Assembly (NCBI RefSeq): GCF_015277775.1
Contig: NZ_CP063849.1
Span: 434,001 to 498,000, forward strand
From: Paludibaculum fermentans
GTDB taxonomy: Bacteria > Acidobacteriota > Terriglobia > Bryobacterales > Bryobacteraceae
Direction: 5' to 3'
DNA: 64,000 nt
A program made the translations under genes and the position numbers. The number at the start of each line of letters is the position of its first letter. Position 1 is the first letter of the stretch. Shown here in pieces: positions 1 through 64,000 of the stretch. The notes below the pieces were generated by a model, which saw only the letters and a list, made by a program, of their open reading frames with translations, did not search any database and was not told the DNA's origin.

Positions 1-1203
1 CCAGCGGCCCTGGCGGATGAGAAAGGCGCTGGCGCGGGTCCCGCCGCCCTGAAATTCGCTGAAGACGGCGCGCTCCTCGTCATATTTCGGCATCGATTGC
101 AGCGGGTGTCCGCACCAACCGGCCGGCTGTTTCGCTCCGGCCGCTTCGAACATGGAAGCTCGCAGGTCGTGCAGATCGACAGGCGTCCGGACGCGCTGGC
201 CGGCCTGGAACCCGGGCCCGGCGACGATCATGGGAATGCGGGCGGAATCCTCGTACAGGCTGCGCTTCCACCATAGGCCGAACTTGCCCAGCATCTCGCC
301 GTGGTCGGAGGTGTAGGCGATGACGGTGTTGGCAGCCTGTCCCGACTTCTCCAGCGTGTCCACCAGCCGTCCGAGTTGCTGATCGACGAACGTGATGCAG
401 CCATAGTAGCCGCGGCGCAGGCTGCGGATCGTCTCCGCATCATAGCCATCGGTGCCGAAGAACTTCCTCAGATCCTCGGCATATGGATACTTCGCGCCGG
501 AGCTGTCGAGCCCATGCTTCGGCAGGTCGGCGTGTTCCGCATACTGCTCCCACAGTTCGCGGGTCACGTTGTGCGGGAAATGCGGTTTCAGCAGATTCAC
601 GGCCAGGGTCCACGGCTTGCCCAGCCTGGCGGCATTTCGGGAGAGCCAGTCCACGGCCAGATCGACCTTCTTGAGATCGCCGCCGAACGGATTGGCCGTC
701 ACGCCGAAGCCGGCTCCGCGGCCTTCGCCGTCTTTCTGGACATCTAGTGGCACGCGCGACACCAGAGTGTCGCCAGGCCTGGCGCGGTCGCCCGGCGCGA
801 TCATCTCACTGAACGCGAGCGTCGAGGCCTGGTTGTAGACATCGGTCTTCCCGATGTGCACGGAGTGGACGCCCTGCCCGTCCAGCACCTTGCCGTAGCT
901 GGGCGTGTCGACCTGGAAGACATTGCAGTTGCCGTAAGTCTGCAGGTCGAAAACCCGGCGGCCCGATAGGAACGAGGACCGCGAAGGCAGGCAGAGCGGG
1001 GAAGGGCAGTAAGCGTTCTGGAAGACCGTGCCACGCTGGGCGAGCTTCGCCATATTGGGCGTAGTGACGAAAGAATGCCCGTAGGGCTGGCTGAAGAATG
1101 GATTGTGCTCGTCGCTCATCAGCAGCAGGACGTTGTAGCGCGGCGCCGGGCCGGCGGCGATGGCCGCGGCGGGCAAGGTCTGTAGGAAGTCTCGTCGCTG
1201 CAT
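1..1203 (-). CDS. Sulfatase, Tat-exported (3' end outside window)
   Basis: This is an alkaline-phosphatase-superfamily sulfatase that would hydrolyse a sulfate ester in the periplasm. It starts at ATG 1203 and stays open to the left edge, so about 401 residues are visible and the C terminus is missing. Residues 1-20 form a Tat-type signal (MQRRDFL followed by an Ala-rich stretch). The metal-binding start is LLLMSDEH near residues 26-33, and the sulfatase signature is CLPSR at Cys71, the residue expected to become formylglycine. TSDHGEMLGK further on is the second metal-binding segment. It begins 4 bases after the stop of the upstream sulfatase, so the two are co-transcribed with the receptor gene. 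No formylglycine-generating enzyme is in the window. The substrate is not predictable; N-sulfoglucosamine, iduronate or choline sulfatases are all possible relatives. Confidence 0.88.
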   Translation of the reverse strand, partial: MQRRDFLQTLPAAAIAAGPAPRYNVLLLMSDEHNPFFSQPYGHSFVTTPNMAKLAQRGTVFQNAYCPSPLCLPSRSSFLSGRRVFDLQTYGNCNVFQVDTPSYGKVLDGQGVHSVHIGKTDVYNQASTLAFSEMIAPGDRARPGDTLVSRVPLDVQKDGEGRGAGFGVTANPFGGDLKKVDLAVDWLSRNAARLGKPWTLAVNLLKPHFPHNVTRELWEQYAEHADLPKHGLDSSGAKYPYAEDLRKFFGTDGYDAETIRSLRRGYYGCITFVDQQLGRLVDTLEKSGQAANTVIAYTSDHGEMLGKFGLWWKRSLYEDSARIPMIVAGPGFQAGQRVRTPVDLHDLRASMFEAAGAKQPAGWCGHPLQSMPKYDEERAVFSEFQGGGTRASAFLIRQGRW

Positions 1204-1207
1204 AGCT

Positions 1208-2623
1208 CTAGCTTCGCGCCTCCCACCATCCGTGGGGCGGCTCCTTCTGTACGCGCGGAGGTGTTCGCGCAGCCCGCATCCATTGGTCGAACTGCGCGGC
1301 GAGCTTGGGCTGCGCCGCCGCCAGATCCTTCGACTCCGTCGGATCCGCGGCCAGGTCGTACAACTCCACTACGCCATTCTGCTTGGGCCGCACCGCCTTC
1401 ATGTTGCCCCGGCGCATCGCCTGCATCGGGAGGCCCGGAGCGAACTCCTGCGTCTTCCAGCCATAGTCGGGATTCTCCCAGTACAGCATCTCGTGCGGTT
1501 TCTGCTGCTGTCCCAGCAGGGTAGGCAGCACAGACAGGCCATCGACGCCTTTGGGCAGATGGCGGACTCCGGCCAGTTCCGCCGCGGTCGGCAGGAAGTC
1601 AGGAAAGTACCACTCGAAGTCAGACGTCTTGCCGGCGGGCACATGGCCCGGCCAGCGGGCGATCATCGGGGCGCGCACTCCCCCTTCATAGAGGTTGCCC
1701 TTGTGGCCGCGCAGGCCCAGGGCGCTGTTGAAGAAGAACTCGCCGATCTCGGGCAGGGTTGCGCCGTTGTCTGAGGTGAAGAACACGATGGTGTCCTGGT
1801 CCAGGCCCTGCGCACGCAGCTCCGCCATGATGCGCCCGACGTAGGTGTCGACCCGGGTGACCATCGCGGCGTAAGCGGTCCGCACATCCGGCTGGGCCTT
1901 CAGCCGGTTGTTGGCCTGGCTCCACGGCTTGCCCATGGGAAACTTGCCGCGGTACTCGGCCATGGAGTCCTCCGGCACCTGCGGCTCGAAGTGCGGCATG
2001 GTGGGCGAGTGGTAGAGGAAGAACGGCTTGTCCTTGCTCTGGCGGATGAAGTCGACCGCGTGGCTGGCGATGACGTCGTTGGCGTAGGTGACGCGCGCGC
2101 CGTTTACGTTCCCGGGCAGCGGGAACTCTTTGCCGTTCTCATAGAGAAAGCGCGGGTATTGGAAGTGCGCGTGCGCCTGATGAAGTGTCCCGAAGAACTG
2201 GTCGAAGCCGTGCTTCCACGGCACGCCGTCCGTGCCGATATCGCCCAGGCCCCACTTGCCGCAGAGGGCGGTCGCATACCCCGCCGATTTCAGTACATCG
2301 GCCACGGTGCCCTCACTCGCCAGCAGCGGCACACCGCCCGGATTCGAGCGGATGGGCGTATGCCCGTTGTGCTGGCCGGTCATGAGGCTCGACCGCGAGG
2401 GGGCGCATACCGTGCCCCCTGCATAGGCGGTGCGAAACAGCATGCCCTCCGCCGCCAGCCTATCGATGTTGGGCGTGCGGATGTACTTCTGTCCATAACA
2501 GCCGAGGTCGCCCGGGCCCATGTCGTCGGCCATGATCCAGACGATGTTCGGCTTGCGCCGCGGCTGTGCGGAGAGGAGTCCCGGAGCCGCGGCGAGCGTT
2601 TGGGTGAAGGTGCGCCGGTTCAT
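1208..2623 (-). CDS. Arylsulfatase-family sulfatase, Tat-exported
   Basis: A complete 471-residue sulfatase of the arylsulfatase A-like group. The N terminus carries a Tat motif (NRRTF, residues 2-6) with a short hydrophobic stretch to about residue 20. PNIVWIMADDMG (about 25-36) supplies the first metal ligands. The signature CAPSRSSLMTG begins at Cys73, the formylglycine precursor, and FTSDNG is the second metal site. The C-terminal part has the usual YDLAADPTE segment of these enzymes. The start codon is 2 bases after the receptor's stop codon and its own stop is 4 bases before the next sulfatase, so the three genes form one minus-strand operon. The expected role is removal of sulfate from a carbohydrate or aryl ester in the periplasm; the actual substrate is unknown. 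Confidence 0.93.
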   Translation of the reverse strand: MNRRTFTQTLAAAPGLLSAQPRRKPNIVWIMADDMGPGDLGCYGQKYIRTPNIDRLAAEGMLFRTAYAGGTVCAPSRSSLMTGQHNGHTPIRSNPGGVPLLASEGTVADVLKSAGYATALCGKWGLGDIGTDGVPWKHGFDQFFGTLHQAHAHFQYPRFLYENGKEFPLPGNVNGARVTYANDVIASHAVDFIRQSKDKPFFLYHSPTMPHFEPQVPEDSMAEYRGKFPMGKPWSQANNRLKAQPDVRTAYAAMVTRVDTYVGRIMAELRAQGLDQDTIVFFTSDNGATLPEIGEFFFNSALGLRGHKGNLYEGGVRAPMIARWPGHVPAGKTSDFEWYFPDFLPTAAELAGVRHLPKGVDGLSVLPTLLGQQQKPHEMLYWENPDYGWKTQEFAPGLPMQAMRRGNMKAVRPKQNGVVELYDLAADPTESKDLAAAQPKLAAQFDQWMRAARTPPRVQKEPPHGWWEARS

Positions 2624-2625
2624 GG

Positions 2626-5600
2626 CTAGAAAGCGTACTTGAGGGCGAACTGGATGCGGCGCGGATCCTCGGCGGTAGTGATCTTGCCCGCGTTCGGAGT
2701 CCCGACGGCTGTGTTGGGCGAGCCGAAATTCGCGTGATTCGCGAAGTTGAACGACTCGAAGCGGAACTGGATGTAGTGTCCTTCCCGGGGCATGTTGAAG
2801 CTGCGCGACACCATGATATCCAGGTTGGTCCGGCCGGGCGCATAGATCAGGTTGCGGCCCGCATTCGACACCACACCCGGGGCGGAGGCTACAACGAAAC
2901 CGGTATCGAACCAGCGGTCGATGGTCCGTTCCGAGGATGGCAGGTTCGGACTCTTCACCCAGTCGCCGCGCACGGCGCCGCCCAGGTTCTGGTTGTTGAC
3001 GTTAAAGCTGTGGCCGATGGCGAGACCGGACTGCATCGAGAAGATGCCGCCCACCTGCCAGCCGCCCAGCACCGCCGCCGCAGGACCGGAGCTGAGGTAG
3101 CTGCGGTTCTTGCCGAATGGCAGTTCGTAGACCGAGTTCAGGACGAACGCCCGCCGCCGGTCGAGGTTCGAGTTCGACCGTTCACGGGACATATCCCACG
3201 GCGTGACGCCGCCGCTGCCGCCGTCGAGCAGGTCCTCATTGCCCTGGTCGATGCTGTGCGACCAGGTGAACGAACTCAACAGGGTCAGGCCCTTGGAGAA
3301 CCGCTTCTCTACCTTGGCCGTCATCGAGTTGTAGCTGGAGTTCAGGCTGTTCTCGTGCAGGCTGATGGCCCCGAACTGGGGCCGGAAGTAGCGCTGGTTG
3401 GCGGCCACGGTCGCGCTGGGCGTCTGCGGCAGATTGATGTTCCGGATGTTGTGAAGGTGTGTGCCCTTGGTGCCGATGTAGCCCACGGTGAGCAGGGCGT
3501 CCCAGGGCAGATTGCGCTGCACATCCAGGAACCACTGGCTGACATAGAGTGTGGGCCGGAAGTCGGGGAAGACGTACACGGCCGAACCCTTCTGGACGAC
3601 CGAGGTCGAGAAGCCCGGGTAGCCGTCTTTCACGTAATAGGAGGTCGCTTCCGGCGTGGTCTGCAGCGCGATGTCGGCGCTCTTCGGCGGGCCTGAACGG
3701 AAGTTGGCGTTCTCGGTACTCAGGCTGTTGGCCTCTCCATAGAAGGTGCCTGCTCCGGCGCGGATCACCGTCTTGGCATTGGCCGAATAGGCCAGGCCGA
3801 TGCGCGGAGCCCAGTTGTTCAGATCGTTGGTGCCGCCGCTGTCGGAGTCGCCCGTCGGATAGACGAACTTCTCGTCCGCCTGATTGGCCACATTGATCCC
3901 CTGATACAGATACCGGCTGACGCTCTGCGCGGCGGAATTCGGGAACAGCGCTTTCTTGAAGACCTCGTAGCGGATGCCTACGTTCAGGGTAAGCCTTGAT
4001 GAGATCTTAAAGTCGTCCTGCACGAAGAAGCCGTAGTACCAGTTGTTGATGTCCTCACCCTGGTTGTTGCCGTAGTTGCCGCCCGAGACATAGCCCAGCA
4101 GCATGTCGGCCATGCCGTTGCCGGTGTTGGCGCGGCTGGTGCCATTATTTGGCGATTCCGAGGTGAACTGGCCGTTGAAAGCCAACTGGCCGCGCCGGTA
4201 GCGCGCCGCATTGCGGAACACATTGGAGCGCCGCAGCTCACCACCGAACTTGAAAGTGTGTTTGCCGTGCTGCCAGACGATGGCGTCGCTCACCTGGTAG
4301 TTCGACAGGTTGTTCACATTGGGCCAGAAAGCCCGTGGGCCCATCTCCACGAAGCCGGAGGGTGAGAAGAGCGACCAGCCCTGATCGTACCCGTCGCCGA
4401 TGGCATCGCCCGGGGCGTTCTTGATGCCGTAATCCTTGTTCATGTTCTTCGTGAACGGGATGTCGAACGCCGTGTCGAATTGCGCGTAGCCGAACCGCGC
4501 TTCGTTGAAGAGCGTGGAAGTCAGTACACTGCTCAACGCACCTGCGACGTTGTTGCCGTTCAGCTTCACGGTCTGCCCCTGGCCGCCCATGGCCGGGTAA
4601 GGCAGATAACCGTTCTGGTTGCGGAACTGGTCGCGCCGCGAGTAGCGCGCGAAGAAGCGGTGCTTATCCGAGAAGTTGTGGTCGCCGCGGAAGTCATACT
4701 GATCCGCGTCGTCGGAGTCGCTGGGCCCGAAGTAGTAGTTGTTCGTCAGGTTGTCGTTCGTGCCGATGTTGGCGGTGGGGTAGAGCGGCAGGATGTTCTT
4801 GACGACTGGATCCCAGCGCGACTGCGGAATGATGTTGCCGGCGAAGGGACTCCGCTTGGCCGTGGCGCCCGTGCCGGTCTGCGTCAGCGGATCGAAGATG
4901 TTTTGCCGGACGGCGGGTTGCTTCGAGAAGTCGCCGCGTTCAATGATGTCGCGGCTGGGCAGCGTCGAAATGTAGCTCTGGCCGGTGCGGATGCGCGTCC
5001 CCTGGTAGCTGCCGAAGAAGAAGGTGCGGTTTTTGATCACCGGACCACCGAGCGTGGTACCAAACTGGTTCTGCCGGTAGGAGGGCTTCTTCGCGCCGGA
5101 CCGGTTGGCGAAAAAGTTCGTGCCATCCAGTTTCTCGTTGCGGAGGAACTCATAGGCGGAGCCGTGGAACTGGTTTGAACCGGACTTCGTCGTGACGAGC
5201 ACCTTGGCGCCGGCGCGGTATCCGTACTCGGCGCTCATATTATTAGTGACAACTTTGAACTCGGCCACCGCATCCACGGGCGGCTTCACCTGCTGGGCTT
5301 CGTAGCCCAGGGGGCCGCCCGAGGTCCGCGACGAATTGTCGGTGCCGTCCAACAGGACGTTGTTTTGAGCAATCTGCAGCCCGACGGCCGAGAAGGCTCC
5401 CTCATCTCGAGCCCGGCTGCCGACGCCCAACCCGCCGCCGGGCAGCACGCCCGCAGTGAACTGCGCCAACTGGAGATAGTTGCGTCCATTCAGCGGCATC
5501 TCCAGGATGCGCTTGGAATCGACCACCTGGCCCACTTCGGAGGTCTCCGAATTGATGAGCACCGCCGAAGCCGAGACCTCAATCGACTCGGCTATCGATC

Positions 5601-5916
5601 CGGTCTTTAGTTCAAAGTCGAGGCGGGCGGTCTGGCCGGTTTCCAATCGGAACTCCGCCAGTTTCTGCGGAGCGAAACCGGATGCCTCACATTCCACGCG
5701 GTAACGGCCGGGCGGCAGCAGGGGGAATAGGTAAAGCCCCTGCCCGTTCGTGGTGGCCTGGGCGGCAACGGAAGTGTCCAGATTGATGGCCCTGACTGAC
5801 GCGTTGGGAACGACTGCCTTCGTCGGGTCGATCACCGACCCCTGAATCCCGGAATTCTGCGCGAAGAGGACAGATCCGAGGCAAAACATCATAATTACAA
5901 CGGCGAGGTTGCGCAT
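2626..5916 (-). CDS. Oar-like TonB-dependent receptor with carboxypeptidase-regulatory domain
   Basis: An outer-membrane receptor of about 1096 residues, typical in size for acidobacterial Oar-like proteins. I place the start at ATG 5916, which gives a clean Sec signal (MRNLAVVIMMFCLGSVLFAQ) and has GGAAGG 8 bases upstream. In-frame starts further upstream would add an unlikely leader of about 42 residues. Residues about 22-105 are a carboxypeptidase-regulatory-like fold (SGIQGSVIDPTKAVVPNASV), followed by a plug (LEMPLNGRNYLQLAQFTAGV) and a long beta-barrel ending in an aromatic residue (FALKYAF), as expected for BAM insertion. It leads an operon with two sulfatases, which suggests uptake or binding of a sulfated polymer. 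The divergent neighbour is a likely membrane sensor-regulator. Substrate specificity is inference. Confidence 0.9.
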   Translation of the reverse strand: MRNLAVVIMMFCLGSVLFAQNSGIQGSVIDPTKAVVPNASVRAINLDTSVAAQATTNGQGLYLFPLLPPGRYRVECEASGFAPQKLAEFRLETGQTARLDFELKTGSIAESIEVSASAVLINSETSEVGQVVDSKRILEMPLNGRNYLQLAQFTAGVLPGGGLGVGSRARDEGAFSAVGLQIAQNNVLLDGTDNSSRTSGGPLGYEAQQVKPPVDAVAEFKVVTNNMSAEYGYRAGAKVLVTTKSGSNQFHGSAYEFLRNEKLDGTNFFANRSGAKKPSYRQNQFGTTLGGPVIKNRTFFFGSYQGTRIRTGQSYISTLPSRDIIERGDFSKQPAVRQNIFDPLTQTGTGATAKRSPFAGNIIPQSRWDPVVKNILPLYPTANIGTNDNLTNNYYFGPSDSDDADQYDFRGDHNFSDKHRFFARYSRRDQFRNQNGYLPYPAMGGQGQTVKLNGNNVAGALSSVLTSTLFNEARFGYAQFDTAFDIPFTKNMNKDYGIKNAPGDAIGDGYDQGWSLFSPSGFVEMGPRAFWPNVNNLSNYQVSDAIVWQHGKHTFKFGGELRRSNVFRNAARYRRGQLAFNGQFTSESPNNGTSRANTGNGMADMLLGYVSGGNYGNNQGEDINNWYYGFFVQDDFKISSRLTLNVGIRYEVFKKALFPNSAAQSVSRYLYQGINVANQADEKFVYPTGDSDSGGTNDLNNWAPRIGLAYSANAKTVIRAGAGTFYGEANSLSTENANFRSGPPKSADIALQTTPEATSYYVKDGYPGFSTSVVQKGSAVYVFPDFRPTLYVSQWFLDVQRNLPWDALLTVGYIGTKGTHLHNIRNINLPQTPSATVAANQRYFRPQFGAISLHENSLNSSYNSMTAKVEKRFSKGLTLLSSFTWSHSIDQGNEDLLDGGSGGVTPWDMSRERSNSNLDRRRAFVLNSVYELPFGKNRSYLSSGPAAAVLGGWQVGGIFSMQSGLAIGHSFNVNNQNLGGAVRGDWVKSPNLPSSERTIDRWFDTGFVVASAPGVVSNAGRNLIYAPGRTNLDIMVSRSFNMPREGHYIQFRFESFNFANHANFGSPNTAVGTPNAGKITTAEDPRRIQFALKYAF

Positions 5917-6062
5917 GGTGACCATCCTTCCAATCAAACCGGATGGGGCTGCATCGTTGCGGCCCCTGAAGCTCCGCCAGCAGTTATGCGCCTTCGATTC
6001 CGGAGTGTCCAGCAAAGCCGTGTGAAAAATAAAAAACAGCATAAAATACAGCTAACCTACTG
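5917..6062. promoter_or_regulatory. Divergent promoter region, receptor/sulfatase operon and regulator
   Basis: The 146 bases between the two divergent starts are the only control region available to the operon and the regulator. The part nearest the regulator (about 6021-6055) is strikingly AT-rich compared with its surroundings. TAAAAT at 6042-6047 lies 15 bases upstream of the regulator start and could be its -10 element. I see no convincing -35 element and no clear inverted repeat that I could call the binding site. Confidence 0.45.
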
Positions 6063-8138
6063 ATGCAGCAGGAAGTGTTTCACTTTGGTCCGTTCTCGGC
6101 CGACGCACAGTTACGTACGTTAGCGCGGGACGGCGCACCTGTTGCGGTAACCCCCAAAGTGTTCGACGCCCTGCTCATCTTTCTGAAGAGCGGCAACCAG
6201 GTGGTGACGCGGGAGGAGCTCTGCGCCCAGCTTTGGCCGGGCCAGGTGGTGACGGACGCCAACGTCAATCAGCACATCTCCATGCTGAGGAAAGCGCTGG
6301 GCGACGGCGGCTCCGGCGAGAGGTATCTGGTGACGCTGCCGGGCCGCGGTTACCAGTGGGTGGTACCCGTGAGCCTGCCCCACTCTCACGAAACCGTCAA
6401 TGTCGCCTGGAGGCTGGCCGCCCTGGCGGCGGGAGTGATGCTGATGCTGGGTGCCCTGGCCTACTGGAGCCAGCGGCGGTCCACCGCCCAGATCGAGTTC
6501 GGCCAACGGCACTCGCTCACCCGCCTGCCGGGCAGTGAGTACCAGCCCGCGCTCACTCGTGACGGAGCCAAAGTCGCCTTCATTTGGGATCAGGATGGGG
6601 CGAACAATCCGGCCGTTTACGTCCGCGGCCCGGAAGACGACGAGCCGCGCAAGGTAAGTGAGGGCCACTACGAGCACAGCAGTCCTGCCTGGTCGCCCGA
6701 CGGCCGCCACCTGGCCTACATCCGTTACGAAGCCTCGTCCCTCCGCGTGGTAGTCACGCCCGAGCGCGGCGGCGCTGAGCGGGAGATCGTCCAACTCTAC
6801 CGCTCTCGCTATGGACTCAACTGCCGCCACCTGGACTGGTCGCCAGACGGGACAAAGCTCGTCGTCGATGACAAGGAATCTTCCTCCCAGGCATTCGGCC
6901 TGTTCCTGGTCGACATCGCCACCGGCAGCCGCACCCGCCTCACCCGGCCGCCCGACGCGATCATCGGCGACGTGGATCCGCGCTTCTCGCCCGATGGCCA
7001 ACGCGTCTCTTTTGTGCGAATGGCCGACCGCTTCCGCCAGGAACTCTGGATCACCGATCTCTCCGGCGGCAACGTGAAGCAACTCACCTCCGCCGATCGC
7101 ACCATCAGCGGGCATGACTGGTCACCCGATGGCCGCCGTCTGTACTTTGGTTCCAACCGGCGCCGTGAGTTCGAGGTCTGGTCCGCCAACGTGGATACGG
7201 GCGCCGTGCAGGGGACGAATCTCTCCAGCGCCAACCCGATGCAGCTCTCGGTGGGCCGCTCCGGCGAGCGTATGGTTTACTCCGACCTGCAGCAGGATCT
7301 GAACATCTGGAAGCTGGATCTGGAGGCGGCCCGCCGCGGGACCAACGGCTGGAGCCGCGTCATCTCTTCCACTGGCGAGGAGATCCTGCCTTTCGTCAGT
7401 CCCGATGGCAAGCGGCTCTGCTACCGGTCCGACCGGTCAGGCGAAGGACAGCTCTGGGTGAGTGGTGTCGATGGCGGGCGCGCCATGCAGATCACCCGGG
7501 GCGCCATCCATCCGGTGGCCTGCCGCTGGTCCCCCGACAGCAGCAAGGTGGTCTTCAACGACGCCCTTACGCAGCGCCTCTATGTGGTGGATGCCGAAGG
7601 CGGATCGCCGCAGATTCTGGGAGGACCGGAGGTGGTCGGCGGCCACCCGATGTTCGATGCCGAGGGCCGCAACCTCTTGTATAACGCCCAGGGCTCGATC
7701 TGGCGGGTTCCGGTGGGGTCGATGACCGGCACCAGGATCGTCGCGGCTGACGGCGTTCACCAGAAGGTGCTTGCTCCCGATGGACGCAGCCTCTATTTCA
7801 CGCGCGCCCGCACCGGGACCACAATCTGGCGTTACGACCTCGTGACCAGGGCGACAACCCAGATTCTGGACGGGCTGTTGGCCGGCTACTGGGGTGCCTG
7901 GACTCCGGGCCGTGATGGCATCTACCTGCTGGCCGAGAGCAGCCAGCCCACCGGCGGCGCGGCGGTCGTCTTTCATCCCCTGAACGGAGGGCCGAACAAG
8001 GAGATCTCCAGATTCCCCGGCCAGTTGCCGCCCATCGGCACATCAAGTTGGTCCCTCTCGCCGGATGAGCGCTATCTCTATTGCGTCCGTGTCGATGTCT
8101 CGCACAGCGACCTCACCCAGGTGGAAGGTGTCCGCTGA
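6063..8138 (+). CDS. CadC-like transmembrane regulator: OmpR-type winged helix plus TolB-like propeller
   Basis: A 691-residue one-component regulator. Residues about 5-103 form an OmpR/PhoB-type winged helix (KVFDALLIFLKSGNQVVTREEL, then NQHISMLRKALGD and the terminal hairpin LVTLPGRGYQWV). A single membrane helix follows at about 118-140 (WRLAALAAGVMLMLGALAYW). The rest, presumably periplasmic, holds at least seven PD40/WD40-like blades with the recurring core WSPDGxxLxY, for example SPAWSPDGRHLAYI and RFSPDGQRVSFV. This CadC-like topology suggests sensing outside the membrane and direct DNA binding inside, without phosphorylation, since no receiver domain is present. It is divergent from the receptor/sulfatase operon and is its most likely regulator. 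No strong ribosome-binding site precedes the ATG. Confidence 0.88.
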   Translation: MQQEVFHFGPFSADAQLRTLARDGAPVAVTPKVFDALLIFLKSGNQVVTREELCAQLWPGQVVTDANVNQHISMLRKALGDGGSGERYLVTLPGRGYQWVVPVSLPHSHETVNVAWRLAALAAGVMLMLGALAYWSQRRSTAQIEFGQRHSLTRLPGSEYQPALTRDGAKVAFIWDQDGANNPAVYVRGPEDDEPRKVSEGHYEHSSPAWSPDGRHLAYIRYEASSLRVVVTPERGGAEREIVQLYRSRYGLNCRHLDWSPDGTKLVVDDKESSSQAFGLFLVDIATGSRTRLTRPPDAIIGDVDPRFSPDGQRVSFVRMADRFRQELWITDLSGGNVKQLTSADRTISGHDWSPDGRRLYFGSNRRREFEVWSANVDTGAVQGTNLSSANPMQLSVGRSGERMVYSDLQQDLNIWKLDLEAARRGTNGWSRVISSTGEEILPFVSPDGKRLCYRSDRSGEGQLWVSGVDGGRAMQITRGAIHPVACRWSPDSSKVVFNDALTQRLYVVDAEGGSPQILGGPEVVGGHPMFDAEGRNLLYNAQGSIWRVPVGSMTGTRIVAADGVHQKVLAPDGRSLYFTRARTGTTIWRYDLVTRATTQILDGLLAGYWGAWTPGRDGIYLLAESSQPTGGAAVVFHPLNGGPNKEISRFPGQLPPIGTSSWSLSPDERYLYCVRVDVSHSDLTQVEGVR

Positions 8139-8141
8139 GCC

Positions 8142-8621
8142 TCAGTGCCAATCCCAGCTTCGGCGGCACTCCTCCATCAACTCGCCGAGGCTGTTGCAAC
8201 TCTCCAACTGCGCCACTGCCCGAGCCGAGCCGCCCGGCCACCGGCTCCAGGAACTCTCCGGATCGCTGACGAGTTCGAGCAGCAGCTTCCGTGCCTCGGC
8301 CAGCTTCAGCGTCTTCAAGCGCTTCAGCACCAGATGAACGTGGAACGTGCCGGTGCCCATGTCCAGCACCCACGATTTCCGTCCGAACTCCCTGGCTTTG
8401 ACGATCCGGTGCAAGTTGCCGGCCGCGTCAATCAGTTGCAGCGACGGGTAGTAGAGGCCCGAGCTGCCCTGCGTGGAGGTGAGTTTCTCCACCGTATCCA
8501 TTACGAGGATCCGGCCTTCGCCGAAGAGCAGGACCGGGTACTGCAGGGGCAGGGAAGTCCCCGGCTTGGCTGAAGCCTGAGCGCCGCGGCCTGCCAGCAG
8601 GGAGAGAAGGAAACCGAGCAT
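8142..8621 (-). CDS. Hypothetical small exported or membrane-anchored protein
   Basis: A 159-residue protein I do not recognise. I prefer ATG 8621, which starts a short hydrophobic segment (MLGFLLSLLAG) that could be a weak signal or anchor. A start 51 bases upstream would add a less hydrophobic leader. The body holds PVLLFGEGRILVMDT, a Trp/Asp patch (SWVLDMGTGTFHVHLVL) and a C-terminal alpha-helical region rich in Leu and Arg. It is convergent with the regulator (3 bases between stops) and divergent from the PilZ gene. No catalytic motif is visible, so no function is assigned. Confidence 0.6.
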   Translation of the reverse strand: MLGFLLSLLAGRGAQASAKPGTSLPLQYPVLLFGEGRILVMDTVEKLTSTQGSSGLYYPSLQLIDAAGNLHRIVKAREFGRKSWVLDMGTGTFHVHLVLKRLKTLKLAEARKLLLELVSDPESSWSRWPGGSARAVAQLESCNSLGELMEECRRSWDWH

Positions 8622-8758
8622 TTCAGTCCATGATGCCTCAAGTGCTGCAATTACATGCAGGTACCAGCCCATCCCAAGCCGCGGCTAAGGCCTTCTGCTC
8701 AGCATTTCTCAGGGTATTTGCCCCGTTCCCATCTACGGAAACCGCCGATAATTTAGAT

Positions 8759-9115
8759 ATGACACGGCCGGTCAGGAAGTATCTTCGCGTGCCGTCGGAG
8801 TTTTTCGGAACCCTCGAATTGCAGGCCCCCAACGAATCCAGTCCCGCTTATGGGATACGGATTACAGACGTCTCGTCAGCCGGCGTCGGCATTCTCCTAC
8901 GGGGCGAAATCCCGGTAGGAACCAAAGTCAGGCTCATCTTCGACAGCGGCGCCGTGGAGGGCGAAGTCATCCATTGCCGGCAGGAAAAGGGCCACTTTGC
9001 CGTGGGCGTCCAGGTGGAGCACAATGCGGTGGCGCTGGCGCGAATCCGCTGGGCTGCCTCGCTGAAGCTGCACGGGGCCGCCAGTTCCTCGCCTCACCAT
9101 CACGTGCCGGTCTGA
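8759..9115 (+). CDS. PilZ-domain protein (probable c-di-GMP receptor)
   Basis: A single-domain PilZ protein of about 118 residues. It shows the two expected binding elements: an N-terminal basic stretch (RPVRKYLRV) resembling the RxxxR motif, and DVSSAGVGI matching the D/NxSxxG motif. These residues bind cyclic di-GMP in characterised PilZ proteins. ATG 8759 puts the basic motif at the N terminus, as usual; an in-frame upstream ATG at 8630 adds 43 residues unlike PilZ sequence. The C-terminal tail is Ser/His-rich (SSSPHHHVPV). The partner output cannot be told from context, although a prepilin peptidase and envelope glycosyltransferases occur elsewhere in the window. Confidence 0.82.
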   Translation: MTRPVRKYLRVPSEFFGTLELQAPNESSPAYGIRITDVSSAGVGILLRGEIPVGTKVRLIFDSGAVEGEVIHCRQEKGHFAVGVQVEHNAVALARIRWAASLKLHGAASSSPHHHVPV

Positions 9116-9120
9116 CCGGG

Positions 9121-11766
9121 CTATTCCGCCCTCAGCGCCTCCACCGGATTCACCGACGCTGCCCGCCGCGCGGGGATGAAACTGGCGAGCATCGAGGCGA
9201 CACCCAGGACCAACCCGACACTCGCAAGTGTTGCCAGATCCCACGTCTTCACACCGAACAGCAGGCCACGAATCAGCGTCGCCGCGCCCGTGGAACAGAC
9301 CAGCCCGACGATCACGCCAATGGCGGTCAGCCAACCTGCTTCCTTCAGGATGAGCCGGTAAACGGCACCCGGTTGGGCGCCCAGAGCCATGCGCAGCCCG
9401 ATCTCGCGCGTCCTCTGGCTGACTGAATAGGCCACGACCCCATACAAGCCAACCACGCCCAGTAGCAGCGCGAGCAGCGCGAAGCCGCCCACCAGCCAGG
9501 CCGACGAGCGGTGCAGATACGCCGAGGGCGAATCATTGATCCGTGTCGTCATCGTTGCCCCTTGCGCGGTCACGATGCCCGGGTCGAATTCCCGGATCGC
9601 GCTGGTCATGGCCGGCAGCAGCTGCTGCTCCGATTGGGCTGTCCTGACCACCAGGCCGAAGTACCTGCTCGCACTTTGGTTGAACGGGATGTACAGCGCG
9701 GGGACGGTCGCCACCTCCAGCGGGCCTTCCTTGATATCGTCCACGATGCCCACGATCTCGATTGGCTTTGGTGGTTCCGAAAGGTAAGTAAGATGCTGCC
9801 CGATGGGATCCTCGTTCGGGAAATACTTCCTCACCAATGCCTGATTGATGATGGCAACGCTTGGCTTCGATCCGTCCTCCGCCTCAGTGAAGAACCGGCC
9901 GCGAATCAGGTTGGCGCCGAGGGCGGTGAAATATCCGGCACTGACATCGCGTTCCGGCACCTCATTGTGTTCTCCATGCCAGGGACGCCCGATCACGCGG
10001 AACCAGGTCGTATTGCCATTCCCGCTGACCGGCAGGCTGGTGGTCACCCCCACCGACGTCACGCCCGGGATGGCTTCGATGCGCCGCACCAATTCCCTCT
10101 GCAGGACGATCGCCTGCTCATCCTTGTCGTAGGCCGCCTTGGGAGCCGCCACCTGCAGGGTGACCAGATGCTCCGGCCGGAATCCGATATCGACGCGCAG
10201 CAGGCTGTAGAGGCTCTTGCCCAGAAGGCCCGCACCCACCAGCAGCACCACCGCCGTGGCCAGTTCCAGCACCACCAGTTTCGAGCCGAGCCTCCGCCAG
10301 GCAGTGCCCGCCGAGCCGCGGCTGCCATCGGCAAGCCCTTCCCGGGTCTGCCCCAAGGACAGGTGAAACGCAGGAGTCACCGTAAAAAGGATCAAGGCCA
10401 GTACGGCGATCTCCCCAGCGAAGGCCAAAACGCGGGGATTCAAACTGAGCCCCATCAGGAACGGCATCCTCAGCAGGAGGTTCTCGGGCACCAGCCGCGT
10501 CAGAAGCTGCATGGTCCACCACGAGACCACCAGCCCCAAGGCACTCCCGGCCGCCACCAGTACAAGACCCTCCGTCACGAACTGCCTGATCAAGCGGCCT
10601 TTCGACGCGCCCAGCGCGCTGCGGACGGCCATCTCGCGGCGGCGGCTTTCGGCGCGCACCAGCAGCAGATTGGCCGCATTGACGCCCGCGATCAGGAGCA
10701 ACAGACCCGAGCCGCCCAGCAGGACCAGCAGTATGGGCCGGATGTCGCCGGTGATCACCTCCGCCAGGCTCGCCAACGTGGCGCCCTGGTCACGATTCGA
10801 GTCGGGATACTGGGCCTCCAGTTGCTTGGCGATCACCTTCACATCGGCCAACGCGGCCTGCATGCTCACGCCCGCTTTCAGGCGCGCCACGCCGTAGAGG
10901 GAATGACAACTTCGCCGTAGATCACAGCCGCCCGCGGGATGCAGCGTAGACCAGAATTCAGCCGGTTCCGCCGGCGCAAAGTGGAACTCGCGCGGAAGCA
11001 CACCGATGATCGTGCTGGGCTCGCCATCCAACGTAACCACCTGGCCCACCACCTCCGGCTTGCCGCTGTACCGCTTCTGCCAGGCGCCATAACTCAGCAG
11101 CACGGCCCGGTGCGCGCTGGGCAGGTCCTCGCCCGAGAAGAAATCGCGACCCAGTACGGGTGAGACGCCCAGGGTACGGAAGAAGCCGTCGGTCACCCGC
11201 GCTGCCCGCACGGGTTCCACTCCGGCGGCGGTGCTGAGGATGAAGCCCCGCTGATCATACGCGTCCAGGGATTGGAAGACTTTGTTCATCTTCTTCCAGT
11301 CCAGGTAGTCCGCATACGAGAGGTTGGAACGAGGGAACATCGGCACGGTTTCGAAAACGCCCACCAGCCGCGTCGAATCCTTGTACGGCAGCGGCTTAAT
11401 CAGGGTCGCATCAACGAAAGCGAAGATGGCCACGCTGGCGCCCATGCCCAGGGCCAGTAACAGAATCGCAGTGAACGTGAAGCCCAGGGTCTTCCGCAGT
11501 TGCCGCAAGGCGAAGTGTGCGTCCTGCAGGGTGTTGTCGATCAGGTTCAAGCCTCGCATGTCGCGGCACTCCTCTTTCCGTTGTTCCAATCCGCCCACTG
11601 ATCGCAGCGCCGCCCAGCGCGCCTCAGCGCGGCTCATCCCGGCGGCGAGGTTCTCGTCCATCTCTCGATCGAAGTGATACCGCAGCTCTTCGTCGAGTTC
11701 GTCTTCCACCTGTCTTCGCGAGGTCAGGGTGCGAAGCCGGAGACGCAGTATTTCGGGCCAGCGCAT
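9121..11766 (-). CDS. ADOP-family ABC transporter permease (FtsX/MacB-like)
   Basis: An 881-residue permease of the acidobacterial duplicated orphan permease type. Residues 1-80 are the ADOP N-terminal region (RRQVEDELDEELRYHFDREM, then EARWAALRSVGG). Next come a first membrane helix (FTFTAILLLALGMGASVAIF), a MacB-type periplasmic domain, a central group of helices (ILLVLLGGSGLLLLIAGVNAANLLLV), a second periplasmic domain and a final helix group ending in NPVEALRAE. The duplicated FtsX modules occupy one chain, and no ATPase gene is adjacent, which is why the family is called orphan. The gene starts 15 bases downstream of a PadR repressor gene and is evidently co-transcribed with it. The substrate is unknown; drug or peptide export and mechanotransmission are the options for this superfamily. 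Confidence 0.92.
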   Translation of the reverse strand: MRWPEILRLRLRTLTSRRQVEDELDEELRYHFDREMDENLAAGMSRAEARWAALRSVGGLEQRKEECRDMRGLNLIDNTLQDAHFALRQLRKTLGFTFTAILLLALGMGASVAIFAFVDATLIKPLPYKDSTRLVGVFETVPMFPRSNLSYADYLDWKKMNKVFQSLDAYDQRGFILSTAAGVEPVRAARVTDGFFRTLGVSPVLGRDFFSGEDLPSAHRAVLLSYGAWQKRYSGKPEVVGQVVTLDGEPSTIIGVLPREFHFAPAEPAEFWSTLHPAGGCDLRRSCHSLYGVARLKAGVSMQAALADVKVIAKQLEAQYPDSNRDQGATLASLAEVITGDIRPILLVLLGGSGLLLLIAGVNAANLLLVRAESRRREMAVRSALGASKGRLIRQFVTEGLVLVAAGSALGLVVSWWTMQLLTRLVPENLLLRMPFLMGLSLNPRVLAFAGEIAVLALILFTVTPAFHLSLGQTREGLADGSRGSAGTAWRRLGSKLVVLELATAVVLLVGAGLLGKSLYSLLRVDIGFRPEHLVTLQVAAPKAAYDKDEQAIVLQRELVRRIEAIPGVTSVGVTTSLPVSGNGNTTWFRVIGRPWHGEHNEVPERDVSAGYFTALGANLIRGRFFTEAEDGSKPSVAIINQALVRKYFPNEDPIGQHLTYLSEPPKPIEIVGIVDDIKEGPLEVATVPALYIPFNQSASRYFGLVVRTAQSEQQLLPAMTSAIREFDPGIVTAQGATMTTRINDSPSAYLHRSSAWLVGGFALLALLLGVVGLYGVVAYSVSQRTREIGLRMALGAQPGAVYRLILKEAGWLTAIGVIVGLVCSTGAATLIRGLLFGVKTWDLATLASVGLVLGVASMLASFIPARRAASVNPVEALRAE

Positions 11767-11781
11767 AGCGGGACTCCCGTG

Positions 11782-12111
11782 TCAGGCCGTCCGCACAATC
11801 AGGGAGATAGCCGCGGCCAGCCGCTCCCATTGCGCGGTTTCGTGCGCGAGAACCTGGCGGCCCGCCTCGGTCAAGGTGTAGTATTTCGCCCGCCGGCCGT
11901 TGTCGCTGACCGCCCATTCGGACGTGATCCAGGCGCTCTGCTCCAGTTTGTGGAGCGCCGGATACAGGGCTCCCTGGCCTACCTGCAGCACTTCACCCGA
12001 CATTTGCCGGATGCGTTGCGCAATGGCCCAGCCGTGCATCGGCTCCAGCGCGATGACCTTCAGGATCAGCATGTCCAGGGTGCCCTGGACCAGGTCGGTT
12101 GGTTTGCTCAA
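11782..12111 (-). CDS. PadR-family transcriptional regulator
   Basis: A 109-residue winged-helix repressor. The segment LVQGTLDMLILKVIALEPMHGWAIAQRI and the wing (GALYPALHKLEQSAWITSEW, then RRAKYYTLTEAGRQVL) are diagnostic for PadR. It starts with TTG at 12111, preceded by AAGGGGAG at suitable spacing. Its promoter carries an inverted repeat (12122-12145) that probably is its own operator. The following gene is an ADOP permease, a recurrent pairing in Acidobacteria, so this repressor most likely controls both genes and responds to a small hydrophobic or phenolic ligand. The ligand is unknown. Confidence 0.93.
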   Translation of the reverse strand: MSKPTDLVQGTLDMLILKVIALEPMHGWAIAQRIRQMSGEVLQVGQGALYPALHKLEQSAWITSEWAVSDNGRRAKYYTLTEAGRQVLAHETAQWERLAAAISLIVRTA

Positions 12112-12121
12112 TGGCTCTCCC

Positions 12122-12167
12122 CTTAGTAACTGACAACAGACTAAGCGGAGAGCCCCGGCAACGTCAA
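12122..12167 (-). promoter_or_regulatory. PadR-ADOP operon promoter with overlapping inverted-repeat operator
   Basis: CTTAGT at 12122-12127 and ACTAAG at 12140-12145 form a perfect inverted repeat with a 12-base spacer. The spacer itself contains CTG...CAG, extending the dyad. On the minus strand, TTGACG (12167-12162) and TAGTCT (12143-12138) are 18 bases apart and make a plausible -35/-10 pair, so the repeat covers the -10 and runs to the ribosome-binding site of the TTG-started padR gene. This is the arrangement expected for autorepression. The promoter assignment is inference; the repeat is directly visible. Confidence 0.6.
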
Positions 12168-12437
12168 TGCATCAGAGAAGAAGTTACATCGAGGCGGGCG
12201 AACGGTTTCGCTGTGTAGGATTCAGGCTGCCCTCTTACGGCGCAGATGGGGTAGTCTGGACGGAGTTGAATCTAGAGCCGGACGCTGGGAATTTACAAAT
12301 CTGAAGGCCCTCCGGCCCGCCTGCCTGTTGCAGGGGCGAAGAAATGGCGATACAACAGTGACACCACTTTGTTTTTTTCTTGCGAGGCGGTGTCGATTTC
12401 AGCCACTCGCGTTCGACGACTTAAAGGAGACCCTGGG
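12168..12437. other. Intergenic region with no gene recognised
   Basis: Together with the operator this is the non-coding stretch between the divergent padR and YCII-like genes. I see no open frame with a credible start, no tRNA or known riboswitch, and no terminator. It must contain the promoter of the downstream plus-strand gene; AAAGGAG at about 12423-12429 is that gene's ribosome-binding site. Confidence 0.5.
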
Positions 12438-12797
12438 ATGAAGTACATGTTGCTGATTTATGCGGAGGAACACGTTTACACCGAACCGGAGCGTGTGGAG
12501 TGCTACGGCGAGTCTTCCAATCTCGCCCACCAGCTCAGCACCAACGGCCAGTATGTGAGCGCCTCTCCCCTGCAGTCGGTTTCCACCGCGGTGAGTGTCC
12601 GCGTTCGTGACGGCAAACGGCTGGTCACCGACGGCCCGTTTGCTGAAACGAGAGAACAATTGGGCGGCTACTTCATGGTGGAAGCCAAGAATCAGGACGA
12701 AGCCATCGATATCGCCAGCCGGATCCCCGGCGCCCGCAAGGGGACTGTCGAAGTCAGGCCGGTGGTGGAACTCCAGGGATTGCCGGCACAGGAATAA
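12438..12797 (+). CDS. YCII-related (DGPF-motif) protein
   Basis: A 119-residue protein of the YciI-like ferredoxin-fold family. It opens with MKYMLLIYAEE and contains the family's DGPFAETREQLGGYFMVE block, followed by DEAIDIASRIPGA and a C-terminal VEVRPVVEL strand. The start at ATG 12438 is supported by AAAGGAG 8-10 bases upstream. In many bacteria these proteins are encoded next to ECF sigma factors, but no sigma-factor gene is adjacent here. It is followed after 77 bases by the propeller and MoaD-like genes on the same strand. The biochemical role of the DGPF family is not established. Confidence 0.87.
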   Translation: MKYMLLIYAEEHVYTEPERVECYGESSNLAHQLSTNGQYVSASPLQSVSTAVSVRVRDGKRLVTDGPFAETREQLGGYFMVEAKNQDEAIDIASRIPGARKGTVEVRPVVELQGLPAQE

Positions 12798-12874
12798 GCC
12801 GGCCGCGCTGTGCTTGCCTGGGGCTTGCCGGTGCGATGCCCACGTTTGGGATCAGGTTCGAAAGGAGCTGAGGG

Positions 12875-13990
12875 ATGAGCAGCGTACGAGTACTGGTTGG
12901 CACACGCAAAGGTGCCTTTGTTCTGGAATCGGATGCGAAGCGCGAAAAGTGGGATGTCAGCGGCCCGCATTTCGCGGGCTGGGAGATCTATCACGTCAAG
13001 GGATCCCCTGTCGATCCCAACCGGATCTACGCCTCGCAGTCCAGCGGCTGGTTCGGCCAGCTGATTCAGCGATCAGACGATGGCGGCAAGACCTGGTCCC
13101 CCATGGACAACAAGTTTGTCTACGACGGCGTGCCCGGCACCCACCAGTGGTACGACGGCACTCCGCACCCCTGGGAGTTCAAGCGCGTCTGGCACCTGGA
13201 GCCGTCGCTTACCGACGCTGAAACTGTCTACGCCGGCGTCGAAGATGCTGCCCTGTTCAAATCGAGCGATGGCGGCAAGTCGTGGGCCGAACTCTCGGGC
13301 CTGCGTGAACACGGCACCGGACCCAAGTGGCAGCCCGGCGCGGGCGGCATGTGCCTGCATACGATTGTTCTCGACAAGAACGATCCGGGCCGCATCTACA
13401 TCGCCATTTCGGCCGCGGGCGCCTTCCGCACCGACGATGGCGGTGTTACGTGGAAGCCCATCAACCAGGGACTGCGTTCACAGTACATTCCCGATCCCAA
13501 GGCGGAAGTGGGCCACTGTGTCCATCGCATCGCCATGCACCCGTCACGTCCTGATACGCTCTTCATGCAGAAGCATTGGGACGTGATGCGCAGCGACAAC
13601 GCCGGCGACATGTGGCAGGAGGTCAGCGGCAACCTGCCCACCGACTTCGGTTTTGTCATCGACGTCCACGCCCACGAACCGGAGACCATCTACGTAGTGC
13701 CCATCAAGAGCGACTCCGAACATTTCCCCATCGACGGCAAGCTGCAGGTCTTCCGCAGCCGTACCGGCGGCAATGAATGGGAAGCGCTCACCAAGGGCCT
13801 GCCGCAGAGTGACTGCTATGTCAACGTGCTGCGCGATGCCATGGCCGTCGACAAGCTCGACCAGTGCGGCGTCTATTTCGGGACCACCGGCGGCCAGGTT
13901 TACGCCTCCAACAATGCCGGTGACAGCTGGGCGCCCATCGTCCGCGATTTGCCCGCGGTCCTGTCCGTGGAGGTCCAGACGCTGTCATGA
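12875..13990 (+). CDS. BNR/Asp-box beta-propeller protein (sialidase-like fold)
   Basis: A 371-residue beta-propeller with several Asp-box repeats: [22 protein letters not shown] and [11 protein letters not shown], plus a later SNNAGDSW version. This is the fold of sialidases and of photosystem II assembly factor Ycf48. I do not see the sialidase FRIP motif or the Arg triad with confidence, so hydrolase activity is unsupported. The ATG has an AAAGGAG site and there is no signal peptide, so the protein is probably cytoplasmic. Its stop overlaps the start of the MoaD/ThiS gene by 4 bases (ATGA), implying translational coupling and a shared function with a ubiquitin-fold partner. Confidence 0.85.
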
Positions 13991-14283
13991 TCCGCGTCGA
14001 ACTGCCCGCCCATCTCCGCAACCTGGCGGGCATTCAAGGCGAACTGCAACTCGATCTGGCCGGCCCGGTTACCATCCGGGCCGTGCTGGACGAGTTGGAG
14101 CGGCGCTACCCCATGCTCGCCGGCACGATGCGCGACCACGTGACCCGGAAACGCCGCGATTTCCTGCGTTTCTTCGCCTGTGAAGAAGACTGGTCGCACG
14201 AGCCGCACGACAAGCCCTTGCCCGAGACAGTAGCCACCGGCAGGGAGCCGCTCATCATCCTGGGCGCCATCGCCGGCGGGTAG
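13987..14283 (+). CDS. MoaD/ThiS-family ubiquitin-fold protein
   Basis: A 98-residue beta-grasp protein. It begins with [14 protein letters not shown], continues with [18 protein letters not shown] and ends in the exposed Gly-Gly (LGAIAGG) that E1-like enzymes adenylate in MoaD, ThiS and related sulfur carriers. An insert around residues 50-70 ([18 protein letters not shown]) makes it longer than typical MoaD. No moa or thi genes are nearby; instead the start overlaps the propeller gene by 4 bases. It could be a sulfur carrier or a protein modifier for a specific process. The function is unresolved. Confidence 0.85.
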
Positions 14284-14380
14284 CCGGTTGCCCATTCTCC
14301 TTTTATTCAGGTCAAATTGAGCGCATTGATCGTGACATGCGGCACCCACGGGTGCGCGGCCTGGCTGATAAACTTGTCGA

Positions 14381-15157
14381 ATGCTCGACCACAATACGGA
14401 CCAGGACTGGGAGGAATTCGCCAGGACCGAACCCTACTGGTCTGTTCTCTCCGCTGAGGAGTTCCGCAGGAAGAACCTCCGGCCCGAGGCCGTCGAGCGC
14501 TTCTTTCGCAGCGGCGAGGAGAGCATCTCCTCCATTGTCGATGTGCTGGCCCAGCACTATGGCTCCCCAAAGACCTTTGAATTGAGCCTGGATTTCGGCT
14601 GCGGCCTGGGGCGGCTCCTGCTGCCGCTGGCCGCCAGAAGCAGGAAAAGCATTGGTCTGGATGTATCCCCCACGATGCTCAAATTCTGCCGCGAGAATGC
14701 CGAGCGGCGAAATGTCAGGAATATCGAACTGGTCCAGTCCACTGACGACCTCGCCGCCGTAGACAAGTATGCGGGCGCCGTCGATCTGATCACGAGCTAC
14801 ATCGTCTTCCAGCACATCCCGCCGCGCCGTGGCTTTCGAATCCTCAATGGACTTCTGCGTCTATTGCGGCGCGGTGGAGTTGGATATCTTCACTTTACCT
14901 TCGCCGCGGAAATCCGGAGTGTAAAGTACGAAGCCGACAATGTGAGCGGTTCACTGTACCGTTTTTTTGAGCGGACGCCCGATGGCATTCGCAAAATGGT
15001 GGAGCATCCGGCCGGTGACACGCAAATTCAGATGAATCATTACAGCATGAACGAATTGTTGTGCTACCTTTACGAAAATGGGATTGCCGACGTGTCCATT
15101 CGATTCACGAATCACTCAGGAACGCTCGGCGCGGAGTGCTACGTCCGGAAATCCTGA
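14381..15157 (+). CDS. Class I SAM-dependent methyltransferase
   Basis: A 258-residue methyltransferase with a Rossmann core. Motif I is LDFGCGLGRLLLPLA, followed by the acidic ribose-binding position in IGLDVSPTMLKF and the motif IV region VDLITSYIVFQHIPP. It lies 23 bases before the pyruvyltransferase/PhyH fusion gene and on the same strand, so it probably opens a glycan-assembly operon and O-methylates a sugar or a precursor. The target cannot be deduced. The final strand (GTLGAECYVRKS) is consistent with a complete domain. Confidence 0.88.
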   Translation: MLDHNTDQDWEEFARTEPYWSVLSAEEFRRKNLRPEAVERFFRSGEESISSIVDVLAQHYGSPKTFELSLDFGCGLGRLLLPLAARSRKSIGLDVSPTMLKFCRENAERRNVRNIELVQSTDDLAAVDKYAGAVDLITSYIVFQHIPPRRGFRILNGLLRLLRRGGVGYLHFTFAAEIRSVKYEADNVSGSLYRFFERTPDGIRKMVEHPAGDTQIQMNHYSMNELLCYLYENGIADVSIRFTNHSGTLGAECYVRKS

Positions 15158-15180
15158 AAACGTGAGGTTGTGGCAGGCGG

Positions 15181-17349
15181 ATGCATAGCCTTTTCGTCAT
15201 TGGCGATGTAGGCGGTCCGGAACAGTTCCACCTGGGCGACGAGGCGATGCTCGAGGCCAACCTCCTCACCCTGGCGCGGCTCATCCCTAATGTCCAATTT
15301 ACGGTTGCCTCAGCGGACCCCGGCTGGTCCAGCCAGCGCTACCGTGTGTCCTCAGTCAAATCCCCTCTCGAACGCCCGATTGAGAAAGCCCTGGCTGGCA
15401 CGCACGGAGTTGTCGTGTCGGGTGGCGGGAACCTGTGTTCCACCTGGCCCGACAAGGTCATGGATCGAATCGCGCTGCTGGAGCATGCTCAGGCGTTGAA
15501 CCTGCCCACAGTCGTCCTGGGACAAATGATCGGACCGCACTTGGCCGCGGACCAGGAACGCCTGCTCTCCGCTCCACTGCGGAAGTGCGATTGGGTGGGT
15601 GTCCGCGACGCGGCCTCTGCCTCCATCGCCTTGCGGCTGGGCGTGGATCCGGCACGCCTGCACAGGCAGATGGACGATGCCTACTTCCTCGAGCCGCTCC
15701 CTGTGGAGGACGAGCGCGCGGAACCGCTGCGCAGTCTGCCGCAACCCTGGATCCTGGTCACGCTGGATCCCTCTTTTGCCACTGAACATCGGGCAAAGAC
15801 GCTGGAGGTGCTCGCCAGCCAGCTCGACGGCCTGGCCGCCAGCCTGGGCGCCTCGCTGATCTTTGTTCCACACGTCGGCGGGCTGCCGGGCAGCGGCGAT
15901 GCCGAGGCCGGCCAGGCCCTGCGCTCCAGGATGCGGGCCGATCTCCTGCTGCTGAACCCCTGGGCACCGCGCGAAGCTGTATGGCTCACCGGTCAGGCGG
16001 CCATGGTGGTCTCGGCCCGTTATCACCCCCTGGTGTTCGCCACCGCGTGCGGCGTCCCGGCCTTGGGTATCACCGTCGATGAGTACACACGGACCAAGCA
16101 CCACGGCGCCCTGGCGTCTGCCGGCATCGAGGGGTGGTGCCTGTCCGCGGCCGAAGTGGAGCGCGGAGCCCTGCTGCCGCTCGCCCTGGAGCTGTGGGAC
16201 CACAGGGCCGGTCTTCGCAAGCGTCTGGCGGATGCTTCCCAACGGGCCTGGCAACACGAGAAGCAACGCTGGGACGGAATCCTCCGTGCGTTGCGCCTCG
16301 CCCCTGCTTCTGAAAGCTGGCCGGCCCCACCGGCGATTCATGTGCCTCCGGATCGCGACGGGCGCCCCACCCAGCTCATCAGCAGCGACCAATGGAGGGA
16401 ATACGACCGCAACGGTTATCTCCGCCTGGGCCGGCTGTTGGATGATGACCAACTAGCCCGGCTGCGCGAGCGGCTGGACGGCATCATGCTCGGCCAGGTG
16501 CGCTATCCCACCCTCCATATGCAGTTGGACACGGGTGGGGCGTATGAGGATCTACCGGATCCGGTGGCCGGCCACTCCGGCGCCACGCTCGCTTACCGCA
16601 AGATCCAGGGCCTGGAGGCCGATCCGCTGATTCTGGAGTTGGTGCGGCGCGATCTCTTCCGCGAGATTTGCGCGCGGCACTACGGCGCTCACGTCCCCAT
16701 CTCGATTTTCCGCGTGATGATGATGAACAAACCGGCCGGCCAGGGCACCTACCTCCCCTGGCACCAGGACGCCGGCGACGTGTGGAAGCTCGATCGCGAT
16801 CCCCTGGTCACCTCGTGGATTGCGCTCGATCCGGCCACACGCCTCAACGGCTGCGTGCAGGTCATTCCCGGCTCGCACCACCTCGGCCTGCTGAGCAAGA
16901 ACGGCAGCACTCTGAGTCCGGAACACGTGGAGCAGTACTGTCCCGCAGACCGCATCGAGCATCTCGAACTGGAGCCCGGCGAAGGACTGCTGCTGCACAA
17001 CTGGCTGCTGCATCGCAGCGAAGTGAACCGCACCGGAATACCGCGGCGCGCGCTGAGCGCCTGCTATATGGACGGTCGAACCCTGGGGACGCTCACCGGC
17101 ACGCGCTACCCGGTTATCTTCGGCGCCCACGAGGACACCGAAACCGCCATGCCCTTTCTGCGCGGACTGCTGGCGGAATCCGCCCAGTTGCGCGAGAGGG
17201 CCACGGAAGCCGAACGGTACGCCCGCAGCCTGCTCGAGGACAATCAGCGCCGCGAGGAAATGCGGCTGGAATCAGAACGCTATGCGAAGTCGCTGGAAGC
17301 TGAACTGAAGAAGATTCGTGCGCCCCGCCGCATGTTCTTCCTTCGTTGA
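15181..17349 (+). CDS. Polysaccharide pyruvyltransferase-like and PhyH dioxygenase fusion
   Basis: A 722-residue two-domain protein. Residues 1 to about 370 match the polysaccharide pyruvyltransferase fold (IGDVGG...HLGDEAMLEANL, VVVSGGGNLCSTWP, VVSARYHPLVFA), an activity that adds pyruvate ketals from PEP to sugars. Residues about 398-640 are a phytanoyl-CoA dioxygenase-type Fe(II)/2-oxoglutarate domain with the HxD pair at His528/Asp530 (LPWHQDAGDVW), GCVQVIPGSHHLG and the distal ligand at His611 (LLHRSEVN). About 60 residues of charged coiled coil end the protein. The frame is continuous, so the fusion is real rather than a frameshift. The stop TGA shares its A with the ATG of the next gene. 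Expected role: pyruvylation and oxidation of a surface glycan. The combination is unusual. Confidence 0.85.
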   Translation: MHSLFVIGDVGGPEQFHLGDEAMLEANLLTLARLIPNVQFTVASADPGWSSQRYRVSSVKSPLERPIEKALAGTHGVVVSGGGNLCSTWPDKVMDRIALLEHAQALNLPTVVLGQMIGPHLAADQERLLSAPLRKCDWVGVRDAASASIALRLGVDPARLHRQMDDAYFLEPLPVEDERAEPLRSLPQPWILVTLDPSFATEHRAKTLEVLASQLDGLAASLGASLIFVPHVGGLPGSGDAEAGQALRSRMRADLLLLNPWAPREAVWLTGQAAMVVSARYHPLVFATACGVPALGITVDEYTRTKHHGALASAGIEGWCLSAAEVERGALLPLALELWDHRAGLRKRLADASQRAWQHEKQRWDGILRALRLAPASESWPAPPAIHVPPDRDGRPTQLISSDQWREYDRNGYLRLGRLLDDDQLARLRERLDGIMLGQVRYPTLHMQLDTGGAYEDLPDPVAGHSGATLAYRKIQGLEADPLILELVRRDLFREICARHYGAHVPISIFRVMMMNKPAGQGTYLPWHQDAGDVWKLDRDPLVTSWIALDPATRLNGCVQVIPGSHHLGLLSKNGSTLSPEHVEQYCPADRIEHLELEPGEGLLLHNWLLHRSEVNRTGIPRRALSACYMDGRTLGTLTGTRYPVIFGAHEDTETAMPFLRGLLAESAQLRERATEAERYARSLLEDNQRREEMRLESERYAKSLEAELKKIRAPRRMFFLR

Positions 17350-20267
17350 TGGAACGCGCCATGGGTGGCACCGCTCTATTCACAGTCATCGCGAAGAACT
17401 ACCTGGCGCACGCGCGCCAGCTCATGCGCTCGGCTGCGGCGCAGCATCCGGATTGGCGCCGCTTTGTGATCCTGGTCGATCGTGTCGACGGCTACTTTGA
17501 TCCGGCCGCCGAAGACTTTGAGCTCATCCTCTCCACCGGCTTGTCGATCCCTGAATCGCGCTGGTTTCATTTCAAGTACAGCATCCTGGAACTGAGCACC
17601 GCGGTGAAGCCGTATGCCTTTGAGCACCTGTTCCGGCTGCACGGCTTCGACCGGATCGTGTATCTCGATCCCGACATTCGAATCTACTCACCCCTCAGCC
17701 GCGTCACCGAATTACTCCAGGCATCGTCCATCGTCCTGACGCCCCATCTCACCGCGGCGCTCGAAGACGGCAAGCGGCCCAGCGAGATCGACATCCTCAG
17801 GTCAGGTTCGTATAACCTCGGGTTCATCGCCGTCACCCGCTGCGCGGCGTCTTCGGCCTTTCTCTGCTGGTGGCAGCAGCGGTTGTTCGACCATTGCCTG
17901 GTGGATCTCCCGCGCGGCCTGTTTGTCGATCAACGCTGGGTGGACCTTGTGCCCGGCCTGTTCGAGAACGTGGCCATCCTTCGCGACCCCGGTTACAACG
18001 TGGCCTACTGGAACCTGTCGCACCGGCCCATCACTCGCTCTCCAGGCGGCTATGAAGTCGCGGGCGCACCGCTCGCCTTCTTTCACTTCAGCGGCTACGA
18101 CGTCGATCATCCCGAAAAGGTGTCGAAGCACCAGAACCGACACGAGATGCCTGCGCTCCCGCCCGTCGTTCGGCAGATCTTCCACGACTACGGGCAACAG
18201 TTGCTCGCCGAAGGCCTCGCCGCGTGCCGCAATTGGCCTCAGGCGTATTCCTATTTTGAGAACGGTACCGGCATTCCCGATATGTGCCGGCCCATCCATC
18301 ACGAGGAGCCCGAACTCGCCCGGTCGGTCGCCGACCCCTTCTCCGACGAGGGCTTCAAGCTGTTTGTGGAGGTGTGGAACCGGCCCATCCAGGAGCATGC
18401 CGGGCGCCCTGGCATCTCCCGCCTCGCTTACCGCATCTACCGCACCCGGACCGATGTCCAGGCCGCGATGCCCGATATTTTCGGCGGCCATTACTTTCGA
18501 TTTCTCGAGTGGTTGCTCAACAGCGGCCGCCTGGAGCACGGCGTCGGAGACGCGTTCCTCACCACCATCACGGCGGCGGCCCGCACCTACCGGGACCATC
18601 GCGAGAGCCTGTCGTCGCCAGATCCGCTGGACGAACGCGAAGGCGTCGACGGTACCTCCGGTGAGGCGCCGGCCGACGGCACCCGGCTCCACCTCACGCG
18701 TCTGGCCGCGGCGATCTACAACGCGCGCCCTGAATTGCAGCGCACCTTCCCAGATCCGCGTGGGCGCGACCGTGCGCGCTTCCTGGTCTGGCTGCTGACC
18801 TATGGCCGCCAGGAGTATCAGCTTTCCACGCACCACGTAGCCATCCTGAATCAGCAGTGGCGCGCGGTCCTCGACTCCCTGCCCGGTTCCCATGCCAGGC
18901 TTCGCCACCAGGCGATCCTGGCGGCGATGGGCGCCTCCCTGTCCACGCGCGGCCTGCTGAGCCGGGCCAGGTCCGTCGTCGGCCTGTTCCACAATGGCTC
19001 CCAGCGAACACAGACGGTAGACAACCTCCCCTACGCCGCCCCGTCCGAGTTGGCCGTTGCCGCTCCGCCCGAACCAGAGTCCGCCGAGTTCGGCGTCAAC
19101 CTGGTGGGGTATTTCCGGTCTGAAACCGGAGTGGGTGAATCGGTCCGCGCGGCGTGTGGGGCTCTGCGCTCCGTCTCAGTGCCCCTCAGCCTGCGCGCCG
19201 CGGAGGAGGCCGGCTACTGCCAGGCCCGCGACCGCTCGGTGGGTCCGATGTCCGCCGAATTCCCCTATTCGACCAACCTGATCCATGTCAACGCGGACCA
19301 GGCCGCCCATGTCGCCAGCCAACTCGGAGGGCGCTTCTTCCGGAACCGCCACAACATTGGCTACTGGGCCTGGGAGTTGGAGGAGTTTCCAGACCGCTGG
19401 AGCGATGCCTTCTCCTACTACCACGAGCTGTGGACACCCAGCGAGTTCTGCAGCCGGTCCATTCGGCAGAAGTCGCCCATACCCGTCCACGCCATCCCGC
19501 ACGCGGTGAGTCCGGTGGTTTCCGGCAGCCTGGACCGGCAGCACTTTGGATTCAAGCCCGGACAGTTCGTGTTTCTGACTGCGTTCGACGTGCTGAGCGT
19601 GATTGAGAGAAAGAATCCGCTGGCGTCGATCCGCGCATTCCTCGCGGCGTTTGGCTCCAACCCGGATTGCCAGCTCGTCGTGAAGGTCAACAATGCAGCC
19701 ACCGCGCCAAGGGAGCATCGGAGAGTCCTGGAGAGTGTGGCCTCCGCGTGCGCTTCGCCCAACATTCGAATCTTTGATGCCACGCTGTCCCGCAACGAAA
19801 TGCATGCCCTCACCCAGTGCGCCGACTGCATTGTTTCGCTGCACAGATCCGAAGGCTTCGGCCTCCACATCGCGGAGGCCATGTATTTCGGCAAGCCTAC
19901 GATTGTCACCAACTACTCCGGCAACGTCGACTTCACACGCAGGGAGAATTCGATGCTGGTGGACTTCCGCCTGATTCCGGTCGGGCAGGGCTGCCTGCCC
20001 TACGACGAGAACAGCCGTTGGGCCGATCCCGCTGTCGAGCAGGCGGCCAGCCACATGCGGACGATTGTGGCCGAGCCTGATCTGCGCACCCGCCTGTCCG
20101 CCGCTGCCAGCACGTTCGTACGAACAAACCTGAGCCCCGCCGCAGTCGGCCAGTTGATGCGCGAGCGGTTGGAGGCAATCGCGCAGGCCCACGCCTCCGC
20201 TGGGTTCCCATCAACTTCAACCCGGAGCCAGCCGGTTCCGTCTGCAGCCATGCGCGCCGGGTGTTAG
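17349..20267 (+). CDS. Two-domain glycosyltransferase (GT-A-like N terminus, GT-B-like C terminus)
   Basis: A 972-residue protein starting at ATG 17349 (an in-frame TTG is 3 bases earlier). Residues 1 to about 300 resemble a GT-A enzyme with a metal-binding DxD-type motif in IVYLDPDIRIYSP (about residues 102-114). A helical middle region contains two related units (ISRLAYRIYRTR...FLEWLLNSGR near residue 355 and LTRLAAAIYNAR...FLVWLLTYGR near 447). From about residue 580 there is a GT4-like GT-B domain (VNLVGYFRSETGVGES, then RSEGFGLHIAEAMYFGKPTIV). The two catalytic units probably add consecutive sugars to one acceptor. It shares a base with the fusion gene upstream, so the three genes act together. 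The acceptor may be a polysaccharide or a glycolipid. Confidence 0.85.
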   Translation: MERAMGGTALFTVIAKNYLAHARQLMRSAAAQHPDWRRFVILVDRVDGYFDPAAEDFELILSTGLSIPESRWFHFKYSILELSTAVKPYAFEHLFRLHGFDRIVYLDPDIRIYSPLSRVTELLQASSIVLTPHLTAALEDGKRPSEIDILRSGSYNLGFIAVTRCAASSAFLCWWQQRLFDHCLVDLPRGLFVDQRWVDLVPGLFENVAILRDPGYNVAYWNLSHRPITRSPGGYEVAGAPLAFFHFSGYDVDHPEKVSKHQNRHEMPALPPVVRQIFHDYGQQLLAEGLAACRNWPQAYSYFENGTGIPDMCRPIHHEEPELARSVADPFSDEGFKLFVEVWNRPIQEHAGRPGISRLAYRIYRTRTDVQAAMPDIFGGHYFRFLEWLLNSGRLEHGVGDAFLTTITAAARTYRDHRESLSSPDPLDEREGVDGTSGEAPADGTRLHLTRLAAAIYNARPELQRTFPDPRGRDRARFLVWLLTYGRQEYQLSTHHVAILNQQWRAVLDSLPGSHARLRHQAILAAMGASLSTRGLLSRARSVVGLFHNGSQRTQTVDNLPYAAPSELAVAAPPEPESAEFGVNLVGYFRSETGVGESVRAACGALRSVSVPLSLRAAEEAGYCQARDRSVGPMSAEFPYSTNLIHVNADQAAHVASQLGGRFFRNRHNIGYWAWELEEFPDRWSDAFSYYHELWTPSEFCSRSIRQKSPIPVHAIPHAVSPVVSGSLDRQHFGFKPGQFVFLTAFDVLSVIERKNPLASIRAFLAAFGSNPDCQLVVKVNNAATAPREHRRVLESVASACASPNIRIFDATLSRNEMHALTQCADCIVSLHRSEGFGLHIAEAMYFGKPTIVTNYSGNVDFTRRENSMLVDFRLIPVGQGCLPYDENSRWADPAVEQAASHMRTIVAEPDLRTRLSAAASTFVRTNLSPAAVGQLMRERLEAIAQAHASAGFPSTSTRSQPVPSAAMRAGC

Positions 20268-20770
20268 CGCTCGTTGGTGACGTAACCTCTCAACAGCACC
20301 CGCGACAGCCGCACCACAGAGCCCTCCGCCTCGCCCGGAACCTCGGCACAGATCCGCGCCTCCGGACGAACCACGAAGCCTGTCGTCATACGCTCGCTGG
20401 ATCCGCCATTCCCAAACCCATCCAGGCGAACCGCCGATTCAAACGTGCGCCTGGACTTCGCCGGATCCCCCAGGTTCTGCACCAGCAACCGTAGAACCGC
20501 GAACTGATTGGGCGGTCCCGTCACATAGCGCCAGTCGACATCCGTGATCACCAGCAGCGAGCCTTCGCTCACTCGAAAGGCGGACGTCTCCGCGCTCCCA
20601 TCGCCCCACGAGCGGACAAACTCCATCTTGTTCGTCCCGCAGCCGTCCTTGAAGCCAGGTGTGAACTCCAGCAGGACGATGTTCGACGCTTTCGGGCGGC
20701 TGGGCCCCGGCTGGGCCGCGGCGCCCATCGCACAAACAGCGAAGCTCATAATCAGCAGGCAGAATCGCAT
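20264..20770 (-). CDS. Hypothetical secreted protein
   Basis: A 168-residue protein that I do not recognise. ATG 20770 gives a Sec-type signal (MRFCLLIMSFAVCAMGAAAQ); an upstream in-frame start would bury this. The mature part contains two cysteines (KDGCGTN and ARICAEVPGE), which could form a disulfide, and is mostly beta-strand-like (SLLVITDVDWRYV, VVRLSRVLLRGYV). The 3' end overlaps the end of the double glycosyltransferase gene by 4 bases on the opposite strand. Its promoter must be in the 223 bases shared with the GMC oxidoreductase gene. No function is assigned. Confidence 0.65.
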   Translation of the reverse strand: MRFCLLIMSFAVCAMGAAAQPGPSRPKASNIVLLEFTPGFKDGCGTNKMEFVRSWGDGSAETSAFRVSEGSLLVITDVDWRYVTGPPNQFAVLRLLVQNLGDPAKSRRTFESAVRLDGFGNGGSSERMTTGFVVRPEARICAEVPGEAEGSVVRLSRVLLRGYVTNER

Positions 20771-20993
20771 GGGAATCGATCGGGGCCCTTTCCTCGTGAA
20801 TGTTCGCCGGCACGGTAAGGCGTGTGCGCAATCTGGTGGATACATCCATTTTGCCGCACTCACCGCCTGCCTTCAGTGCCTACTGGAATCGACGTGCCGG
20901 GGCAGGGAATTGTTTCGAGGGCACCAGCGGCATTTCTTTCGATTCCCGTGCCTCCTAATCCTTCACTCTTTCCTCCTCGATGTGTTAAACCTG

Positions 20994-22715
20994 ATGGACA
21001 TGCCACAGGTGATGAGGGGCTCACCGGTTCACGATGTCGTTGTCATCGGCTCTGGAGCCGGTGGCGGAACCGTCGCCCATGTTCTGACGAAGCTCGGCGT
21101 GAAAGTCACGCTGCTGGAAGCCGGGGCCATGCTCAACCCCGCGCGCGACTATAAGGAACACAAGACGCCCGCGGACTACCCGCATCGCGGCGCCGGCGAC
21201 GACGCGGCCTCCTACTTCGGCCGCAAGGACTTCGGTTTCTTCAGCGCGCCCACCGGCTATTGGGAGATCGACGAGGAGCCCTATACCGTCGCCGAAGGCA
21301 GTCAGTTCCGCTGGTTCCGCTCGCGCATCCTCGGCGGCCGCACCAATCACTATGGCCGCATCTCGCTGCGCTTCGCCGATTACGACTTCAAGGCCAGCCT
21401 GCTCAACGATGGCCTCGGCTCTGACTGGCCCGTCTCCTACGAGGAGATCGCGCCTTACTACGACAAGGCCGAAGACTTCATCGGAATCTGCGGCACCGCC
21501 GAAGGCTTGCGTTCCGCCCCTGACGGCAAGTTCCTGCCCGCGCCGGCCCTGCGCGTGCATGAGCACCTCATCCAGAAGTCATCCCGCAAGCTGAACATCC
21601 CGTGCGTGCCGTCGCGCATGGCCATCCTCACCAAGCCGAAGAACGGCCGCCTCGCCTGCCACTACTGCGGCCAGTGCGGACGCGGCTGCGTCACCGCCTC
21701 CAACTATTCATCGAGCCAGGTGCAGATCTTCCCGGCCATGAAGACCGGCCTGCTCACCGTCATCCCCAACGCCATGGTCCGCGAGATCATCACCGGCGCC
21801 GATGGCAAGGCGAAAGCGGTCAGTTACATCGACAAGACCACACGCACCGAGAAGCAGATCAACTGCCGCGTTGTCGTATTGGCGGCTAGCGCCTGCGAGA
21901 GCGCCCGCCTGCTGCTGAACTCGAAATCCTCCCGCCATCCCGACGGCCTGGCGAACTCCTCCGGCAGCGTCGGCCGCAATCTCACCGACACCGTCGGCTA
22001 CAGCCTGGGCGGCTACGTCCCGGCGCTGGAAGGCATGATGAAGCACGACACCGACGGCTATGCCGGAGGCCACGTCTACATGCCCTGGTGGGGCCTGGAG
22101 CAGAAGAACAAGGACTTCCCGCGCGGCTATCACATCGAGGTCGGCGGCGGCTACGGCATGCCGATGCTCGGCAGCTTCAACGGCGTCTGCCGCTCCCACG
22201 AAGGCTACGGAGCGGGGCTGAAGAAGGCCATCCTCGACAGCTACGGCTGCTCCGTCGGCTTCGCCGGCCGCGGCGAGATGATCCCCAATGCCAAGAGCTA
22301 CTGCGACATCGATCCGCATGTCGTCGACCGCTGGGGCATCCCCGTCCTCCGCTTCCACTTCGAGTGGAGCGACTACGAGCTCAAGATGGTGAAGCACATG
22401 CACGACACCTTTGCCGCCATTATCGAAGGCATGGGCGGACGCGTGAACGGACCCAAGACCGTGGCGGACACAGCCCGTGCCATCTCCACACCCGGCGAGA
22501 TCATCCACGAACTCGGCACCGTCCGCATGGGCTCCGATCCGAGTACCAGTGCACTGAACAAATACTCGCAGGCGCACGACGTGAAGAACGTATTCGTAGC
22601 CGATGCCGCGCCATTCGTCACCAATCCCGACAAGAACCCGACCCTGACCATCTGCGCCATGGCTTGGCGCGCGTCCGAATTCATCGCCGAAGGACTCAAG
22701 AAGGGAGAGCTGTAA
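20994..22715 (+). CDS. GMC-family oxidoreductase, large FAD subunit of a gluconate-dehydrogenase-type enzyme
   Basis: A flavoprotein of about 573 residues. The dinucleotide-binding motif is VVVIGSGAGGGTVA at residues 15-28, followed by VTLLEAG. A Cys cluster (HYCGQCGRGC) in the middle is typical of the gluconate 2-dehydrogenase/alcohol dehydrogenase branch and might hold a small metal centre. The C-terminal GMC domain has the catalytic-type HELGTVRMG and NPTLTICAMAWR. I place the start at ATG 20994 (ATG at 21000 and 21012 are alternatives). No signal peptide is present. The stop overlaps the next start (TAATG), and that gene encodes a Tat-signalled small subunit, so the large subunit is probably exported as a passenger. 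The substrate is probably a sugar or alcohol. Confidence 0.88.
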   Translation: MDMPQVMRGSPVHDVVVIGSGAGGGTVAHVLTKLGVKVTLLEAGAMLNPARDYKEHKTPADYPHRGAGDDAASYFGRKDFGFFSAPTGYWEIDEEPYTVAEGSQFRWFRSRILGGRTNHYGRISLRFADYDFKASLLNDGLGSDWPVSYEEIAPYYDKAEDFIGICGTAEGLRSAPDGKFLPAPALRVHEHLIQKSSRKLNIPCVPSRMAILTKPKNGRLACHYCGQCGRGCVTASNYSSSQVQIFPAMKTGLLTVIPNAMVREIITGADGKAKAVSYIDKTTRTEKQINCRVVVLAASACESARLLLNSKSSRHPDGLANSSGSVGRNLTDTVGYSLGGYVPALEGMMKHDTDGYAGGHVYMPWWGLEQKNKDFPRGYHIEVGGGYGMPMLGSFNGVCRSHEGYGAGLKKAILDSYGCSVGFAGRGEMIPNAKSYCDIDPHVVDRWGIPVLRFHFEWSDYELKMVKHMHDTFAAIIEGMGGRVNGPKTVADTARAISTPGEIIHELGTVRMGSDPSTSALNKYSQAHDVKNVFVADAAPFVTNPDKNPTLTICAMAWRASEFIAEGLKKGEL

Positions 22716-23314
22716 TGGAATCGACGCGACGCGACCTCCTCCGCAACGTCGCCGCCGCCGCCCTGCTCGGGCAGTTGTCGGCCGAGGCCATGCAGCACGT
22801 CCACGAGCATGCCGCCGAGGCGAAGAAAGCCACGGCCGGCGTGTACAAGCCCAAGGCCCTGAACGCGCACGAATATCAGACCGTAACGAAGCTGGCGGAT
22901 CTCATCCTGCCGCCCGAGGGCGGGGAACCCGGTGGCGCCACCGCCGGAGCGCCCGAGTTCATCGACCTCCTCTGTTCCGGTTCTGACCGCATGGCCCAGA
23001 TCTGGCTGGGCGGCCTGGCCTGGCTCGACGACCAGAGCCTGAAGCGCTACGAGGCCACATTCCTCGACGCGAAACCGGCGCAGCAAACGGAACTCCTCGA
23101 CCTCATCGCCTATCGCCGCAACGACACGCCCGAGACCGGCCCCGGCATCCGCTTCTTCGAGTGGGCCCGCCGCATGGTAGTGGACGCCTACTTCACCTCG
23201 CCCGCCGGAGTGAAAGCGTTAGGCTACAAGGGCAACGTGGGCATGCAGGTCTTCCAGGTACCCCAGGAAGCCATCACCTACGCGATAAGCCGTTCCCCGT
23301 TCAAGGAAGGTTGA
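22715..23314 (+). CDS. Gluconate 2-dehydrogenase subunit 3 family protein, Tat-exported
   Basis: A 199-residue small subunit. The N terminus STRRDLLRNVAAAALLG is a Tat signal. The mature region matches the subunit 3 family (ALNAHEYQTVTKLADLILP near residue 50, then APEFIDLLCSG and FFEWARRMVVDAYFTSPAG). It is translationally coupled to the GMC subunit through a one-base overlap. In known gluconate dehydrogenases a cytochrome c subunit completes the complex, but none is encoded here; the next gene is convergent. Electrons may go to an unlinked cytochrome. Confidence 0.87.
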   Translation: MESTRRDLLRNVAAAALLGQLSAEAMQHVHEHAAEAKKATAGVYKPKALNAHEYQTVTKLADLILPPEGGEPGGATAGAPEFIDLLCSGSDRMAQIWLGGLAWLDDQSLKRYEATFLDAKPAQQTELLDLIAYRRNDTPETGPGIRFFEWARRMVVDAYFTSPAGVKALGYKGNVGMQVFQVPQEAITYAISRSPFKEG

Positions 23315-23391
23315 GCCCGGCACCCGAAACAGAGCCGCGAGTGTCAACGAGCGGGCAGTCCGAATGCTGCCCCAGCACTTCAGCCGGCCCG

Positions 23392-26016
23392 TCACTCCCC
23401 GCTCTGCGTCAACAGCTTAGCCACCAGCGCCGTCCAGCCCGTCTGGTGATTCGCTCCCAGCCCGGCCCCGTTATCCCCATGGAAATACTCATGGAAGAAC
23501 AAATAATCCCGGAAGTGTTCATCCGTCTGGAACAGCTCCGTATCCCCGTAGCACGCCCGTCGGCCATTCTCATCCCGCAGGAAGATATGCGACAACCGCT
23601 TGGAGATCTCCGCCGCGATCTCGGCCAAGTCCATCACGTTTCCCGACCCCGTTGGAAACTCCACCTGCAGCCGGTCTCCAAAGAAGTGGTGGAACTTCTG
23701 CAGCGACTCGATCAGCAGGTAGTTCAACGGAAACCAGATCGGTCCCCGCCAATTGGAATTCCCGCCGAACATGCGCGACGACGACTCCGCCGGACAGTAA
23801 TCCACCCGGTACTCATCCCCGTTCACGTGCATCACGAACGGATTCTTGCGGTGCACCTGCGACATCGACCGGATCCCGTATGGCGACAGAAACTCTGCCT
23901 CGTCCAGCATCAGCTCCAACGCGCGGATCAGGCGGATGGGCTGGATCAGCGCAATGATCCCCAGCGGGTTCCGGTCATCCGCCGGATGCCACAACAGGTG
24001 TTCCGTCAAATCGCGCCGATGCTCGATGAACCACTTCGTCCGCCGCTGGAACCCATCCAGGTTGGCGGTCAACTCGGCGTCGAAGGTCTCCACCGCAAAT
24101 AGCGGGATCAGGCCCACAATCGACCGTACGCGTAGCGGGTAGCAATGGCCGTTCGGCAGCCGCAGCCGGTCGTAGTAGAAGCCGTCCTGCTCGTCCCACA
24201 GTCCTGCGCCGCCCAGCGTATTCATGGCCGACGAGATGTACAGGAAGTGCTCCAGGAACTTGCTGGCGATATCCTCATACGCCGCATTTACCTTGGCCAG
24301 TTCCAGTGCGATGCGCAGCATGTTCAGCGAGTACATCGCCATCCAACTGGTTCCGTCCGACTGCTCGATATAGCCGCCTGTCGGCAGCGGCCGCGACCGG
24401 TCAAAGACGCCGATGTTGTCCAGCCCCAGAAAGCCGCCCTCGAAGATGTTGTCTCCAGTCGAGTCCTTGCGGTTCACCCACCACGTAAAGTTCATCAGCA
24501 GCTTGTGGAAGCAGCGCTCCAGGAACTCGTAATCCGGCCCGCCGTTCTCCTTCCAGTCAATCTTGAACACGCGGTAGCAGGCCCACGCGTGCACCGGCGG
24601 ATTCACATCGGAAAACGCCCACTCATACGCCGGAATCTGACCGTTCGGATGCAGGTACCATTCGCGTAGCAACAGTTGCAATTGCGTCTTGGCGAACTCC
24701 GCATCGACCTGCGCGAACGGGATCATGTGAAACGCCAGATCCCACGCCGCAAACCACGGATACTCCCACTTGTCCGGCATCGACAGGATGTCGTCGGTGA
24801 AGAAATGCCGCCACTCCGAATTCCGGCCGTTCAGCCGCTCCTCCGGAGGCGGAGGCGTCGCCGGATCGCCCTTCAGCCAGTCCTCCACGACGTAGTGATA
24901 GTACTGCTTCGACCACAGCAAGCCCGCGAACGCCTGCCGCTGCACCAACCGGGCATCGTCCGACAAAGTGCAGGATCTCAGCTCGCAGTAGAAGTCGTCC
25001 GCCTCCTTCAGGCGCTGCGCAAAAATCTCGTCGAAATTCGAGAAGCCTTCCGCCGCAGGAGCGTCCGCCCGCAGCCGCAGCCGCACCGAGACGCTGCCGC
25101 CCGCCGGCACTTCCAGTTGGTACCAGCCGCACATCTTGGAGCCTGTCTGGAGTGGATTCACGGCCTCCAGTTCGCCGCTCACGATCCTGCGGTGGAACGC
25201 ATCCTTTGTATACACGCTGCCTTTGGAGTTGCCGTACAGCACGTGATCATTCGACTCATTCTCCGTGAACAGCAGCGGCGGCGCGCCCTCCAGCGTGAAG
25301 CTCCAGCGGCCCATCGTGGCTTCGCTGGCCTCCACCTGGCCCGGGCCCGTTTCCGTGATGCTGGCCCGCGGGCGATCCTTGCGGCCCCACGACCAGCGGT
25401 TGCGGAACCACAGCGTCGGCAGCAGATGCAGCGGAGCCGCCACCGGGCCCCGGTTGTGCACCGTCAGCCGGATCAGGATGTCGTTCTCTTCCGCCTTGGC
25501 GTATTCCGCGAACACATCGAAGTAGCGGTTCTCGTCGAAACAGCCGGACTCCCATACCTCCGGCTCATGCTCGTGCAGGCCCAGTTGCGCCGCCCGCCGC
25601 CGCAGCCAGTCGTAGGGGTAATGGCGCTGTGGATACTTGTACAGCGCCTTCATGTAGGAATGAGTCGGCGTCGAGTCCAGGTAGAAGTAGACTTCCTTGA
25701 CGTCCTCGCCGTGATTCCCCTGGCCGTTGTTCAGGCCATACAGGCGCTCCTTGAGGATCGGATCCCTGCCGTTCCATAGGGCCACCGCGAAGCACAGCCG
25801 CTGGTGGTTGTCGCTGATGCCCAGCAGTCCATCCTCACCCCACCGGTAGGCCCGCTGGTGCGAATGCTCAAAAGGAAAGGAGGCCCAGGCATCACCCTCG
25901 GGCGAGTAGTCTTCGCGCACCGTGCCCCATTGGCGCTCCGAAAGGTATGGCCCCCAGCGCTTCCAGTGCTTGACGCGGTCTCGGGCCTCCAGCAAACGCT
26001 GGTGCTCAGCAGACAT
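23392..26016 (-). CDS. GH63/MGH1-type glucosidase
   Basis: An 874-residue alpha-glucosidase-like protein with the (alpha/alpha)6 barrel of glycoside hydrolase family 63. The opening ([20 protein letters not shown]) and [16 protein letters not shown]-like segment near residues 48-62 are highly typical of bacterial 'glucosidase' members. The barrel contains the acidic pairs expected for an inverting hydrolase (for example [15 protein letters not shown] and [17 protein letters not shown], with [11 protein letters not shown] just before). No signal peptide is visible, so it is probably cytoplasmic and acts on short alpha-glucosides or glucosylglycerate-like compounds. It stands alone on the minus strand. 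The length fits the family. Confidence 0.88.
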
Positions 26017-26093
26017 ATCTTTCAGTGTAGATAGATTGTCCCGGTCGTTCCATCAATTCGCGACTGGTTGACGGAGCTGACCCGGTCTGGCCG

Positions 26094-26309
26094 TCACGGC
26101 GTCTCCACGGTCAGGAACTGTGTCCCCGGAGCAGGCGGCTCCTCCCCATGGGCTCGCATCGCCTCCAGGTGCCGCCGCAGGGCGACAGCGAGGTTTGCTT
26201 TCAGTTCTTCCAGATCGCTGCCCGTGGCGACGCACCCGGGGAGATCAGGAAAGTAAGCAGAGAGGTTTCTCTCTCCCTGTTCGACCACGGCGATGTACTG
26301 GTCAGCCAT
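26094..26309 (-). CDS. Orphan HicB-like antitoxin
   Basis: A 71-residue HicB-type protein. The partial RNase H-like fold shows as YIAVVEQGERNLSAYFPDLPGC, then GSDLEELKANLAVALRRHLE, ending in TQFLTVETP. HicB normally neutralises the small dsRNA-binding toxin HicA, encoded next to it. I searched 26017-26093 and 26310-26343 and found no HicA-sized reading frame, so this is a solitary HicB. Such proteins lack the C-terminal DNA-binding domain of longer HicBs, as here. The function may be residual or in trans. Confidence 0.82.
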   Translation of the reverse strand: MADQYIAVVEQGERNLSAYFPDLPGCVATGSDLEELKANLAVALRRHLEAMRAHGEEPPAPGTQFLTVETP

Positions 26310-26343
26310 CCTTCCATCCTCCCAGGATCAAAGATCAGCGCAA

Positions 26344-26703
26344 TCAGGCCGCCGCCCGCTGCATTCGCCTCTTCCGCACCATGACAACGATCAGCGCAAC
26401 TACGAAAGCAGACAGGCCTCCACCCCACACCAGCGTCGACCGCTTGGACCTCTGGTGCTCGTCGAACCGCTTCGCATAGCCCTGCGGATCGCTGAGGAAA
26501 ATGGGAGCCTCTTCCTTGCTCACCGCATACCGCACGCCGTCCAGGAAATAGGCGATGCCCGAAGACCCGACGGTCCCGTAGCAAACCACGCAGACCTCTT
26601 CCGGGCGAGCCGGCACCGGACCCGATAAGTCCGGAGCCGAAGATCGTACCACCACCGCCAGCACTAAGGCCAGCAGACACACCTGGAGTACTCTTGCAGT
26701 CAT
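26344..26703 (-). CDS. Small membrane protein with YHS/TRASH-like cysteine motif
   Basis: A 119-residue protein. It has an N-terminal hydrophobic segment (VLQVCLLALVLAVVV), a short periplasmic part and a C-terminal helix (GGGLSAFVVALIVVMV) followed by a basic tail. The middle contains CVVC, then IAYFLDGVRYAVSKEEAPIF and SDPQGYAKRF. This resembles the layout of YHS/TRASH metal-binding domains (CPVxG, then a YxFCC-type strand, then xFxxDPxxY), but without the second Cys pair. Metal or haem handling is therefore only a possibility. It is upstream of the orphan hicB on the same strand with a 34-base gap. Confidence 0.62.
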   Translation of the reverse strand: MTARVLQVCLLALVLAVVVRSSAPDLSGPVPARPEEVCVVCYGTVGSSGIAYFLDGVRYAVSKEEAPIFLSDPQGYAKRFDEHQRSKRSTLVWGGGLSAFVVALIVVMVRKRRMQRAAA

Positions 26704-26737
26704 AACCAGATATGCCCAACCGCGGCGCGGCTATTCC

Positions 26738-29188
<2,451 letters not shown>

Positions 29189-29258
29189 AACAGGTAACTA
29201 AAAAGACGAATTCCGATTTGACACGGCTCCGGGGCGGCAGGGCCGGCTCCCAGGCAGT

Positions 29259-30410
29259 TCACTCGTACCACACCTTAACATAACTGCGGCCGGGGAGTTG
29301 GCGGACCTGACCTCGCAATTCCAGTTCGAACAGCGTGGCGATCACCTCGGATGGCGAACAGTCCAAGAGATGCTCCAATAGGGTGTCAAGATGCATCGGC
29401 GTATCAACAGTAAGAAAAGAAAGAACTTGCGAAGCGATGGCGGCCATCGGCCCAGGCTCCTGGCCCGCACCCTCCTCCAGGGGAAGCTCTGCCTGCCGCG
29501 CCAATTTCGACCTTGTTTCCCAACTCAATCCGTCCAGAATGTCGGCCGCCGATTGCACCAGCTGCGCCCCCTGTTTCAGTAGAAGGTTGGGTCCGAAGCT
29601 CAACTTGGAGGTGATGTTGCCGGGCACGGCAAAGACCTCCTTGTTCTGGTCCAGGGCCAGCCGGGCGGTAATCAGACTGCCGCTGTACTGTACTCCCTCG
29701 ACCACCACGACGCCGTCGGAAAGGCCGCTCACGATCCGGTTCCGGATCGGAAAATTCTGAGGATGGGCCGGTGTCCCCAACGGGAATTCGCTCAGCAGCA
29801 GCCCCTCCGCGGCGATCCGTCCCGCCAGCTTGCGGTTCTCGGCCGGGTAGATAATGTCCAACCCGCACCCGAAAACGGCGCACGTTCCCCCTCCTGCCTT
29901 CAGTGCCCCCAAATGGGCGGCGGTGTCGATGCCCTTGGCCATGCCGCTGGCCACCGTGACCCCTGCTTTGGCCAGATCGATGGCCAGGTGCTCCGCCGCC
30001 ACCATCCCATAGGTGCTGGGTCTCCGGCTGCCCACCAGCGCCACCATGACCGTGTCCAGCAACTCCACGTGCCCCTGCACGAACAGTAGCGGAGGCGGAT
30101 CGTAGATCTGGCGCAGTTGTGGCGGGTACAGCACGTCGGTGAACGCGACCACTTGCGTGCCTGTCGCCTTGAGCCGCTGCTGCTGCTCCGCCGCGTCTTC
30201 AAAGGCGCAGCCGCTGGCCAGGCTGCGCGCGACCGAACCAGCCAGCCCCGAGGCTTCCAGTTCTGACGTCGAGGCCCGGAAGATCGCTTCCGGCGAGCCG
30301 AAGCGTTCCAGAAGAAGGGCCGTCTTTCGAGCCCCAAGACCCGGCGTGAGGCGCAAGGCCAGCCAGTGCAGCAGTTGTTCATTCGTGTGGACACACTCGG
30401 AGGGCGGCAT
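29259..30410 (-). CDS. dprA: DNA-processing protein DprA
   Basis: A 383-residue DprA/Smf protein, which protects incoming single-stranded DNA and loads RecA during natural transformation. Residues 10-70 form the N-terminal HhH/SAM-like region (LALRLTPGLGARKTALLLERFG). The Rossmann-like core carries VALVGSRRPSTYG and VASGMAKGIDTAAH, then NRIVSGLSDGVVVVE and SGSLITARLALD. The last 60 residues resemble the DprA winged helix (MHLDTLLEHLLDCSPSEVIATLFELELRG). It is upstream of topA. Presence of dprA and a prepilin peptidase is compatible with competence but does not prove it. Confidence 0.95.
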   Translation of the reverse strand: MPPSECVHTNEQLLHWLALRLTPGLGARKTALLLERFGSPEAIFRASTSELEASGLAGSVARSLASGCAFEDAAEQQQRLKATGTQVVAFTDVLYPPQLRQIYDPPPLLFVQGHVELLDTVMVALVGSRRPSTYGMVAAEHLAIDLAKAGVTVASGMAKGIDTAAHLGALKAGGGTCAVFGCGLDIIYPAENRKLAGRIAAEGLLLSEFPLGTPAHPQNFPIRNRIVSGLSDGVVVVEGVQYSGSLITARLALDQNKEVFAVPGNITSKLSFGPNLLLKQGAQLVQSAADILDGLSWETRSKLARQAELPLEEGAGQEPGPMAAIASQVLSFLTVDTPMHLDTLLEHLLDCSPSEVIATLFELELRGQVRQLPGRSYVKVWYE

Positions 30411-30475
30411 ATTCCAGTAAGTGAGTGGGTTGGCTGGGGAACTCCTCTCTGTCTGCGTTACGCTGGAAGAGCACT

Positions 30476-30751
30476 ATGCGCCGGGAAGACGCCTTTTTTG
30501 GGGACCAGGAACTAGTCCTTATCTATATAGGGAAACGACTCAGCGAGTCGAAAGCCGTAGAGAAGTTGTTGGATGAAGCCGGGCTGGATTACCTGGTCGA
30601 GCCGGACCGCTATCGCGGAGGCGTGCTGTTCATCCGCGAACTGATCGGTGCGTTTTTCTATGTGACTGAGGAAAATGCGGATACGGCCCGCGAGCTGCTG
30701 CGCGCCGCCAAGCATGCGGTGTATGTCCCAGGCGGCCAGGCCGCCAGATAA
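30476..30751 (+). CDS. DUF2007-like small protein
   Basis: A 91-residue soluble protein beginning at ATG 30476, preceded by GGAAGAG at 6 bases. Its pattern (LVLIYIGKRLSESKAVEKLL, then AGLDYLVEP and TEENADTARELLRAA) resembles the DUF2007 'putative signal-transducing' domain, a small ferredoxin-like fold often found alone or at protein termini. It is divergent from dprA. The role of DUF2007 is not known; similarity is by eye, so the assignment is moderate. Confidence 0.68.
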   Translation: MRREDAFFGDQELVLIYIGKRLSESKAVEKLLDEAGLDYLVEPDRYRGGVLFIRELIGAFFYVTEENADTARELLRAAKHAVYVPGGQAAR

Positions 30752-30784
30752 AAAAGGCCGGGCAAGCCCGAAGGCCTGCCCGGC
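30750..30784 (-). terminator. Intrinsic terminator of the minus-strand TIGR03437 protein gene
   Basis: Read on the minus strand, GCCGGGCAGGCC is followed by a TTCG tetraloop and GGCTTGCCCGGC, making a stem of about 12 base pairs with one G-U pair, then C and a run of six T. It sits 29 bases beyond the stop codon of the 30814-33573 gene and overlaps the end of the plus-strand gene. The T-run is on the minus strand only, so I call it a minus-strand terminator. Confidence 0.88.
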
Positions 30785-30813
30785 AATTGTCCGGATGTGC
30801 AGCGTTTCCGCTG

Positions 30814-33573
30814 CTAGGGTTTGATCCTCACGACAGGAATCGTGAAGATATTTGAGACTTGGAAGCTCTGTGCGATAGTCACCTGGGTCTGGGCGTCCGT
30901 CACGAGGTCCGGGTTGAGTTCCAACTGGACTTCGTAGATGCCCACCGCGCCGCGCCGCAGCCCGGCAAACAGCACATTCGCCGTCTTGCCGCCCGCCAGC
31001 GCGGAAACCGATTCCGAGGCGTCATTCAACGCGGGGCCGAAGTAGGGCATGCCCGTCGTCATGGCGTCCCGCGCTTCCTGCGGATTCACGATCCCCAGGC
31101 CGCTGGCCAGCACGACAATCGTCTCGCCCGGCACCGCCGGATTATCCGCCGTGACCGGAGCCCCTTCTTCGTTGGAGCAGCACAGCGTCGAGTTGAACGC
31201 GGTCACGATGACCGAGGAACCCGTCGAAGCCGTCGCGGAGAAGGGAATTCCATTGCCCTCCGGGCCAGGGATGCGGGCGCGCAGCCTCAGGCGCGAGTAG
31301 AAGCCGGAGGGAAACGCCTCCACTTCCGGGTCGCTGGCGTTGATCAGCGCCACCAGGGCGTCACGCACCATCACCAGGGTGTCGTTGGACTGGACCGTAT
31401 ACTTCGTCACGCGATCATGGATGTTGATCGTGATCACGTCACCGCCCTGCGCCGTGCCGTCCACCGAAATCGTGCCCGTCGCCGAACTCGAATAGTGGTA
31501 GGCCAAGCCGGGTTGCGGATCGAATTGCGTGTTGCTGAAGACCGAGGGGTTCTGGCTGATGATCGGAATCGCAACCGCCGTCGAGACGGTCACCGTGCCG
31601 TCATTCCGCTTCACCCTCAGAATGCCCGCTGCGCTTGTGGAATCATTGGTTTCCAGCGGAATCTGGGCCAGGATCCGGTTGGGCGCAACAGCCAGCAAGG
31701 GTGCTTGCAGGCCGTCCACGTAGAACTGCACTCCGCCCAGTTCCTTGGGCAGCGGCTGCGTCAGGTCGGCGACTGCCGTCGTTTGATCCGACAGGTTGTC
31801 ACCCAGGATCGTCACAAGCGAAAACGGTGCAATCAGCGAGGGGTCCTGCCCGCCGCTGAGCGTGGCTCCGCTGGTGGTGACCGTCAGTTTCGCCGATCCC
31901 GGTGTCACACCGGTGACGATCGTGACATTGTTGCCTTCCACGCCGGAAGCGCGCGCTGACAGCACGACAACCTGGGCGTCCTTGTTCGGGGCCGCCATCA
32001 CATACGGATCGCTGCTGTTGATGATCGAGACCAGTTGGTCGATCACCGTATCGAACGTATCGTCCTTGACGGTCTTGTACTTGTATTCGGTCGGATCCAC
32101 CACCGTGCCGTCGGTGTTCTTAACCGTGTTGTTGCCGATCTTGACCGAGATTTCGTAATCCGCTTCCATCGTTCCGCCCAAGGTGATGCGGCCTGTGGAA
32201 TGGTTGTCGGGACTCGGTGCGTTGCGGACGGCCGTCAGCGGCAGGGAGAAGTCTCCCGGCGTGTAGGCGACCACTCGGCGGTTGAAGGTGTCGGCGACGT
32301 ACAGATTCTCTCCGTCCCAAGCCATCGAAACCGGAGTCCGGAACGAGTCGGTGGAAGAGATGCGGCGCGGTTCAGCCGAATCGGAGGCCAGGTTCAGGGA
32401 GGGACCCTGCTGGCCGATGATCATGTCCGCAACCTGCGCGTTTGCCGTCGGAAACGAGTTCCAGATCATCACACGATCGTTGCCGGCGTCGGCCACATAC
32501 AGGCGCACGCCATCTGAGATGACGGCGCGCGGCATTTCCATCGTGCGGCCGCAACGGTCGGGATAGGTGGGCTCGTCATTGGCATCCACACCTTCGGCGG
32601 GGCACAGATCTTTTGAATTGTTGTGCAGATTTGATACGAAATCCGGCTGGCCCAGCACCATGTTCGCCGGCTGCTCAGTCTGGGTCGGAATCGTGTTCCA
32701 GATCAGGACCCGGTTCGCACCCAGGTCTGCCACGAACAATCTCGAACCGCTGATAGCCACCGAGGTCGGGGACAGCAGCGAACGGTCGGTCGTCTTGTAG
32801 TCCGGGAATGCGGCAAGCTGCTGATCCGTATTGAGATCCTTCTGACCCAGGGCCAGCTTGGCGCTCTGTCCGTTCTGTGTGATCTCGCCGTAGTAGAGAA
32901 CCCGGCTATTGCCTGTATCAGCCACCCAGAGACCATTGTTGTCGTCCAGCCACAGCCCCTCGGGACCACGCAGCGTCGAGGCGGTTGTGCCCGGCTTCGA
33001 GGTCGTGAAGCTCGACTGGCCCACCACCAGGTCCGCCGGTTGCTTGTTGACGTTCGGCAGGCTCTTCCAGATCAGAATCCGGTTATGGTCCGTATCGGCG
33101 ACAGCGAGGATTCGCCCGTTATACGCCACGCCAAGCGGTCGCCGGAGATTATCCTGAGCCGTGGCGGGTACGTCCTTCTGGTCGATGGTTCCATCTTCAT
33201 TGACGTCTGTGATGGGCCCGCTGGTAAAATCCGACTGCCCCAGCACAACCGTAGCCTGGCCAACGCAGGCGTTGCAGCGGTCGCTGATCTGGGGGAAGGG
33301 CGCCAAACGATCAGGCACGAAGGATCTGACGTTCTTGTAGATGATCACCCGATTGTTGATCGGAGTGCCACCAACGCCATTGGAATCAGCAACTACCAGC
33401 GTATCGGCAGCATACGATACACCACCGATGGAACCCAGCCGCTTGTCGCTGGATCCTGGATCCTGGGCGGTGAACGGCAACTGGCCTATCACGAGTCGGG
33501 CCGCTTGGCCGGTGGAGTACTGCTGCGCCTGGCACAGTGCCGAGGCAGCGAGTAAGAAGACGGTCCACTTCAT
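30814..33573 (-). CDS. Secreted NHL-like propeller protein with TIGR03437-type domain and a duplicated insert
   Basis: About 919 residues from ATG 33573, which begins a Sec signal (MKWTVFLLAASALCQAQQ); a TTG 21 bases upstream is less likely. Residues about 20-450 form an NHL-like propeller with repeats of the type LYVADAGNDRVMIWN and LFVADLGANRVLIWN, interrupted by a calcium-loop-like DVNEDGTIDQKD. Residues about 575-690 and the C terminus contain the 'Solibacter' TIGR03437-type domain (SLVTILGDNLS, VQFYVDGLQAPLLAVAPNRI). Two related beta-rich units, about 458-575 and 692-801, are inserted, each with TG(R/T)I, a KYT/KYKTV strand and ALINASDP/SIINSSDP. It is presumably extracellular or envelope-attached. 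The ligand is unknown. An intrinsic terminator follows. Confidence 0.85.
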   Translation of the reverse strand: MKWTVFLLAASALCQAQQYSTGQAARLVIGQLPFTAQDPGSSDKRLGSIGGVSYAADTLVVADSNGVGGTPINNRVIIYKNVRSFVPDRLAPFPQISDRCNACVGQATVVLGQSDFTSGPITDVNEDGTIDQKDVPATAQDNLRRPLGVAYNGRILAVADTDHNRILIWKSLPNVNKQPADLVVGQSSFTTSKPGTTASTLRGPEGLWLDDNNGLWVADTGNSRVLYYGEITQNGQSAKLALGQKDLNTDQQLAAFPDYKTTDRSLLSPTSVAISGSRLFVADLGANRVLIWNTIPTQTEQPANMVLGQPDFVSNLHNNSKDLCPAEGVDANDEPTYPDRCGRTMEMPRAVISDGVRLYVADAGNDRVMIWNSFPTANAQVADMIIGQQGPSLNLASDSAEPRRISSTDSFRTPVSMAWDGENLYVADTFNRRVVAYTPGDFSLPLTAVRNAPSPDNHSTGRITLGGTMEADYEISVKIGNNTVKNTDGTVVDPTEYKYKTVKDDTFDTVIDQLVSIINSSDPYVMAAPNKDAQVVVLSARASGVEGNNVTIVTGVTPGSAKLTVTTSGATLSGGQDPSLIAPFSLVTILGDNLSDQTTAVADLTQPLPKELGGVQFYVDGLQAPLLAVAPNRILAQIPLETNDSTSAAGILRVKRNDGTVTVSTAVAIPIISQNPSVFSNTQFDPQPGLAYHYSSSATGTISVDGTAQGGDVITINIHDRVTKYTVQSNDTLVMVRDALVALINASDPEVEAFPSGFYSRLRLRARIPGPEGNGIPFSATASTGSSVIVTAFNSTLCCSNEEGAPVTADNPAVPGETIVVLASGLGIVNPQEARDAMTTGMPYFGPALNDASESVSALAGGKTANVLFAGLRRGAVGIYEVQLELNPDLVTDAQTQVTIAQSFQVSNIFTIPVVRIKP

Positions 33574-33651
33574 TGTTGGTCTCAGGTTACGCAAACTCTC
33601 AGTATATCAGGGCTTACCCAAGTACTGACGCGCCATTCACCAATCCCGGTT

Positions 33652-35481
33652 TCACCATAAAAAGTCTTTCGCCACTTTCCTTCGCTCATGGCTGTCCAGA
33701 ACGTGAACTACACGTAGTTTCTTCAGCTTAGTAGGGGAAAGCTGGCCGATCGGGATGTAGATAATCTGGCGGTTCAGGTGCGCCGCAATAGACCGGAAGA
33801 TGGACCTCGGCGGCTTGGCGGCGACATAGACGACATGCCGCTCCACTGAGTAGTCGAGCGCGGCCATCAGCAACCGCTCCGGCTTTGATTCGGCAAAGTC
33901 GTAATCCGGATCGTTCCAGACGTCGAACATACGGCGCGGCGGCAGCACCATCAGGAACCCGCCATACTCCGCCCGGCCGATTCCGGGGCCCACCAGATGG
34001 TCGAAGGGCTGCGTGGCGTAATACGCCATGTCGCTCTCGTTCTGGTGCTCGCCCAGCCACGTCGTCATATACGTATAGCGATCCAGCGGATCCTCGTCGA
34101 AGATCACGACCACGGCCCCGACATCGCCCGACAGCCGCTCGAACTTGCGGACGTAGATCTTGCCCTCGTGCCAGTTGCGGATGGTCTCGCGGATGTCGAT
34201 GCCGTCATGCACAGAGGTCGTGAACGGCTCCACCCGGACCCGCTCCTCCCGCAGGATCGTCTTGGCACGCTCCCGCAGGAACTTGCCGTAGTCCTCGATC
34301 ACCAGATCCTCAGGCGGATAACTACAAATGGAGTTTCCGTCCAGCTGCTCCGCCCATTCGCCGGGATGCTTCTCCTTCGGCCGCTCCTTCAACCCGCGCG
34401 GCATCAGCCGCTGCTTCTTCCGCGGCAGCCGCCGGCGCAGCCGCATCCGCCGGCTGTGCAGGTAGACCTCTTCGGCGGAGAGATTGAGGGTCTCCAGTGG
34501 GGTGTGCTCATCCTGCCAGGCGTAGGAGTTGGCGGCGTGCCACACCTCCCAGGCGTAGTTGTCGTCGACGACAGCCCGGGCGGCCACCGTGAGATCGAAC
34601 AACCCGGCCACCAACTGGTTCTCGAGCATCGCCAGATTGCGCGTGTACCGCGCCATCATCCGCCGCTGCCAGTGGGCGATGGCATCGCCGGTCTGGGCCA
34701 GGTAGTTGCGCTCGGCTTCCTTTAGTAATTCGTACTGAACCCGGCGGCGGTCGACCCGCGCGTCGTCGCCCATTAACGCCCGATAGTGCTCATACCTCTC
34801 CTGCAGAAAGGGGTACTCCTGGCTGATCTCCGCCAGGCAATCCGGATGCGGATTCACGAGTTCCGCCGTCAGGTCCTTCCGGTCACGCGGCGGATCCTGC
34901 GGCTTTTCCATCGCATCCAGGACCGCGTCGAACAGGTTGAGGCTCAAAACGACAGTTGTTGGTTTGGTGGAATCCGTGCCCTGCAGCCGCCACGCCATCC
35001 CGGCGGCATGGTCGTTGATCTCGTCATTCCGCGCCTGCGGGAAGAGCCGGTAGGCTTCGATGTACTGATCGAGCAGAATGGAACGCAGCGAGTGTGAATC
35101 GGGGTAGAGATCCGGCAGATGCGGCCGGTCGATGGCGTTGGGCTCCAGGAACAGGAGCTCGGCCCCGATCTCCTGGGCTGTCCGCAACGCTTCGACAAAT
35201 GGATCGGCCGGTTCCACGACGACATAGACGCCGCGCTCGCTCTCGCCGCCTTCGGGATAGACCACCACCGAAAACTGCGGCAGGCGGTCCAGGGCTTCCA
35301 TGTAAAAAGGTTGGAGCCAGGCCGGCAGTTCCACCGCGACGACTCCGGGCCGGTTGGCCAGCAACTCGCGGCGGACGGCGGCGGCAAACTCCAGGCGGCC
35401 GGGCACCACGGGGAAATAGCGCAGGTGTCCGCGCTGCAGGCTGGAAAGTTCTCCGGCCGGACTCTCAGGGGCGCCGGGCAT
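33652..35481 (-). CDS. Unknown protein coupled to MoxR ATPase; N terminus resembles the TraB/EreA/ChaN-type fold
   Basis: A 609-residue cytoplasmic protein with no membrane segment. I start it at ATG 35481, inside the end of the MoxR gene, giving a 17-base overlap; an upstream start is possible. Residues about 15-120 run RGHLRYFPVVPGRLEF, PGVVAVELPAW (Glu51), FSVVVYPEG and AELLFLEP. This spacing recalls the TraB/EreA/ChaN-type domain and the DUF5682 proteins encoded near MoxR ATPases elsewhere. Residues about 341-375 are a strongly basic stretch (RRMRLRRRLPRKKQR). The last 200 residues contain GAVVVIFDED, DRYTYMTTWLGEH and a Lys/Arg-rich end. I do not recognise the whole and assign no activity. 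Coupling to an ATPase suggests it is the substrate or effector of that machine. Confidence 0.8.
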   Translation of the reverse strand: MPGAPESPAGELSSLQRGHLRYFPVVPGRLEFAAAVRRELLANRPGVVAVELPAWLQPFYMEALDRLPQFSVVVYPEGGESERGVYVVVEPADPFVEALRTAQEIGAELLFLEPNAIDRPHLPDLYPDSHSLRSILLDQYIEAYRLFPQARNDEINDHAAGMAWRLQGTDSTKPTTVVLSLNLFDAVLDAMEKPQDPPRDRKDLTAELVNPHPDCLAEISQEYPFLQERYEHYRALMGDDARVDRRRVQYELLKEAERNYLAQTGDAIAHWQRRMMARYTRNLAMLENQLVAGLFDLTVAARAVVDDNYAWEVWHAANSYAWQDEHTPLETLNLSAEEVYLHSRRMRLRRRLPRKKQRLMPRGLKERPKEKHPGEWAEQLDGNSICSYPPEDLVIEDYGKFLRERAKTILREERVRVEPFTTSVHDGIDIRETIRNWHEGKIYVRKFERLSGDVGAVVVIFDEDPLDRYTYMTTWLGEHQNESDMAYYATQPFDHLVGPGIGRAEYGGFLMVLPPRRMFDVWNDPDYDFAESKPERLLMAALDYSVERHVVYVAAKPPRSIFRSIAAHLNRQIIYIPIGQLSPTKLKKLRVVHVLDSHERRKVAKDFLW

Positions 35482-36292
35482 AGCGCAGAGCTTCCTCGCC
35501 GAGCACTTTGTCGATGGAGAAACGCACCGCATGCGTGAAGTCGGCGCGGGCGTCCAGGGTGGTCATCAGTTTGATCGCATACCGCCCGATGTTGATGCCG
35601 TCGCGGACCGTGAAGCGCTCTTCATTGTTGTGCGCCTGCTGCAGGAAGTCCGTGACGTATTCCAGCATCTTGTCCTCGGCGAAAGGCAGGTTTTCGCGCA
35701 GGATGGACAACTCTTCATCCCGTTCCGGGAAGTCGATCAGGATCTGCGGCTGCAGCCGCGAATGGATGTACTCGGGCAGGTCGAACGTCGAGCTGTCGTC
35801 GTTCATTGTGGCCACCAGCCGGAACAGCGGATGGGCCTGAATCTTGATGCCGGCGACGATGCTTTCTACATAGCGGCGCGTATCGAGCAGCGGAGCCAGG
35901 CTCGCCCAGCTCTTCTCCGACATCCGGTTGCCTTCGTCAAGAATCACGATGCCGCCGCGCAGCATGGCGGTCACCAACGGCGACGCAACATACCTCAACT
36001 GGCCCGGACCCTCGATCACCGGCTGGACAATCAGGTCCTCGGGCCGTGTATCGACCGTGGCCTGCATGATGTAGATTTCGCGCGACAGGCGCGACGCGGC
36101 GGCATAGGCGAGGGTCGTTTTGCCCACGCCGGGTTTGCCCACCAGGCGCGGATTCATCGGGATGTCCCGCTCATCCACAACCAGCCAGGCGGCCAGCAGT
36201 TGGCGCATGACCTCCTCTTGCCCAACCCACTTCACGGAGAGTGCGTCAGGGTGAGCCAGATGCAGGGGTACGCCGTCGATCTCAACAATCAT
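35465..36292 (-). CDS. MoxR-family AAA+ ATPase
   Basis: A 275-residue AAA+ ATPase. Walker A is GKPGVGKT at residues 52-59, Walker B is GIVILDEGNRM with Asp/Glu at 119-120, and sensor 1 is in LVATMNDDSSTFDLP, followed by the arginine-finger-like SRLQPQILIDFPERDEE. The lid is short, as in MoxR proteins that remodel or assemble VWA-containing partners. No VWA gene is adjacent; instead its 3' end overlaps the 609-residue unknown gene by 17 bases. Its ATG is only 29 bases from the divergent zinc-ribbon gene and GAGAGG directly abuts the ATG. I infer that it activates or remodels its downstream partner. Confidence 0.88.
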   Translation of the reverse strand: MIVEIDGVPLHLAHPDALSVKWVGQEEVMRQLLAAWLVVDERDIPMNPRLVGKPGVGKTTLAYAAASRLSREIYIMQATVDTRPEDLIVQPVIEGPGQLRYVASPLVTAMLRGGIVILDEGNRMSEKSWASLAPLLDTRRYVESIVAGIKIQAHPLFRLVATMNDDSSTFDLPEYIHSRLQPQILIDFPERDEELSILRENLPFAEDKMLEYVTDFLQQAHNNEERFTVRDGINIGRYAIKLMTTLDARADFTHAVRFSIDKVLGEEALRYARRP

Positions 36293-36321
36293 CCTCTCTA
36301 TTGTGCTAAAACCAGCGTCGG

Positions 36322-36972
36322 ATGCCTAGGATTCATTGTTCGGTTTGTGGGATCGCCTCCGATCAACTGGCGGCCCCCACGGTCTCTCCTCAGTTCGCGC
36401 CCGATCTGGACACCCGGCCGGGCGAACCGCTGCGCTCGACGTTGCCTGCCTGGATGCAGCTTTGCCCGAACTGCGGCTACGCGGCGCCGGACCTGGCCTA
36501 CGCGGCCGAGCTGGTGCCAAATTGGGTTCGAACGTCCGATTATCGGTCTCTGACGGACGCGTTCGAGCGCCATGCCTGGCTGCTGGAACAGCTTGGCTAC
36601 CTCGCCGATGCGGGCTGGATCACCCTACAAGCGGCCTGGAATCATGAGGATGGCAATGATCTGGACGCGGCCCGGCGCTGCCGCCGCAAGGCGATCCGCC
36701 TGTTCCAGGCAAGTAAGGCGGCAGGCCAGGATTTCCTCGACACTCCGGCCGAGGAACTGGCCCTGGCCGTTGATATCCTGCGCCGCATCGGAGAGTTCGA
36801 GGCGGCGGCGGAGACCATCCGCATCGCGCTGCAGGAGGAGGAGCTGCCCGAAATGTTGGAGGCCGTGCTACGCTTCCAGACCGGTCTGGTCCAGCGCCGC
36901 GACACCGGCCGCCACACTCTCGATGAAGTGCCGCGCGGTCCGGCCGGTGAGAAGCCGGTCCGGCTGACCTGA
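36322..36972 (+). CDS. DUF2225-like zinc-ribbon protein
   Basis: A 216-residue protein with two Cys pairs in the first 55 residues (IHCSVCG and LCPNCGYAAPD), which should bind one zinc ion. The remainder is helical and TPR-like (AWLLEQLGYLADAGW, DLDAARRCRRKAIRLF, RIGEFEAAAETIRIAL). The layout resembles DUF2225 proteins, whose function is unknown. It is divergent from the MoxR gene with only 29 bases between the starts, so the two promoters must overlap or the transcripts have almost no leader. It has no obvious ribosome-binding site. It may be a protein-protein adaptor linked to the MoxR pair. Confidence 0.72.
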   Translation: MPRIHCSVCGIASDQLAAPTVSPQFAPDLDTRPGEPLRSTLPAWMQLCPNCGYAAPDLAYAAELVPNWVRTSDYRSLTDAFERHAWLLEQLGYLADAGWITLQAAWNHEDGNDLDAARRCRRKAIRLFQASKAAGQDFLDTPAEELALAVDILRRIGEFEAAAETIRIALQEEELPEMLEAVLRFQTGLVQRRDTGRHTLDEVPRGPAGEKPVRLT

Positions 36973-36999
36973 GAGATCCACAGCTGCCATGCTGGAAGT

Positions 37000-37485
37000 A
37001 TGCTGACCATCCGACTCGCTGGAACCGGGGACGCCGACGCCGTCTGGGCGATTCTGGAGCCTGTCATCCGGGCCGGCGAAACTTACACCATCCCGCGCGA
37101 CCTCAGCCGCGAAGAGGCGCTCACCTACTGGTTCTCGTCCGACCATGAAGTCTTCGTGGCCGAGGACGACGGGCAGGTGGCCGGCACCTATTACCTGCAC
37201 CCCAACCAGCGAGGCGGCGGAGCCCATGTGGCGAACTGCGGCTACATGACGGCCGCGCAGGCCACCGGCCGGGGTATCGCGCGAGCCATGTGCCTGCATT
37301 CCCAGGAACATGCCAGCAGCCGGGGCTACCGGGCCATGCAGTTTAACTTCGTCGTGAGTACGAACGAGCGCGCCGTGCGGCTGTGGCAGCACCTCGGCTT
37401 CGAAATCGTAGGCCGGCTGCCCGAAGCGTTCCAGCACCCGTCGCTCGGGTTCGTGGACGCCTTCGTCATGTACCGGATGCTGTGA
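37000..37485 (+). CDS. GNAT-family N-acetyltransferase
   Basis: A 161-residue acetyltransferase. It has the acyl-CoA pyrophosphate-binding segment in the form QATGRGIARAMC (motif A), preceded by the beta-4 strand ANCGYMT, and a motif B region NFVVSTNERAVRLWQHLGFEIVGRLP. The protein uses acetyl-CoA to acetylate an amine; the acceptor is unknown. It follows the zinc-ribbon gene after 27 bases on the same strand and may be co-transcribed. Length is typical for a single GNAT domain. Confidence 0.9.
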   Translation: MLTIRLAGTGDADAVWAILEPVIRAGETYTIPRDLSREEALTYWFSSDHEVFVAEDDGQVAGTYYLHPNQRGGGAHVANCGYMTAAQATGRGIARAMCLHSQEHASSRGYRAMQFNFVVSTNERAVRLWQHLGFEIVGRLPEAFQHPSLGFVDAFVMYRML

Positions 37486-37489
37486 GGAG

Positions 37490-38674
37490 CTAGACGATCC
37501 GGAGGCCCAGCACCTGGGCCAGGATCATCGCCTGGCCGGGTTCGACGATGGCTCCGCGCAGGTCGTGGATCCCCACTTGCATGCCTTCCAGTTGGGAGGT
37601 GCGGAAGTCCGTGTCGCGCAGCGTGGCGCCCTGGAGATCGGCCCGGGCCAGATCGCAGTTGCGGATCACCGTGCCGCTGAGGTCGGCGGACCGCAGGTCG
37701 GAGTCCTGCCAGTTGCAACCCTCGAACTCGGAGTTCTGGAAGCGGGCGCCGCTCAGGCTGGCATACCGCAGGTCTGAATTCAGAATCAGCACGTCGCGCG
37801 CATCGAGGGATCCAGTGGCCAGGCCCGCCAGCCGGCAATCGACGAACTCTACTCGTTCCAGCACCATCCGCTGTGCCCGGAGGTTGGCCAGGTCGCAGTT
37901 CACCAGCCGGACGTCTTTCCAGACGACGGATTCGAACTCGGATTCCGCCAGGCGCGTTTGATCCAGGATGCATCCGTCTGCCGTGAAGGTCGCGGCTTTC
38001 CGCCCGGCGCATTCCCCTTGACGGATGTGCTGGAGGTGCAAGGCGATCATCTCGCCCTGGGCGAACGGGCTCTGCGGATCTGCCGGAGCCGCAAGCCCGG
38101 CGGCGAGCTGAGGGGCCGTTCGGGGCGCGGCCGAATTCTCCTTGCCGCTCGGACTGGGCTGGGCCAGCGTTGGCAGCGCTGGGGCGGGACTCGCCAGTGC
38201 CCGGATCTGGTCGGCATGGCGGCGGGCGTGACCGTCCATCAACTGGACGAGTTCTGCGCCGTTCACCGGTCCGAAGAACGGATGCTTGACCCCAATGGCG
38301 TACATCGCGTCACCGCGCGCTTCCACCAGCCGGATGGCCCGGTCGCGGGTTTCGAGGAACGCCTGCGCTGCTTCGACCAGGGTGGTGAATCGGCCTTTCG
38401 GCCGCAGGGCGGACGGCGCCTCCCGCTTTTCGAACTGGTTCCGCATGATGGTGAACAGGCGGAGTTCGCGGTCGTGATCGCGCTGAGGCTCGATCGAGCG
38501 CCCCATGTCGATCCAGCGCAGATGGCGCTCCTCGACGACGATGACATGCTCGATGCACTCAAGAATCGACCACTGGTTCGGGTCCGGCTTGGCGGGGGCC
38601 TGTTCCTCGGTGACGCCGGACAGGGCGTCCAGGAAGTCCTGCCGGCCAGCTTCGAGCAGCGCCGCAAGCCGCAT
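37490..38674 (-). CDS. DinB-like four-helix domain fused to pentapeptide repeats
   Basis: A 394-residue two-part protein. Residues 1 to about 165 look like a DinB/YfiT-like four-helix bundle (NQWSILECIEHVIVVEERHL near residue 34, and ELVQLMDGHARRHADQI near 148), with the three His expected to bind a metal. After a Pro/Ala-rich linker, residues about 235-375 are pentapeptide repeats of the A(D/N)LxX type, for example DLRSADLSGTVIRNCDLARAD. These fold into a right-handed beta-helix. DinB domains often act as metal-dependent thiol transferases; pentapeptide proteins can mimic DNA or act as scaffolds. The gene is 9 bases downstream of the NHL protein gene on the same strand and its stop lies 5 bases from the GNAT stop. 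Confidence 0.82.
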   Translation of the reverse strand: MRLAALLEAGRQDFLDALSGVTEEQAPAKPDPNQWSILECIEHVIVVEERHLRWIDMGRSIEPQRDHDRELRLFTIMRNQFEKREAPSALRPKGRFTTLVEAAQAFLETRDRAIRLVEARGDAMYAIGVKHPFFGPVNGAELVQLMDGHARRHADQIRALASPAPALPTLAQPSPSGKENSAAPRTAPQLAAGLAAPADPQSPFAQGEMIALHLQHIRQGECAGRKAATFTADGCILDQTRLAESEFESVVWKDVRLVNCDLANLRAQRMVLERVEFVDCRLAGLATGSLDARDVLILNSDLRYASLSGARFQNSEFEGCNWQDSDLRSADLSGTVIRNCDLARADLQGATLRDTDFRTSQLEGMQVGIHDLRGAIVEPGQAMILAQVLGLRIV

Positions 38675-38682
38675 AGGCTGAG

Positions 38683-40257
38683 TTAGTTGGAGCGAACCGC
38701 CGTGTAGATGGCCTTCTGGGCCACCGTGCCGTCCTTCATGAGCATCACTGGGATGGCGTCGTTGTCTTCGATGTTCGGGACGACGACGTTCAGGCGCTTG
38801 GCTCCGGAACCGTCACCGGCCTCTCCGGCGTAGCTGATGTCGGCAGGCATGTGGCCGAAATAGATCTGGATGCGGCCGAGTGTCTCGTTGATCTGCTCGT
38901 CGGTATCACCCAAACCGTTGGCGTACATGGTGATCGTCTCGCCGATGTGCGCCGGGCGGGAAGCCGTGCCGGCCAGGGCGTCGGTGGGCAGCACCAGGGT
39001 CTGGTTGTCGCTGAGCAGGGCGTTCACGTACTGCTTGCCGCCGAGGTTCAGCGAGGTGGGGGCCGAGAGTCCGAGGTCCACCACCGGGGTCAGCAGGGCA
39101 ACGCGGTGGTTCTGGTTATCGGTGACATAGATCTTACCGCCGCTGCCGATCGTGACCGAGGAAGGGAAGCGCAATTCCGCGTCAATCGCCGCGCCGCCGT
39201 CGCCGCTCAACCCATAGGTGCCGTTGCCGGCGATGGTGTGGATGATGCCGTCGGTGGTCACCATGCGGATGCGCATGTTGAAAGAATCAGCGATGAACAG
39301 GTTGCCGGCGGTATCGACCGCCACCCACTTGGGGTAGAACAGGGAGGCCTGGGTAGCTGGGATTTCGTCGCCCGTGTAACCGTATACGCCGCTGCCCGCG
39401 ACCGTCTGGATGTTGCCGTCCGTCGTCACTTTACGGATGACGTGGTTGTTCGTGTCGGCGATGTAAAGATTGCCGGCCGCATCGAAGTTGATGCCTTGAG
39501 GGTCGAACAGCGAAGCTTCCGTGGCCAACCCGCCGTCGCCGTAACGGCGCTGCGCACCATCACCCACTACCGTGTCGATAGTGGAGTTGCTCGCCAGGAT
39601 CTTGCGGATGCGGCTGTTATAGGTGTCCGCGATGTACAGATTGCCGCTGGAGTCGCGAGCCAGCGCAGTGGGCCGGTTCAACTGGGCCGCCGTCGCCTTG
39701 GGGTCGGTATCCGTGACGGTTGCGGTGCCGGTGTCGACGCCGTCTCCGTCGCCGCTGAAACCGGCGACATTGGTCCCGGCGAAGGTGGAGATCTTGCCGG
39801 TCGAGGTGGTGATCTTGCGAATGACGTGGTTCAGCGTGTCGGCGATGTAGATATCGCCCGTGGGGTCGATCAACAGCCCACAAGGCGCGTTCAGTGTGCC
39901 GCTGGTGGCCACGGCGTCGTCGCCTGTCCAGGAAGCGGTGTCGGTTCCGGCGATGGTCGTGATGATGCCCGAGGTGGAGACCTTGCGGATGCGGTGGTGC
40001 ACCTGGTCCGCGATATAGACGTTGCCGGCGGAATCGATGGCGACGCTATACGGGTTGTTTAGCTGGGCCGAGGTAGCGGGACCGTCGTCGCCGGCGAATT
40101 CCGTAGCGTCGTTGGCGCCGGTTCCGGCAAAGGTCGAAATCACGTAGGAGGGAACAGACTGGGCGGAACTAACGAGTGGCAGCCCCAGCAGCAGGCCGCC
40201 GCCAACCAGGGCGCCGGCAAACTTCCGCTTCAAACCGCCAATTCGAGCAATCGACAT
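38683..40257 (-). CDS. Secreted NHL-repeat protein with TIGR03437-type C terminus
   Basis: About 524 residues from ATG 40257 (AAGGA 9 bases upstream; a TTG two codons earlier is the alternative). A Sec-type signal runs to about residue 33 (LVGGGLLLGLPLVSSAQ). Residues about 40-390 hold six NHL-type units with very regular cores: NVYIADQVHHRIRKVS, DIYIADTLNHVIRKIT, NLYIADTYNSRIRKIL, NLYIADTNNHVIRKVT, NLFIADSFNMRIRMVT and KIYVTDNQNHRVALLT. Each repeat is preceded by STFAGT/TVAGSG-like turns with the motif GDGGxAT. The C-terminal about 110 residues match the 'Solibacter' TIGR03437-type fold (HIGETITMYANGLG). It is presumably an extracellular protein; ligand unknown. Confidence 0.87.
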   Translation of the reverse strand: MSIARIGGLKRKFAGALVGGGLLLGLPLVSSAQSVPSYVISTFAGTGANDATEFAGDDGPATSAQLNNPYSVAIDSAGNVYIADQVHHRIRKVSTSGIITTIAGTDTASWTGDDAVATSGTLNAPCGLLIDPTGDIYIADTLNHVIRKITTSTGKISTFAGTNVAGFSGDGDGVDTGTATVTDTDPKATAAQLNRPTALARDSSGNLYIADTYNSRIRKILASNSTIDTVVGDGAQRRYGDGGLATEASLFDPQGINFDAAGNLYIADTNNHVIRKVTTDGNIQTVAGSGVYGYTGDEIPATQASLFYPKWVAVDTAGNLFIADSFNMRIRMVTTDGIIHTIAGNGTYGLSGDGGAAIDAELRFPSSVTIGSGGKIYVTDNQNHRVALLTPVVDLGLSAPTSLNLGGKQYVNALLSDNQTLVLPTDALAGTASRPAHIGETITMYANGLGDTDEQINETLGRIQIYFGHMPADISYAGEAGDGSGAKRLNVVVPNIEDNDAIPVMLMKDGTVAQKAIYTAVRSN

Positions 40258-40473
40258 TCGCAAAGGTCCTTCCTTCTCCCCAAATTCGCACCTCTGGCAG
40301 CATTGCCCCGATATGTGCGAAACAACCTAGACGGCCACACGGTCCGGCAGGTTTCCTGAACCTCTCCGGGCCTACGATCGGGCTCAGCCCAAAGGGCTTC
40401 CCAATACATCGGAGTATACCACTTGGGCTTTGGAGATCCCCTTTCCGCTGGCGCCGCCTCGGCTCGGCATGAT

Positions 40474-41313
40474 ATGACTCTTTCGATGCTTACCCGCCGA
40501 TCGCTGCTCGCCGCCGCCGCCGCGGCTCCCCTGGTTGCCGCCAATCGCGCCAAGATCCGAATCGGGGTGATGGATGGCGTGGTCGGCAAGCGCTCCGATC
40601 CGGCGTCCGTCGAACTCGCCAGCCGCGCCGGCGCGGAAGGACTCCAGGTCACCCTGGGGCGCCAGTCGTCAGACGGGCACCTGGTTCTCGCGAACGCCGC
40701 ACTGCAGGGCCAGTTTCTCGCTAACTCCAAGCAATATAAGCTTCCCCTGGTCGCCACCTATATCGACATCCTGCATGCAAGTTGCCTGAAGAGCGATCCC
40801 CAGGCGGTTAAGTGGGGCGTCGAGGGCATCGACATCACCCGGCGCCTGGACGCGAAGATCCTGATGCTGGTCTTCTTCGGAAACTGCGCGCTCACCGCCC
40901 GAGCCGAGATGGATGCTGTTGTGGGGCCGCTCAAAGAGCTGTGCCGCGAAGCGGAAAAGGCCCACATCACGCTAGGGTTTGAGAACACGATTCCGGCTGA
41001 CGACGATCTGCGGATTCTGGACCAGGTGGGTTCGCCTGCCTTGAAGATCTGGTACGACATCGGCAACGCGACCAACCAATATAAGGTCGATCCGGCGCAG
41101 GAGATCCGCCAGTTGGGCCGTGAACGGATCTGCCAGCTCCACTTCAAGGACAAGGGTTACCTGGGTGAGGGCGACGTGAATGTGAAGGCGGCCCTGGCGG
41201 CGTTGAACGACATCCGGTATGAGGGCTATGTCACGCTGGAAACCAACGCCCCGTCAAAGGACGTGGAAGAGGACCTGCGCCGCAATGTGAAGTATCTACG
41301 GCGTCTGCTGTGA
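40474..41313 (+). CDS. Sugar phosphate isomerase/epimerase-like TIM-barrel protein, exported
   Basis: A 279-residue protein of the AP endonuclease 2/xylose isomerase-like family. ATG 40474 is chosen (ATG 40486 is an alternative); it gives a Tat-like signal with LTRRSLLAAAAAAPL. The barrel shows IRIGVMDGVVG, LGFENTIP with a metal-ligand Glu, LKIWYDIGNATNQY with Asp, CQLHFKDKG with His and YVTLETNAP with Glu. These are the metal-binding positions of sugar epimerases. Secreted versions are frequent in Planctomycetes and Acidobacteria and have unknown substrates. The 3' end overlaps the convergent ATPase gene by 18 bases. Confidence 0.83.
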   Translation: MTLSMLTRRSLLAAAAAAPLVAANRAKIRIGVMDGVVGKRSDPASVELASRAGAEGLQVTLGRQSSDGHLVLANAALQGQFLANSKQYKLPLVATYIDILHASCLKSDPQAVKWGVEGIDITRRLDAKILMLVFFGNCALTARAEMDAVVGPLKELCREAEKAHITLGFENTIPADDDLRILDQVGSPALKIWYDIGNATNQYKVDPAQEIRQLGRERICQLHFKDKGYLGEGDVNVKAALAALNDIRYEGYVTLETNAPSKDVEEDLRRNVKYLRRLL

Positions 41314-42741
41314 CGGCTGGGTCTCCGATTCGCCCATCCAGTAGCACAGCAGCGGCGCCGGGACGCGCATGATCTTGGCCGCGCCTTCCGCCGTCCCGGG
41401 CAGCAGGCCCAGGTCAGAGGGCGACTTCGTGACGACGTAGCCGCGCTCCACGTGCTTCTCAGCGCAGAATTCCAGCAGGCCTTTCAATTCGCGCAGCCCG
41501 GTGTGCTGGGCGCGGTACTTCACCTCGAACGGGATCAGCATGCCGCCGAGCTCGGCGATGAGATCCACCTCCCGGTCTTTCTTCCCGCGCCAATAGGTGA
41601 AGCGCACCTGCATGGAGTAGTAGCGGGCGTAGAGGTGCTTGAAGACCGCTGTTTCGGTGGCGATGCCAAGCCCGGTAGGGTCGTCCAGCAACCCCTTTCC
41701 TTTCAACATGACGGCAGGCGCCAGCGCCGCGTCGGCGAGGTAGATCTTGTACTTCCCGCGCAGGACGTCCTTGCCGTAGCCGAACGGCTGCAGGCGGTAG
41801 ATGAGGTGCGTCGCCTCCAGCAGTTCGATGAAGTGCTGGGCGGTGGGCCGCTTCACTTCGAGGTTGCCGCACAGATCCGGCATGTCCAGCAGTCCGCCGT
41901 CGCGAAGACATAGATACAGGAAGGTTTGCTCGAGGTCCAGCACGCGGCGCACGCCGAACAAGGCGGTCATGTCGCGCTTCAGCACCTTGTCGATGATGTC
42001 CTCGCGCAACAGGCGCTGGACGCTGGTGATGCTCTCCACCTGCGCGGTTTGCGGGAAACCGCCGCGCATCAGGTACTCGTGGAAGTGGGCCACGTAGGGT
42101 TCAGCGAGTTCCTGGACGTCCCGCAGTTCGCCCGGTTCCCAGTCGAACAATTCGGCCAGGCTGCGCAGGCGGGGCAGGGAAGGCAGGACGACCTTCTTGA
42201 TCTGTAAATATTCGTAAAAAGAGAGAGTTGAGAGCCGGATGGCGTGCCAGCGCCCGACCGCCGATTCGGGATCGGTGACCGCCAGCGGCATGGCGGAGCC
42301 GGTGAAGACAATGCGGCGGTCGCGGGTGAAGTCGACCTCCAGCTTGATCCAGGTGCCCCAGCCGCGGATGAACTGGGCCTCGTCCAGGAAGAGGTATTCG
42401 GGCCCTTCCGCGCGAGGTTCGCGCTGCCGCCAGGCTTCCAGGACGGCGTCGATTCCGGCCAGTTTCAGCAGGGGGTGGTCAAAGGTCGCGTACAGGATAT
42501 TGGCCGCGGGCACGCCATCGGCGAGGAGTGCGGCGACGGCCTGGAGGAGGAGAGTGGTCTTGCCGACCTGCCGGGCGCCCGAGAGCAAAACGGCGCGCGG
42601 CGCGGGCGGCTTCTTCAGCCAGATTTGCAGTTCGCGCCAGGCGGCCCGGCGCCAGGGAGGAAGCTCCGGCAGCGGCTGGCCGCGCCACCAGGGATTGAAA
42701 CGGCCCAGGACGGCGGCGAGTTCTTCGGAAGAGACCTCCAT
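41296..42741 (-). CDS. AAA-type ATPase with DUF4143 C terminus
   Basis: A 481-residue ATPase of the AAA_14/DUF4143 type. Walker A is GARQVGKTT at residues 56-63 and Walker B is EYLFLDEAQF. Sensor-like FTGSAMPL follows. The C-terminal half has the DUF4143 segment with YRAQHTGLRELKGLLEF and a restriction-endonuclease-like core motif (REVDLIAELGGMLIPFEVKYR). This family is common, often in multiple copies, and its function is not established; links to toxin-antitoxin or defence roles have been suggested by position only. It starts immediately behind a promoter-like element and appears leaderless. Confidence 0.88.
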   Translation of the reverse strand: MEVSSEELAAVLGRFNPWWRGQPLPELPPWRRAAWRELQIWLKKPPAPRAVLLSGARQVGKTTLLLQAVAALLADGVPAANILYATFDHPLLKLAGIDAVLEAWRQREPRAEGPEYLFLDEAQFIRGWGTWIKLEVDFTRDRRIVFTGSAMPLAVTDPESAVGRWHAIRLSTLSFYEYLQIKKVVLPSLPRLRSLAELFDWEPGELRDVQELAEPYVAHFHEYLMRGGFPQTAQVESITSVQRLLREDIIDKVLKRDMTALFGVRRVLDLEQTFLYLCLRDGGLLDMPDLCGNLEVKRPTAQHFIELLEATHLIYRLQPFGYGKDVLRGKYKIYLADAALAPAVMLKGKGLLDDPTGLGIATETAVFKHLYARYYSMQVRFTYWRGKKDREVDLIAELGGMLIPFEVKYRAQHTGLRELKGLLEFCAEKHVERGYVVTKSPSDLGLLPGTAEGAAKIMRVPAPLLCYWMGESETQPSQQTP

Positions 42742-42747
42742 GAGAGG

Positions 42748-42778
42748 ATAATAGCACTAAAAGCGGTGATTAGTGCAA
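42748..42778 (-). promoter_or_regulatory. Probable leaderless promoter of the DUF4143 ATPase gene with overlapping inverted repeat
   Basis: On the minus strand TTGCAC (42778-42773) and TATTAT (42753-42748) are separated by 19 bases, and TATTAT is preceded by TGC, giving an extended -10 appearance. The ATG at 42741 begins 6 bases after TATTAT, where transcription would start, so the mRNA would be leaderless. GCACTAA (42754-42760) and TTAGTGC (42770-42776) form a perfect 7-base inverted repeat between the two elements, a good position for a repressor. The stretch is AT-rich relative to its surroundings. Confidence 0.6.
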
Positions 42779-42824
42779 GTGTACTTTAACTAATAAGGTG
42801 AAATAGTGTGTTTTGGTGAGATGT

Positions 42825-42852
42825 GGGGAGCAAAACGGCCGTTTCGCTCCCC
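42825..42852 (-). terminator. Long hairpin beyond the dipeptidase gene
   Basis: GGGGAGC (42825-42831) pairs with GCTCCCC (42846-42852), and the interior AAACGGCCGTTT is itself a perfect palindrome, so the 28 bases fold into a stem broken by one mismatch. It lies 10 bases after the stop codon of the M20 gene. There is no T-run on either strand, so it may stabilise the 3' end or act with a factor rather than as a classical intrinsic terminator. Confidence 0.5.
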
Positions 42853-42862
42853 TACGGGCAGG

Positions 42863-44218
42863 TCAGGCGCCGAGGCGCTCCAGGTAGCGGATGACGGCGT
42901 CGATGCCGTTGTAGAAGTTGGGTACGTGGAACTTCTCGTTGGGCGAGTGCAGGTTGTCGTCCGGCAGCCCGAAGCCCATCAAAACACTGGGGATGCCCAG
43001 GTGGGTGTCGAACAGGCCGACGATCGGGATCGACCCTCCGCTGCGGATGTAGACGGTCTTTTTGCCAAAGACTTCTTCCATCGCCAGGGCCGACTCGTGA
43101 ATGAACTTGTTGTCCGGGTTCACCAGCGACGGCCCGGCGCCGTGCAGGAACTTGTACTCCGCCTTGACGCCCTTGGGGGTGACGGCGGCGATGGCGGACT
43201 TCAGTTGGCTGATGGCTTCGTCCGGGCGTTGGTCAGCAACCAGGCGCATGGAGATTTTGGCTACGGCGCGGGCGGGAATCACCGTCTTGGCGCCTTCGCC
43301 GACAAAGCCGCCGCGAATGCCGTGGACTTCGAAGGTCGGGCGGGCCCAGGTCTTGTCGAACACGGAGAAGCCGGGTTCGCCGGTGATCGCCGTGGCGCCG
43401 ATCTCCTTTTCGAGGTACTCCTTCTCGTCGAAGGGCAGGCTGGCCCACGCCTCGGCCTCGGCCGGAGCGGGTTTCACGACGCGATCGTAAAAACCGGGAA
43501 TCAGGATGTGGCCGTCCTTGTCCTTGAGGGCGGTGAGGATCTCGGCGATGGCCATGATCGGATTGGGGGCGGCTCCGCCGTAGACACCCGAGTGCAGGTC
43601 CTGCCGGGCGGCCTCGACGTGCAGTTCGCCGTACACGATGCCGCGCAGGCCGATGCAGATGGAGGGCAGACCCGGCGCGAACATCTCGCTGTCGCAGATG
43701 ATGGCGGCGTCGGCGGCCAGTTGGGCGGGCTTTTCAGCGACATAGGCTTCGATGGCCTCGCCGCCGCACTCTTCCTCGCCCTCGATCAGGAACTTGATGT
43801 TGATGGGCAGTTTGCCGTCACGCTTCATCAGCCACTCGACGGCCTTGACGAGAATCCACGTCTGGCCCTTGTCGTCGGTGGCTCCGCGGGCGTAGATGTT
43901 GTTGTCGCGAATCTCGGGTTCGAAGGGGGGCGACTTCCACTCGTCCAGCGGGTCGGCCGGCTGCACGTCGTAGTGACCGTAGAGCAGCAGCGTCGGCTTG
44001 CCGGAGGCGCCCAGCCATTCTCCATAAACCAGTGGGTGATTTGCGCGATGGATCTGTTCCGTGCGCGTCATGCCGGCGCGGAGCAGGGCGGCTTCGACGG
44101 TGTCGGCGGCCTTGCGCATGTCCGGCTCGTGTTCCGGCAAAGTGCTGATACTTGGGATCTTGAGCAGTTCGATGAGCTCGTCAAGCGCTTGTTTCTTGAA
44201 GCTTTCGATATCAGGCAT
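42863..44218 (-). CDS. M20-family dipeptidase
   Basis: A 451-residue zinc metallopeptidase of the M20 group (CNDP/PepV-like). I start it at ATG 44218, preceded by a GAGG-containing site; an upstream in-frame start would add 20 residues. Zinc-site motifs are LLYGHYDVQPADP (His82, Asp84), ARGATDDKGQ (Asp115) and IEGEEECGG with the catalytic Glu pair; a dimerisation domain with DLHSGVYGG follows. It should hydrolyse dipeptides in the cytoplasm. It is divergent from the DUF255 gene across 58 bases. Confidence 0.93.
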   Translation of the reverse strand: MPDIESFKKQALDELIELLKIPSISTLPEHEPDMRKAADTVEAALLRAGMTRTEQIHRANHPLVYGEWLGASGKPTLLLYGHYDVQPADPLDEWKSPPFEPEIRDNNIYARGATDDKGQTWILVKAVEWLMKRDGKLPINIKFLIEGEEECGGEAIEAYVAEKPAQLAADAAIICDSEMFAPGLPSICIGLRGIVYGELHVEAARQDLHSGVYGGAAPNPIMAIAEILTALKDKDGHILIPGFYDRVVKPAPAEAEAWASLPFDEKEYLEKEIGATAITGEPGFSVFDKTWARPTFEVHGIRGGFVGEGAKTVIPARAVAKISMRLVADQRPDEAISQLKSAIAAVTPKGVKAEYKFLHGAGPSLVNPDNKFIHESALAMEEVFGKKTVYIRSGGSIPIVGLFDTHLGIPSVLMGFGLPDDNLHSPNEKFHVPNFYNGIDAVIRYLERLGA

Positions 44219-44276
44219 GAATCCAACCTCTCGTCCGTTAGAATAGTCCTTTCCCGCACCTTCTGGTCTTACCCCC

Positions 44277-46262
44277 ATGCATACAAATCGTCTGATTCAC
44301 GAGAAGAGTCCCTATCTGCTGCAACACGCCCGCAATCCGGTGGATTGGTATCCCTGGGGGCCGGAGGCTTTTCAAAAGGCGCGCGACGAGGACAAGCCCA
44401 TCTTCCTGTCCGCCGGCTACTCCACCTGCCACTGGTGCCACGTGATGGAGCGTGAATCCTTCGAAAACGAAGCCATTGCAGCGCAGATCAACCGCGACTT
44501 CGTGGCTGTGAAACTGGATCGCGAAGAGCGCCCTGACATCGACCGCATCTACATGCTGTTTGTGCAGGCCACGACGGGCAGCGGCGGCTGGCCCATGTCG
44601 GTCTGGATGACTCCGGACCTGAAGCCGTTCTACGGCGGGACGTACTTCCCGCCCGACAACCGCTACGGCCGGCCCGGCTTCGGCTATGTCCTACAGCAGT
44701 TGGCGCAGGCGTGGAAGGAGCAGCGCGACAAGCTGATCTCTTCGAGCATCTCGATCCTGGGTGAGTTGGAGAGCCATTCCCAGGTGCAATCGGCCGGCAC
44801 CGATATTGACCGCGGAGCGTTCGACTCCAGCTACCACTACTTCCGGCGCACCTTTGATACGCACCACGGTGGCTTTGGCCAGGCTCCGAAGTTTCCGCGG
44901 CCCAGCGTGCTGGACTTCCTGTTCCGTTACTCGGTGACGGCGAAGGAGGAAGAGGCTCGCGAGATGGCGCTGACGACGCTGCGCGAGATGGCCAAGGGCG
45001 GGATGCACGACCAGCTGGGCGGCGGCTTCCACCGCTACTCGGTGGACGAACGTTGGTTCGTTCCTCACTTCGAGAAGATGCTGTACGATCAGGCGCAGCT
45101 TGCGAGTTCCTACCTGGAGGCGTACCAAATCACGCGGGATGAGGCATTTGCGGAGGTGGCGCGCGGGATCTTCGAGTATGTCCTGCGGGACATGACTCAT
45201 CCCGAGGGCGGGTTCCTTTCAGCCGAGGATGCGGATAGCGTCATCGATCCCGCGAATCCACACGAGAAGGGTGAGGGGGCGTTTTATGTCTGGTCCATGG
45301 ACGAGCTCAAGCAATTGCTGGGCGCGGACCGGGCTCTGGCGTTCGCACAGAAGTACGGCTGCCGCGAGAACGGGAATGTCGACAACGATCCGCATGCCGA
45401 GTTCACGGGCAAGAACATTCTGTACCTGAAGGACGCGTATCCGGCTCCGGAGTTCGAGAAAGAGCGTCAGGTCCTGCTGGCGGAGCGTTCGAAGCGGATC
45501 CGGCCGCACCTCGACGACAAGGTGCTGGCGTCCTGGAACGGGCTGATGATTTCGGCGTTTGCCAAGGGCGCGCAGGTGTTGCACGAGCCGCGCTATCTTG
45601 ATGCGGCGACCAAGGCGCTGGCGTTTATCCAGGGGCAGTTGGTCGTCGATGGGAAGCTGATGCGGCGCTGGCGTGAAGGCGAAGCGGCGATTGCAGGCTT
45701 CCTGGATGACTACGCGGCGCTGGCCCAGGCGTGCGTCGATGTCTATGAAGCGACGTTCGACCAGGCGCATCTGGCCTTTGGGAAGACGCTGGCCCTGTCG
45801 ATGTTGGAGCTGTTCGAGGACAAACAAAACGGCGGGTTCTATTCAACGGCCGGGGACAGCGACGAACTGGTGCTGCGGCTGAAGGAAGACTACGACGGGG
45901 CCGAGCCGGCGGGCAATTCCGTGGCGGCCGGAGCGCTGCTGCGGCTGGCGGAGTACTGCGAGTTGGAACCGCTGAAAGAGGCGGCTGGGGATACGCTGGC
46001 GGCGTTCGCTTCCCGCATCAATCAACAGGGCGTGACGATCCCGCGGATGCTGTGCGCGGTGCTGGAGAGCCAGGCTCCGAAGTCGGAGGTGAAGTTCTCG
46101 GGCGAGGCCGAGCCGCTGATCCAGGAGTTCCGCAAGCACTTCCGGCCGTTCACGACCGTCCATTGGGATCGAACCGGTGAAGCCTCGGCGATGGTATGCG
46201 AAGACTTTGTCTGCCAACCTCCAGTGACAACCGCCTCGGATTTGGTCAAACTAATAGGCTGA
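44277..46262 (+). CDS. Thioredoxin-domain DUF255 protein (YyaL/SSP411-like)
   Basis: A 661-residue protein. The N-terminal 160 residues are a thioredoxin-like DUF255 domain ([15 protein letters not shown], then PVDWYPWG) with a CxxC at Cys51-Cys54 ([10 protein letters not shown]). The remainder is an (alpha/alpha)6 barrel similar to N-acylglucosamine epimerase/cellobiose epimerase folds ([50 protein letters not shown]). The family is widespread from bacteria to humans (SPATA20) but its reaction is unknown. The next gene, tpx, starts 14 bases later, so both thiol proteins are probably one transcript. Confidence 0.92.
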
Positions 46263-46276
46263 GACTTGGAGGATTC

Positions 46277-46780
46277 ATGCCCCGTACAACTAGTTTTAAG
46301 GGAATGCCGCTGGAACTGGCCGGACCTGAGCTGAAGGTGGGCGATCCAGCGCCTGACTTCGATGCCGTGGACAAGTCGCTGCAGCCCATCTCGCTGGAAT
46401 CCACCTCCGGTGTGCGCGTTTTCAGCGTAGTCCCCTCGCTGGACACTCCGGTCTGCGACATGCAGACCAAAAAGTTCAATGACGAGGCGGGTAAGCTGCC
46501 GAACATCGGCTTCTACACCATCAGCGTCGATCTGCCGTTCGCCCAGAATCGCTGGTGCAACAGTTTCGGCGTGGATAACGTGAAAATGATCAGCGACCAC
46601 AAGTTCGCCAGCTTCGGTGAGAACTATGGCACGTTGATCAAGGATTGGCGCGTAGAGTCGCGGGCGATCTTCGTCATCGACAAGGACAACAAGATCCAGC
46701 ACGTGGAGTATGTGCCGGAAGTAGCAGAGCATCCCGACTACGACACGGCGCTGGCCAAAGCCAAGGAACTGGCTGGCTAG
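46277..46780 (+). CDS. tpx: Thiol peroxidase
   Basis: A 167-residue atypical 2-Cys peroxiredoxin that reduces hydroperoxides with thioredoxin. The peroxidatic cysteine is Cys60 in SLDTPVCDMQT and the resolving cysteine is Cys94 in NRWCNSFG, the spacing characteristic of Tpx. The start at ATG 46277 follows GGAGG at 5 bases. It lies 14 bases behind the DUF255 thioredoxin-like gene and is followed by an intrinsic terminator. Confidence 0.95.
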   Translation: MPRTTSFKGMPLELAGPELKVGDPAPDFDAVDKSLQPISLESTSGVRVFSVVPSLDTPVCDMQTKKFNDEAGKLPNIGFYTISVDLPFAQNRWCNSFGVDNVKMISDHKFASFGENYGTLIKDWRVESRAIFVIDKDNKIQHVEYVPEVAEHPDYDTALAKAKELAG

Positions 46781-46793
46781 TTTTGACTTACGG

Positions 46794-46838
46794 ACGCGGG
46801 GTGTTTCGGGCCGCAGGGGCGGCGGCACCCCGCGTTTT
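46794..46838 (+). terminator. Intrinsic terminator after tpx
   Basis: ACGCGGGGTG (46794-46803) pairs perfectly with CACCCCGCGT (46826-46835) and is followed by TTT. The loop is 22 bases and GC-rich. It lies 14 bases beyond the tpx stop codon. The T-run is short, so efficiency is uncertain. Confidence 0.7.
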
Positions 46839-46870
46839 CGCGCCTACATATCGAAAGAGACCCATTTCCG

Positions 46871-47383
46871 CTACTTCGTTTCGACGTAGTTTCCGGCGTA
46901 GTAGAGCAGCGGTTTCCCCTCGCGAACGTCCACTTTTCGCACTTCTCCCAGGAAAATTGTGTGATCTCCGGCTGCGATTTTGCGCTTCGTCTCGCACTGA
47001 ATCACAGCCAGGCTATCGGTGAGGACCGGTGCGCCCACTTCGCCGAGGGTCCAGTCGAGGCCCTCAAAGCGGTTGGGATGGGAGGATGCAAAGCGGATGG
47101 AAAGGTCCTTTTGCTCAGATCCCAAGATATTGATTACAAAAGAAGAAGCGCTGGCGAATGGGCCGTGGGTCGCGGCCTTGTGCGCCACGCAGATGAGCAC
47201 CAGCGGCGGGTCGAGCGAAACTGAGGAGAAGGAATTGGCGGTCAGCCCGTGCGGCTTGCCGTCGCGTCCGAGGACCGTGGCGACGGTGATGCCGGTGGCG
47301 AACGCACCGCAAGCGCGCCGGAACAGGTTGGGGTCCAGTTTGACGACTTCCGCCGCAGAAGTGTGTAAGCGTTGGCTTGACAA
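46871..47383 (-). CDS. Flavin reductase-like FMN-binding protein
   Basis: A flavin reductase-domain protein of about 170 residues. It contains FRRACGAFATGITVATVLG, PHGLTANSFSSVSLDPPLVLICV and SFVINILGSEQKDLSIRFA, the flavin-binding core of this family, and ends with GKPLLYYAGNYVE. There is no ATG in the N-terminal region. I choose TTG 47383 because it leaves a usual-length N terminus; GTG 47455 is an alternative that adds 24 residues and would almost reach the divergent HU gene. It probably supplies reduced FMN to a monooxygenase partner not present here. Confidence 0.85.
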   Translation of the reverse strand: MSSQRLHTSAAEVVKLDPNLFRRACGAFATGITVATVLGRDGKPHGLTANSFSSVSLDPPLVLICVAHKAATHGPFASASSFVINILGSEQKDLSIRFASSHPNRFEGLDWTLGEVGAPVLTDSLAVIQCETKRKIAAGDHTIFLGEVRKVDVREGKPLLYYAGNYVETK

Positions 47384-47461
47384 GGCTAAAACCCTAATCT
47401 TATCATAGGCTTTGCGGTGCGGAAGGGGCCGTGGTTGGCAAAGCTCCCCGCTCACCTGTTT

Positions 47462-47467
47462 AGGAGG
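47462..47467 (+). promoter_or_regulatory. Strong ribosome-binding site that decides the TTG start of HU
   Basis: AGGAGG, 5 bases before TTG 47473. The next ATG in frame is well inside the HU fold, so this site fixes the TTG as the start codon. Confidence 0.8.
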
Positions 47468-47472
47468 CGCCC

Positions 47473-47742
47473 TTGATCAAGCTGGACATCGTCAACGAGG
47501 TTGTCAACCGGACCGGCATCACCAAAACGAAAGCCGAAATGGCTGTCGAAACCGTGTTTGAGTCTATGAAGCGAGCCCTGGCCCAGGGCGAGCGCATCGA
47601 GCTCCGCGGCTTTGGTATTTTCAACGTCCGGCCGCGCAAGACCGGTATCGGCCGTAACCCGCGCACTGGCGCCGAGGTAGCCATTCCTCCGGGAAAGGCT
47701 GTCCGCTTCAAGCCGGGCAAGGAGTTGCAGTCGCTGGAATAG
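47473..47742 (+). CDS. HU/IHF-family DNA-binding protein
   Basis: An 89-residue nucleoid protein. It shows LDIVNEVVNRTGITKTKAEMAV, ELRGFGIFNVRPRK, GRNPRTGAEVAIPP with the minor-groove intercalating proline, and AVRFKPGKEL. It starts with TTG behind a perfect Shine-Dalgarno sequence, uncommon for a protein expected to be abundant. It heads a run of plus-strand genes with short gaps (15 bases to the M50 protease, then 10, 4 and an overlap). It bends DNA as a homo- or heterodimer. Confidence 0.95.
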   Translation: MIKLDIVNEVVNRTGITKTKAEMAVETVFESMKRALAQGERIELRGFGIFNVRPRKTGIGRNPRTGAEVAIPPGKAVRFKPGKELQSLE

Positions 47743-47757
47743 GGCGGCTCAGCTCAG

Positions 47758-48741
47758 GTGGATTCCCAGTCGTTTGAATCGGGTTCCGGCGGAGAGACGC
47801 GCTATTGGCTGGCACGTCCAACGGAACCCTTTCAGCCTGTTTGGCGCCGCCGTTTGTGGCTCCACGTCCTGTTGTTCCTGCTGACAGCTCTCACCACGAC
47901 GACGCTGGGCGCCCGCCTGGCCTTCAACTTCACCCACAATCTGCCGCCTTTTGACCTGGAACATGACCTGATGGTCTTCCTCCAGGTCTTCCGCAATCCA
48001 GCGATCCTCAGCGACGGATTGCCGTACTCCGTCACCCTGCTGCTGATCCTGACTGCGCATGAGTTCGGCCACTGGTTCGCCTGCATGTATCACGGCATCG
48101 ACGCCAGCCTGCCATTCTTCCTGCCCGCGCCCACCTTCATCGGTACCTTCGGCGCGTTCATCCGGTTCCGGTCGGCTGTGAAGGGCCGCCAGGAACTCTT
48201 TGATGTCGGCGTGGCCGGACCGCTGGCCGGGTTTGCTTTCGCGATTCCCGCCATGGGCATCGGGCTGGCGTTGTCGAAAGTGGTGCCTGGCATCGGGACG
48301 CAGGGCGAGATGCAGTTGGGAACCCCGCTGCTGATGCGGCTCATCGAACTCTGGCTGTTTCCCGGCGCGGCGGCGGCGGATGTCTACCTGCATCCGGTGG
48401 CGCGCGCGGCTTGGGTGGGTTTGCTCGCCACGGCGCTCAACCTGCTGCCAGTGGGCCAGTTGGATGGCGGGCACATTGTGTACGCGTGCTTTGGGGAGAA
48501 GCACTCCAAGGTCTCGCTGGCCGTGATCGCCATGCTGGTGCCGTTGGGGTTCATCTACTGGCCGTGGTGGTTCTGGGCCGTGATCCTGTTCTTCTGGGGC
48601 CGCCGCCATTTCACCGTCTTTGAATCTGGACCTTTGGGTCGTGGACGCTGGCAGCTGTTGGCCCTGACCCTGCTGATCTTCGTACTGTCTTTCATCCCCG
48701 CGCCTGTTCTGTACAATAGCGATCAGACGTTCTTGCCCTAA
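47758..48741 (+). CDS. Site-2 protease family (M50) membrane metalloprotease
   Basis: A 327-residue intramembrane protease starting with GTG 47758. The zinc motif is HEFGH at residues 101-105 (LTAHEFGHWFACMYHG) and the third ligand lies in LNLLPVGQLDGGHIVYA. At least six hydrophobic segments are visible, including HVLLFLLTALTTTTLGA, PYSVTLLLILTA and AVIAMLVPLGFIYWPWWFWAVILF. There is no PDZ domain, unlike RseP. It is conserved in the group between an HU gene and envelope glycosyltransferases. The substrate is unknown; cleavage of a membrane-tethered regulator or of signal-peptide remnants is plausible. Confidence 0.9.
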   Translation: MDSQSFESGSGGETRYWLARPTEPFQPVWRRRLWLHVLLFLLTALTTTTLGARLAFNFTHNLPPFDLEHDLMVFLQVFRNPAILSDGLPYSVTLLLILTAHEFGHWFACMYHGIDASLPFFLPAPTFIGTFGAFIRFRSAVKGRQELFDVGVAGPLAGFAFAIPAMGIGLALSKVVPGIGTQGEMQLGTPLLMRLIELWLFPGAAAADVYLHPVARAAWVGLLATALNLLPVGQLDGGHIVYACFGEKHSKVSLAVIAMLVPLGFIYWPWWFWAVILFFWGRRHFTVFESGPLGRGRWQLLALTLLIFVLSFIPAPVLYNSDQTFLP

Positions 48742-48751
48742 ATCGCGAGCG

Positions 48752-49498
48752 ATGAAGATTTCGGCGACCATCATCACCTACAACGAGGAGCGGAACCTGC
48801 CGCGGGCGATCGAGAGCCTGCGGTGCTGCGACGAGATTCTTATCGTCGATTCCGGCTCGACCGACCGCACGGTGGAGATTGCCGGGAAGTTCGGTGCGCG
48901 CGTAATCGAAGCCAATTGGCGAGGCTATGCGGGGCAGAAGAACTATGCGTCGGAGCAGGCTACGTACGACTGGATTCTCTCCATCGATGCCGATGAGGCG
49001 CTGAGCGAGGATCTGGAAGGCGAGATCTGGCAACTGAAGAAGAACGGCGTGGAGTACGACGCCTACACGTTCCCACGGCTGGCGCAGTATCTGGGGAAGT
49101 GGATCCTGTACTCGGGCTGGTATCCGGACCGCAAGATCCGACTGTTCGACCGCCGCAAGTCCGAGTGGGTGGGCGACTATGTGCACGAGTCGGTCGTCAG
49201 TACCGGGCGAGTCGGTACGTTGCAGGGCAACCTGCTGCACTACACCTGTGGATCCCTAAGCGAGCACCTGAAGACGATGGACCGCTACACCACACTGGCG
49301 GCCGAGGAACTGGTGTATCGCAAGAAGCCGGTGCGCTACCGCCACCTGCTGGTGGATCCGGTGTGGACCTTCTTCAAAACATACGTCCTGCAGCGCGGGT
49401 TCCTGGATGGCGTCGAGGGACTGGCCATTGCTTACATGGCTTCGTTGTACACGTTTCTGAAGTACGCCAAGGCCCGCTTCATGAGTTGGGGGCGCTGA
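48752..49498 (+). CDS. Family 2 glycosyltransferase (WaaE/KdtX-like)
   Basis: A 248-residue GT-A enzyme. ISATIITYNEERNLPRAIESL opens the fold, the nucleotide-sugar site is EILIVDSGSTDRTVEIA, the metal-binding DxD is in WILSIDADEALSE, and WVGDYVHESV lies near the acceptor site. The length and WaaE-like pattern suggest an LPS-core beta-1,4-glucosyltransferase, but the precise sugar is uncertain. It follows the M50 gene by 10 bases and precedes a GT4 gene by 4 bases. Confidence 0.92.
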   Translation: MKISATIITYNEERNLPRAIESLRCCDEILIVDSGSTDRTVEIAGKFGARVIEANWRGYAGQKNYASEQATYDWILSIDADEALSEDLEGEIWQLKKNGVEYDAYTFPRLAQYLGKWILYSGWYPDRKIRLFDRRKSEWVGDYVHESVVSTGRVGTLQGNLLHYTCGSLSEHLKTMDRYTTLAAEELVYRKKPVRYRHLLVDPVWTFFKTYVLQRGFLDGVEGLAIAYMASLYTFLKYAKARFMSWGR

Positions 49499-49502
49499 GC
49501 GG

Positions 49503-50387
49503 ATGCCGGCGCCGCGCGTGCTGCACCTCGACACCGGGCTGACGATGCGGGGTGGGCAATACCAGGTCCTGCAACTGCTCAAAGGTTTGAAAGACGGGGC
49601 ACGGCTGCTGGCACCGGAGGGCAGTCCGCTGCTGGAGGCGGCCCGAAAGCTGGGCGTTCCGGCCGGGCCGATCGATTGGCGCGCGGTGCGGGCCGGGTCG
49701 AGGGAAGCCGACTTGATCCACTGTCACGATGCGCGGTCTCATACCTGGGCGGCACTGCGCTCGCGGTGCCCGTTCGTGGTCAGCCGCCGGGTGGCCTTCC
49801 CCGTGAAGAAGGGCTTGCCGTCGTGGTGGAAGTACAGGCGGGCGGCGCACTTCCTGGCGATCAGCGAGGCGGTGAAGGGGACGCTGCTAGAGGCCGGAGT
49901 CGGACCGGAACGGATCAGTGTCGTGTACGACTGCACGCCCATTCCGGAGAGAGCCAGCGACCGGACCGGCGGCGTAGTGGGCATCGAGTCTGACGATCCG
50001 GGCAAGGGAGGGGCGCTGCTGCGGCAGACAGGCCTGGAGATTCAATTCAGCCGGGATCTGGCCGTCGATTTCGCCACGGCCCGCGTCTTTGTCTACGTGA
50101 CTGATATGGAAGGGCTGGGGTCGGCCGCACTGCTGGCAATGGCGCATGGGGTACCCGTGGTGGCGAGCAATGTCGGCGGATTGCCGGAGATCGTCCGGCA
50201 CGAGGAGACCGGTTTGCTGGTGCGGAATTCCGCCGGAGAGGTGGCCGCCGCGGTGCGGCGGATCCTGAATGAGCCCGGCCTGGCGGACCGGTTGGCTGCC
50301 GCCGGCCGCGCGCTGGTGGAGTCGCGGTTTACCATGGAGCGCATGGCGGCCGATACGCTTGCGGTCTACCGGAAGGTCCTGAATTGA
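49503..50387 (+). CDS. Shortened GT4-like glycosyltransferase
   Basis: A 294-residue GT-B-like protein. The N-terminal Rossmann half (VLHLDTGLTMRGGQYQVLQLL, DLIHCHDARSHTWAAL) and the C-terminal block (DMEGLGSAALLAMAHGVPVVASNVGGLPEIV) are clear. Between them there are only about 50 residues (VVGIESDDPGKGGALLRQTGLEIQF...), while the usual GT4 has about 100. The expected VGRLxxxKG strand is reduced. It could be an active compact form or a degenerate enzyme. It is 4 bases behind the GT2 gene and its TGA overlaps the TTG of the prepilin peptidase. Confidence 0.85.
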   Translation: MPAPRVLHLDTGLTMRGGQYQVLQLLKGLKDGARLLAPEGSPLLEAARKLGVPAGPIDWRAVRAGSREADLIHCHDARSHTWAALRSRCPFVVSRRVAFPVKKGLPSWWKYRRAAHFLAISEAVKGTLLEAGVGPERISVVYDCTPIPERASDRTGGVVGIESDDPGKGGALLRQTGLEIQFSRDLAVDFATARVFVYVTDMEGLGSAALLAMAHGVPVVASNVGGLPEIVRHEETGLLVRNSAGEVAAAVRRILNEPGLADRLAAAGRALVESRFTMERMAADTLAVYRKVLN

Positions 50388-51190
50388 GCGAAGCATTCCT
50401 GTATACGATTCTGGCGGGGCTGTTCGGGCTGCTGATTGGCAGTTTCCTGAACGTCTGCATCAGCCGGTTGCCGGACGATTACTCCATTGACGAGCCTCGG
50501 TCGCAATGCCCGCGCTGCGGAAAGATGATCCAGTGGTACGACAACATCCCCGTACTGAGCTTTGTGGTGTTGGGCGGGAAGGGCCGCTGCTGCCGCGAGC
50601 CGATCTCGTTCCGCTACCCGTTGGTTGAACTGATTACGGGCCTGCTGTTTGCCGCGGCAGTCTACCGCCTGGGGGCAGGGTGGGCGGCGGTGAAGTGGTG
50701 CCTTTTCATCGCGATCCTGATCGAGCTGATCTTCTCCGACCTGGAGAGCCGGATCCTGCCCGATGAGTTCACGAAGTGGGGCGTCGCCCTGGGTGTGATG
50801 ATGTCGCCCGTTGTGGCGCTGCCTAACGGGATCATTCCGGCGATGCTCTCGGTCTACTATCCCGCGGGCAGCGGTTCACTGGCTTCGTTTCTGAATTCGG
50901 GGTTGTCGGCGCTGCTGTTGTCGGGCGGGCTATGGTTCCTGGGCTGGGGCTACGAGAAGATCCGGGGCAGGGAAGGCCTGGGCTTCGGCGACGTGAAAAT
51001 GGTGGCGATGATGGGTTCGTTCCTGGGCTTGGAGACGGCGCTGGTGGGGCTGATGGCCGGGTCGCTGCTTGGGACTGTTCTCGGGCTGGCCTGGATTAAG
51101 CTAAAGGGCGCAAATTCCGACAGTTACGAGCTGCCGTTCGGCTCATTCCTCGGCGTGGGCGCGCTGGTGGCTGCCATTCTCAGCCTGTAA
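50384..51190 (+). CDS. Prepilin peptidase (A24 family)
   Basis: A 268-residue membrane aspartic protease that cleaves and N-methylates type IV prepilins. Catalytic aspartates are in IFSDLESRILPDEF (Asp119/Asp127 region) and GFGDVKMV (Asp203). The N-terminal methylase domain shows CPRCGKMIQWYDNIPVLSF (Cys42, Cys45), but the second zinc pair that is normally CxxC reads GRCCREPISFRYP (Cys69-Cys70), two residues shorter. The start is TTG 50384, overlapping the preceding stop, with GGAAGG 7 bases upstream. It is the last gene of the operon. No pilin gene is near, so substrates are unlinked. Confidence 0.93.
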   Translation: MSEAFLYTILAGLFGLLIGSFLNVCISRLPDDYSIDEPRSQCPRCGKMIQWYDNIPVLSFVVLGGKGRCCREPISFRYPLVELITGLLFAAAVYRLGAGWAAVKWCLFIAILIELIFSDLESRILPDEFTKWGVALGVMMSPVVALPNGIIPAMLSVYYPAGSGSLASFLNSGLSALLLSGGLWFLGWGYEKIRGREGLGFGDVKMVAMMGSFLGLETALVGLMAGSLLGTVLGLAWIKLKGANSDSYELPFGSFLGVGALVAAILSL

Positions 51191-51784
51191 GTCGCTGACT
51201 CCAAGGCTTTGGCGCAAGCGTTGCAGCGCGGCGTCAGCGAGATGCAGGCCGCCGAGCGTCAGGTCAGTGCGGTTGAACGCGGGCTTGGTTAAGCCTTCCC
51301 TGTCGTGAGCGGAACTGACCGTGAGAACGTGCAACATCTCATGCACCAGCACCCGGCCCAGCGCACGGCCGAAGACCGTCGGCGGCAGGTAGGGCGTCAC
51401 CCACGGGCTGCCGCTCTCCATGACTCGCAGTACGGTATCGCAATTGATTTCGACAAAGGGGAGCACCGTGCCATCCGAGATGTGCGTGAACCCGAGTACG
51501 TGGGATCTTCGCACGATTTCCGGCCGGACGGGCACGCAGCGGCCGATGAGGCGGAGACTGACGACACGATCGTAGGTCTCACGAGCCGCCTCTCCCTGGC
51601 TGAACGTCCATAGCAGTTCCATTCCGCTGTTCTTCAAGGCTTCTTCTGTTTCGGCCTGGAGCGCTTCGATGACGGCGGCCGGCGTGGTGGGCGGAACATT
51701 GACCAGGATGCCCACTCGCGAAGCTTGCGCCGCGTGGGCCGTGAGGACGGCGCCCGCGAAGCAAAGCATGCGATAAAAGGACAT
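51143..51784 (-). CDS. Secreted HExxH zinc-metalloprotease-like protein
   Basis: A 213-residue protein with a Sec signal (MLCFAGAVLTAHAAQA) and AGGAG 7 bases before its ATG. The mature part contains HEMLHVLTVSSAH, a zinc-binding HExxH with a third His 8 residues further on, spaced roughly as in metzincins but without the Gly. The preceding ALGRVLVHEM and INCDTVLRV strands are consistent with a small zincin fold. No MEROPS family is clearly recognised. It is convergent with the prepilin peptidase and overlaps it by 48 bases. The substrate is unknown and inactivity is possible. Confidence 0.72.
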   Translation of the reverse strand: MSFYRMLCFAGAVLTAHAAQASRVGILVNVPPTTPAAVIEALQAETEEALKNSGMELLWTFSQGEAARETYDRVVSLRLIGRCVPVRPEIVRRSHVLGFTHISDGTVLPFVEINCDTVLRVMESGSPWVTPYLPPTVFGRALGRVLVHEMLHVLTVSSAHDREGLTKPAFNRTDLTLGGLHLADAALQRLRQSLGVSDLQAENGSHQRAHAEE

Positions 51785-51969
51785 TTTTATCTCCTGTTTA
51801 GATCCTGTTACAACGTGTTTTCGATTTCAATACAAAACTTCAGAAATGATAGAAGATTCATGCGGTTGGCTCAGGTGGGCGGAAGGGAGCGAGCGGCCGG
51901 CCCGTTCAAGACCCTTCTTTGGGCTCCTGTCCGAGCCGGATGCGATAAGATGTGAAAGAATCCTTATTC

Positions 51970-52806
51970 ATGCAGGCGCTACTGCAGACGCTAAAGCCGG
52001 GCTCGCCCGAATGGGTACTAGCGCGGTCGCTGGATCCGGCGCGTCTTCCCTCACATATCGGAGTGATCATGGACGGCAACGGCCGGTGGGCCAACAGCCG
52101 CAGCCTGCCGCGTGCGGCCGGGCATAAGGCCGGGGTCGAACCGGTGCGCATGACGGTGGAGACCTGTGCGCGGCTCAATGTCCACAGCCTGACGCTTTAT
52201 GCGTTTTCCGTGGAGAACTGGAAGCGCCCGCGCACCGAGGTGGAGACACTCTGGCGACTGCTGCGCTACTACCTGCGGAAGGAAGTGGCGCACCTGATGC
52301 AGAACAACATCCGGCTGCGGGCGATTGGACGGCTGGATGAGCTTTCGAGCGAGATCCGGAAGGAACTGGACGCGGCGATTGCGACGACCGCGGGCAACAG
52401 CGGCCTGATCCTGAACCTGGCGATCAATTACGGCGGCAGGACCGAGATTGTGGATGCGGTAAACCGCATCATTGACGAAGCCAGGCGGGCGGGGCGCCTG
52501 GACGACCTGAAGGTAGACGAGGACTCCCTCGGCAACCACCTGTATACGGCCGGGCAGCCCGAGCCCGACCTGCTGATCCGTACCTCCGGCGAAATGCGGA
52601 TCTCGAACTTCCTGCTTTGGCAGATTGCCTACGCCGAGCTCTATGTTACGGAGACTTACTGGCCGGATTTCAATCGGATCGCGCTGCTGGAAGCCTTGAA
52701 GGCGTACCAGAAACGCGACCGCCGCTTCGGGGGCATTCGCCAGGCGCCGGTTCCACCGGCCGCCGACGAACCCGTGTTGGAAGCCGTCAGCTTACCCACT
52801 CGATGA
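51970..52806 (+). CDS. uppS: Isoprenyl transferase (undecaprenyl diphosphate synthase)
   Basis: A cis-prenyltransferase of about 278 residues that makes undecaprenyl diphosphate, the carrier for peptidoglycan and O-antigen. Catalytic Asp35 lies in IGVIMDGNGRWA; SVENWKRP, NLAINYGGRTEIVDA and EPDLLIRTSGEMRISNFLLWQIAYAE are the family's conserved blocks. I prefer ATG 51970; a GTG 18 bases upstream is possible. The stop overlaps the cdsA start as ATGA. Supply of lipid carrier fits the nearby glycosyltransferases. Confidence 0.96.
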   Translation: MQALLQTLKPGSPEWVLARSLDPARLPSHIGVIMDGNGRWANSRSLPRAAGHKAGVEPVRMTVETCARLNVHSLTLYAFSVENWKRPRTEVETLWRLLRYYLRKEVAHLMQNNIRLRAIGRLDELSSEIRKELDAAIATTAGNSGLILNLAINYGGRTEIVDAVNRIIDEARRAGRLDDLKVDEDSLGNHLYTAGQPEPDLLIRTSGEMRISNFLLWQIAYAELYVTETYWPDFNRIALLEALKAYQKRDRRFGGIRQAPVPPAADEPVLEAVSLPTR

Positions 52807-53594
52807 AGCGGCTTCTCACTGGTCTGATCATTACCCCGTTCTTCTTCTATGCCGTCGTTTTCGCTCCGGACTGGTTCTTCCTGGCGGTCCTGGCGATTGT
52901 CGGCTGCCTCTGCTACTACGAATACCAGGGCATAGCCGGCGCGCACTTTCCCGGCACTGGTCCGGATCCGCGGCACAGCCCCATCGGGTACCTGGCCGGC
53001 CTGCTGCTGCTCGTGCTGCCCAACAACGAGTCGCTGTACCTGACATTGTTCGCGCTGCTGGCCTGGGTTCTGGCCATGCGGCGGCGGCAACTGCCGCAGG
53101 TTCTGCCGATTGCGGCGATGACCGTGTTGGGCGTGCTGTACATATTCGGAGCGTGGCGCTGCGCGGTGTTCCTGCATGGCCGGAGCCCCTGGTGGATGCT
53201 GTTTGGGATCGCCATCAATTGGGTTGGCGACACGTTCGCCTTTTATTTCGGCAAGAACTTCGGGCGTCACAAGCTGGCGCCGTCGATCAGTCCCGGTAAG
53301 TCATGGGAAGGGACGATCGCTTCCACGATCTCTTCGATGGCCCTGGGCGCTCTGTTCCTGCACTGGAAGTTTCCCGAGGTGGCCGTGGGGCCGGCCCTGG
53401 TGCTGTGCCTGGCGGCCAACGTGGCCGGGCAGGTGGGCGATTTGTGCGAGTCGGCCATCAAGCGCGGAGCGGGCGTGAAAGACAGCGGCAACCTGCTGCC
53501 CGGTCATGGCGGCTGGCTGGACAGGGTCGATTCCAGCCTGTTTTCGGTGCCTGTGGTTTACTGGTTGTTACAGCAGCGATGGATTCTCCCCTGA
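52803..53594 (+). CDS. cdsA: Phosphatidate cytidylyltransferase
   Basis: A 263-residue integral membrane enzyme making CDP-diacylglycerol from phosphatidate and CTP. The start overlaps uppS by 4 bases. The family signature lies near the C terminus (AIKRGAGVKDSGNLLPGHGG, then WLDRVDSSLFSVP), preceded by SPGKSWEGTIAS. Several helices are visible, beginning with LLTGLIITPFFFYAVVFAP. Its 3' end overlaps the HD-hydrolase gene by 16 bases. Confidence 0.95.
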   Translation: MKRLLTGLIITPFFFYAVVFAPDWFFLAVLAIVGCLCYYEYQGIAGAHFPGTGPDPRHSPIGYLAGLLLLVLPNNESLYLTLFALLAWVLAMRRRQLPQVLPIAAMTVLGVLYIFGAWRCAVFLHGRSPWWMLFGIAINWVGDTFAFYFGKNFGRHKLAPSISPGKSWEGTIASTISSMALGALFLHWKFPEVAVGPALVLCLAANVAGQVGDLCESAIKRGAGVKDSGNLLPGHGGWLDRVDSSLFSVPVVYWLLQQRWILP

Positions 53595-54133
53595 TCTTTT
53601 TCGCCATCCAGTTTGCGGCGGCAGCGCATTCGGGACAGTATCGGAAGGGTACCAATGTTCCGTATCTGATTCACCCCATGCGTGCGGCGGCCACCCTGCT
53701 GGAAGCGGGGTGTCCTGAGAAGCTTGCTGTGGCGGCGATCCTGCATGACACGGTGGAGGACTGTTTCGTCACCTACCAGCAGATAGAGGCACTTTTCGGC
53801 GCCGAGGTGGCGGACCTGGTGCGCGGGGCGAGCGAACCGGAAAAGGCAGCTTCGTGGGAGCAGCGCAAGCAGCACACGATCGAATTGCTGGCGACGGCGG
53901 GCGAAGATCTGCTGCTGGTGGCCATCGCCGACAAAATAGACAATATCCGCTCAATCCGTGAGGATATTGAGAAGCGGGGCGATCATGCCTGGACGCGGTT
54001 TCGGCGGGGCCGCGAACAGCAGCGGTGGTATTACGAGTCGCTGGCGGCGGTCTTCAGCGCACGGCTGACGGGTGCGCCGGGCGCGGGATTGGCCACGTTG
54101 TTCCGCACTGAGGTGCAGGCTGTATTCGGATAG
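53579..54133 (+). CDS. HD-domain phosphohydrolase, RelA/SpoT-like (MESH1-type)
   Basis: A 184-residue single HD domain. His17 in AAAHSGQYRKGTNVPYLIHP, His56-Asp57 in AAILHDTVEDC and the Asp in VAIADKIDNIRSI form the HD metal site as in SpoT and MESH1 alarmone hydrolases. No synthetase, TGS or ACT domain is present, so it is a small hydrolase rather than a full Rel protein. The start at ATG 53579 lies inside cdsA (16-base overlap), implying coupling to lipid synthesis genes. Hydrolysis of (p)ppGpp or another 3'-pyrophosphate is inference. Confidence 0.84.
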   Translation: MDSPLIFFAIQFAAAAHSGQYRKGTNVPYLIHPMRAAATLLEAGCPEKLAVAAILHDTVEDCFVTYQQIEALFGAEVADLVRGASEPEKAASWEQRKQHTIELLATAGEDLLLVAIADKIDNIRSIREDIEKRGDHAWTRFRRGREQQRWYYESLAAVFSARLTGAPGAGLATLFRTEVQAVFG

Positions 54134-54220
54134 CCGCTATCGTTAGATAGTTATGTACTACAGCAGCTTTACCTAATAATTACAATCACCTGTCACCGTT
54201 CGCGTCCTCTTCTGCGTCTT

Positions 54221-56620
54221 ATGATCAGCATGCTCGTCCACCAACCTACCCGGGGTGTATCCAGGCTGTCGAAGCTTGCATTCACGCCGATGCTGGCGCT
54301 CTGCGCAATGTCGGGATCTCTCTACGCTCAAGTCAACGTTCTGACTGCAAATTACGATTCTTTCCGAACGAATTCCACGAATTCGGAGACGGTTTTGCAG
54401 CACTCGAACGTCAACCCAAACCAATTTGGGAAACTCTATTCACTGCAAGTAGATGGCCAGGTTTACGCCCAGCCGCTGTACGTATCCGGTGTGGAAGTAC
54501 CCGGCTATGGGAAGCGGAATATCCTGGTCGTCGCCACTATGCACAACTCGGTGTACGCCTTTGATGCGGCGGCTCCGCCCACGAATCCACCGCTGTGGAA
54601 GGTCAGCCTGGGTACGCCCGTGCCCTCGGCCAACTACAGCATCGAGTACTACTACACCGACATCAGTCCGGAAGTTGGGATTCTATCGACTCCGGTGATC
54701 GAGGCCTCGACCAATACGATCTATGTGGTCGCCTCCACCTACAGCGATCGCGCTTACTCGTTCAAACTACACGGTTTGGACCTGGCGACCGGCGTCCAGG
54801 TGGCGGGCGGGCCGGTCACCATTTCCGGCCAGGTGGAAGGCGTCGGCAGCGACAACAAGGACGGAATTGTGTCCTTTGTGCCGTTTGCCCATATCCAGCG
54901 TCCAGCGCTGCTGCTCCACGACGGAGTGGTGTACGTCGGATTTGGCTCCCATGGTGATTCCGGTGTCTATCACGGTTGGCTGTTCGGCTACAGCGCCGCG
55001 AATCTGACCCAGCAGGTGTCTGTCCTGAACACTTCCCCGGATGCCGAGGGCGCCTCCTTTTGGATGACCGGCCACGGCCCATCGGTGGACGAGGATGGCA
55101 ACATCTACACGGCTACGGCGAACGGAGGCTTCGACGGCCAGCGGGATTTTGGGCAGAGCTTTCTGAAGCTTGACGCCAATTTGGGGGTACTGGACTCGTT
55201 CACGCCGGACAACTGGCAGTATCTGAACGACGTGGACAACGATTTGGGCTCCACCACGCCGATCCCCCTGCCTGGGACCGATCTGCTGATCGGCGGCGGC
55301 AAGGAAGGTGTGTTGTACGTGATCAAGCGCGGCAACATGGGCCAGATGAGCGAAGGTAACCCGCTGGCGGTGCAGAGCTTCCGCATTGCCGAGGCGGGAC
55401 TGTACAACATGGCGTACTGGAATCGGCCGGGGGCTCCGTTGCTGTTCGTGCAGGGCTTCGGCGCTCCGGTGCGGGCCTATCAGCTCAAGGACGGAAAGTT
55501 CGACACGACGCCGGTGAACGAATCTGTGAACGCGGGCGGCATTCCGTTTCTAGGGATGACCGTTTCATCGAACCAGAATGATCCTTCGACGGCGATTCTG
55601 TGGACCACCTCCACCGACGGCGGCAACGTGGGCCGTCCGTGGCCGGGCGTTTTCCACGCCTTTGATGCCACGGACCTGACGCAGGAAATCTGGAACAGCG
55701 ACATGGCGGCTGGGGATACGCTGCCCAGTTTCGCCAAGTTCGGGAATCCGACCGTGGCCAACGGCCGCGTCTACGTTCCGACGTTCTCGAATCAGATCGC
55801 GGTCTACGGGCTCCGGTCCGGAGGCAGCAACGGTCTCTCTGAGATCACGGTTGGCAACGCGTTCAGCATGCAGGGCGGCGCGGTCTCACCGGGCGAACTG
55901 GTGGCCATCACGGGTACGGGCATCGGTCCGGACACGGCGGTGGAGTACAAGGCCGACGACAGCAGCACCGGCACGCTGCCCCAGATTCTGGGCGGAGTGA
56001 AGGTGCTGTTCGACGACCAGCCGGCATCCATCGTTTATGCGTCGTCCACCAAGGCTCTGGCGGTGGTGCCTTATTCCGTGATCGGCAAAACTTCGGTCAC
56101 GGTGACACTGCAACATGACGGCCTGACAACGGAACCCCAGGCGCTGGAAGTGACGGATGCTCATCCGGGTATCTCCACCGTGGACGGTTCCGGTGTGGGC
56201 GCGGGCGCCTTCGACAACGAAGATGCAACGGCCAACTCACCGCAGAATCCGGCCTATCCGTCGACGACGATCTCCGGGTTGATTACCGGTGTGGGGATCA
56301 CTGATCCTCAGAACGACAGTATCGATGAAACGTACATTCCCTTCAACTTCCCCCTGCCGAAGCTGACGGTGACGGCGAGCATCGGCGGGGTGGATGCCGA
56401 GGTGCTGTACGCGGGCGGGAAACCGGGTCTGCTGGGACCGGTGCTGTACGTGCGGATTCACGTGCCGGACCAGATCCAGCCGGGCAGCGCGGTTCCGTTG
56501 GTGGTCCGTGTCGGCGAGTTCACCAGTCCGGCGGTGACGGTGTCTATCGCGGGCGACGGAGCGGCTCCACTCTCCTCGAGCCAGCACGTTGTGCCGAACC
56601 GTCAGTTCGGGAAGCGGTAA
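54221..56620 (+). CDS. Secreted PQQ-like beta-propeller protein with TIGR03437-type C terminus
   Basis: A 799-residue exported protein. The signal sequence is near residues 15-37 (LAFTPMLALCAMSGSLYAQ); ATG 54230 is an alternative start. Residues about 40-530 are a propeller of PQQ-like type with blades such as LVVATMHNSVYAFDAA and VYVPTFSNQIAVYG, and a SFWMTGHGPSVDEDGNIY segment. The remaining about 250 residues form the 'Solibacter' TIGR03437-type domain (VSPGELVAITGTGIGP, GGVKVLFDDQPASIVYAS, SAVPLVVRVGEF). No enzymatic Trp-docking or Ca-binding site of PQQ dehydrogenases is seen. A terminator follows at once. Confidence 0.88.
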   Translation: MISMLVHQPTRGVSRLSKLAFTPMLALCAMSGSLYAQVNVLTANYDSFRTNSTNSETVLQHSNVNPNQFGKLYSLQVDGQVYAQPLYVSGVEVPGYGKRNILVVATMHNSVYAFDAAAPPTNPPLWKVSLGTPVPSANYSIEYYYTDISPEVGILSTPVIEASTNTIYVVASTYSDRAYSFKLHGLDLATGVQVAGGPVTISGQVEGVGSDNKDGIVSFVPFAHIQRPALLLHDGVVYVGFGSHGDSGVYHGWLFGYSAANLTQQVSVLNTSPDAEGASFWMTGHGPSVDEDGNIYTATANGGFDGQRDFGQSFLKLDANLGVLDSFTPDNWQYLNDVDNDLGSTTPIPLPGTDLLIGGGKEGVLYVIKRGNMGQMSEGNPLAVQSFRIAEAGLYNMAYWNRPGAPLLFVQGFGAPVRAYQLKDGKFDTTPVNESVNAGGIPFLGMTVSSNQNDPSTAILWTTSTDGGNVGRPWPGVFHAFDATDLTQEIWNSDMAAGDTLPSFAKFGNPTVANGRVYVPTFSNQIAVYGLRSGGSNGLSEITVGNAFSMQGGAVSPGELVAITGTGIGPDTAVEYKADDSSTGTLPQILGGVKVLFDDQPASIVYASSTKALAVVPYSVIGKTSVTVTLQHDGLTTEPQALEVTDAHPGISTVDGSGVGAGAFDNEDATANSPQNPAYPSTTISGLITGVGITDPQNDSIDETYIPFNFPLPKLTVTASIGGVDAEVLYAGGKPGLLGPVLYVRIHVPDQIQPGSAVPLVVRVGEFTSPAVTVSIAGDGAAPLSSSQHVVPNRQFGKR

Positions 56621-56627
56621 AACAGAA

Positions 56628-56662
56628 GGGGCTACCGGTGCTACCCGGTAGCCCCTTTTATT
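56628..56662 (+). terminator. Intrinsic terminator, possibly bidirectional
   Basis: GGGGCTACCGG (56628-56638) pairs with CCGGTAGCCCC (56645-56655) over a six-base loop, followed by TTTTATT. It lies 8 bases after the plus-strand stop codon and directly beside the stop of the convergent receptor gene. The opposite strand also ends in T-containing sequence, so both genes may use it. Confidence 0.88.
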
Positions 56663-56663
56663 A

Positions 56664-59600
56664 CTAAAACTTCCAGCGCAGATTCAACTGGCCCTGGCGC
56701 GGTGAACCGGCCGGCAGGAAGACGTGGGTGCTGGTGATGACGCCGCCGTTGGCGTTGTTCACGGTCATGTTGGGCTGGCCGTAGTTGACGTGGTTCAGCA
56801 GGTTCTGGAACGAAGCCCCGATCTGCACTTCGCCCGCCTTTTCAAACCTCACCTTCTTCATCACCCCTGCGTTGAACACCACATAGCCGGGTCCTTCGAC
56901 AGAGTTGCGGGCGGCGTTGCCGAAGCGGCCGGCAGTGGGCACCGCGAACGTTGTGCGGTCGAACCAGGCGCCGAGCGTCCCCGGGTAGCTGACGGCGCTG
57001 ATGGCATCGGGGCGGCCGCCGACATTGTTGGTGTTGGACGGGTCGCTGCCGGAGAACTGCGGGTTCAACCAGTTGCCGGTGCTGAAGTTAATGAGCGCAT
57101 TGAGCTGCCAGCCGCCCAGGAGCTTGCCCTTGCCCAGGGGGAGTTCCCACAAGGCCTGGTTCATCCACTGGTGGCGGGGGATGGAGTAGACATCGGCGCG
57201 GTCGCGGCGGCGGTCGTAGGCGTCCTCGATCTGGGTGTTGATCTCGGCGTTGTTGGTGTCGTCCACTTCGCTGAGCTCCTTGGCCCAGACCCAGGTGGAG
57301 TTGAACTGCAGGCCGCGTGACATGCGCTTGGTGATGCCGGTCTGGAGGCCCTGGTAGCTGTTATTGGCTCCGTTTTCCGCAAAGACCACGTTGTTGTAGA
57401 TGGGGTAGGGGCGGCGCGACTGGGCGAAGGCCACGGACGAGGCGCGGGGCTGATTGATGTTGCGCATGTAGGGCAGTTGCGTGCCCTTGGAGCCGATGTA
57501 GCTGAGGCGCAGGCCGAAGTCGCGGGACAGTTCACGCTCGAGCGTGAACGAATACTGCAGCGAGTAGGTGTTCTTGAGGTCTGACGCCAAGCCGTTCAGA
57601 TTCAGCGTGCCGGCGCTGCCGGGGGCGGCAAAGGGCTGGGCCAGGGTGAACAGCGGGGCTCCGTTGGCGAAGGCGTTGTTACTGGTGGTGGAGACGGCGA
57701 AGGGGCCGGCGATCTGGCCGCCAAGAGCGCCGACGGAGTAGTGGCCGTAGTAGATGCCGGCGCCGCCGCGGATGACGGTTTTGCCCGAGTTGTCGACGCG
57801 GTAGGAGAAGCCGGCGCGCGGGGCCCAGTTGTTGTTGTCGGAAGTGCGCAGCGAGCGGCCCAGGCCGATGCTGTCGGCGGTGATGATGGGCAGGGTGGAG
57901 GGGTAGTAGGGGCTGACGAGGCTGCGCGCGGCGGAGGTCGGCAGCACGGCCGCGCCGGTGGCGACGTCGAAGTTGTAGAAGTTGTCGCCGCGGGCCGAGG
58001 CGGGCTGGTTGTACTCGTAGCGGATGCCGTAGTTCAGGCTGAGGCGCGCGTTGAGTTTGAAGTCGTCCTGGACGTAGAACGAAGCATCGGTCCAGCGGAA
58101 GTACTGGGCGGCGTAGGGGTCGAGGCGGGTGACGGTGGTGGGCAGGCCCAGCAGGAAGTCGCCGTAGGGCTGGCCGGTGTAGCGGTTCTGGAACGAGAAG
58201 TTGCCGAACAGGGCGGCGTTCGAAGTGACGTGCTTGTTCACCATCCAGTGCACCATCTCGGCTCCGGCCTTGAAGGTGTGGCGGCCGGCGATCTTGGTGA
58301 TGTTGTCGGCGAGCTGCCAGTGATTGTCGACCACGGGGTTCAGCAGGCTCTGGGTGTAGGTGCTGAGGCCGGTGACGGCGAAGTTCGGTACACCAGGAGC
58401 TCCGGAGCGGACAGGCAGGCCGGTGATGCCGATCTGGTCGAGCAGGCTCTGGCCCTTCACGTCGGCGGACGATTTTGATTCCAGCGCGACCAGGCCGGCG
58501 CGGAACTCATTGAATAGAGTGGGGCTGACGGTCCAGATGTCCCCGAAGCTGACGAAGTTCATCTGGCGCAGGTTCTTGGAAGTGCCTTCGGTGACGGGTG
58601 GCAGCTGGCCGCGGGCGCCGGGGATGTCGTAGTCGTCGTACTTCCACTGGTAGCGCAGGAAGGCGGAGTGGGCGCTGGTGAAGTTGTGGTCGATGCGGGT
58701 TTCGAAGAGGTGATGGACTTCCGGGCCGTTGAAGGCCGCGCGGTAGTTGCCGGCGGTGAGTGAAGCGTCGCCGAAGTTGGGCAGCGGGTAGAGCAGCGCC
58801 TGGGCCTTCAGGGCTTCCGGCGTCAGGCGGCTGACGGGGATCTTGTTGTCGGTGAAGGGCGCGTTGTTGGCGAAGGGGTCGCGGACGGCGGCGTTAAACT
58901 GCCCGCCGCGCTGGGCGAGCGTGGGGACGCTGGAGGTGAAGGGGTAGCTACGGACGCCGCGGATCTCCTCAAACGTGAGGAAAGCAAAGGTCTTATCCTT
59001 GCGGAGAGGGCCGCCGGCGCTGAAGCCGAAGTCGTGGATGTTCTGGAACGGGCGGGCGGTGAGGAAGGGGTTGCGGGCGTCGAGCGCGGCGTTCTTGCCG
59101 TACCAGAAGAGGTCGCCGTGATACTGATTCGTGCCGGACTTGGTCACCGTGGTGACCGTGCCGAGGCCGCCAAATTCGGCTCGGTTGGTGGTGAGGTTGG
59201 CGGTGAACTCCTCAACGGCTTCCATGGAGGGCTGGGAGACGGGGTCCGGGCTGCCGAAGTTGCCGAAGTTGGTTTCGATTCCGTCGACCTTGAGCTTCAG
59301 GCCGTTGGGGCCGCCGCCGGGCACCATCCAATAGGCTCCGCTGCCCATCTGGACGACACCGGGCACGGTGAGGGGCATGAGGTTGGCGATGAGGCCGGAG
59401 TCGCCGGAGTTGTTGTAGACGCTGCGCAGATTGGAGGGCAGTTCCTGGATCTGCTGCTTCGAGAGGCCGAAGGAGACGCTGGGCGACTCGGTCTGAATGA
59501 CGGGCGAGGCGGATTCGGCGACGGTGACTTCAGCCGACGACGATTCGAGTGCGAAGTGCAGGTCCTGGCGCAGGGTACGGAACGCGGCCAGCGAGAGTCC

Positions 59601-59858
59601 GGCGGCTTCCAGTTTGCGGAAGCCCTTGGCCTCGGCGGCGAGTTTGTAGGAGCCGGGGGCCAGGTTCGGGAAGAGATAATTGCCGGTGCTGTTGGTGGCG
59701 GTCTCGACGCGGACGCCGGTGGCCTCGTTAGTTAACACCACGGTAGCGCTGGGGATAGGAGCGCCGCTAGGGTCGACGGCCAGGCCTGTTACGGTGCCCA
59801 ATGGCGACTGGGCCAGTAGACATACACTGAGAGCGCACAGGAAAAGAAGAAGACGCAT
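56664..59858 (-). CDS. Second Oar-like TonB-dependent receptor
   Basis: A 1064-residue outer-membrane protein with a Sec signal (MRLLLFLCALSVCLLAQS). Residues about 20-100 are the carboxypeptidase-regulatory domain (TVTGLAVDPSGAPIPSATVVL, NSTGNYLFPNLAPGSY). A plug follows (SFGLSKQQIQELPSNL) and then the barrel, ending LNLRWKF with the terminal Phe. It lacks sulfatase neighbours and is instead 17 bases downstream of a threonine ammonia-lyase gene on the same strand. Ligand unknown. It differs from the first receptor in length and plug sequence but belongs to the same acidobacterial group. Confidence 0.92.
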   Translation of the reverse strand: MRLLLFLCALSVCLLAQSPLGTVTGLAVDPSGAPIPSATVVLTNEATGVRVETATNSTGNYLFPNLAPGSYKLAAEAKGFRKLEAAGLSLAAFRTLRQDLHFALESSSAEVTVAESASPVIQTESPSVSFGLSKQQIQELPSNLRSVYNNSGDSGLIANLMPLTVPGVVQMGSGAYWMVPGGGPNGLKLKVDGIETNFGNFGSPDPVSQPSMEAVEEFTANLTTNRAEFGGLGTVTTVTKSGTNQYHGDLFWYGKNAALDARNPFLTARPFQNIHDFGFSAGGPLRKDKTFAFLTFEEIRGVRSYPFTSSVPTLAQRGGQFNAAVRDPFANNAPFTDNKIPVSRLTPEALKAQALLYPLPNFGDASLTAGNYRAAFNGPEVHHLFETRIDHNFTSAHSAFLRYQWKYDDYDIPGARGQLPPVTEGTSKNLRQMNFVSFGDIWTVSPTLFNEFRAGLVALESKSSADVKGQSLLDQIGITGLPVRSGAPGVPNFAVTGLSTYTQSLLNPVVDNHWQLADNITKIAGRHTFKAGAEMVHWMVNKHVTSNAALFGNFSFQNRYTGQPYGDFLLGLPTTVTRLDPYAAQYFRWTDASFYVQDDFKLNARLSLNYGIRYEYNQPASARGDNFYNFDVATGAAVLPTSAARSLVSPYYPSTLPIITADSIGLGRSLRTSDNNNWAPRAGFSYRVDNSGKTVIRGGAGIYYGHYSVGALGGQIAGPFAVSTTSNNAFANGAPLFTLAQPFAAPGSAGTLNLNGLASDLKNTYSLQYSFTLERELSRDFGLRLSYIGSKGTQLPYMRNINQPRASSVAFAQSRRPYPIYNNVVFAENGANNSYQGLQTGITKRMSRGLQFNSTWVWAKELSEVDDTNNAEINTQIEDAYDRRRDRADVYSIPRHQWMNQALWELPLGKGKLLGGWQLNALINFSTGNWLNPQFSGSDPSNTNNVGGRPDAISAVSYPGTLGAWFDRTTFAVPTAGRFGNAARNSVEGPGYVVFNAGVMKKVRFEKAGEVQIGASFQNLLNHVNYGQPNMTVNNANGGVITSTHVFLPAGSPRQGQLNLRWKF

Positions 59859-59875
59859 AAGTCTTCATTTTGACA

Positions 59876-61084
59876 TCATTGGACGCGCTCATGCACATAA
59901 CCGGCGGTGGTAAGGGCCGCCATGAGTTCCTGAATATGGCTGGTGCCGCGAGTCTCCATGGTGACGTCGATGACGGTGTCGCCGAGGTTGACGCCGTAGT
60001 AGGCGCGGTCGTGCATGGTTTCGACGATATTGGCCTTCTGCTCCTCGATGACTTCGCAGAGGCGGCGCAGGGCTCCGGGGTGGTCGGTCAGGTGGATGCG
60101 GAGGCGGACCAGGCGTCCATCCTTGACCAGGCCGCGTTCGATGATGCGGGAGAGAAGGGTGACGTCGATGTTGCCGCCGCATACCAACAGGCCGATACGT
60201 TTGCCCTGGTAAGCGGTCTTCCGCTGGAGCACGGCGGCCAAGGCTGCCGCTCCGGCGCCTTCCGCCAGCATCTTCTCGCGTTCCAGCAGCAGGAGGATGG
60301 CGTTGGCGATCTCTTCCTCCTCGACGACGACCATGGAATCGACGTATTTGCGGACCAGCGGCAGTGTGAGCTCTCCGACGCGGCGGACGGCGATGCCATC
60401 AGCGATGGTGGTGGCGGCGTCGACGGTGACGGGGCCGGTGCTCTTCAGGGCAGCGGCCATGGACGGGACGCGGGCCGCTTCCACGCCGACGATCTCGATG
60501 CGCGGGTTGATTTCCTTGACGGCGCAGGCCAGGCCGCCCAGGAGTCCGCCGCCGCCGGCGGGCGCGATGATCACGTCGAGGGCCGGGTTCTGGGCGAGCA
60601 TTTCCAGGCCGAGCGTGCCCTGGCCGGCGATGACGGCCTCGTCGTCGAAGGGGTGGAGGAACGTCAGGCCGTCGGCTTCGCACTGGCGCACGGCTTCCTG
60701 GTAGGCCTCGTCGTAATTGCGGCCGTGCAGGACCACCTCCGCGCCATAGCCGCGGGTGGCGGAAACCTTCACCAGGGGCGTCGCGAGCGGCATGCAGATG
60801 CGGGAGCGAATGCCGCGCGCGGTGGCGTGGTAAGCGACCGCCTGGGCGTGGTTACCGGCCGAGGCGGCGATGACGCCGCGCGACTTTTCCTGATCTGTGA
60901 GCGTAAGGATCTTGTTGAGCGCTCCGCGTTCCTTGAACGAGCCCGTGCGCTGCAGGTTCTCCAGCTTGAGGTAGAGTTCGTTGCCGGAGAGCGCGGAGAG
61001 GGACTCGGAATGGACGAGCGGGGAGAGGCGGATGGACTCCCGGATGCGGGCCATGGCCTTCTGGATTTCCACGAGTCCGATCAT
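59876..61084 (-). CDS. Threonine ammonia-lyase (short, catabolic type with ACT-like domain)
   Basis: A 402-residue PLP enzyme that converts threonine to 2-oxobutyrate and ammonia. The PLP lysine is Lys51 in TGSFKERGAL; the phosphate-binding glycine loop is IAPAGGGGLLGG. Residues about 325-402 form an ACT-like domain (RLRIHLTDHPGALRRLCEVIEE), which in this subgroup replaces the two ACT modules of biosynthetic IlvA. The start at ATG 61084 opens with GLVEIQKAMARI. It is followed after 17 bases by the receptor gene. Role in isoleucine biosynthesis or catabolism cannot be settled here. Confidence 0.93.
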   Translation of the reverse strand: MIGLVEIQKAMARIRESIRLSPLVHSESLSALSGNELYLKLENLQRTGSFKERGALNKILTLTDQEKSRGVIAASAGNHAQAVAYHATARGIRSRICMPLATPLVKVSATRGYGAEVVLHGRNYDEAYQEAVRQCEADGLTFLHPFDDEAVIAGQGTLGLEMLAQNPALDVIIAPAGGGGLLGGLACAVKEINPRIEIVGVEAARVPSMAAALKSTGPVTVDAATTIADGIAVRRVGELTLPLVRKYVDSMVVVEEEEIANAILLLLEREKMLAEGAGAAALAAVLQRKTAYQGKRIGLLVCGGNIDVTLLSRIIERGLVKDGRLVRLRIHLTDHPGALRRLCEVIEEQKANIVETMHDRAYYGVNLGDTVIDVTMETRGTSHIQELMAALTTAGYVHERVQ

Positions 61085-61298
61085 TGGGGCAGCACCTGGG
61101 GCATGTATTTCAGACTAGCGCGGATGGGTGGGGCGGCTGTAGCCAGGAGGGTTCCGACGACGGTGATTTCCGGGGTGGCGCCGATGGGTCCCGGGCGCCG
61201 GCCGGGCTGCCTGGAAGGCTGGGGTCAGGAGCGGCTCGGAGCAGGGCGGCCGAAGAAACTTGGCGAAAAATGGGCGTTTTCGCTAAAATGGTATTTCC

Positions 61299-62924
61299 TT
61301 GATTTCCGTCAACAACCTCACCATGCGCTTCGGCGCCAAGATTCTGTTCGAAGACGTCACCACTACGTTTCTGCCCGGGCGGCGCTACGCCATTTCCGGG
61401 CCGAACGGAGCGGGGAAGTCGACGCTGATGAAGATCTTCACCGGCGAGCTGGATGCCTTTAAGGGCTCGGTCACTAAACCCAAGCGCATGGGCGTGTTGC
61501 GGCAGGATCAGTTCGCCTTCGACGCATTCCGCGTGCTGGACGTGGTGATCATGGGCAATGCTCCGCTGTGGCAGGCGATGCAGGAGCGTGAGGTGTTGTA
61601 CGAGAAGGACCCCGCGCTGCTCACCGACGACGACGGGATGAGGTTGGGTGAGTTGGAAGGCATCGTTGGCGAAGAAGGCGGCTATAGCGCCGAGAGCGAC
61701 GCGGCCATCCTGTTGTCCGGGCTGGGTGTCGACGACGAACTGCACGAGCGCCGCATGGGTGAGTTGCAAGGCGGGCAGAAGGTTCGCGTGCTGCTGGCGC
61801 AGGCGCTGTTCGGCAATCCCGAAGTGCTGCTGTTGGACGAACCGACGAACCACTTGGATTTGGACTCGGTCCACTGGCTGCAGGACTACCTTTGCAAGTA
61901 TGAAGGGCTGCTGATCGTCATCTCCCACGACCGCCATTTCCTCAACAGTGTCTGCACGCACACGGCGGATATCGACTACGAGACGGTGATCACCTACACC
62001 GGCGGCTACGACGACATGGTGCTGGCGAAGATGCAGATCCGGTCGCGCATCGAGGCCCAGAACGAGCAGCGCGAGAAGAAGATCGCCCAGTTGAATGAGT
62101 TCATCGCGCGGTTCTCGGCCGGTACGCGGTCGAGCCAGGTGACATCGCGCAAGAAGGAAGTGGAACGGCTGCAGAACTCCGACCTGGCGCGTTCGAATAT
62201 CCAACGGCCGTTCATCCGCTTCCAGATCGAGCGCCCCTCCGGCCGCCATCCGCTCGAGATCCAGGGCTTGTCGAAGTCGTACGACGATCTCAAGGTGATT
62301 ACCAAGTTCTCGGCCAAGATCGCTCGCGGCGAGAAGATTGCATTGATGGGCCGCAACGGCTGCGGTAAGACCACGATGCTGCGCAGCGTGCTGCGCAATG
62401 CGCCGGGCGGTGTCGATGAAGCGGACCGGGCGTTTGCGATCGACGCAGGCACCGTTACGTGGGGGCACGAGGTCTCGGTTGGCTACTTCGCGCAGGACCA
62501 TCGCGAGTCGATCCAGCACGGGATGACGGTGATCGAGTGGCTCTACCAGTTCGACCCGCGCGCGTCGCAGGAAGAGTTGCGCGGGCTGCTGGGGCAGATG
62601 CTGTTCAGCGGCGACGATGCGTTGAAGCCCACACAGGCCCTTTCGGGCGGCGAGGCGGCCCGCATCATCTTCTGCCGGCTGATGCTGCAGAAGCCGAATC
62701 TGCTGGTGTTGGACGAACCCACCAACCACCTGGATCTGGAATCGATCAATGCGTTGAACATCGCGCTGCAGAAGTATGAGGGTACGGTGTTGCTGGTGAC
62801 GCACGATCACGATGTGATCGAAGAAGTGGCGACGCGCATCTGGCACTTCGACCACGGCAAGATTGAAGACTTCCCGGGGACCTACGAAGAGTACCAGGCG
62901 GCCCAGGCGCAGGAGAAAAAGTAA
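61299..62924 (+). CDS. ABC-F family ATPase (YbiT-like)
   Basis: A 541-residue soluble protein with two ATPase cassettes and no membrane part, so it belongs to the ribosome-associated ABC-F group. Walker A motifs are GPNGAGKST and GRNGCGKTT. The second cassette has the classical LSGGEAARI signature, while the first reads LQGGQKVRV. Both Walker B motifs are LLDEPTNHLDLDS/LVLDEPTNHLDLES. The inter-domain linker contains TRSSQVTSRKKEVERL, similar to YbiT. It starts with TTG 61299, as upstream codons are stopped by TAA at 61284; the ribosome-binding site is weak. A ribosome-protective or translational role is expected. Confidence 0.9.
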   Translation: MISVNNLTMRFGAKILFEDVTTTFLPGRRYAISGPNGAGKSTLMKIFTGELDAFKGSVTKPKRMGVLRQDQFAFDAFRVLDVVIMGNAPLWQAMQEREVLYEKDPALLTDDDGMRLGELEGIVGEEGGYSAESDAAILLSGLGVDDELHERRMGELQGGQKVRVLLAQALFGNPEVLLLDEPTNHLDLDSVHWLQDYLCKYEGLLIVISHDRHFLNSVCTHTADIDYETVITYTGGYDDMVLAKMQIRSRIEAQNEQREKKIAQLNEFIARFSAGTRSSQVTSRKKEVERLQNSDLARSNIQRPFIRFQIERPSGRHPLEIQGLSKSYDDLKVITKFSAKIARGEKIALMGRNGCGKTTMLRSVLRNAPGGVDEADRAFAIDAGTVTWGHEVSVGYFAQDHRESIQHGMTVIEWLYQFDPRASQEELRGLLGQMLFSGDDALKPTQALSGGEAARIIFCRLMLQKPNLLVLDEPTNHLDLESINALNIALQKYEGTVLLVTHDHDVIEEVATRIWHFDHGKIEDFPGTYEEYQAAQAQEKK

Positions 62925-62972
62925 GGGCCGGCAGATCGCCAGCCCTCGCTTGCATTCAGTTGGTTGACGGGG

Positions 62973-64000
62973 CTAGTCGCGTCCCGGCTTCACCGGTTCC
63001 GGCATCTGCTCCTTCGTGAATCGCGGCAGCATCTCGTCGCGATTCGCCAGATGCCACACGGCTCCGGCGATGACGATCGACGCGTTCATCGCGTCCTCGG
63101 GCACGATGCGCTCATACGTATCCAGGTTGGTGTGCCACGTGGTGCCGAAATACTCGATCGGATCCTGGCCCAAGCCGATGCCCGCCAGGCCGGCCGCGTT
63201 GAATGACGTGCTGTCGGTGCCTCCGGTGCGGCGGCTTTTGCTGGCCGAGGCTCCGGCGACTCCGAGATCGGCAAACGGATCCAGCGCAGACTTCAGTACG
63301 TCGGCCGCTTCCTGCGGTCCGAAGACGTTGGCCATGCGCACACGGCCCGTACCGCTGTCGATGTTGAAATAGGCCACCAGCTTGCCGAACTCGGCCTTCG
63401 GCTCTTCGAACGTTCCGAAGTGCTCCTTCACATACGCCTGGGAACCCAGCAGGCCCTGCTCTTCCGCGCTCCAGAGAGCGATGCGGATGGTGCGGCGAGG
63501 CTTCTCGCCCAGCGACTGGATGAGACGCGCGGCCTCCATCATCATGGAGGAGCCGATGCCGTTGTCGGTCGCGCCGGTGGCGGAATGCCAGGAGTCCAGG
63601 TGGCCGCCCAGCATCACGACTTCGTCAGCCTTGTCGGTGCCGGGAATCTCGGCGACCACGTTATAGGTGGTCTTGCCCTCCGGGTAGACGTGGTTGGTGA
63701 TGTCGAACTCCATCTCCACCTTTTCGCCGTCGTCCAGCAGGCGGGCGATGCGGCCGTAGTCCTCGTTGCGCAGGACGACCGTGGGCACCACTTTGGCGAG
63801 GTCGTACGACCGGTTATTGAACGCGCGGACCATGCCGTGGGCCATGGCGGCGTCGTTCACCCGGACCAGGGCTCCGCCGGCGACCAGCCATTCGTCCAAC
63901 TGCGTGTTCACCTGGGCGGCGGTGAGCTTGCCGGGCTCGGGCTTGGCCGGAGGCGTGCGGTTGGGGCCGCCGGGTCCGCCGGGCCCGCCCTGTCCGGAGA
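62973..64000 (-). CDS. M28-family aminopeptidase/carboxypeptidase-like (N terminus outside window)
   Basis: A partial metallopeptidase, open to the right edge and missing its N terminus (about 342 codons seen). Zinc-site motifs are [23 protein letters not shown], the catalytic-base pair in [20 protein letters not shown] and the final His in [10 protein letters not shown]. Before the catalytic domain the PA-type insert contains a Gly/Pro-rich stretch ([16 protein letters not shown]). It is probably secreted, as is usual for the family, but no signal peptide is visible in this part. It would remove N-terminal residues from peptides. It is convergent with the ABC-F gene. Confidence 0.9.

Follow-up and report, generated by a model that had tools for sequence, protein, structure and literature searches.

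What does a small ubiquitin-fold protein of the MoaD/ThiS kind do when the gene that adjoins its own encodes an Asp-box beta-propeller? The question is raised by two genes (Table 1) in a window of 64,000 nucleotides from Paludibaculum fermentans, whose genome measures 9.5 Mb in two contigs. A preliminary description of this window had claimed that the stop of the propeller gene and the start of the small gene overlap by four bases and that the small protein, here called the carrier, ends in Gly-Gly. Both claims were borne out, the shared bases being ATGA and the last residues AIAGG. It had also claimed that molybdopterin and thiamine genes are absent nearby, which held for the neighbouring genes that were scanned; the genome's only match to MoaE lies ~1.05 Mb from the pair and the gene adjoining the carrier is the propeller. 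A molybdopterin role as the primary reading was rejected because MoaE is so distant. Beyond the YciI gene, a Pfam scan of the neighbours found PadR and MacB/FtsX permease genes further upstream, with a methyltransferase gene and two larger genes with glycan-type domains downstream of the pair. At 15181-17349, adjoining a glycosyltransferase gene, lies a 722-aa ORF that combines two domains, polysaccharide pyruvyl transferase (PF04230) at residues 18-300 and phytanoyl-CoA dioxygenase (PF05721) at residues 408-624, and at positions 6063-8138 a winged-helix transcription regulator domain is fused to a WD40-like (PD40) propeller.

Table 1. Coordinates in the window of the propeller-carrier pair, its conserved residues and the gene upstream
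Feature	Position	Strand	Remarks
YciI (YCII-related) gene	12435..12797	+	PF03795, E 4.3e-21; directly upstream of the propeller, 77-base gap
Asp-box beta-propeller gene	12875..13990	+	371 aa ORF, seven-bladed, family of PDB 3b7f
His162 codon, invariant	13358..13360	+	start of model strand 161-166
His217 codon, invariant	13523..13525	+	start of model strand 216-221
Gln232-x-His234 codons	13568..13576	+	weighted conservation 1.00 and 0.99; turn between model strands 229-233 and 236-240
Arg320 codon, invariant	13832..13834	+	just before a model strand
ATGA, propeller stop/carrier start overlap	13987..13990	+	4 bases common to both ORFs
MoaD/CysO/SAMP1-like ubiquitin-fold gene	13987..14283	+	98 aa ORF
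Gly97-Gly98 codons, carrier C terminus	14275..14280	+	protein ends Ala-Ile-Ala-Gly-Gly

Identification of the carrier rests on family models, a profile and a predicted structure. Against Pfam ThiS (cut-off 22.5 bits) the window carrier is sub-threshold at 18.8 bits, and three other partners scored 23.8, 27.4 and 39.1 and a carrier fused to its propeller (locus L203) 42.2, all above the cut-off. The SAMP1 model NCBIfam NF041918 has a cut-off of 60 bits, which is above the 15.9 bits of the window carrier and the 40.9, 55.1 and 56.5 bits of three other partners. An AlphaFold2 model of the carrier gave a confident ubiquitin-like fold (pLDDT 87.4) whose best PDB match was SAMP1 (3po0, TM 0.75, E 3.9e-5), with CysO and MoaD also among the best. 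A profile built from 42 partners (A4) matched 4n6e_B first among PDB chains (E 4.5e-17) and 3dwg_C second (E 2.7e-16), by their titles a BexX/CysO complex and a sulfur carrier complex of cysteine biosynthesis, followed by a Thermus MoaD-related protein and SAMP1-type chains. The small protein is predicted to have a beta-grasp fold of the ThiS/MoaD type, and by fold and profile matches it is closest to SAMP1 and CysO.

The larger protein matched the Pfam families BNR/Asp-box and Sortilin-Vps10. A phmmer search of PDB returned 3b7f, titled Reut_B4987 of Ralstonia eutropha JMP134, with an E value of 1.6e-67, the runner-up standing at 1.2e-5. Its AlphaFold2 model (pLDDT 83.6) aligned with 3b7f over 353 residues (Z 45.7, rmsd 2.4, 34-35% identity), and the next structural matches, GH74 propellers and 6-phosphogluconolactonase, were at about Z 28. 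The propeller is a member of the 3b7f family, full-length in both sequence and fold. In an excerpt of a paper on Asp-box propellers 3b7f is given as 'Not known' (PMC2716378), so that it yields no mechanism. No signal peptide was seen by eye, and the propeller looks cytosolic. RIP is the motif of the sialidases; these letters are absent from the sequence, in agreement with the preliminary description, BNR_2 scored 11.6 bits against a cut-off of 31.4 and no sialidase-type family passes its cut-off among the Pfam matches listed. A GH33 sialidase was rejected on the missing RIP and the BNR_2 score. GH74 xyloglucanases have two propellers in tandem, and their active cleft lies between the two; this identity was rejected because there is a single propeller of 371 aa and no second one.

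The expectation that the pair would recur in other phyla proved correct. In an automated tally a same-strand MoaD-like gene adjoins the propeller in 193 of 216 propeller loci, a count that scores L203 as solo when it is really fused and the carrier as absent at L020, where it was found by tblastn and the locus has an N-run, and at L052, where the first carrier codons precede the contig end. Such a pairing greatly exceeds what chance would give. Adjacency reaches well beyond the close relatives, and the pair is present in cultured Acidobacteriota, Actinomycetota, Chloroflexota and Pseudomonadota, four phyla in all, as well as in MAGs labelled as many further groups, labels which may be wrong. 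Among 61 related genomes, that of the window included, a strong carrier match (E <=1e-3) was found in 26 and a propeller adjoined it in all 26; four weak carrier matches (L002, L028-L030) had no adjoining propeller. The two genes overlap or are closely spaced in most of the related loci. The closest 80 of at least 562 loci, with one genome per species, had a carrier in 75 by automated tally. Among those scored as carrier-less L052 has a carrier start, three end 14-186 bases from the propeller, and only at L091 is the carrier missing despite ample flank. The genomes with the pair in these 80 loci include those of cultured Granulicella, Edaphobacter, Pseudonocardia, Amycolatopsis and Oscillochloris.

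Even samples of two phyla showed how common the propeller is. At E <=1e-40 it was present in about a quarter of the sampled genomes, mostly with the carrier adjoining: 77 of 296 in the phylum of an Amycolatopsis and 104 of 377 in that of a MAG titled Proteobacteria. The best 30 loci by score and 20 hand-picked loci were opened for each phylum, with 20 extra in the Amycolatopsis phylum. The carrier adjoins the propeller in 49 of the 50 opened in the Proteobacteria-titled phylum, and 59 of the 70 in the Amycolatopsis phylum are paired, of which 11 are fusions and 48 have two distinct genes. Plasmid records gave 41 propeller matches at E <=1e-5; coverage is at least 80% in 27, and many of the 41 are distant BNR proteins. 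Ten plasmid regions were opened and the carrier stood beside the propeller in five. It lies upstream in Mitsuaria, Cupriavidus metallidurans, a P. aeruginosa plasmid and Burkholderia stagnalis, and downstream at a Nonomuraea plasmid-record locus. The five regions in which no adjoining carrier was found came from three Rhodobacterales, for which the carrier search covered plasmid records, and from Halocatena and Roseomonas, the last two with distant propellers.

Propellers with no carrier detected as neighbour were found in large actinomycete genomes, perhaps of Streptomyces, on the three Rhodobacterales plasmids and at L091 and L190. The solo actinomycete propellers (L152, L155-L157, L159, L160, L194 and L198) have unchanged invariant residues. 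At L159 and L160 the gene next to the propeller looks by eye like a uracil-DNA glycosylase. A narrow profile of window-like carriers (A2) found none at E <=0.01 in any of the eight large solo actinomycete genomes; the wide profile A4 gave two matches in each of the same eight, so the negative result with A2 does not prove that a carrier is missing there. Literature searches, in which few queries joined MoaD with a sialidase term, found no paper on a MoaD-like/propeller pair. The terms sialidase, BNR and propeller are absent from the portions available of Iyer et al. 2006 (PMC1779556) and of PMC2948915, and the word 'propeller' occurs once in that of PMC1949818. The pair is a real and widespread two-part module, the carrier being of a known kind and its partner new.

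Which parts of the two proteins are held constant was then a matter of alignment. The conservation, distance and tree sets were cleared of propellers that had stops or unknown residues or fell short of 330 residues, which left 211 of the 216 loci. Among 192 paired propellers (effective number 78.5) weighted conservation was 1.00 for Thr10, His162, Ser179, His217, Gln232 and Arg320, 0.99 for His234, 0.97 for Lys12 and 0.94 for Trp106. The strand map of the AlphaFold2 model places Trp106, His162, His217 and Arg320 at the start of strands taken as inner, and Thr10, Lys12, Ser179, Gln232 and His234 in the turns that connect the two following strands. In propellers the inner-strand starts and those turns share one face around the channel. 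The three invariant histidines may bind a metal. Twenty loci with no carrier detected as neighbour keep the conserved residues equally; the true solos among them number 15, since four stop at a contig end and L203 encodes a fusion. That the pocket residues are kept equally in the solos points to the pocket as the core function, with the carrier as a usual and not an absolute companion.

Gly-Gly is kept in the homologues of the carrier as well. It is present in 189 of 190 closed-frame partners, at the C-terminal end in 172 and followed by 1-25 residues in 17, although the use of a profile to find these partners biases the set towards the expected kind, so that a drifted partner without the tail could count as absent. 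Neither circumstance that was to speak against the preliminary description, an adjacency confined to close relatives or a loss of Gly-Gly from most homologues, was encountered. The sole partner without Gly-Gly, from a Nonomuraea (L038:7084-7395), ends ...VLPALA, through either loss or a sequence error. Weighted conservation in the carrier was 99.3% for each of the two glycines, 98.6% for Arg56 and 97.2% for Pro42.

The order of the two genes varies from lineage to lineage. A FastTree tree was built from 207 propellers; it left out L052, L070, L079 and L106 (contig ends) and has many weak branches. On it the fewest changes give at least three switches of order with the pair kept, and at most seven changes for the solo state, an upper count since L203 was scored as solo. 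Over 186 pairs the carrier and propeller distance matrices correlated with r 0.955, and none of 300 shuffles exceeded 0.125; this shows co-inheritance and not by itself contact. Mean-field DCA of the 186 pairs (effective number ~95) gave P91-M71 (2.79), P204-M95 (1.83) and P186-M80 (1.71) as top inter-chain couplings, compared with a best of 1.51 in five shuffles within 50%-identity clusters, which also destroy finer ancestry. The top columns track subfamilies and partly gaps, and coevolution is here inseparable from shared ancestry.

In 11 actinomycete genomes (loci L203, L278-L286 and L296) the two proteins are encoded by one open frame, in the order carrier, Ser-Gly-Gly, short linker, propeller. 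Such natural fusions go further than the preliminary description had foreseen. Pairwise identity among the fused carrier parts is 40-98%, Gly-Gly is kept in all 11, and the fused rows need two changes on a tree of 74. The linker holds no Met in ten of the fusions and one in L282. The one fused ORF that was scanned, that of L203, matched Pfam ThiS above its cut-off together with BNR. One fusion came from the first 50 loci of the Amycolatopsis phylum and ten from the last 20, which were non-random, eight of them having been chosen for equal open-frame length reported by both matches. The genomes with fusions, mostly small, are probably MAGs; a sequencing fault is unlikely since 11 different frames run without a stop. 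MoaX is the closest known layout to these fusions. In the available part of its description this mycobacterial MoaD-MoaE fusion is active only once it has been cut after Gly82 (PMC4326299).

A carrier with a Gly-Gly tail raises the matter of an activating enzyme. The idea of an E1-like or JAMM gene linked to the pair stood in so far as both exist beside it, but such linkage is rare, an E1 being found at one of 216 loci (L073) and a JAMM gene at two (L073 and L232) in a neighbour search in which many loci had a flank of ~1.5 kb. At L073 propeller, carrier and E1-rhodanese are consecutive, with the JAMM gene upstream on the other strand, and the E1 is 63% identical to that of the window genome. 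In the window genome no E1 was found beside the pair; genes for JAMM, a CysO-like carrier and an E1-rhodanese follow one another near C1:7087200-7089030, at a distance of 6.6 Mb on the contig. This CysO-like carrier (L191:7670-7948), directly preceded by the JAMM gene, ends GGAA and so would need trimming too. All 20 pair genomes examined had an E1, as did 11 of 14 controls, so that its presence discriminates little. A second set, consisting of the window genome, the 11 with fusions and eight with solos, again had an E1 in 20 of 20, in pieces or partial in G217 and G346, and a JAMM gene in 20 of 20, with a weak match in G346, compared with six of the 14 controls. That one E1 can serve several carriers is known from MoeZR, which sulfurates MoaD1, MoaD2 and CysO (excerpt of PMC3227635), and MoeZ also works with BexX (excerpt of PMC5321127).

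The surroundings of the pair are recurrent in part. In 604 kb of flanks from the closest 80 of at least 562 loci there were 14 YciI genes, spread over 11 loci, where 0.36 would be expected from their frequency in 20 such genomes (69 in ~114.8 Mb) or 0.82 from the density in the window genome. The excess beside the pair is ~39-fold, or 17-fold by the latter density. A YciI gene next to the pair is recurrent, not obligatory. VOC-, HxlR-, DoxX- and ECF sigma-like genes, named by eye, recur in the flanks as well, and no sulfur-metabolism gene was recognised by eye among the recurrent neighbour clusters. In a few loci a gene lies between propeller and carrier, for example a DoxX-like gene at L120 and a VOC-like gene at L116. 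The neighbours suggest a stress or detoxification setting. At L060:6152-6681 two small DUF433/PIN-like genes, which by eye resemble a toxin-antitoxin system, are inserted between propeller and carrier.

The data show the pair and its conservation, the order swaps, the fusions, the Gly-Gly tail, E1 and JAMM genes in the genomes and, by prediction, the fold. The best-supported one, ahead of conjugation and of docking, combines a sulfur carrier with a propeller enzyme, and we put at about even the chance that the best explanation, a ubiquitin-like sulfur carrier activated by an E1 in trans and serving a dedicated propeller enzyme, is right. The carrier would be of the CysO/MoaD/SAMP1 kind, with a C-terminal Gly that becomes adenylated and thiocarboxylated, most likely by the genome's MoeZ-like E1-rhodanese, which would be shared and is encoded 6.6 Mb away. 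Its tail would dock on the propeller face that carries His162, His217, Gln232, His234, Arg320 and Lys12. The propeller would then be the acceptor-side enzyme, its pocket having a presumed catalytic role, and the sulfur would pass to a small molecule as substrate. The propeller may also act without the carrier, since the solos keep the same invariant residues. The fuller statement, that the Asp-box propeller is itself a widespread sulfur acceptor with a His/Arg/Gln pocket and a shared MoeZ-type E1, and that the precursors of some actinomycetes are cut by a JAMM-type protease after Gly-Gly in the manner of MoaX, is plausible at somewhat short of an even chance.

Other explanations have to be weighed against this one. 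The carrier might be a scaffold or regulator whose tail binds the propeller non-covalently, with Gly-Gly never activated, and the propeller an independent enzyme or a peptide-binding chaperone. Solo propellers with unchanged invariants speak for it, Asp-box propellers of the YCF48 kind have, by their structure titles, been solved with bound peptide, and 17 of 190 partners and all 11 fusions have residues after Gly-Gly. However, conservation of both glycines at ~99% (weighted), together with the retention of Gly-Gly at 11 of 11 fusion junctions, is more than docking alone seems to need, and this explanation is in our view rather unlikely. We think it unlikelier still that the pair serves protein conjugation, in which Gly-Gly would be joined to target lysines as in SAMP1, the propeller would be an adaptor or the main target and JAMM would carry out removal. 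The invariants of the propeller look like a pocket and not like a varied recognition surface, the nearest relatives by profile are the CysO sulfur carriers and no E2- or E3-like gene was recognised by eye; these points have to be set against a top single structural match to SAMP1, two of three partners close to the SAMP1 cut-off (55.1 and 56.5 of 60 bits, the third at 40.9), JAMM in 20 of 20 genomes tested and fusions that resemble those of ubiquitin precursors. Also in favour of conjugation, three Thermococcus Ubls are both conjugated and active in sulfur biosynthesis (PMC11323500).

Sulfur might instead be removed: the propeller would relieve a toxic or damaged molecule of sulfur, or of a thiolated group, with transfer to or from the carrier, and the pair would belong to a stress cluster together with genes of the YciI, VOC, HxlR, DoxX and ECF sigma types. 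The 14 YciI genes where 0.36 or 0.82 were expected agree with such a cluster, as does the recurrence, by eye, of VOC-like, HxlR-like and DoxX-like genes, but stress-type neighbours accompany a minority of loci (YciI 11 of 80) and their own roles are mostly obscure, which makes sulfur removal distinctly improbable. Least probable by far is that the two genes are hitch-hikers, inherited together as neighbours and sharing no function; co-inheritance alone would give matching trees, but it sits badly with an order that flips while the pair is kept, with joint presence in distant phyla and with fusions. An artefact of gene order, or a single inherited operon, was rejected on the order flips and the fusions.

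A sulfur carrier serving a propeller enzyme can be set beside systems that are already known. To our knowledge only a handful of acceptor enzymes have been described for ubiquitin-like sulfur carriers. A propeller acceptor, if true, would add a partner of a new kind, and genes annotated as 'exo-alpha-sialidase' and the like would have to be read differently; the solved but unexplained structure 3b7f belongs to the same propeller family. Sialidases (GH33) and GH74 enzymes share the Asp-box propeller fold, but the protein described here has no RIP, one propeller and, by eye, no signal peptide. SAMP1 is the closest fold to the carrier; conjugates are known for SAMP1, whereas for the carrier they are hypothetical, and the window protein reaches 15.9 of the 60 bits that the SAMP1 model asks for. 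In Mycobacterium CysO works with MoeZ, CysM and Mec+ in cysteine synthesis. The pair resembles this system in the family of the carrier by profile (3dwg_C, E 2.7e-16), in the Gly-Gly tail and in having carrier and acceptor enzyme as separate proteins, and the E1-rhodanese is shared there according to an excerpt of PMC3227635. It differs in that the acceptor would be an Asp-box propeller, and the window genome has its own operon of JAMM, CysO-like carrier and E1 elsewhere. The 2-thiosugar synthase BexX with CysO provides the best PDB profile match (4n6e_B) and relies on a household E1 (excerpt of PMC5321127), but BexX borrows household carriers whereas here a carrier gene is tied to the propeller. 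MoaX of M. tuberculosis likewise has an internal Gly-Gly carrier fused to an acceptor enzyme; MoaE, however, is no propeller, and MoaX is cut after Gly-Gly (excerpt of PMC4326299), whereas for the propeller fusions such a cut is a prediction. The division of labour that is proposed here between carrier and propeller is that of MoaD/MoaE, ThiS/ThiG, CysO/CysM and CysO/BexX.
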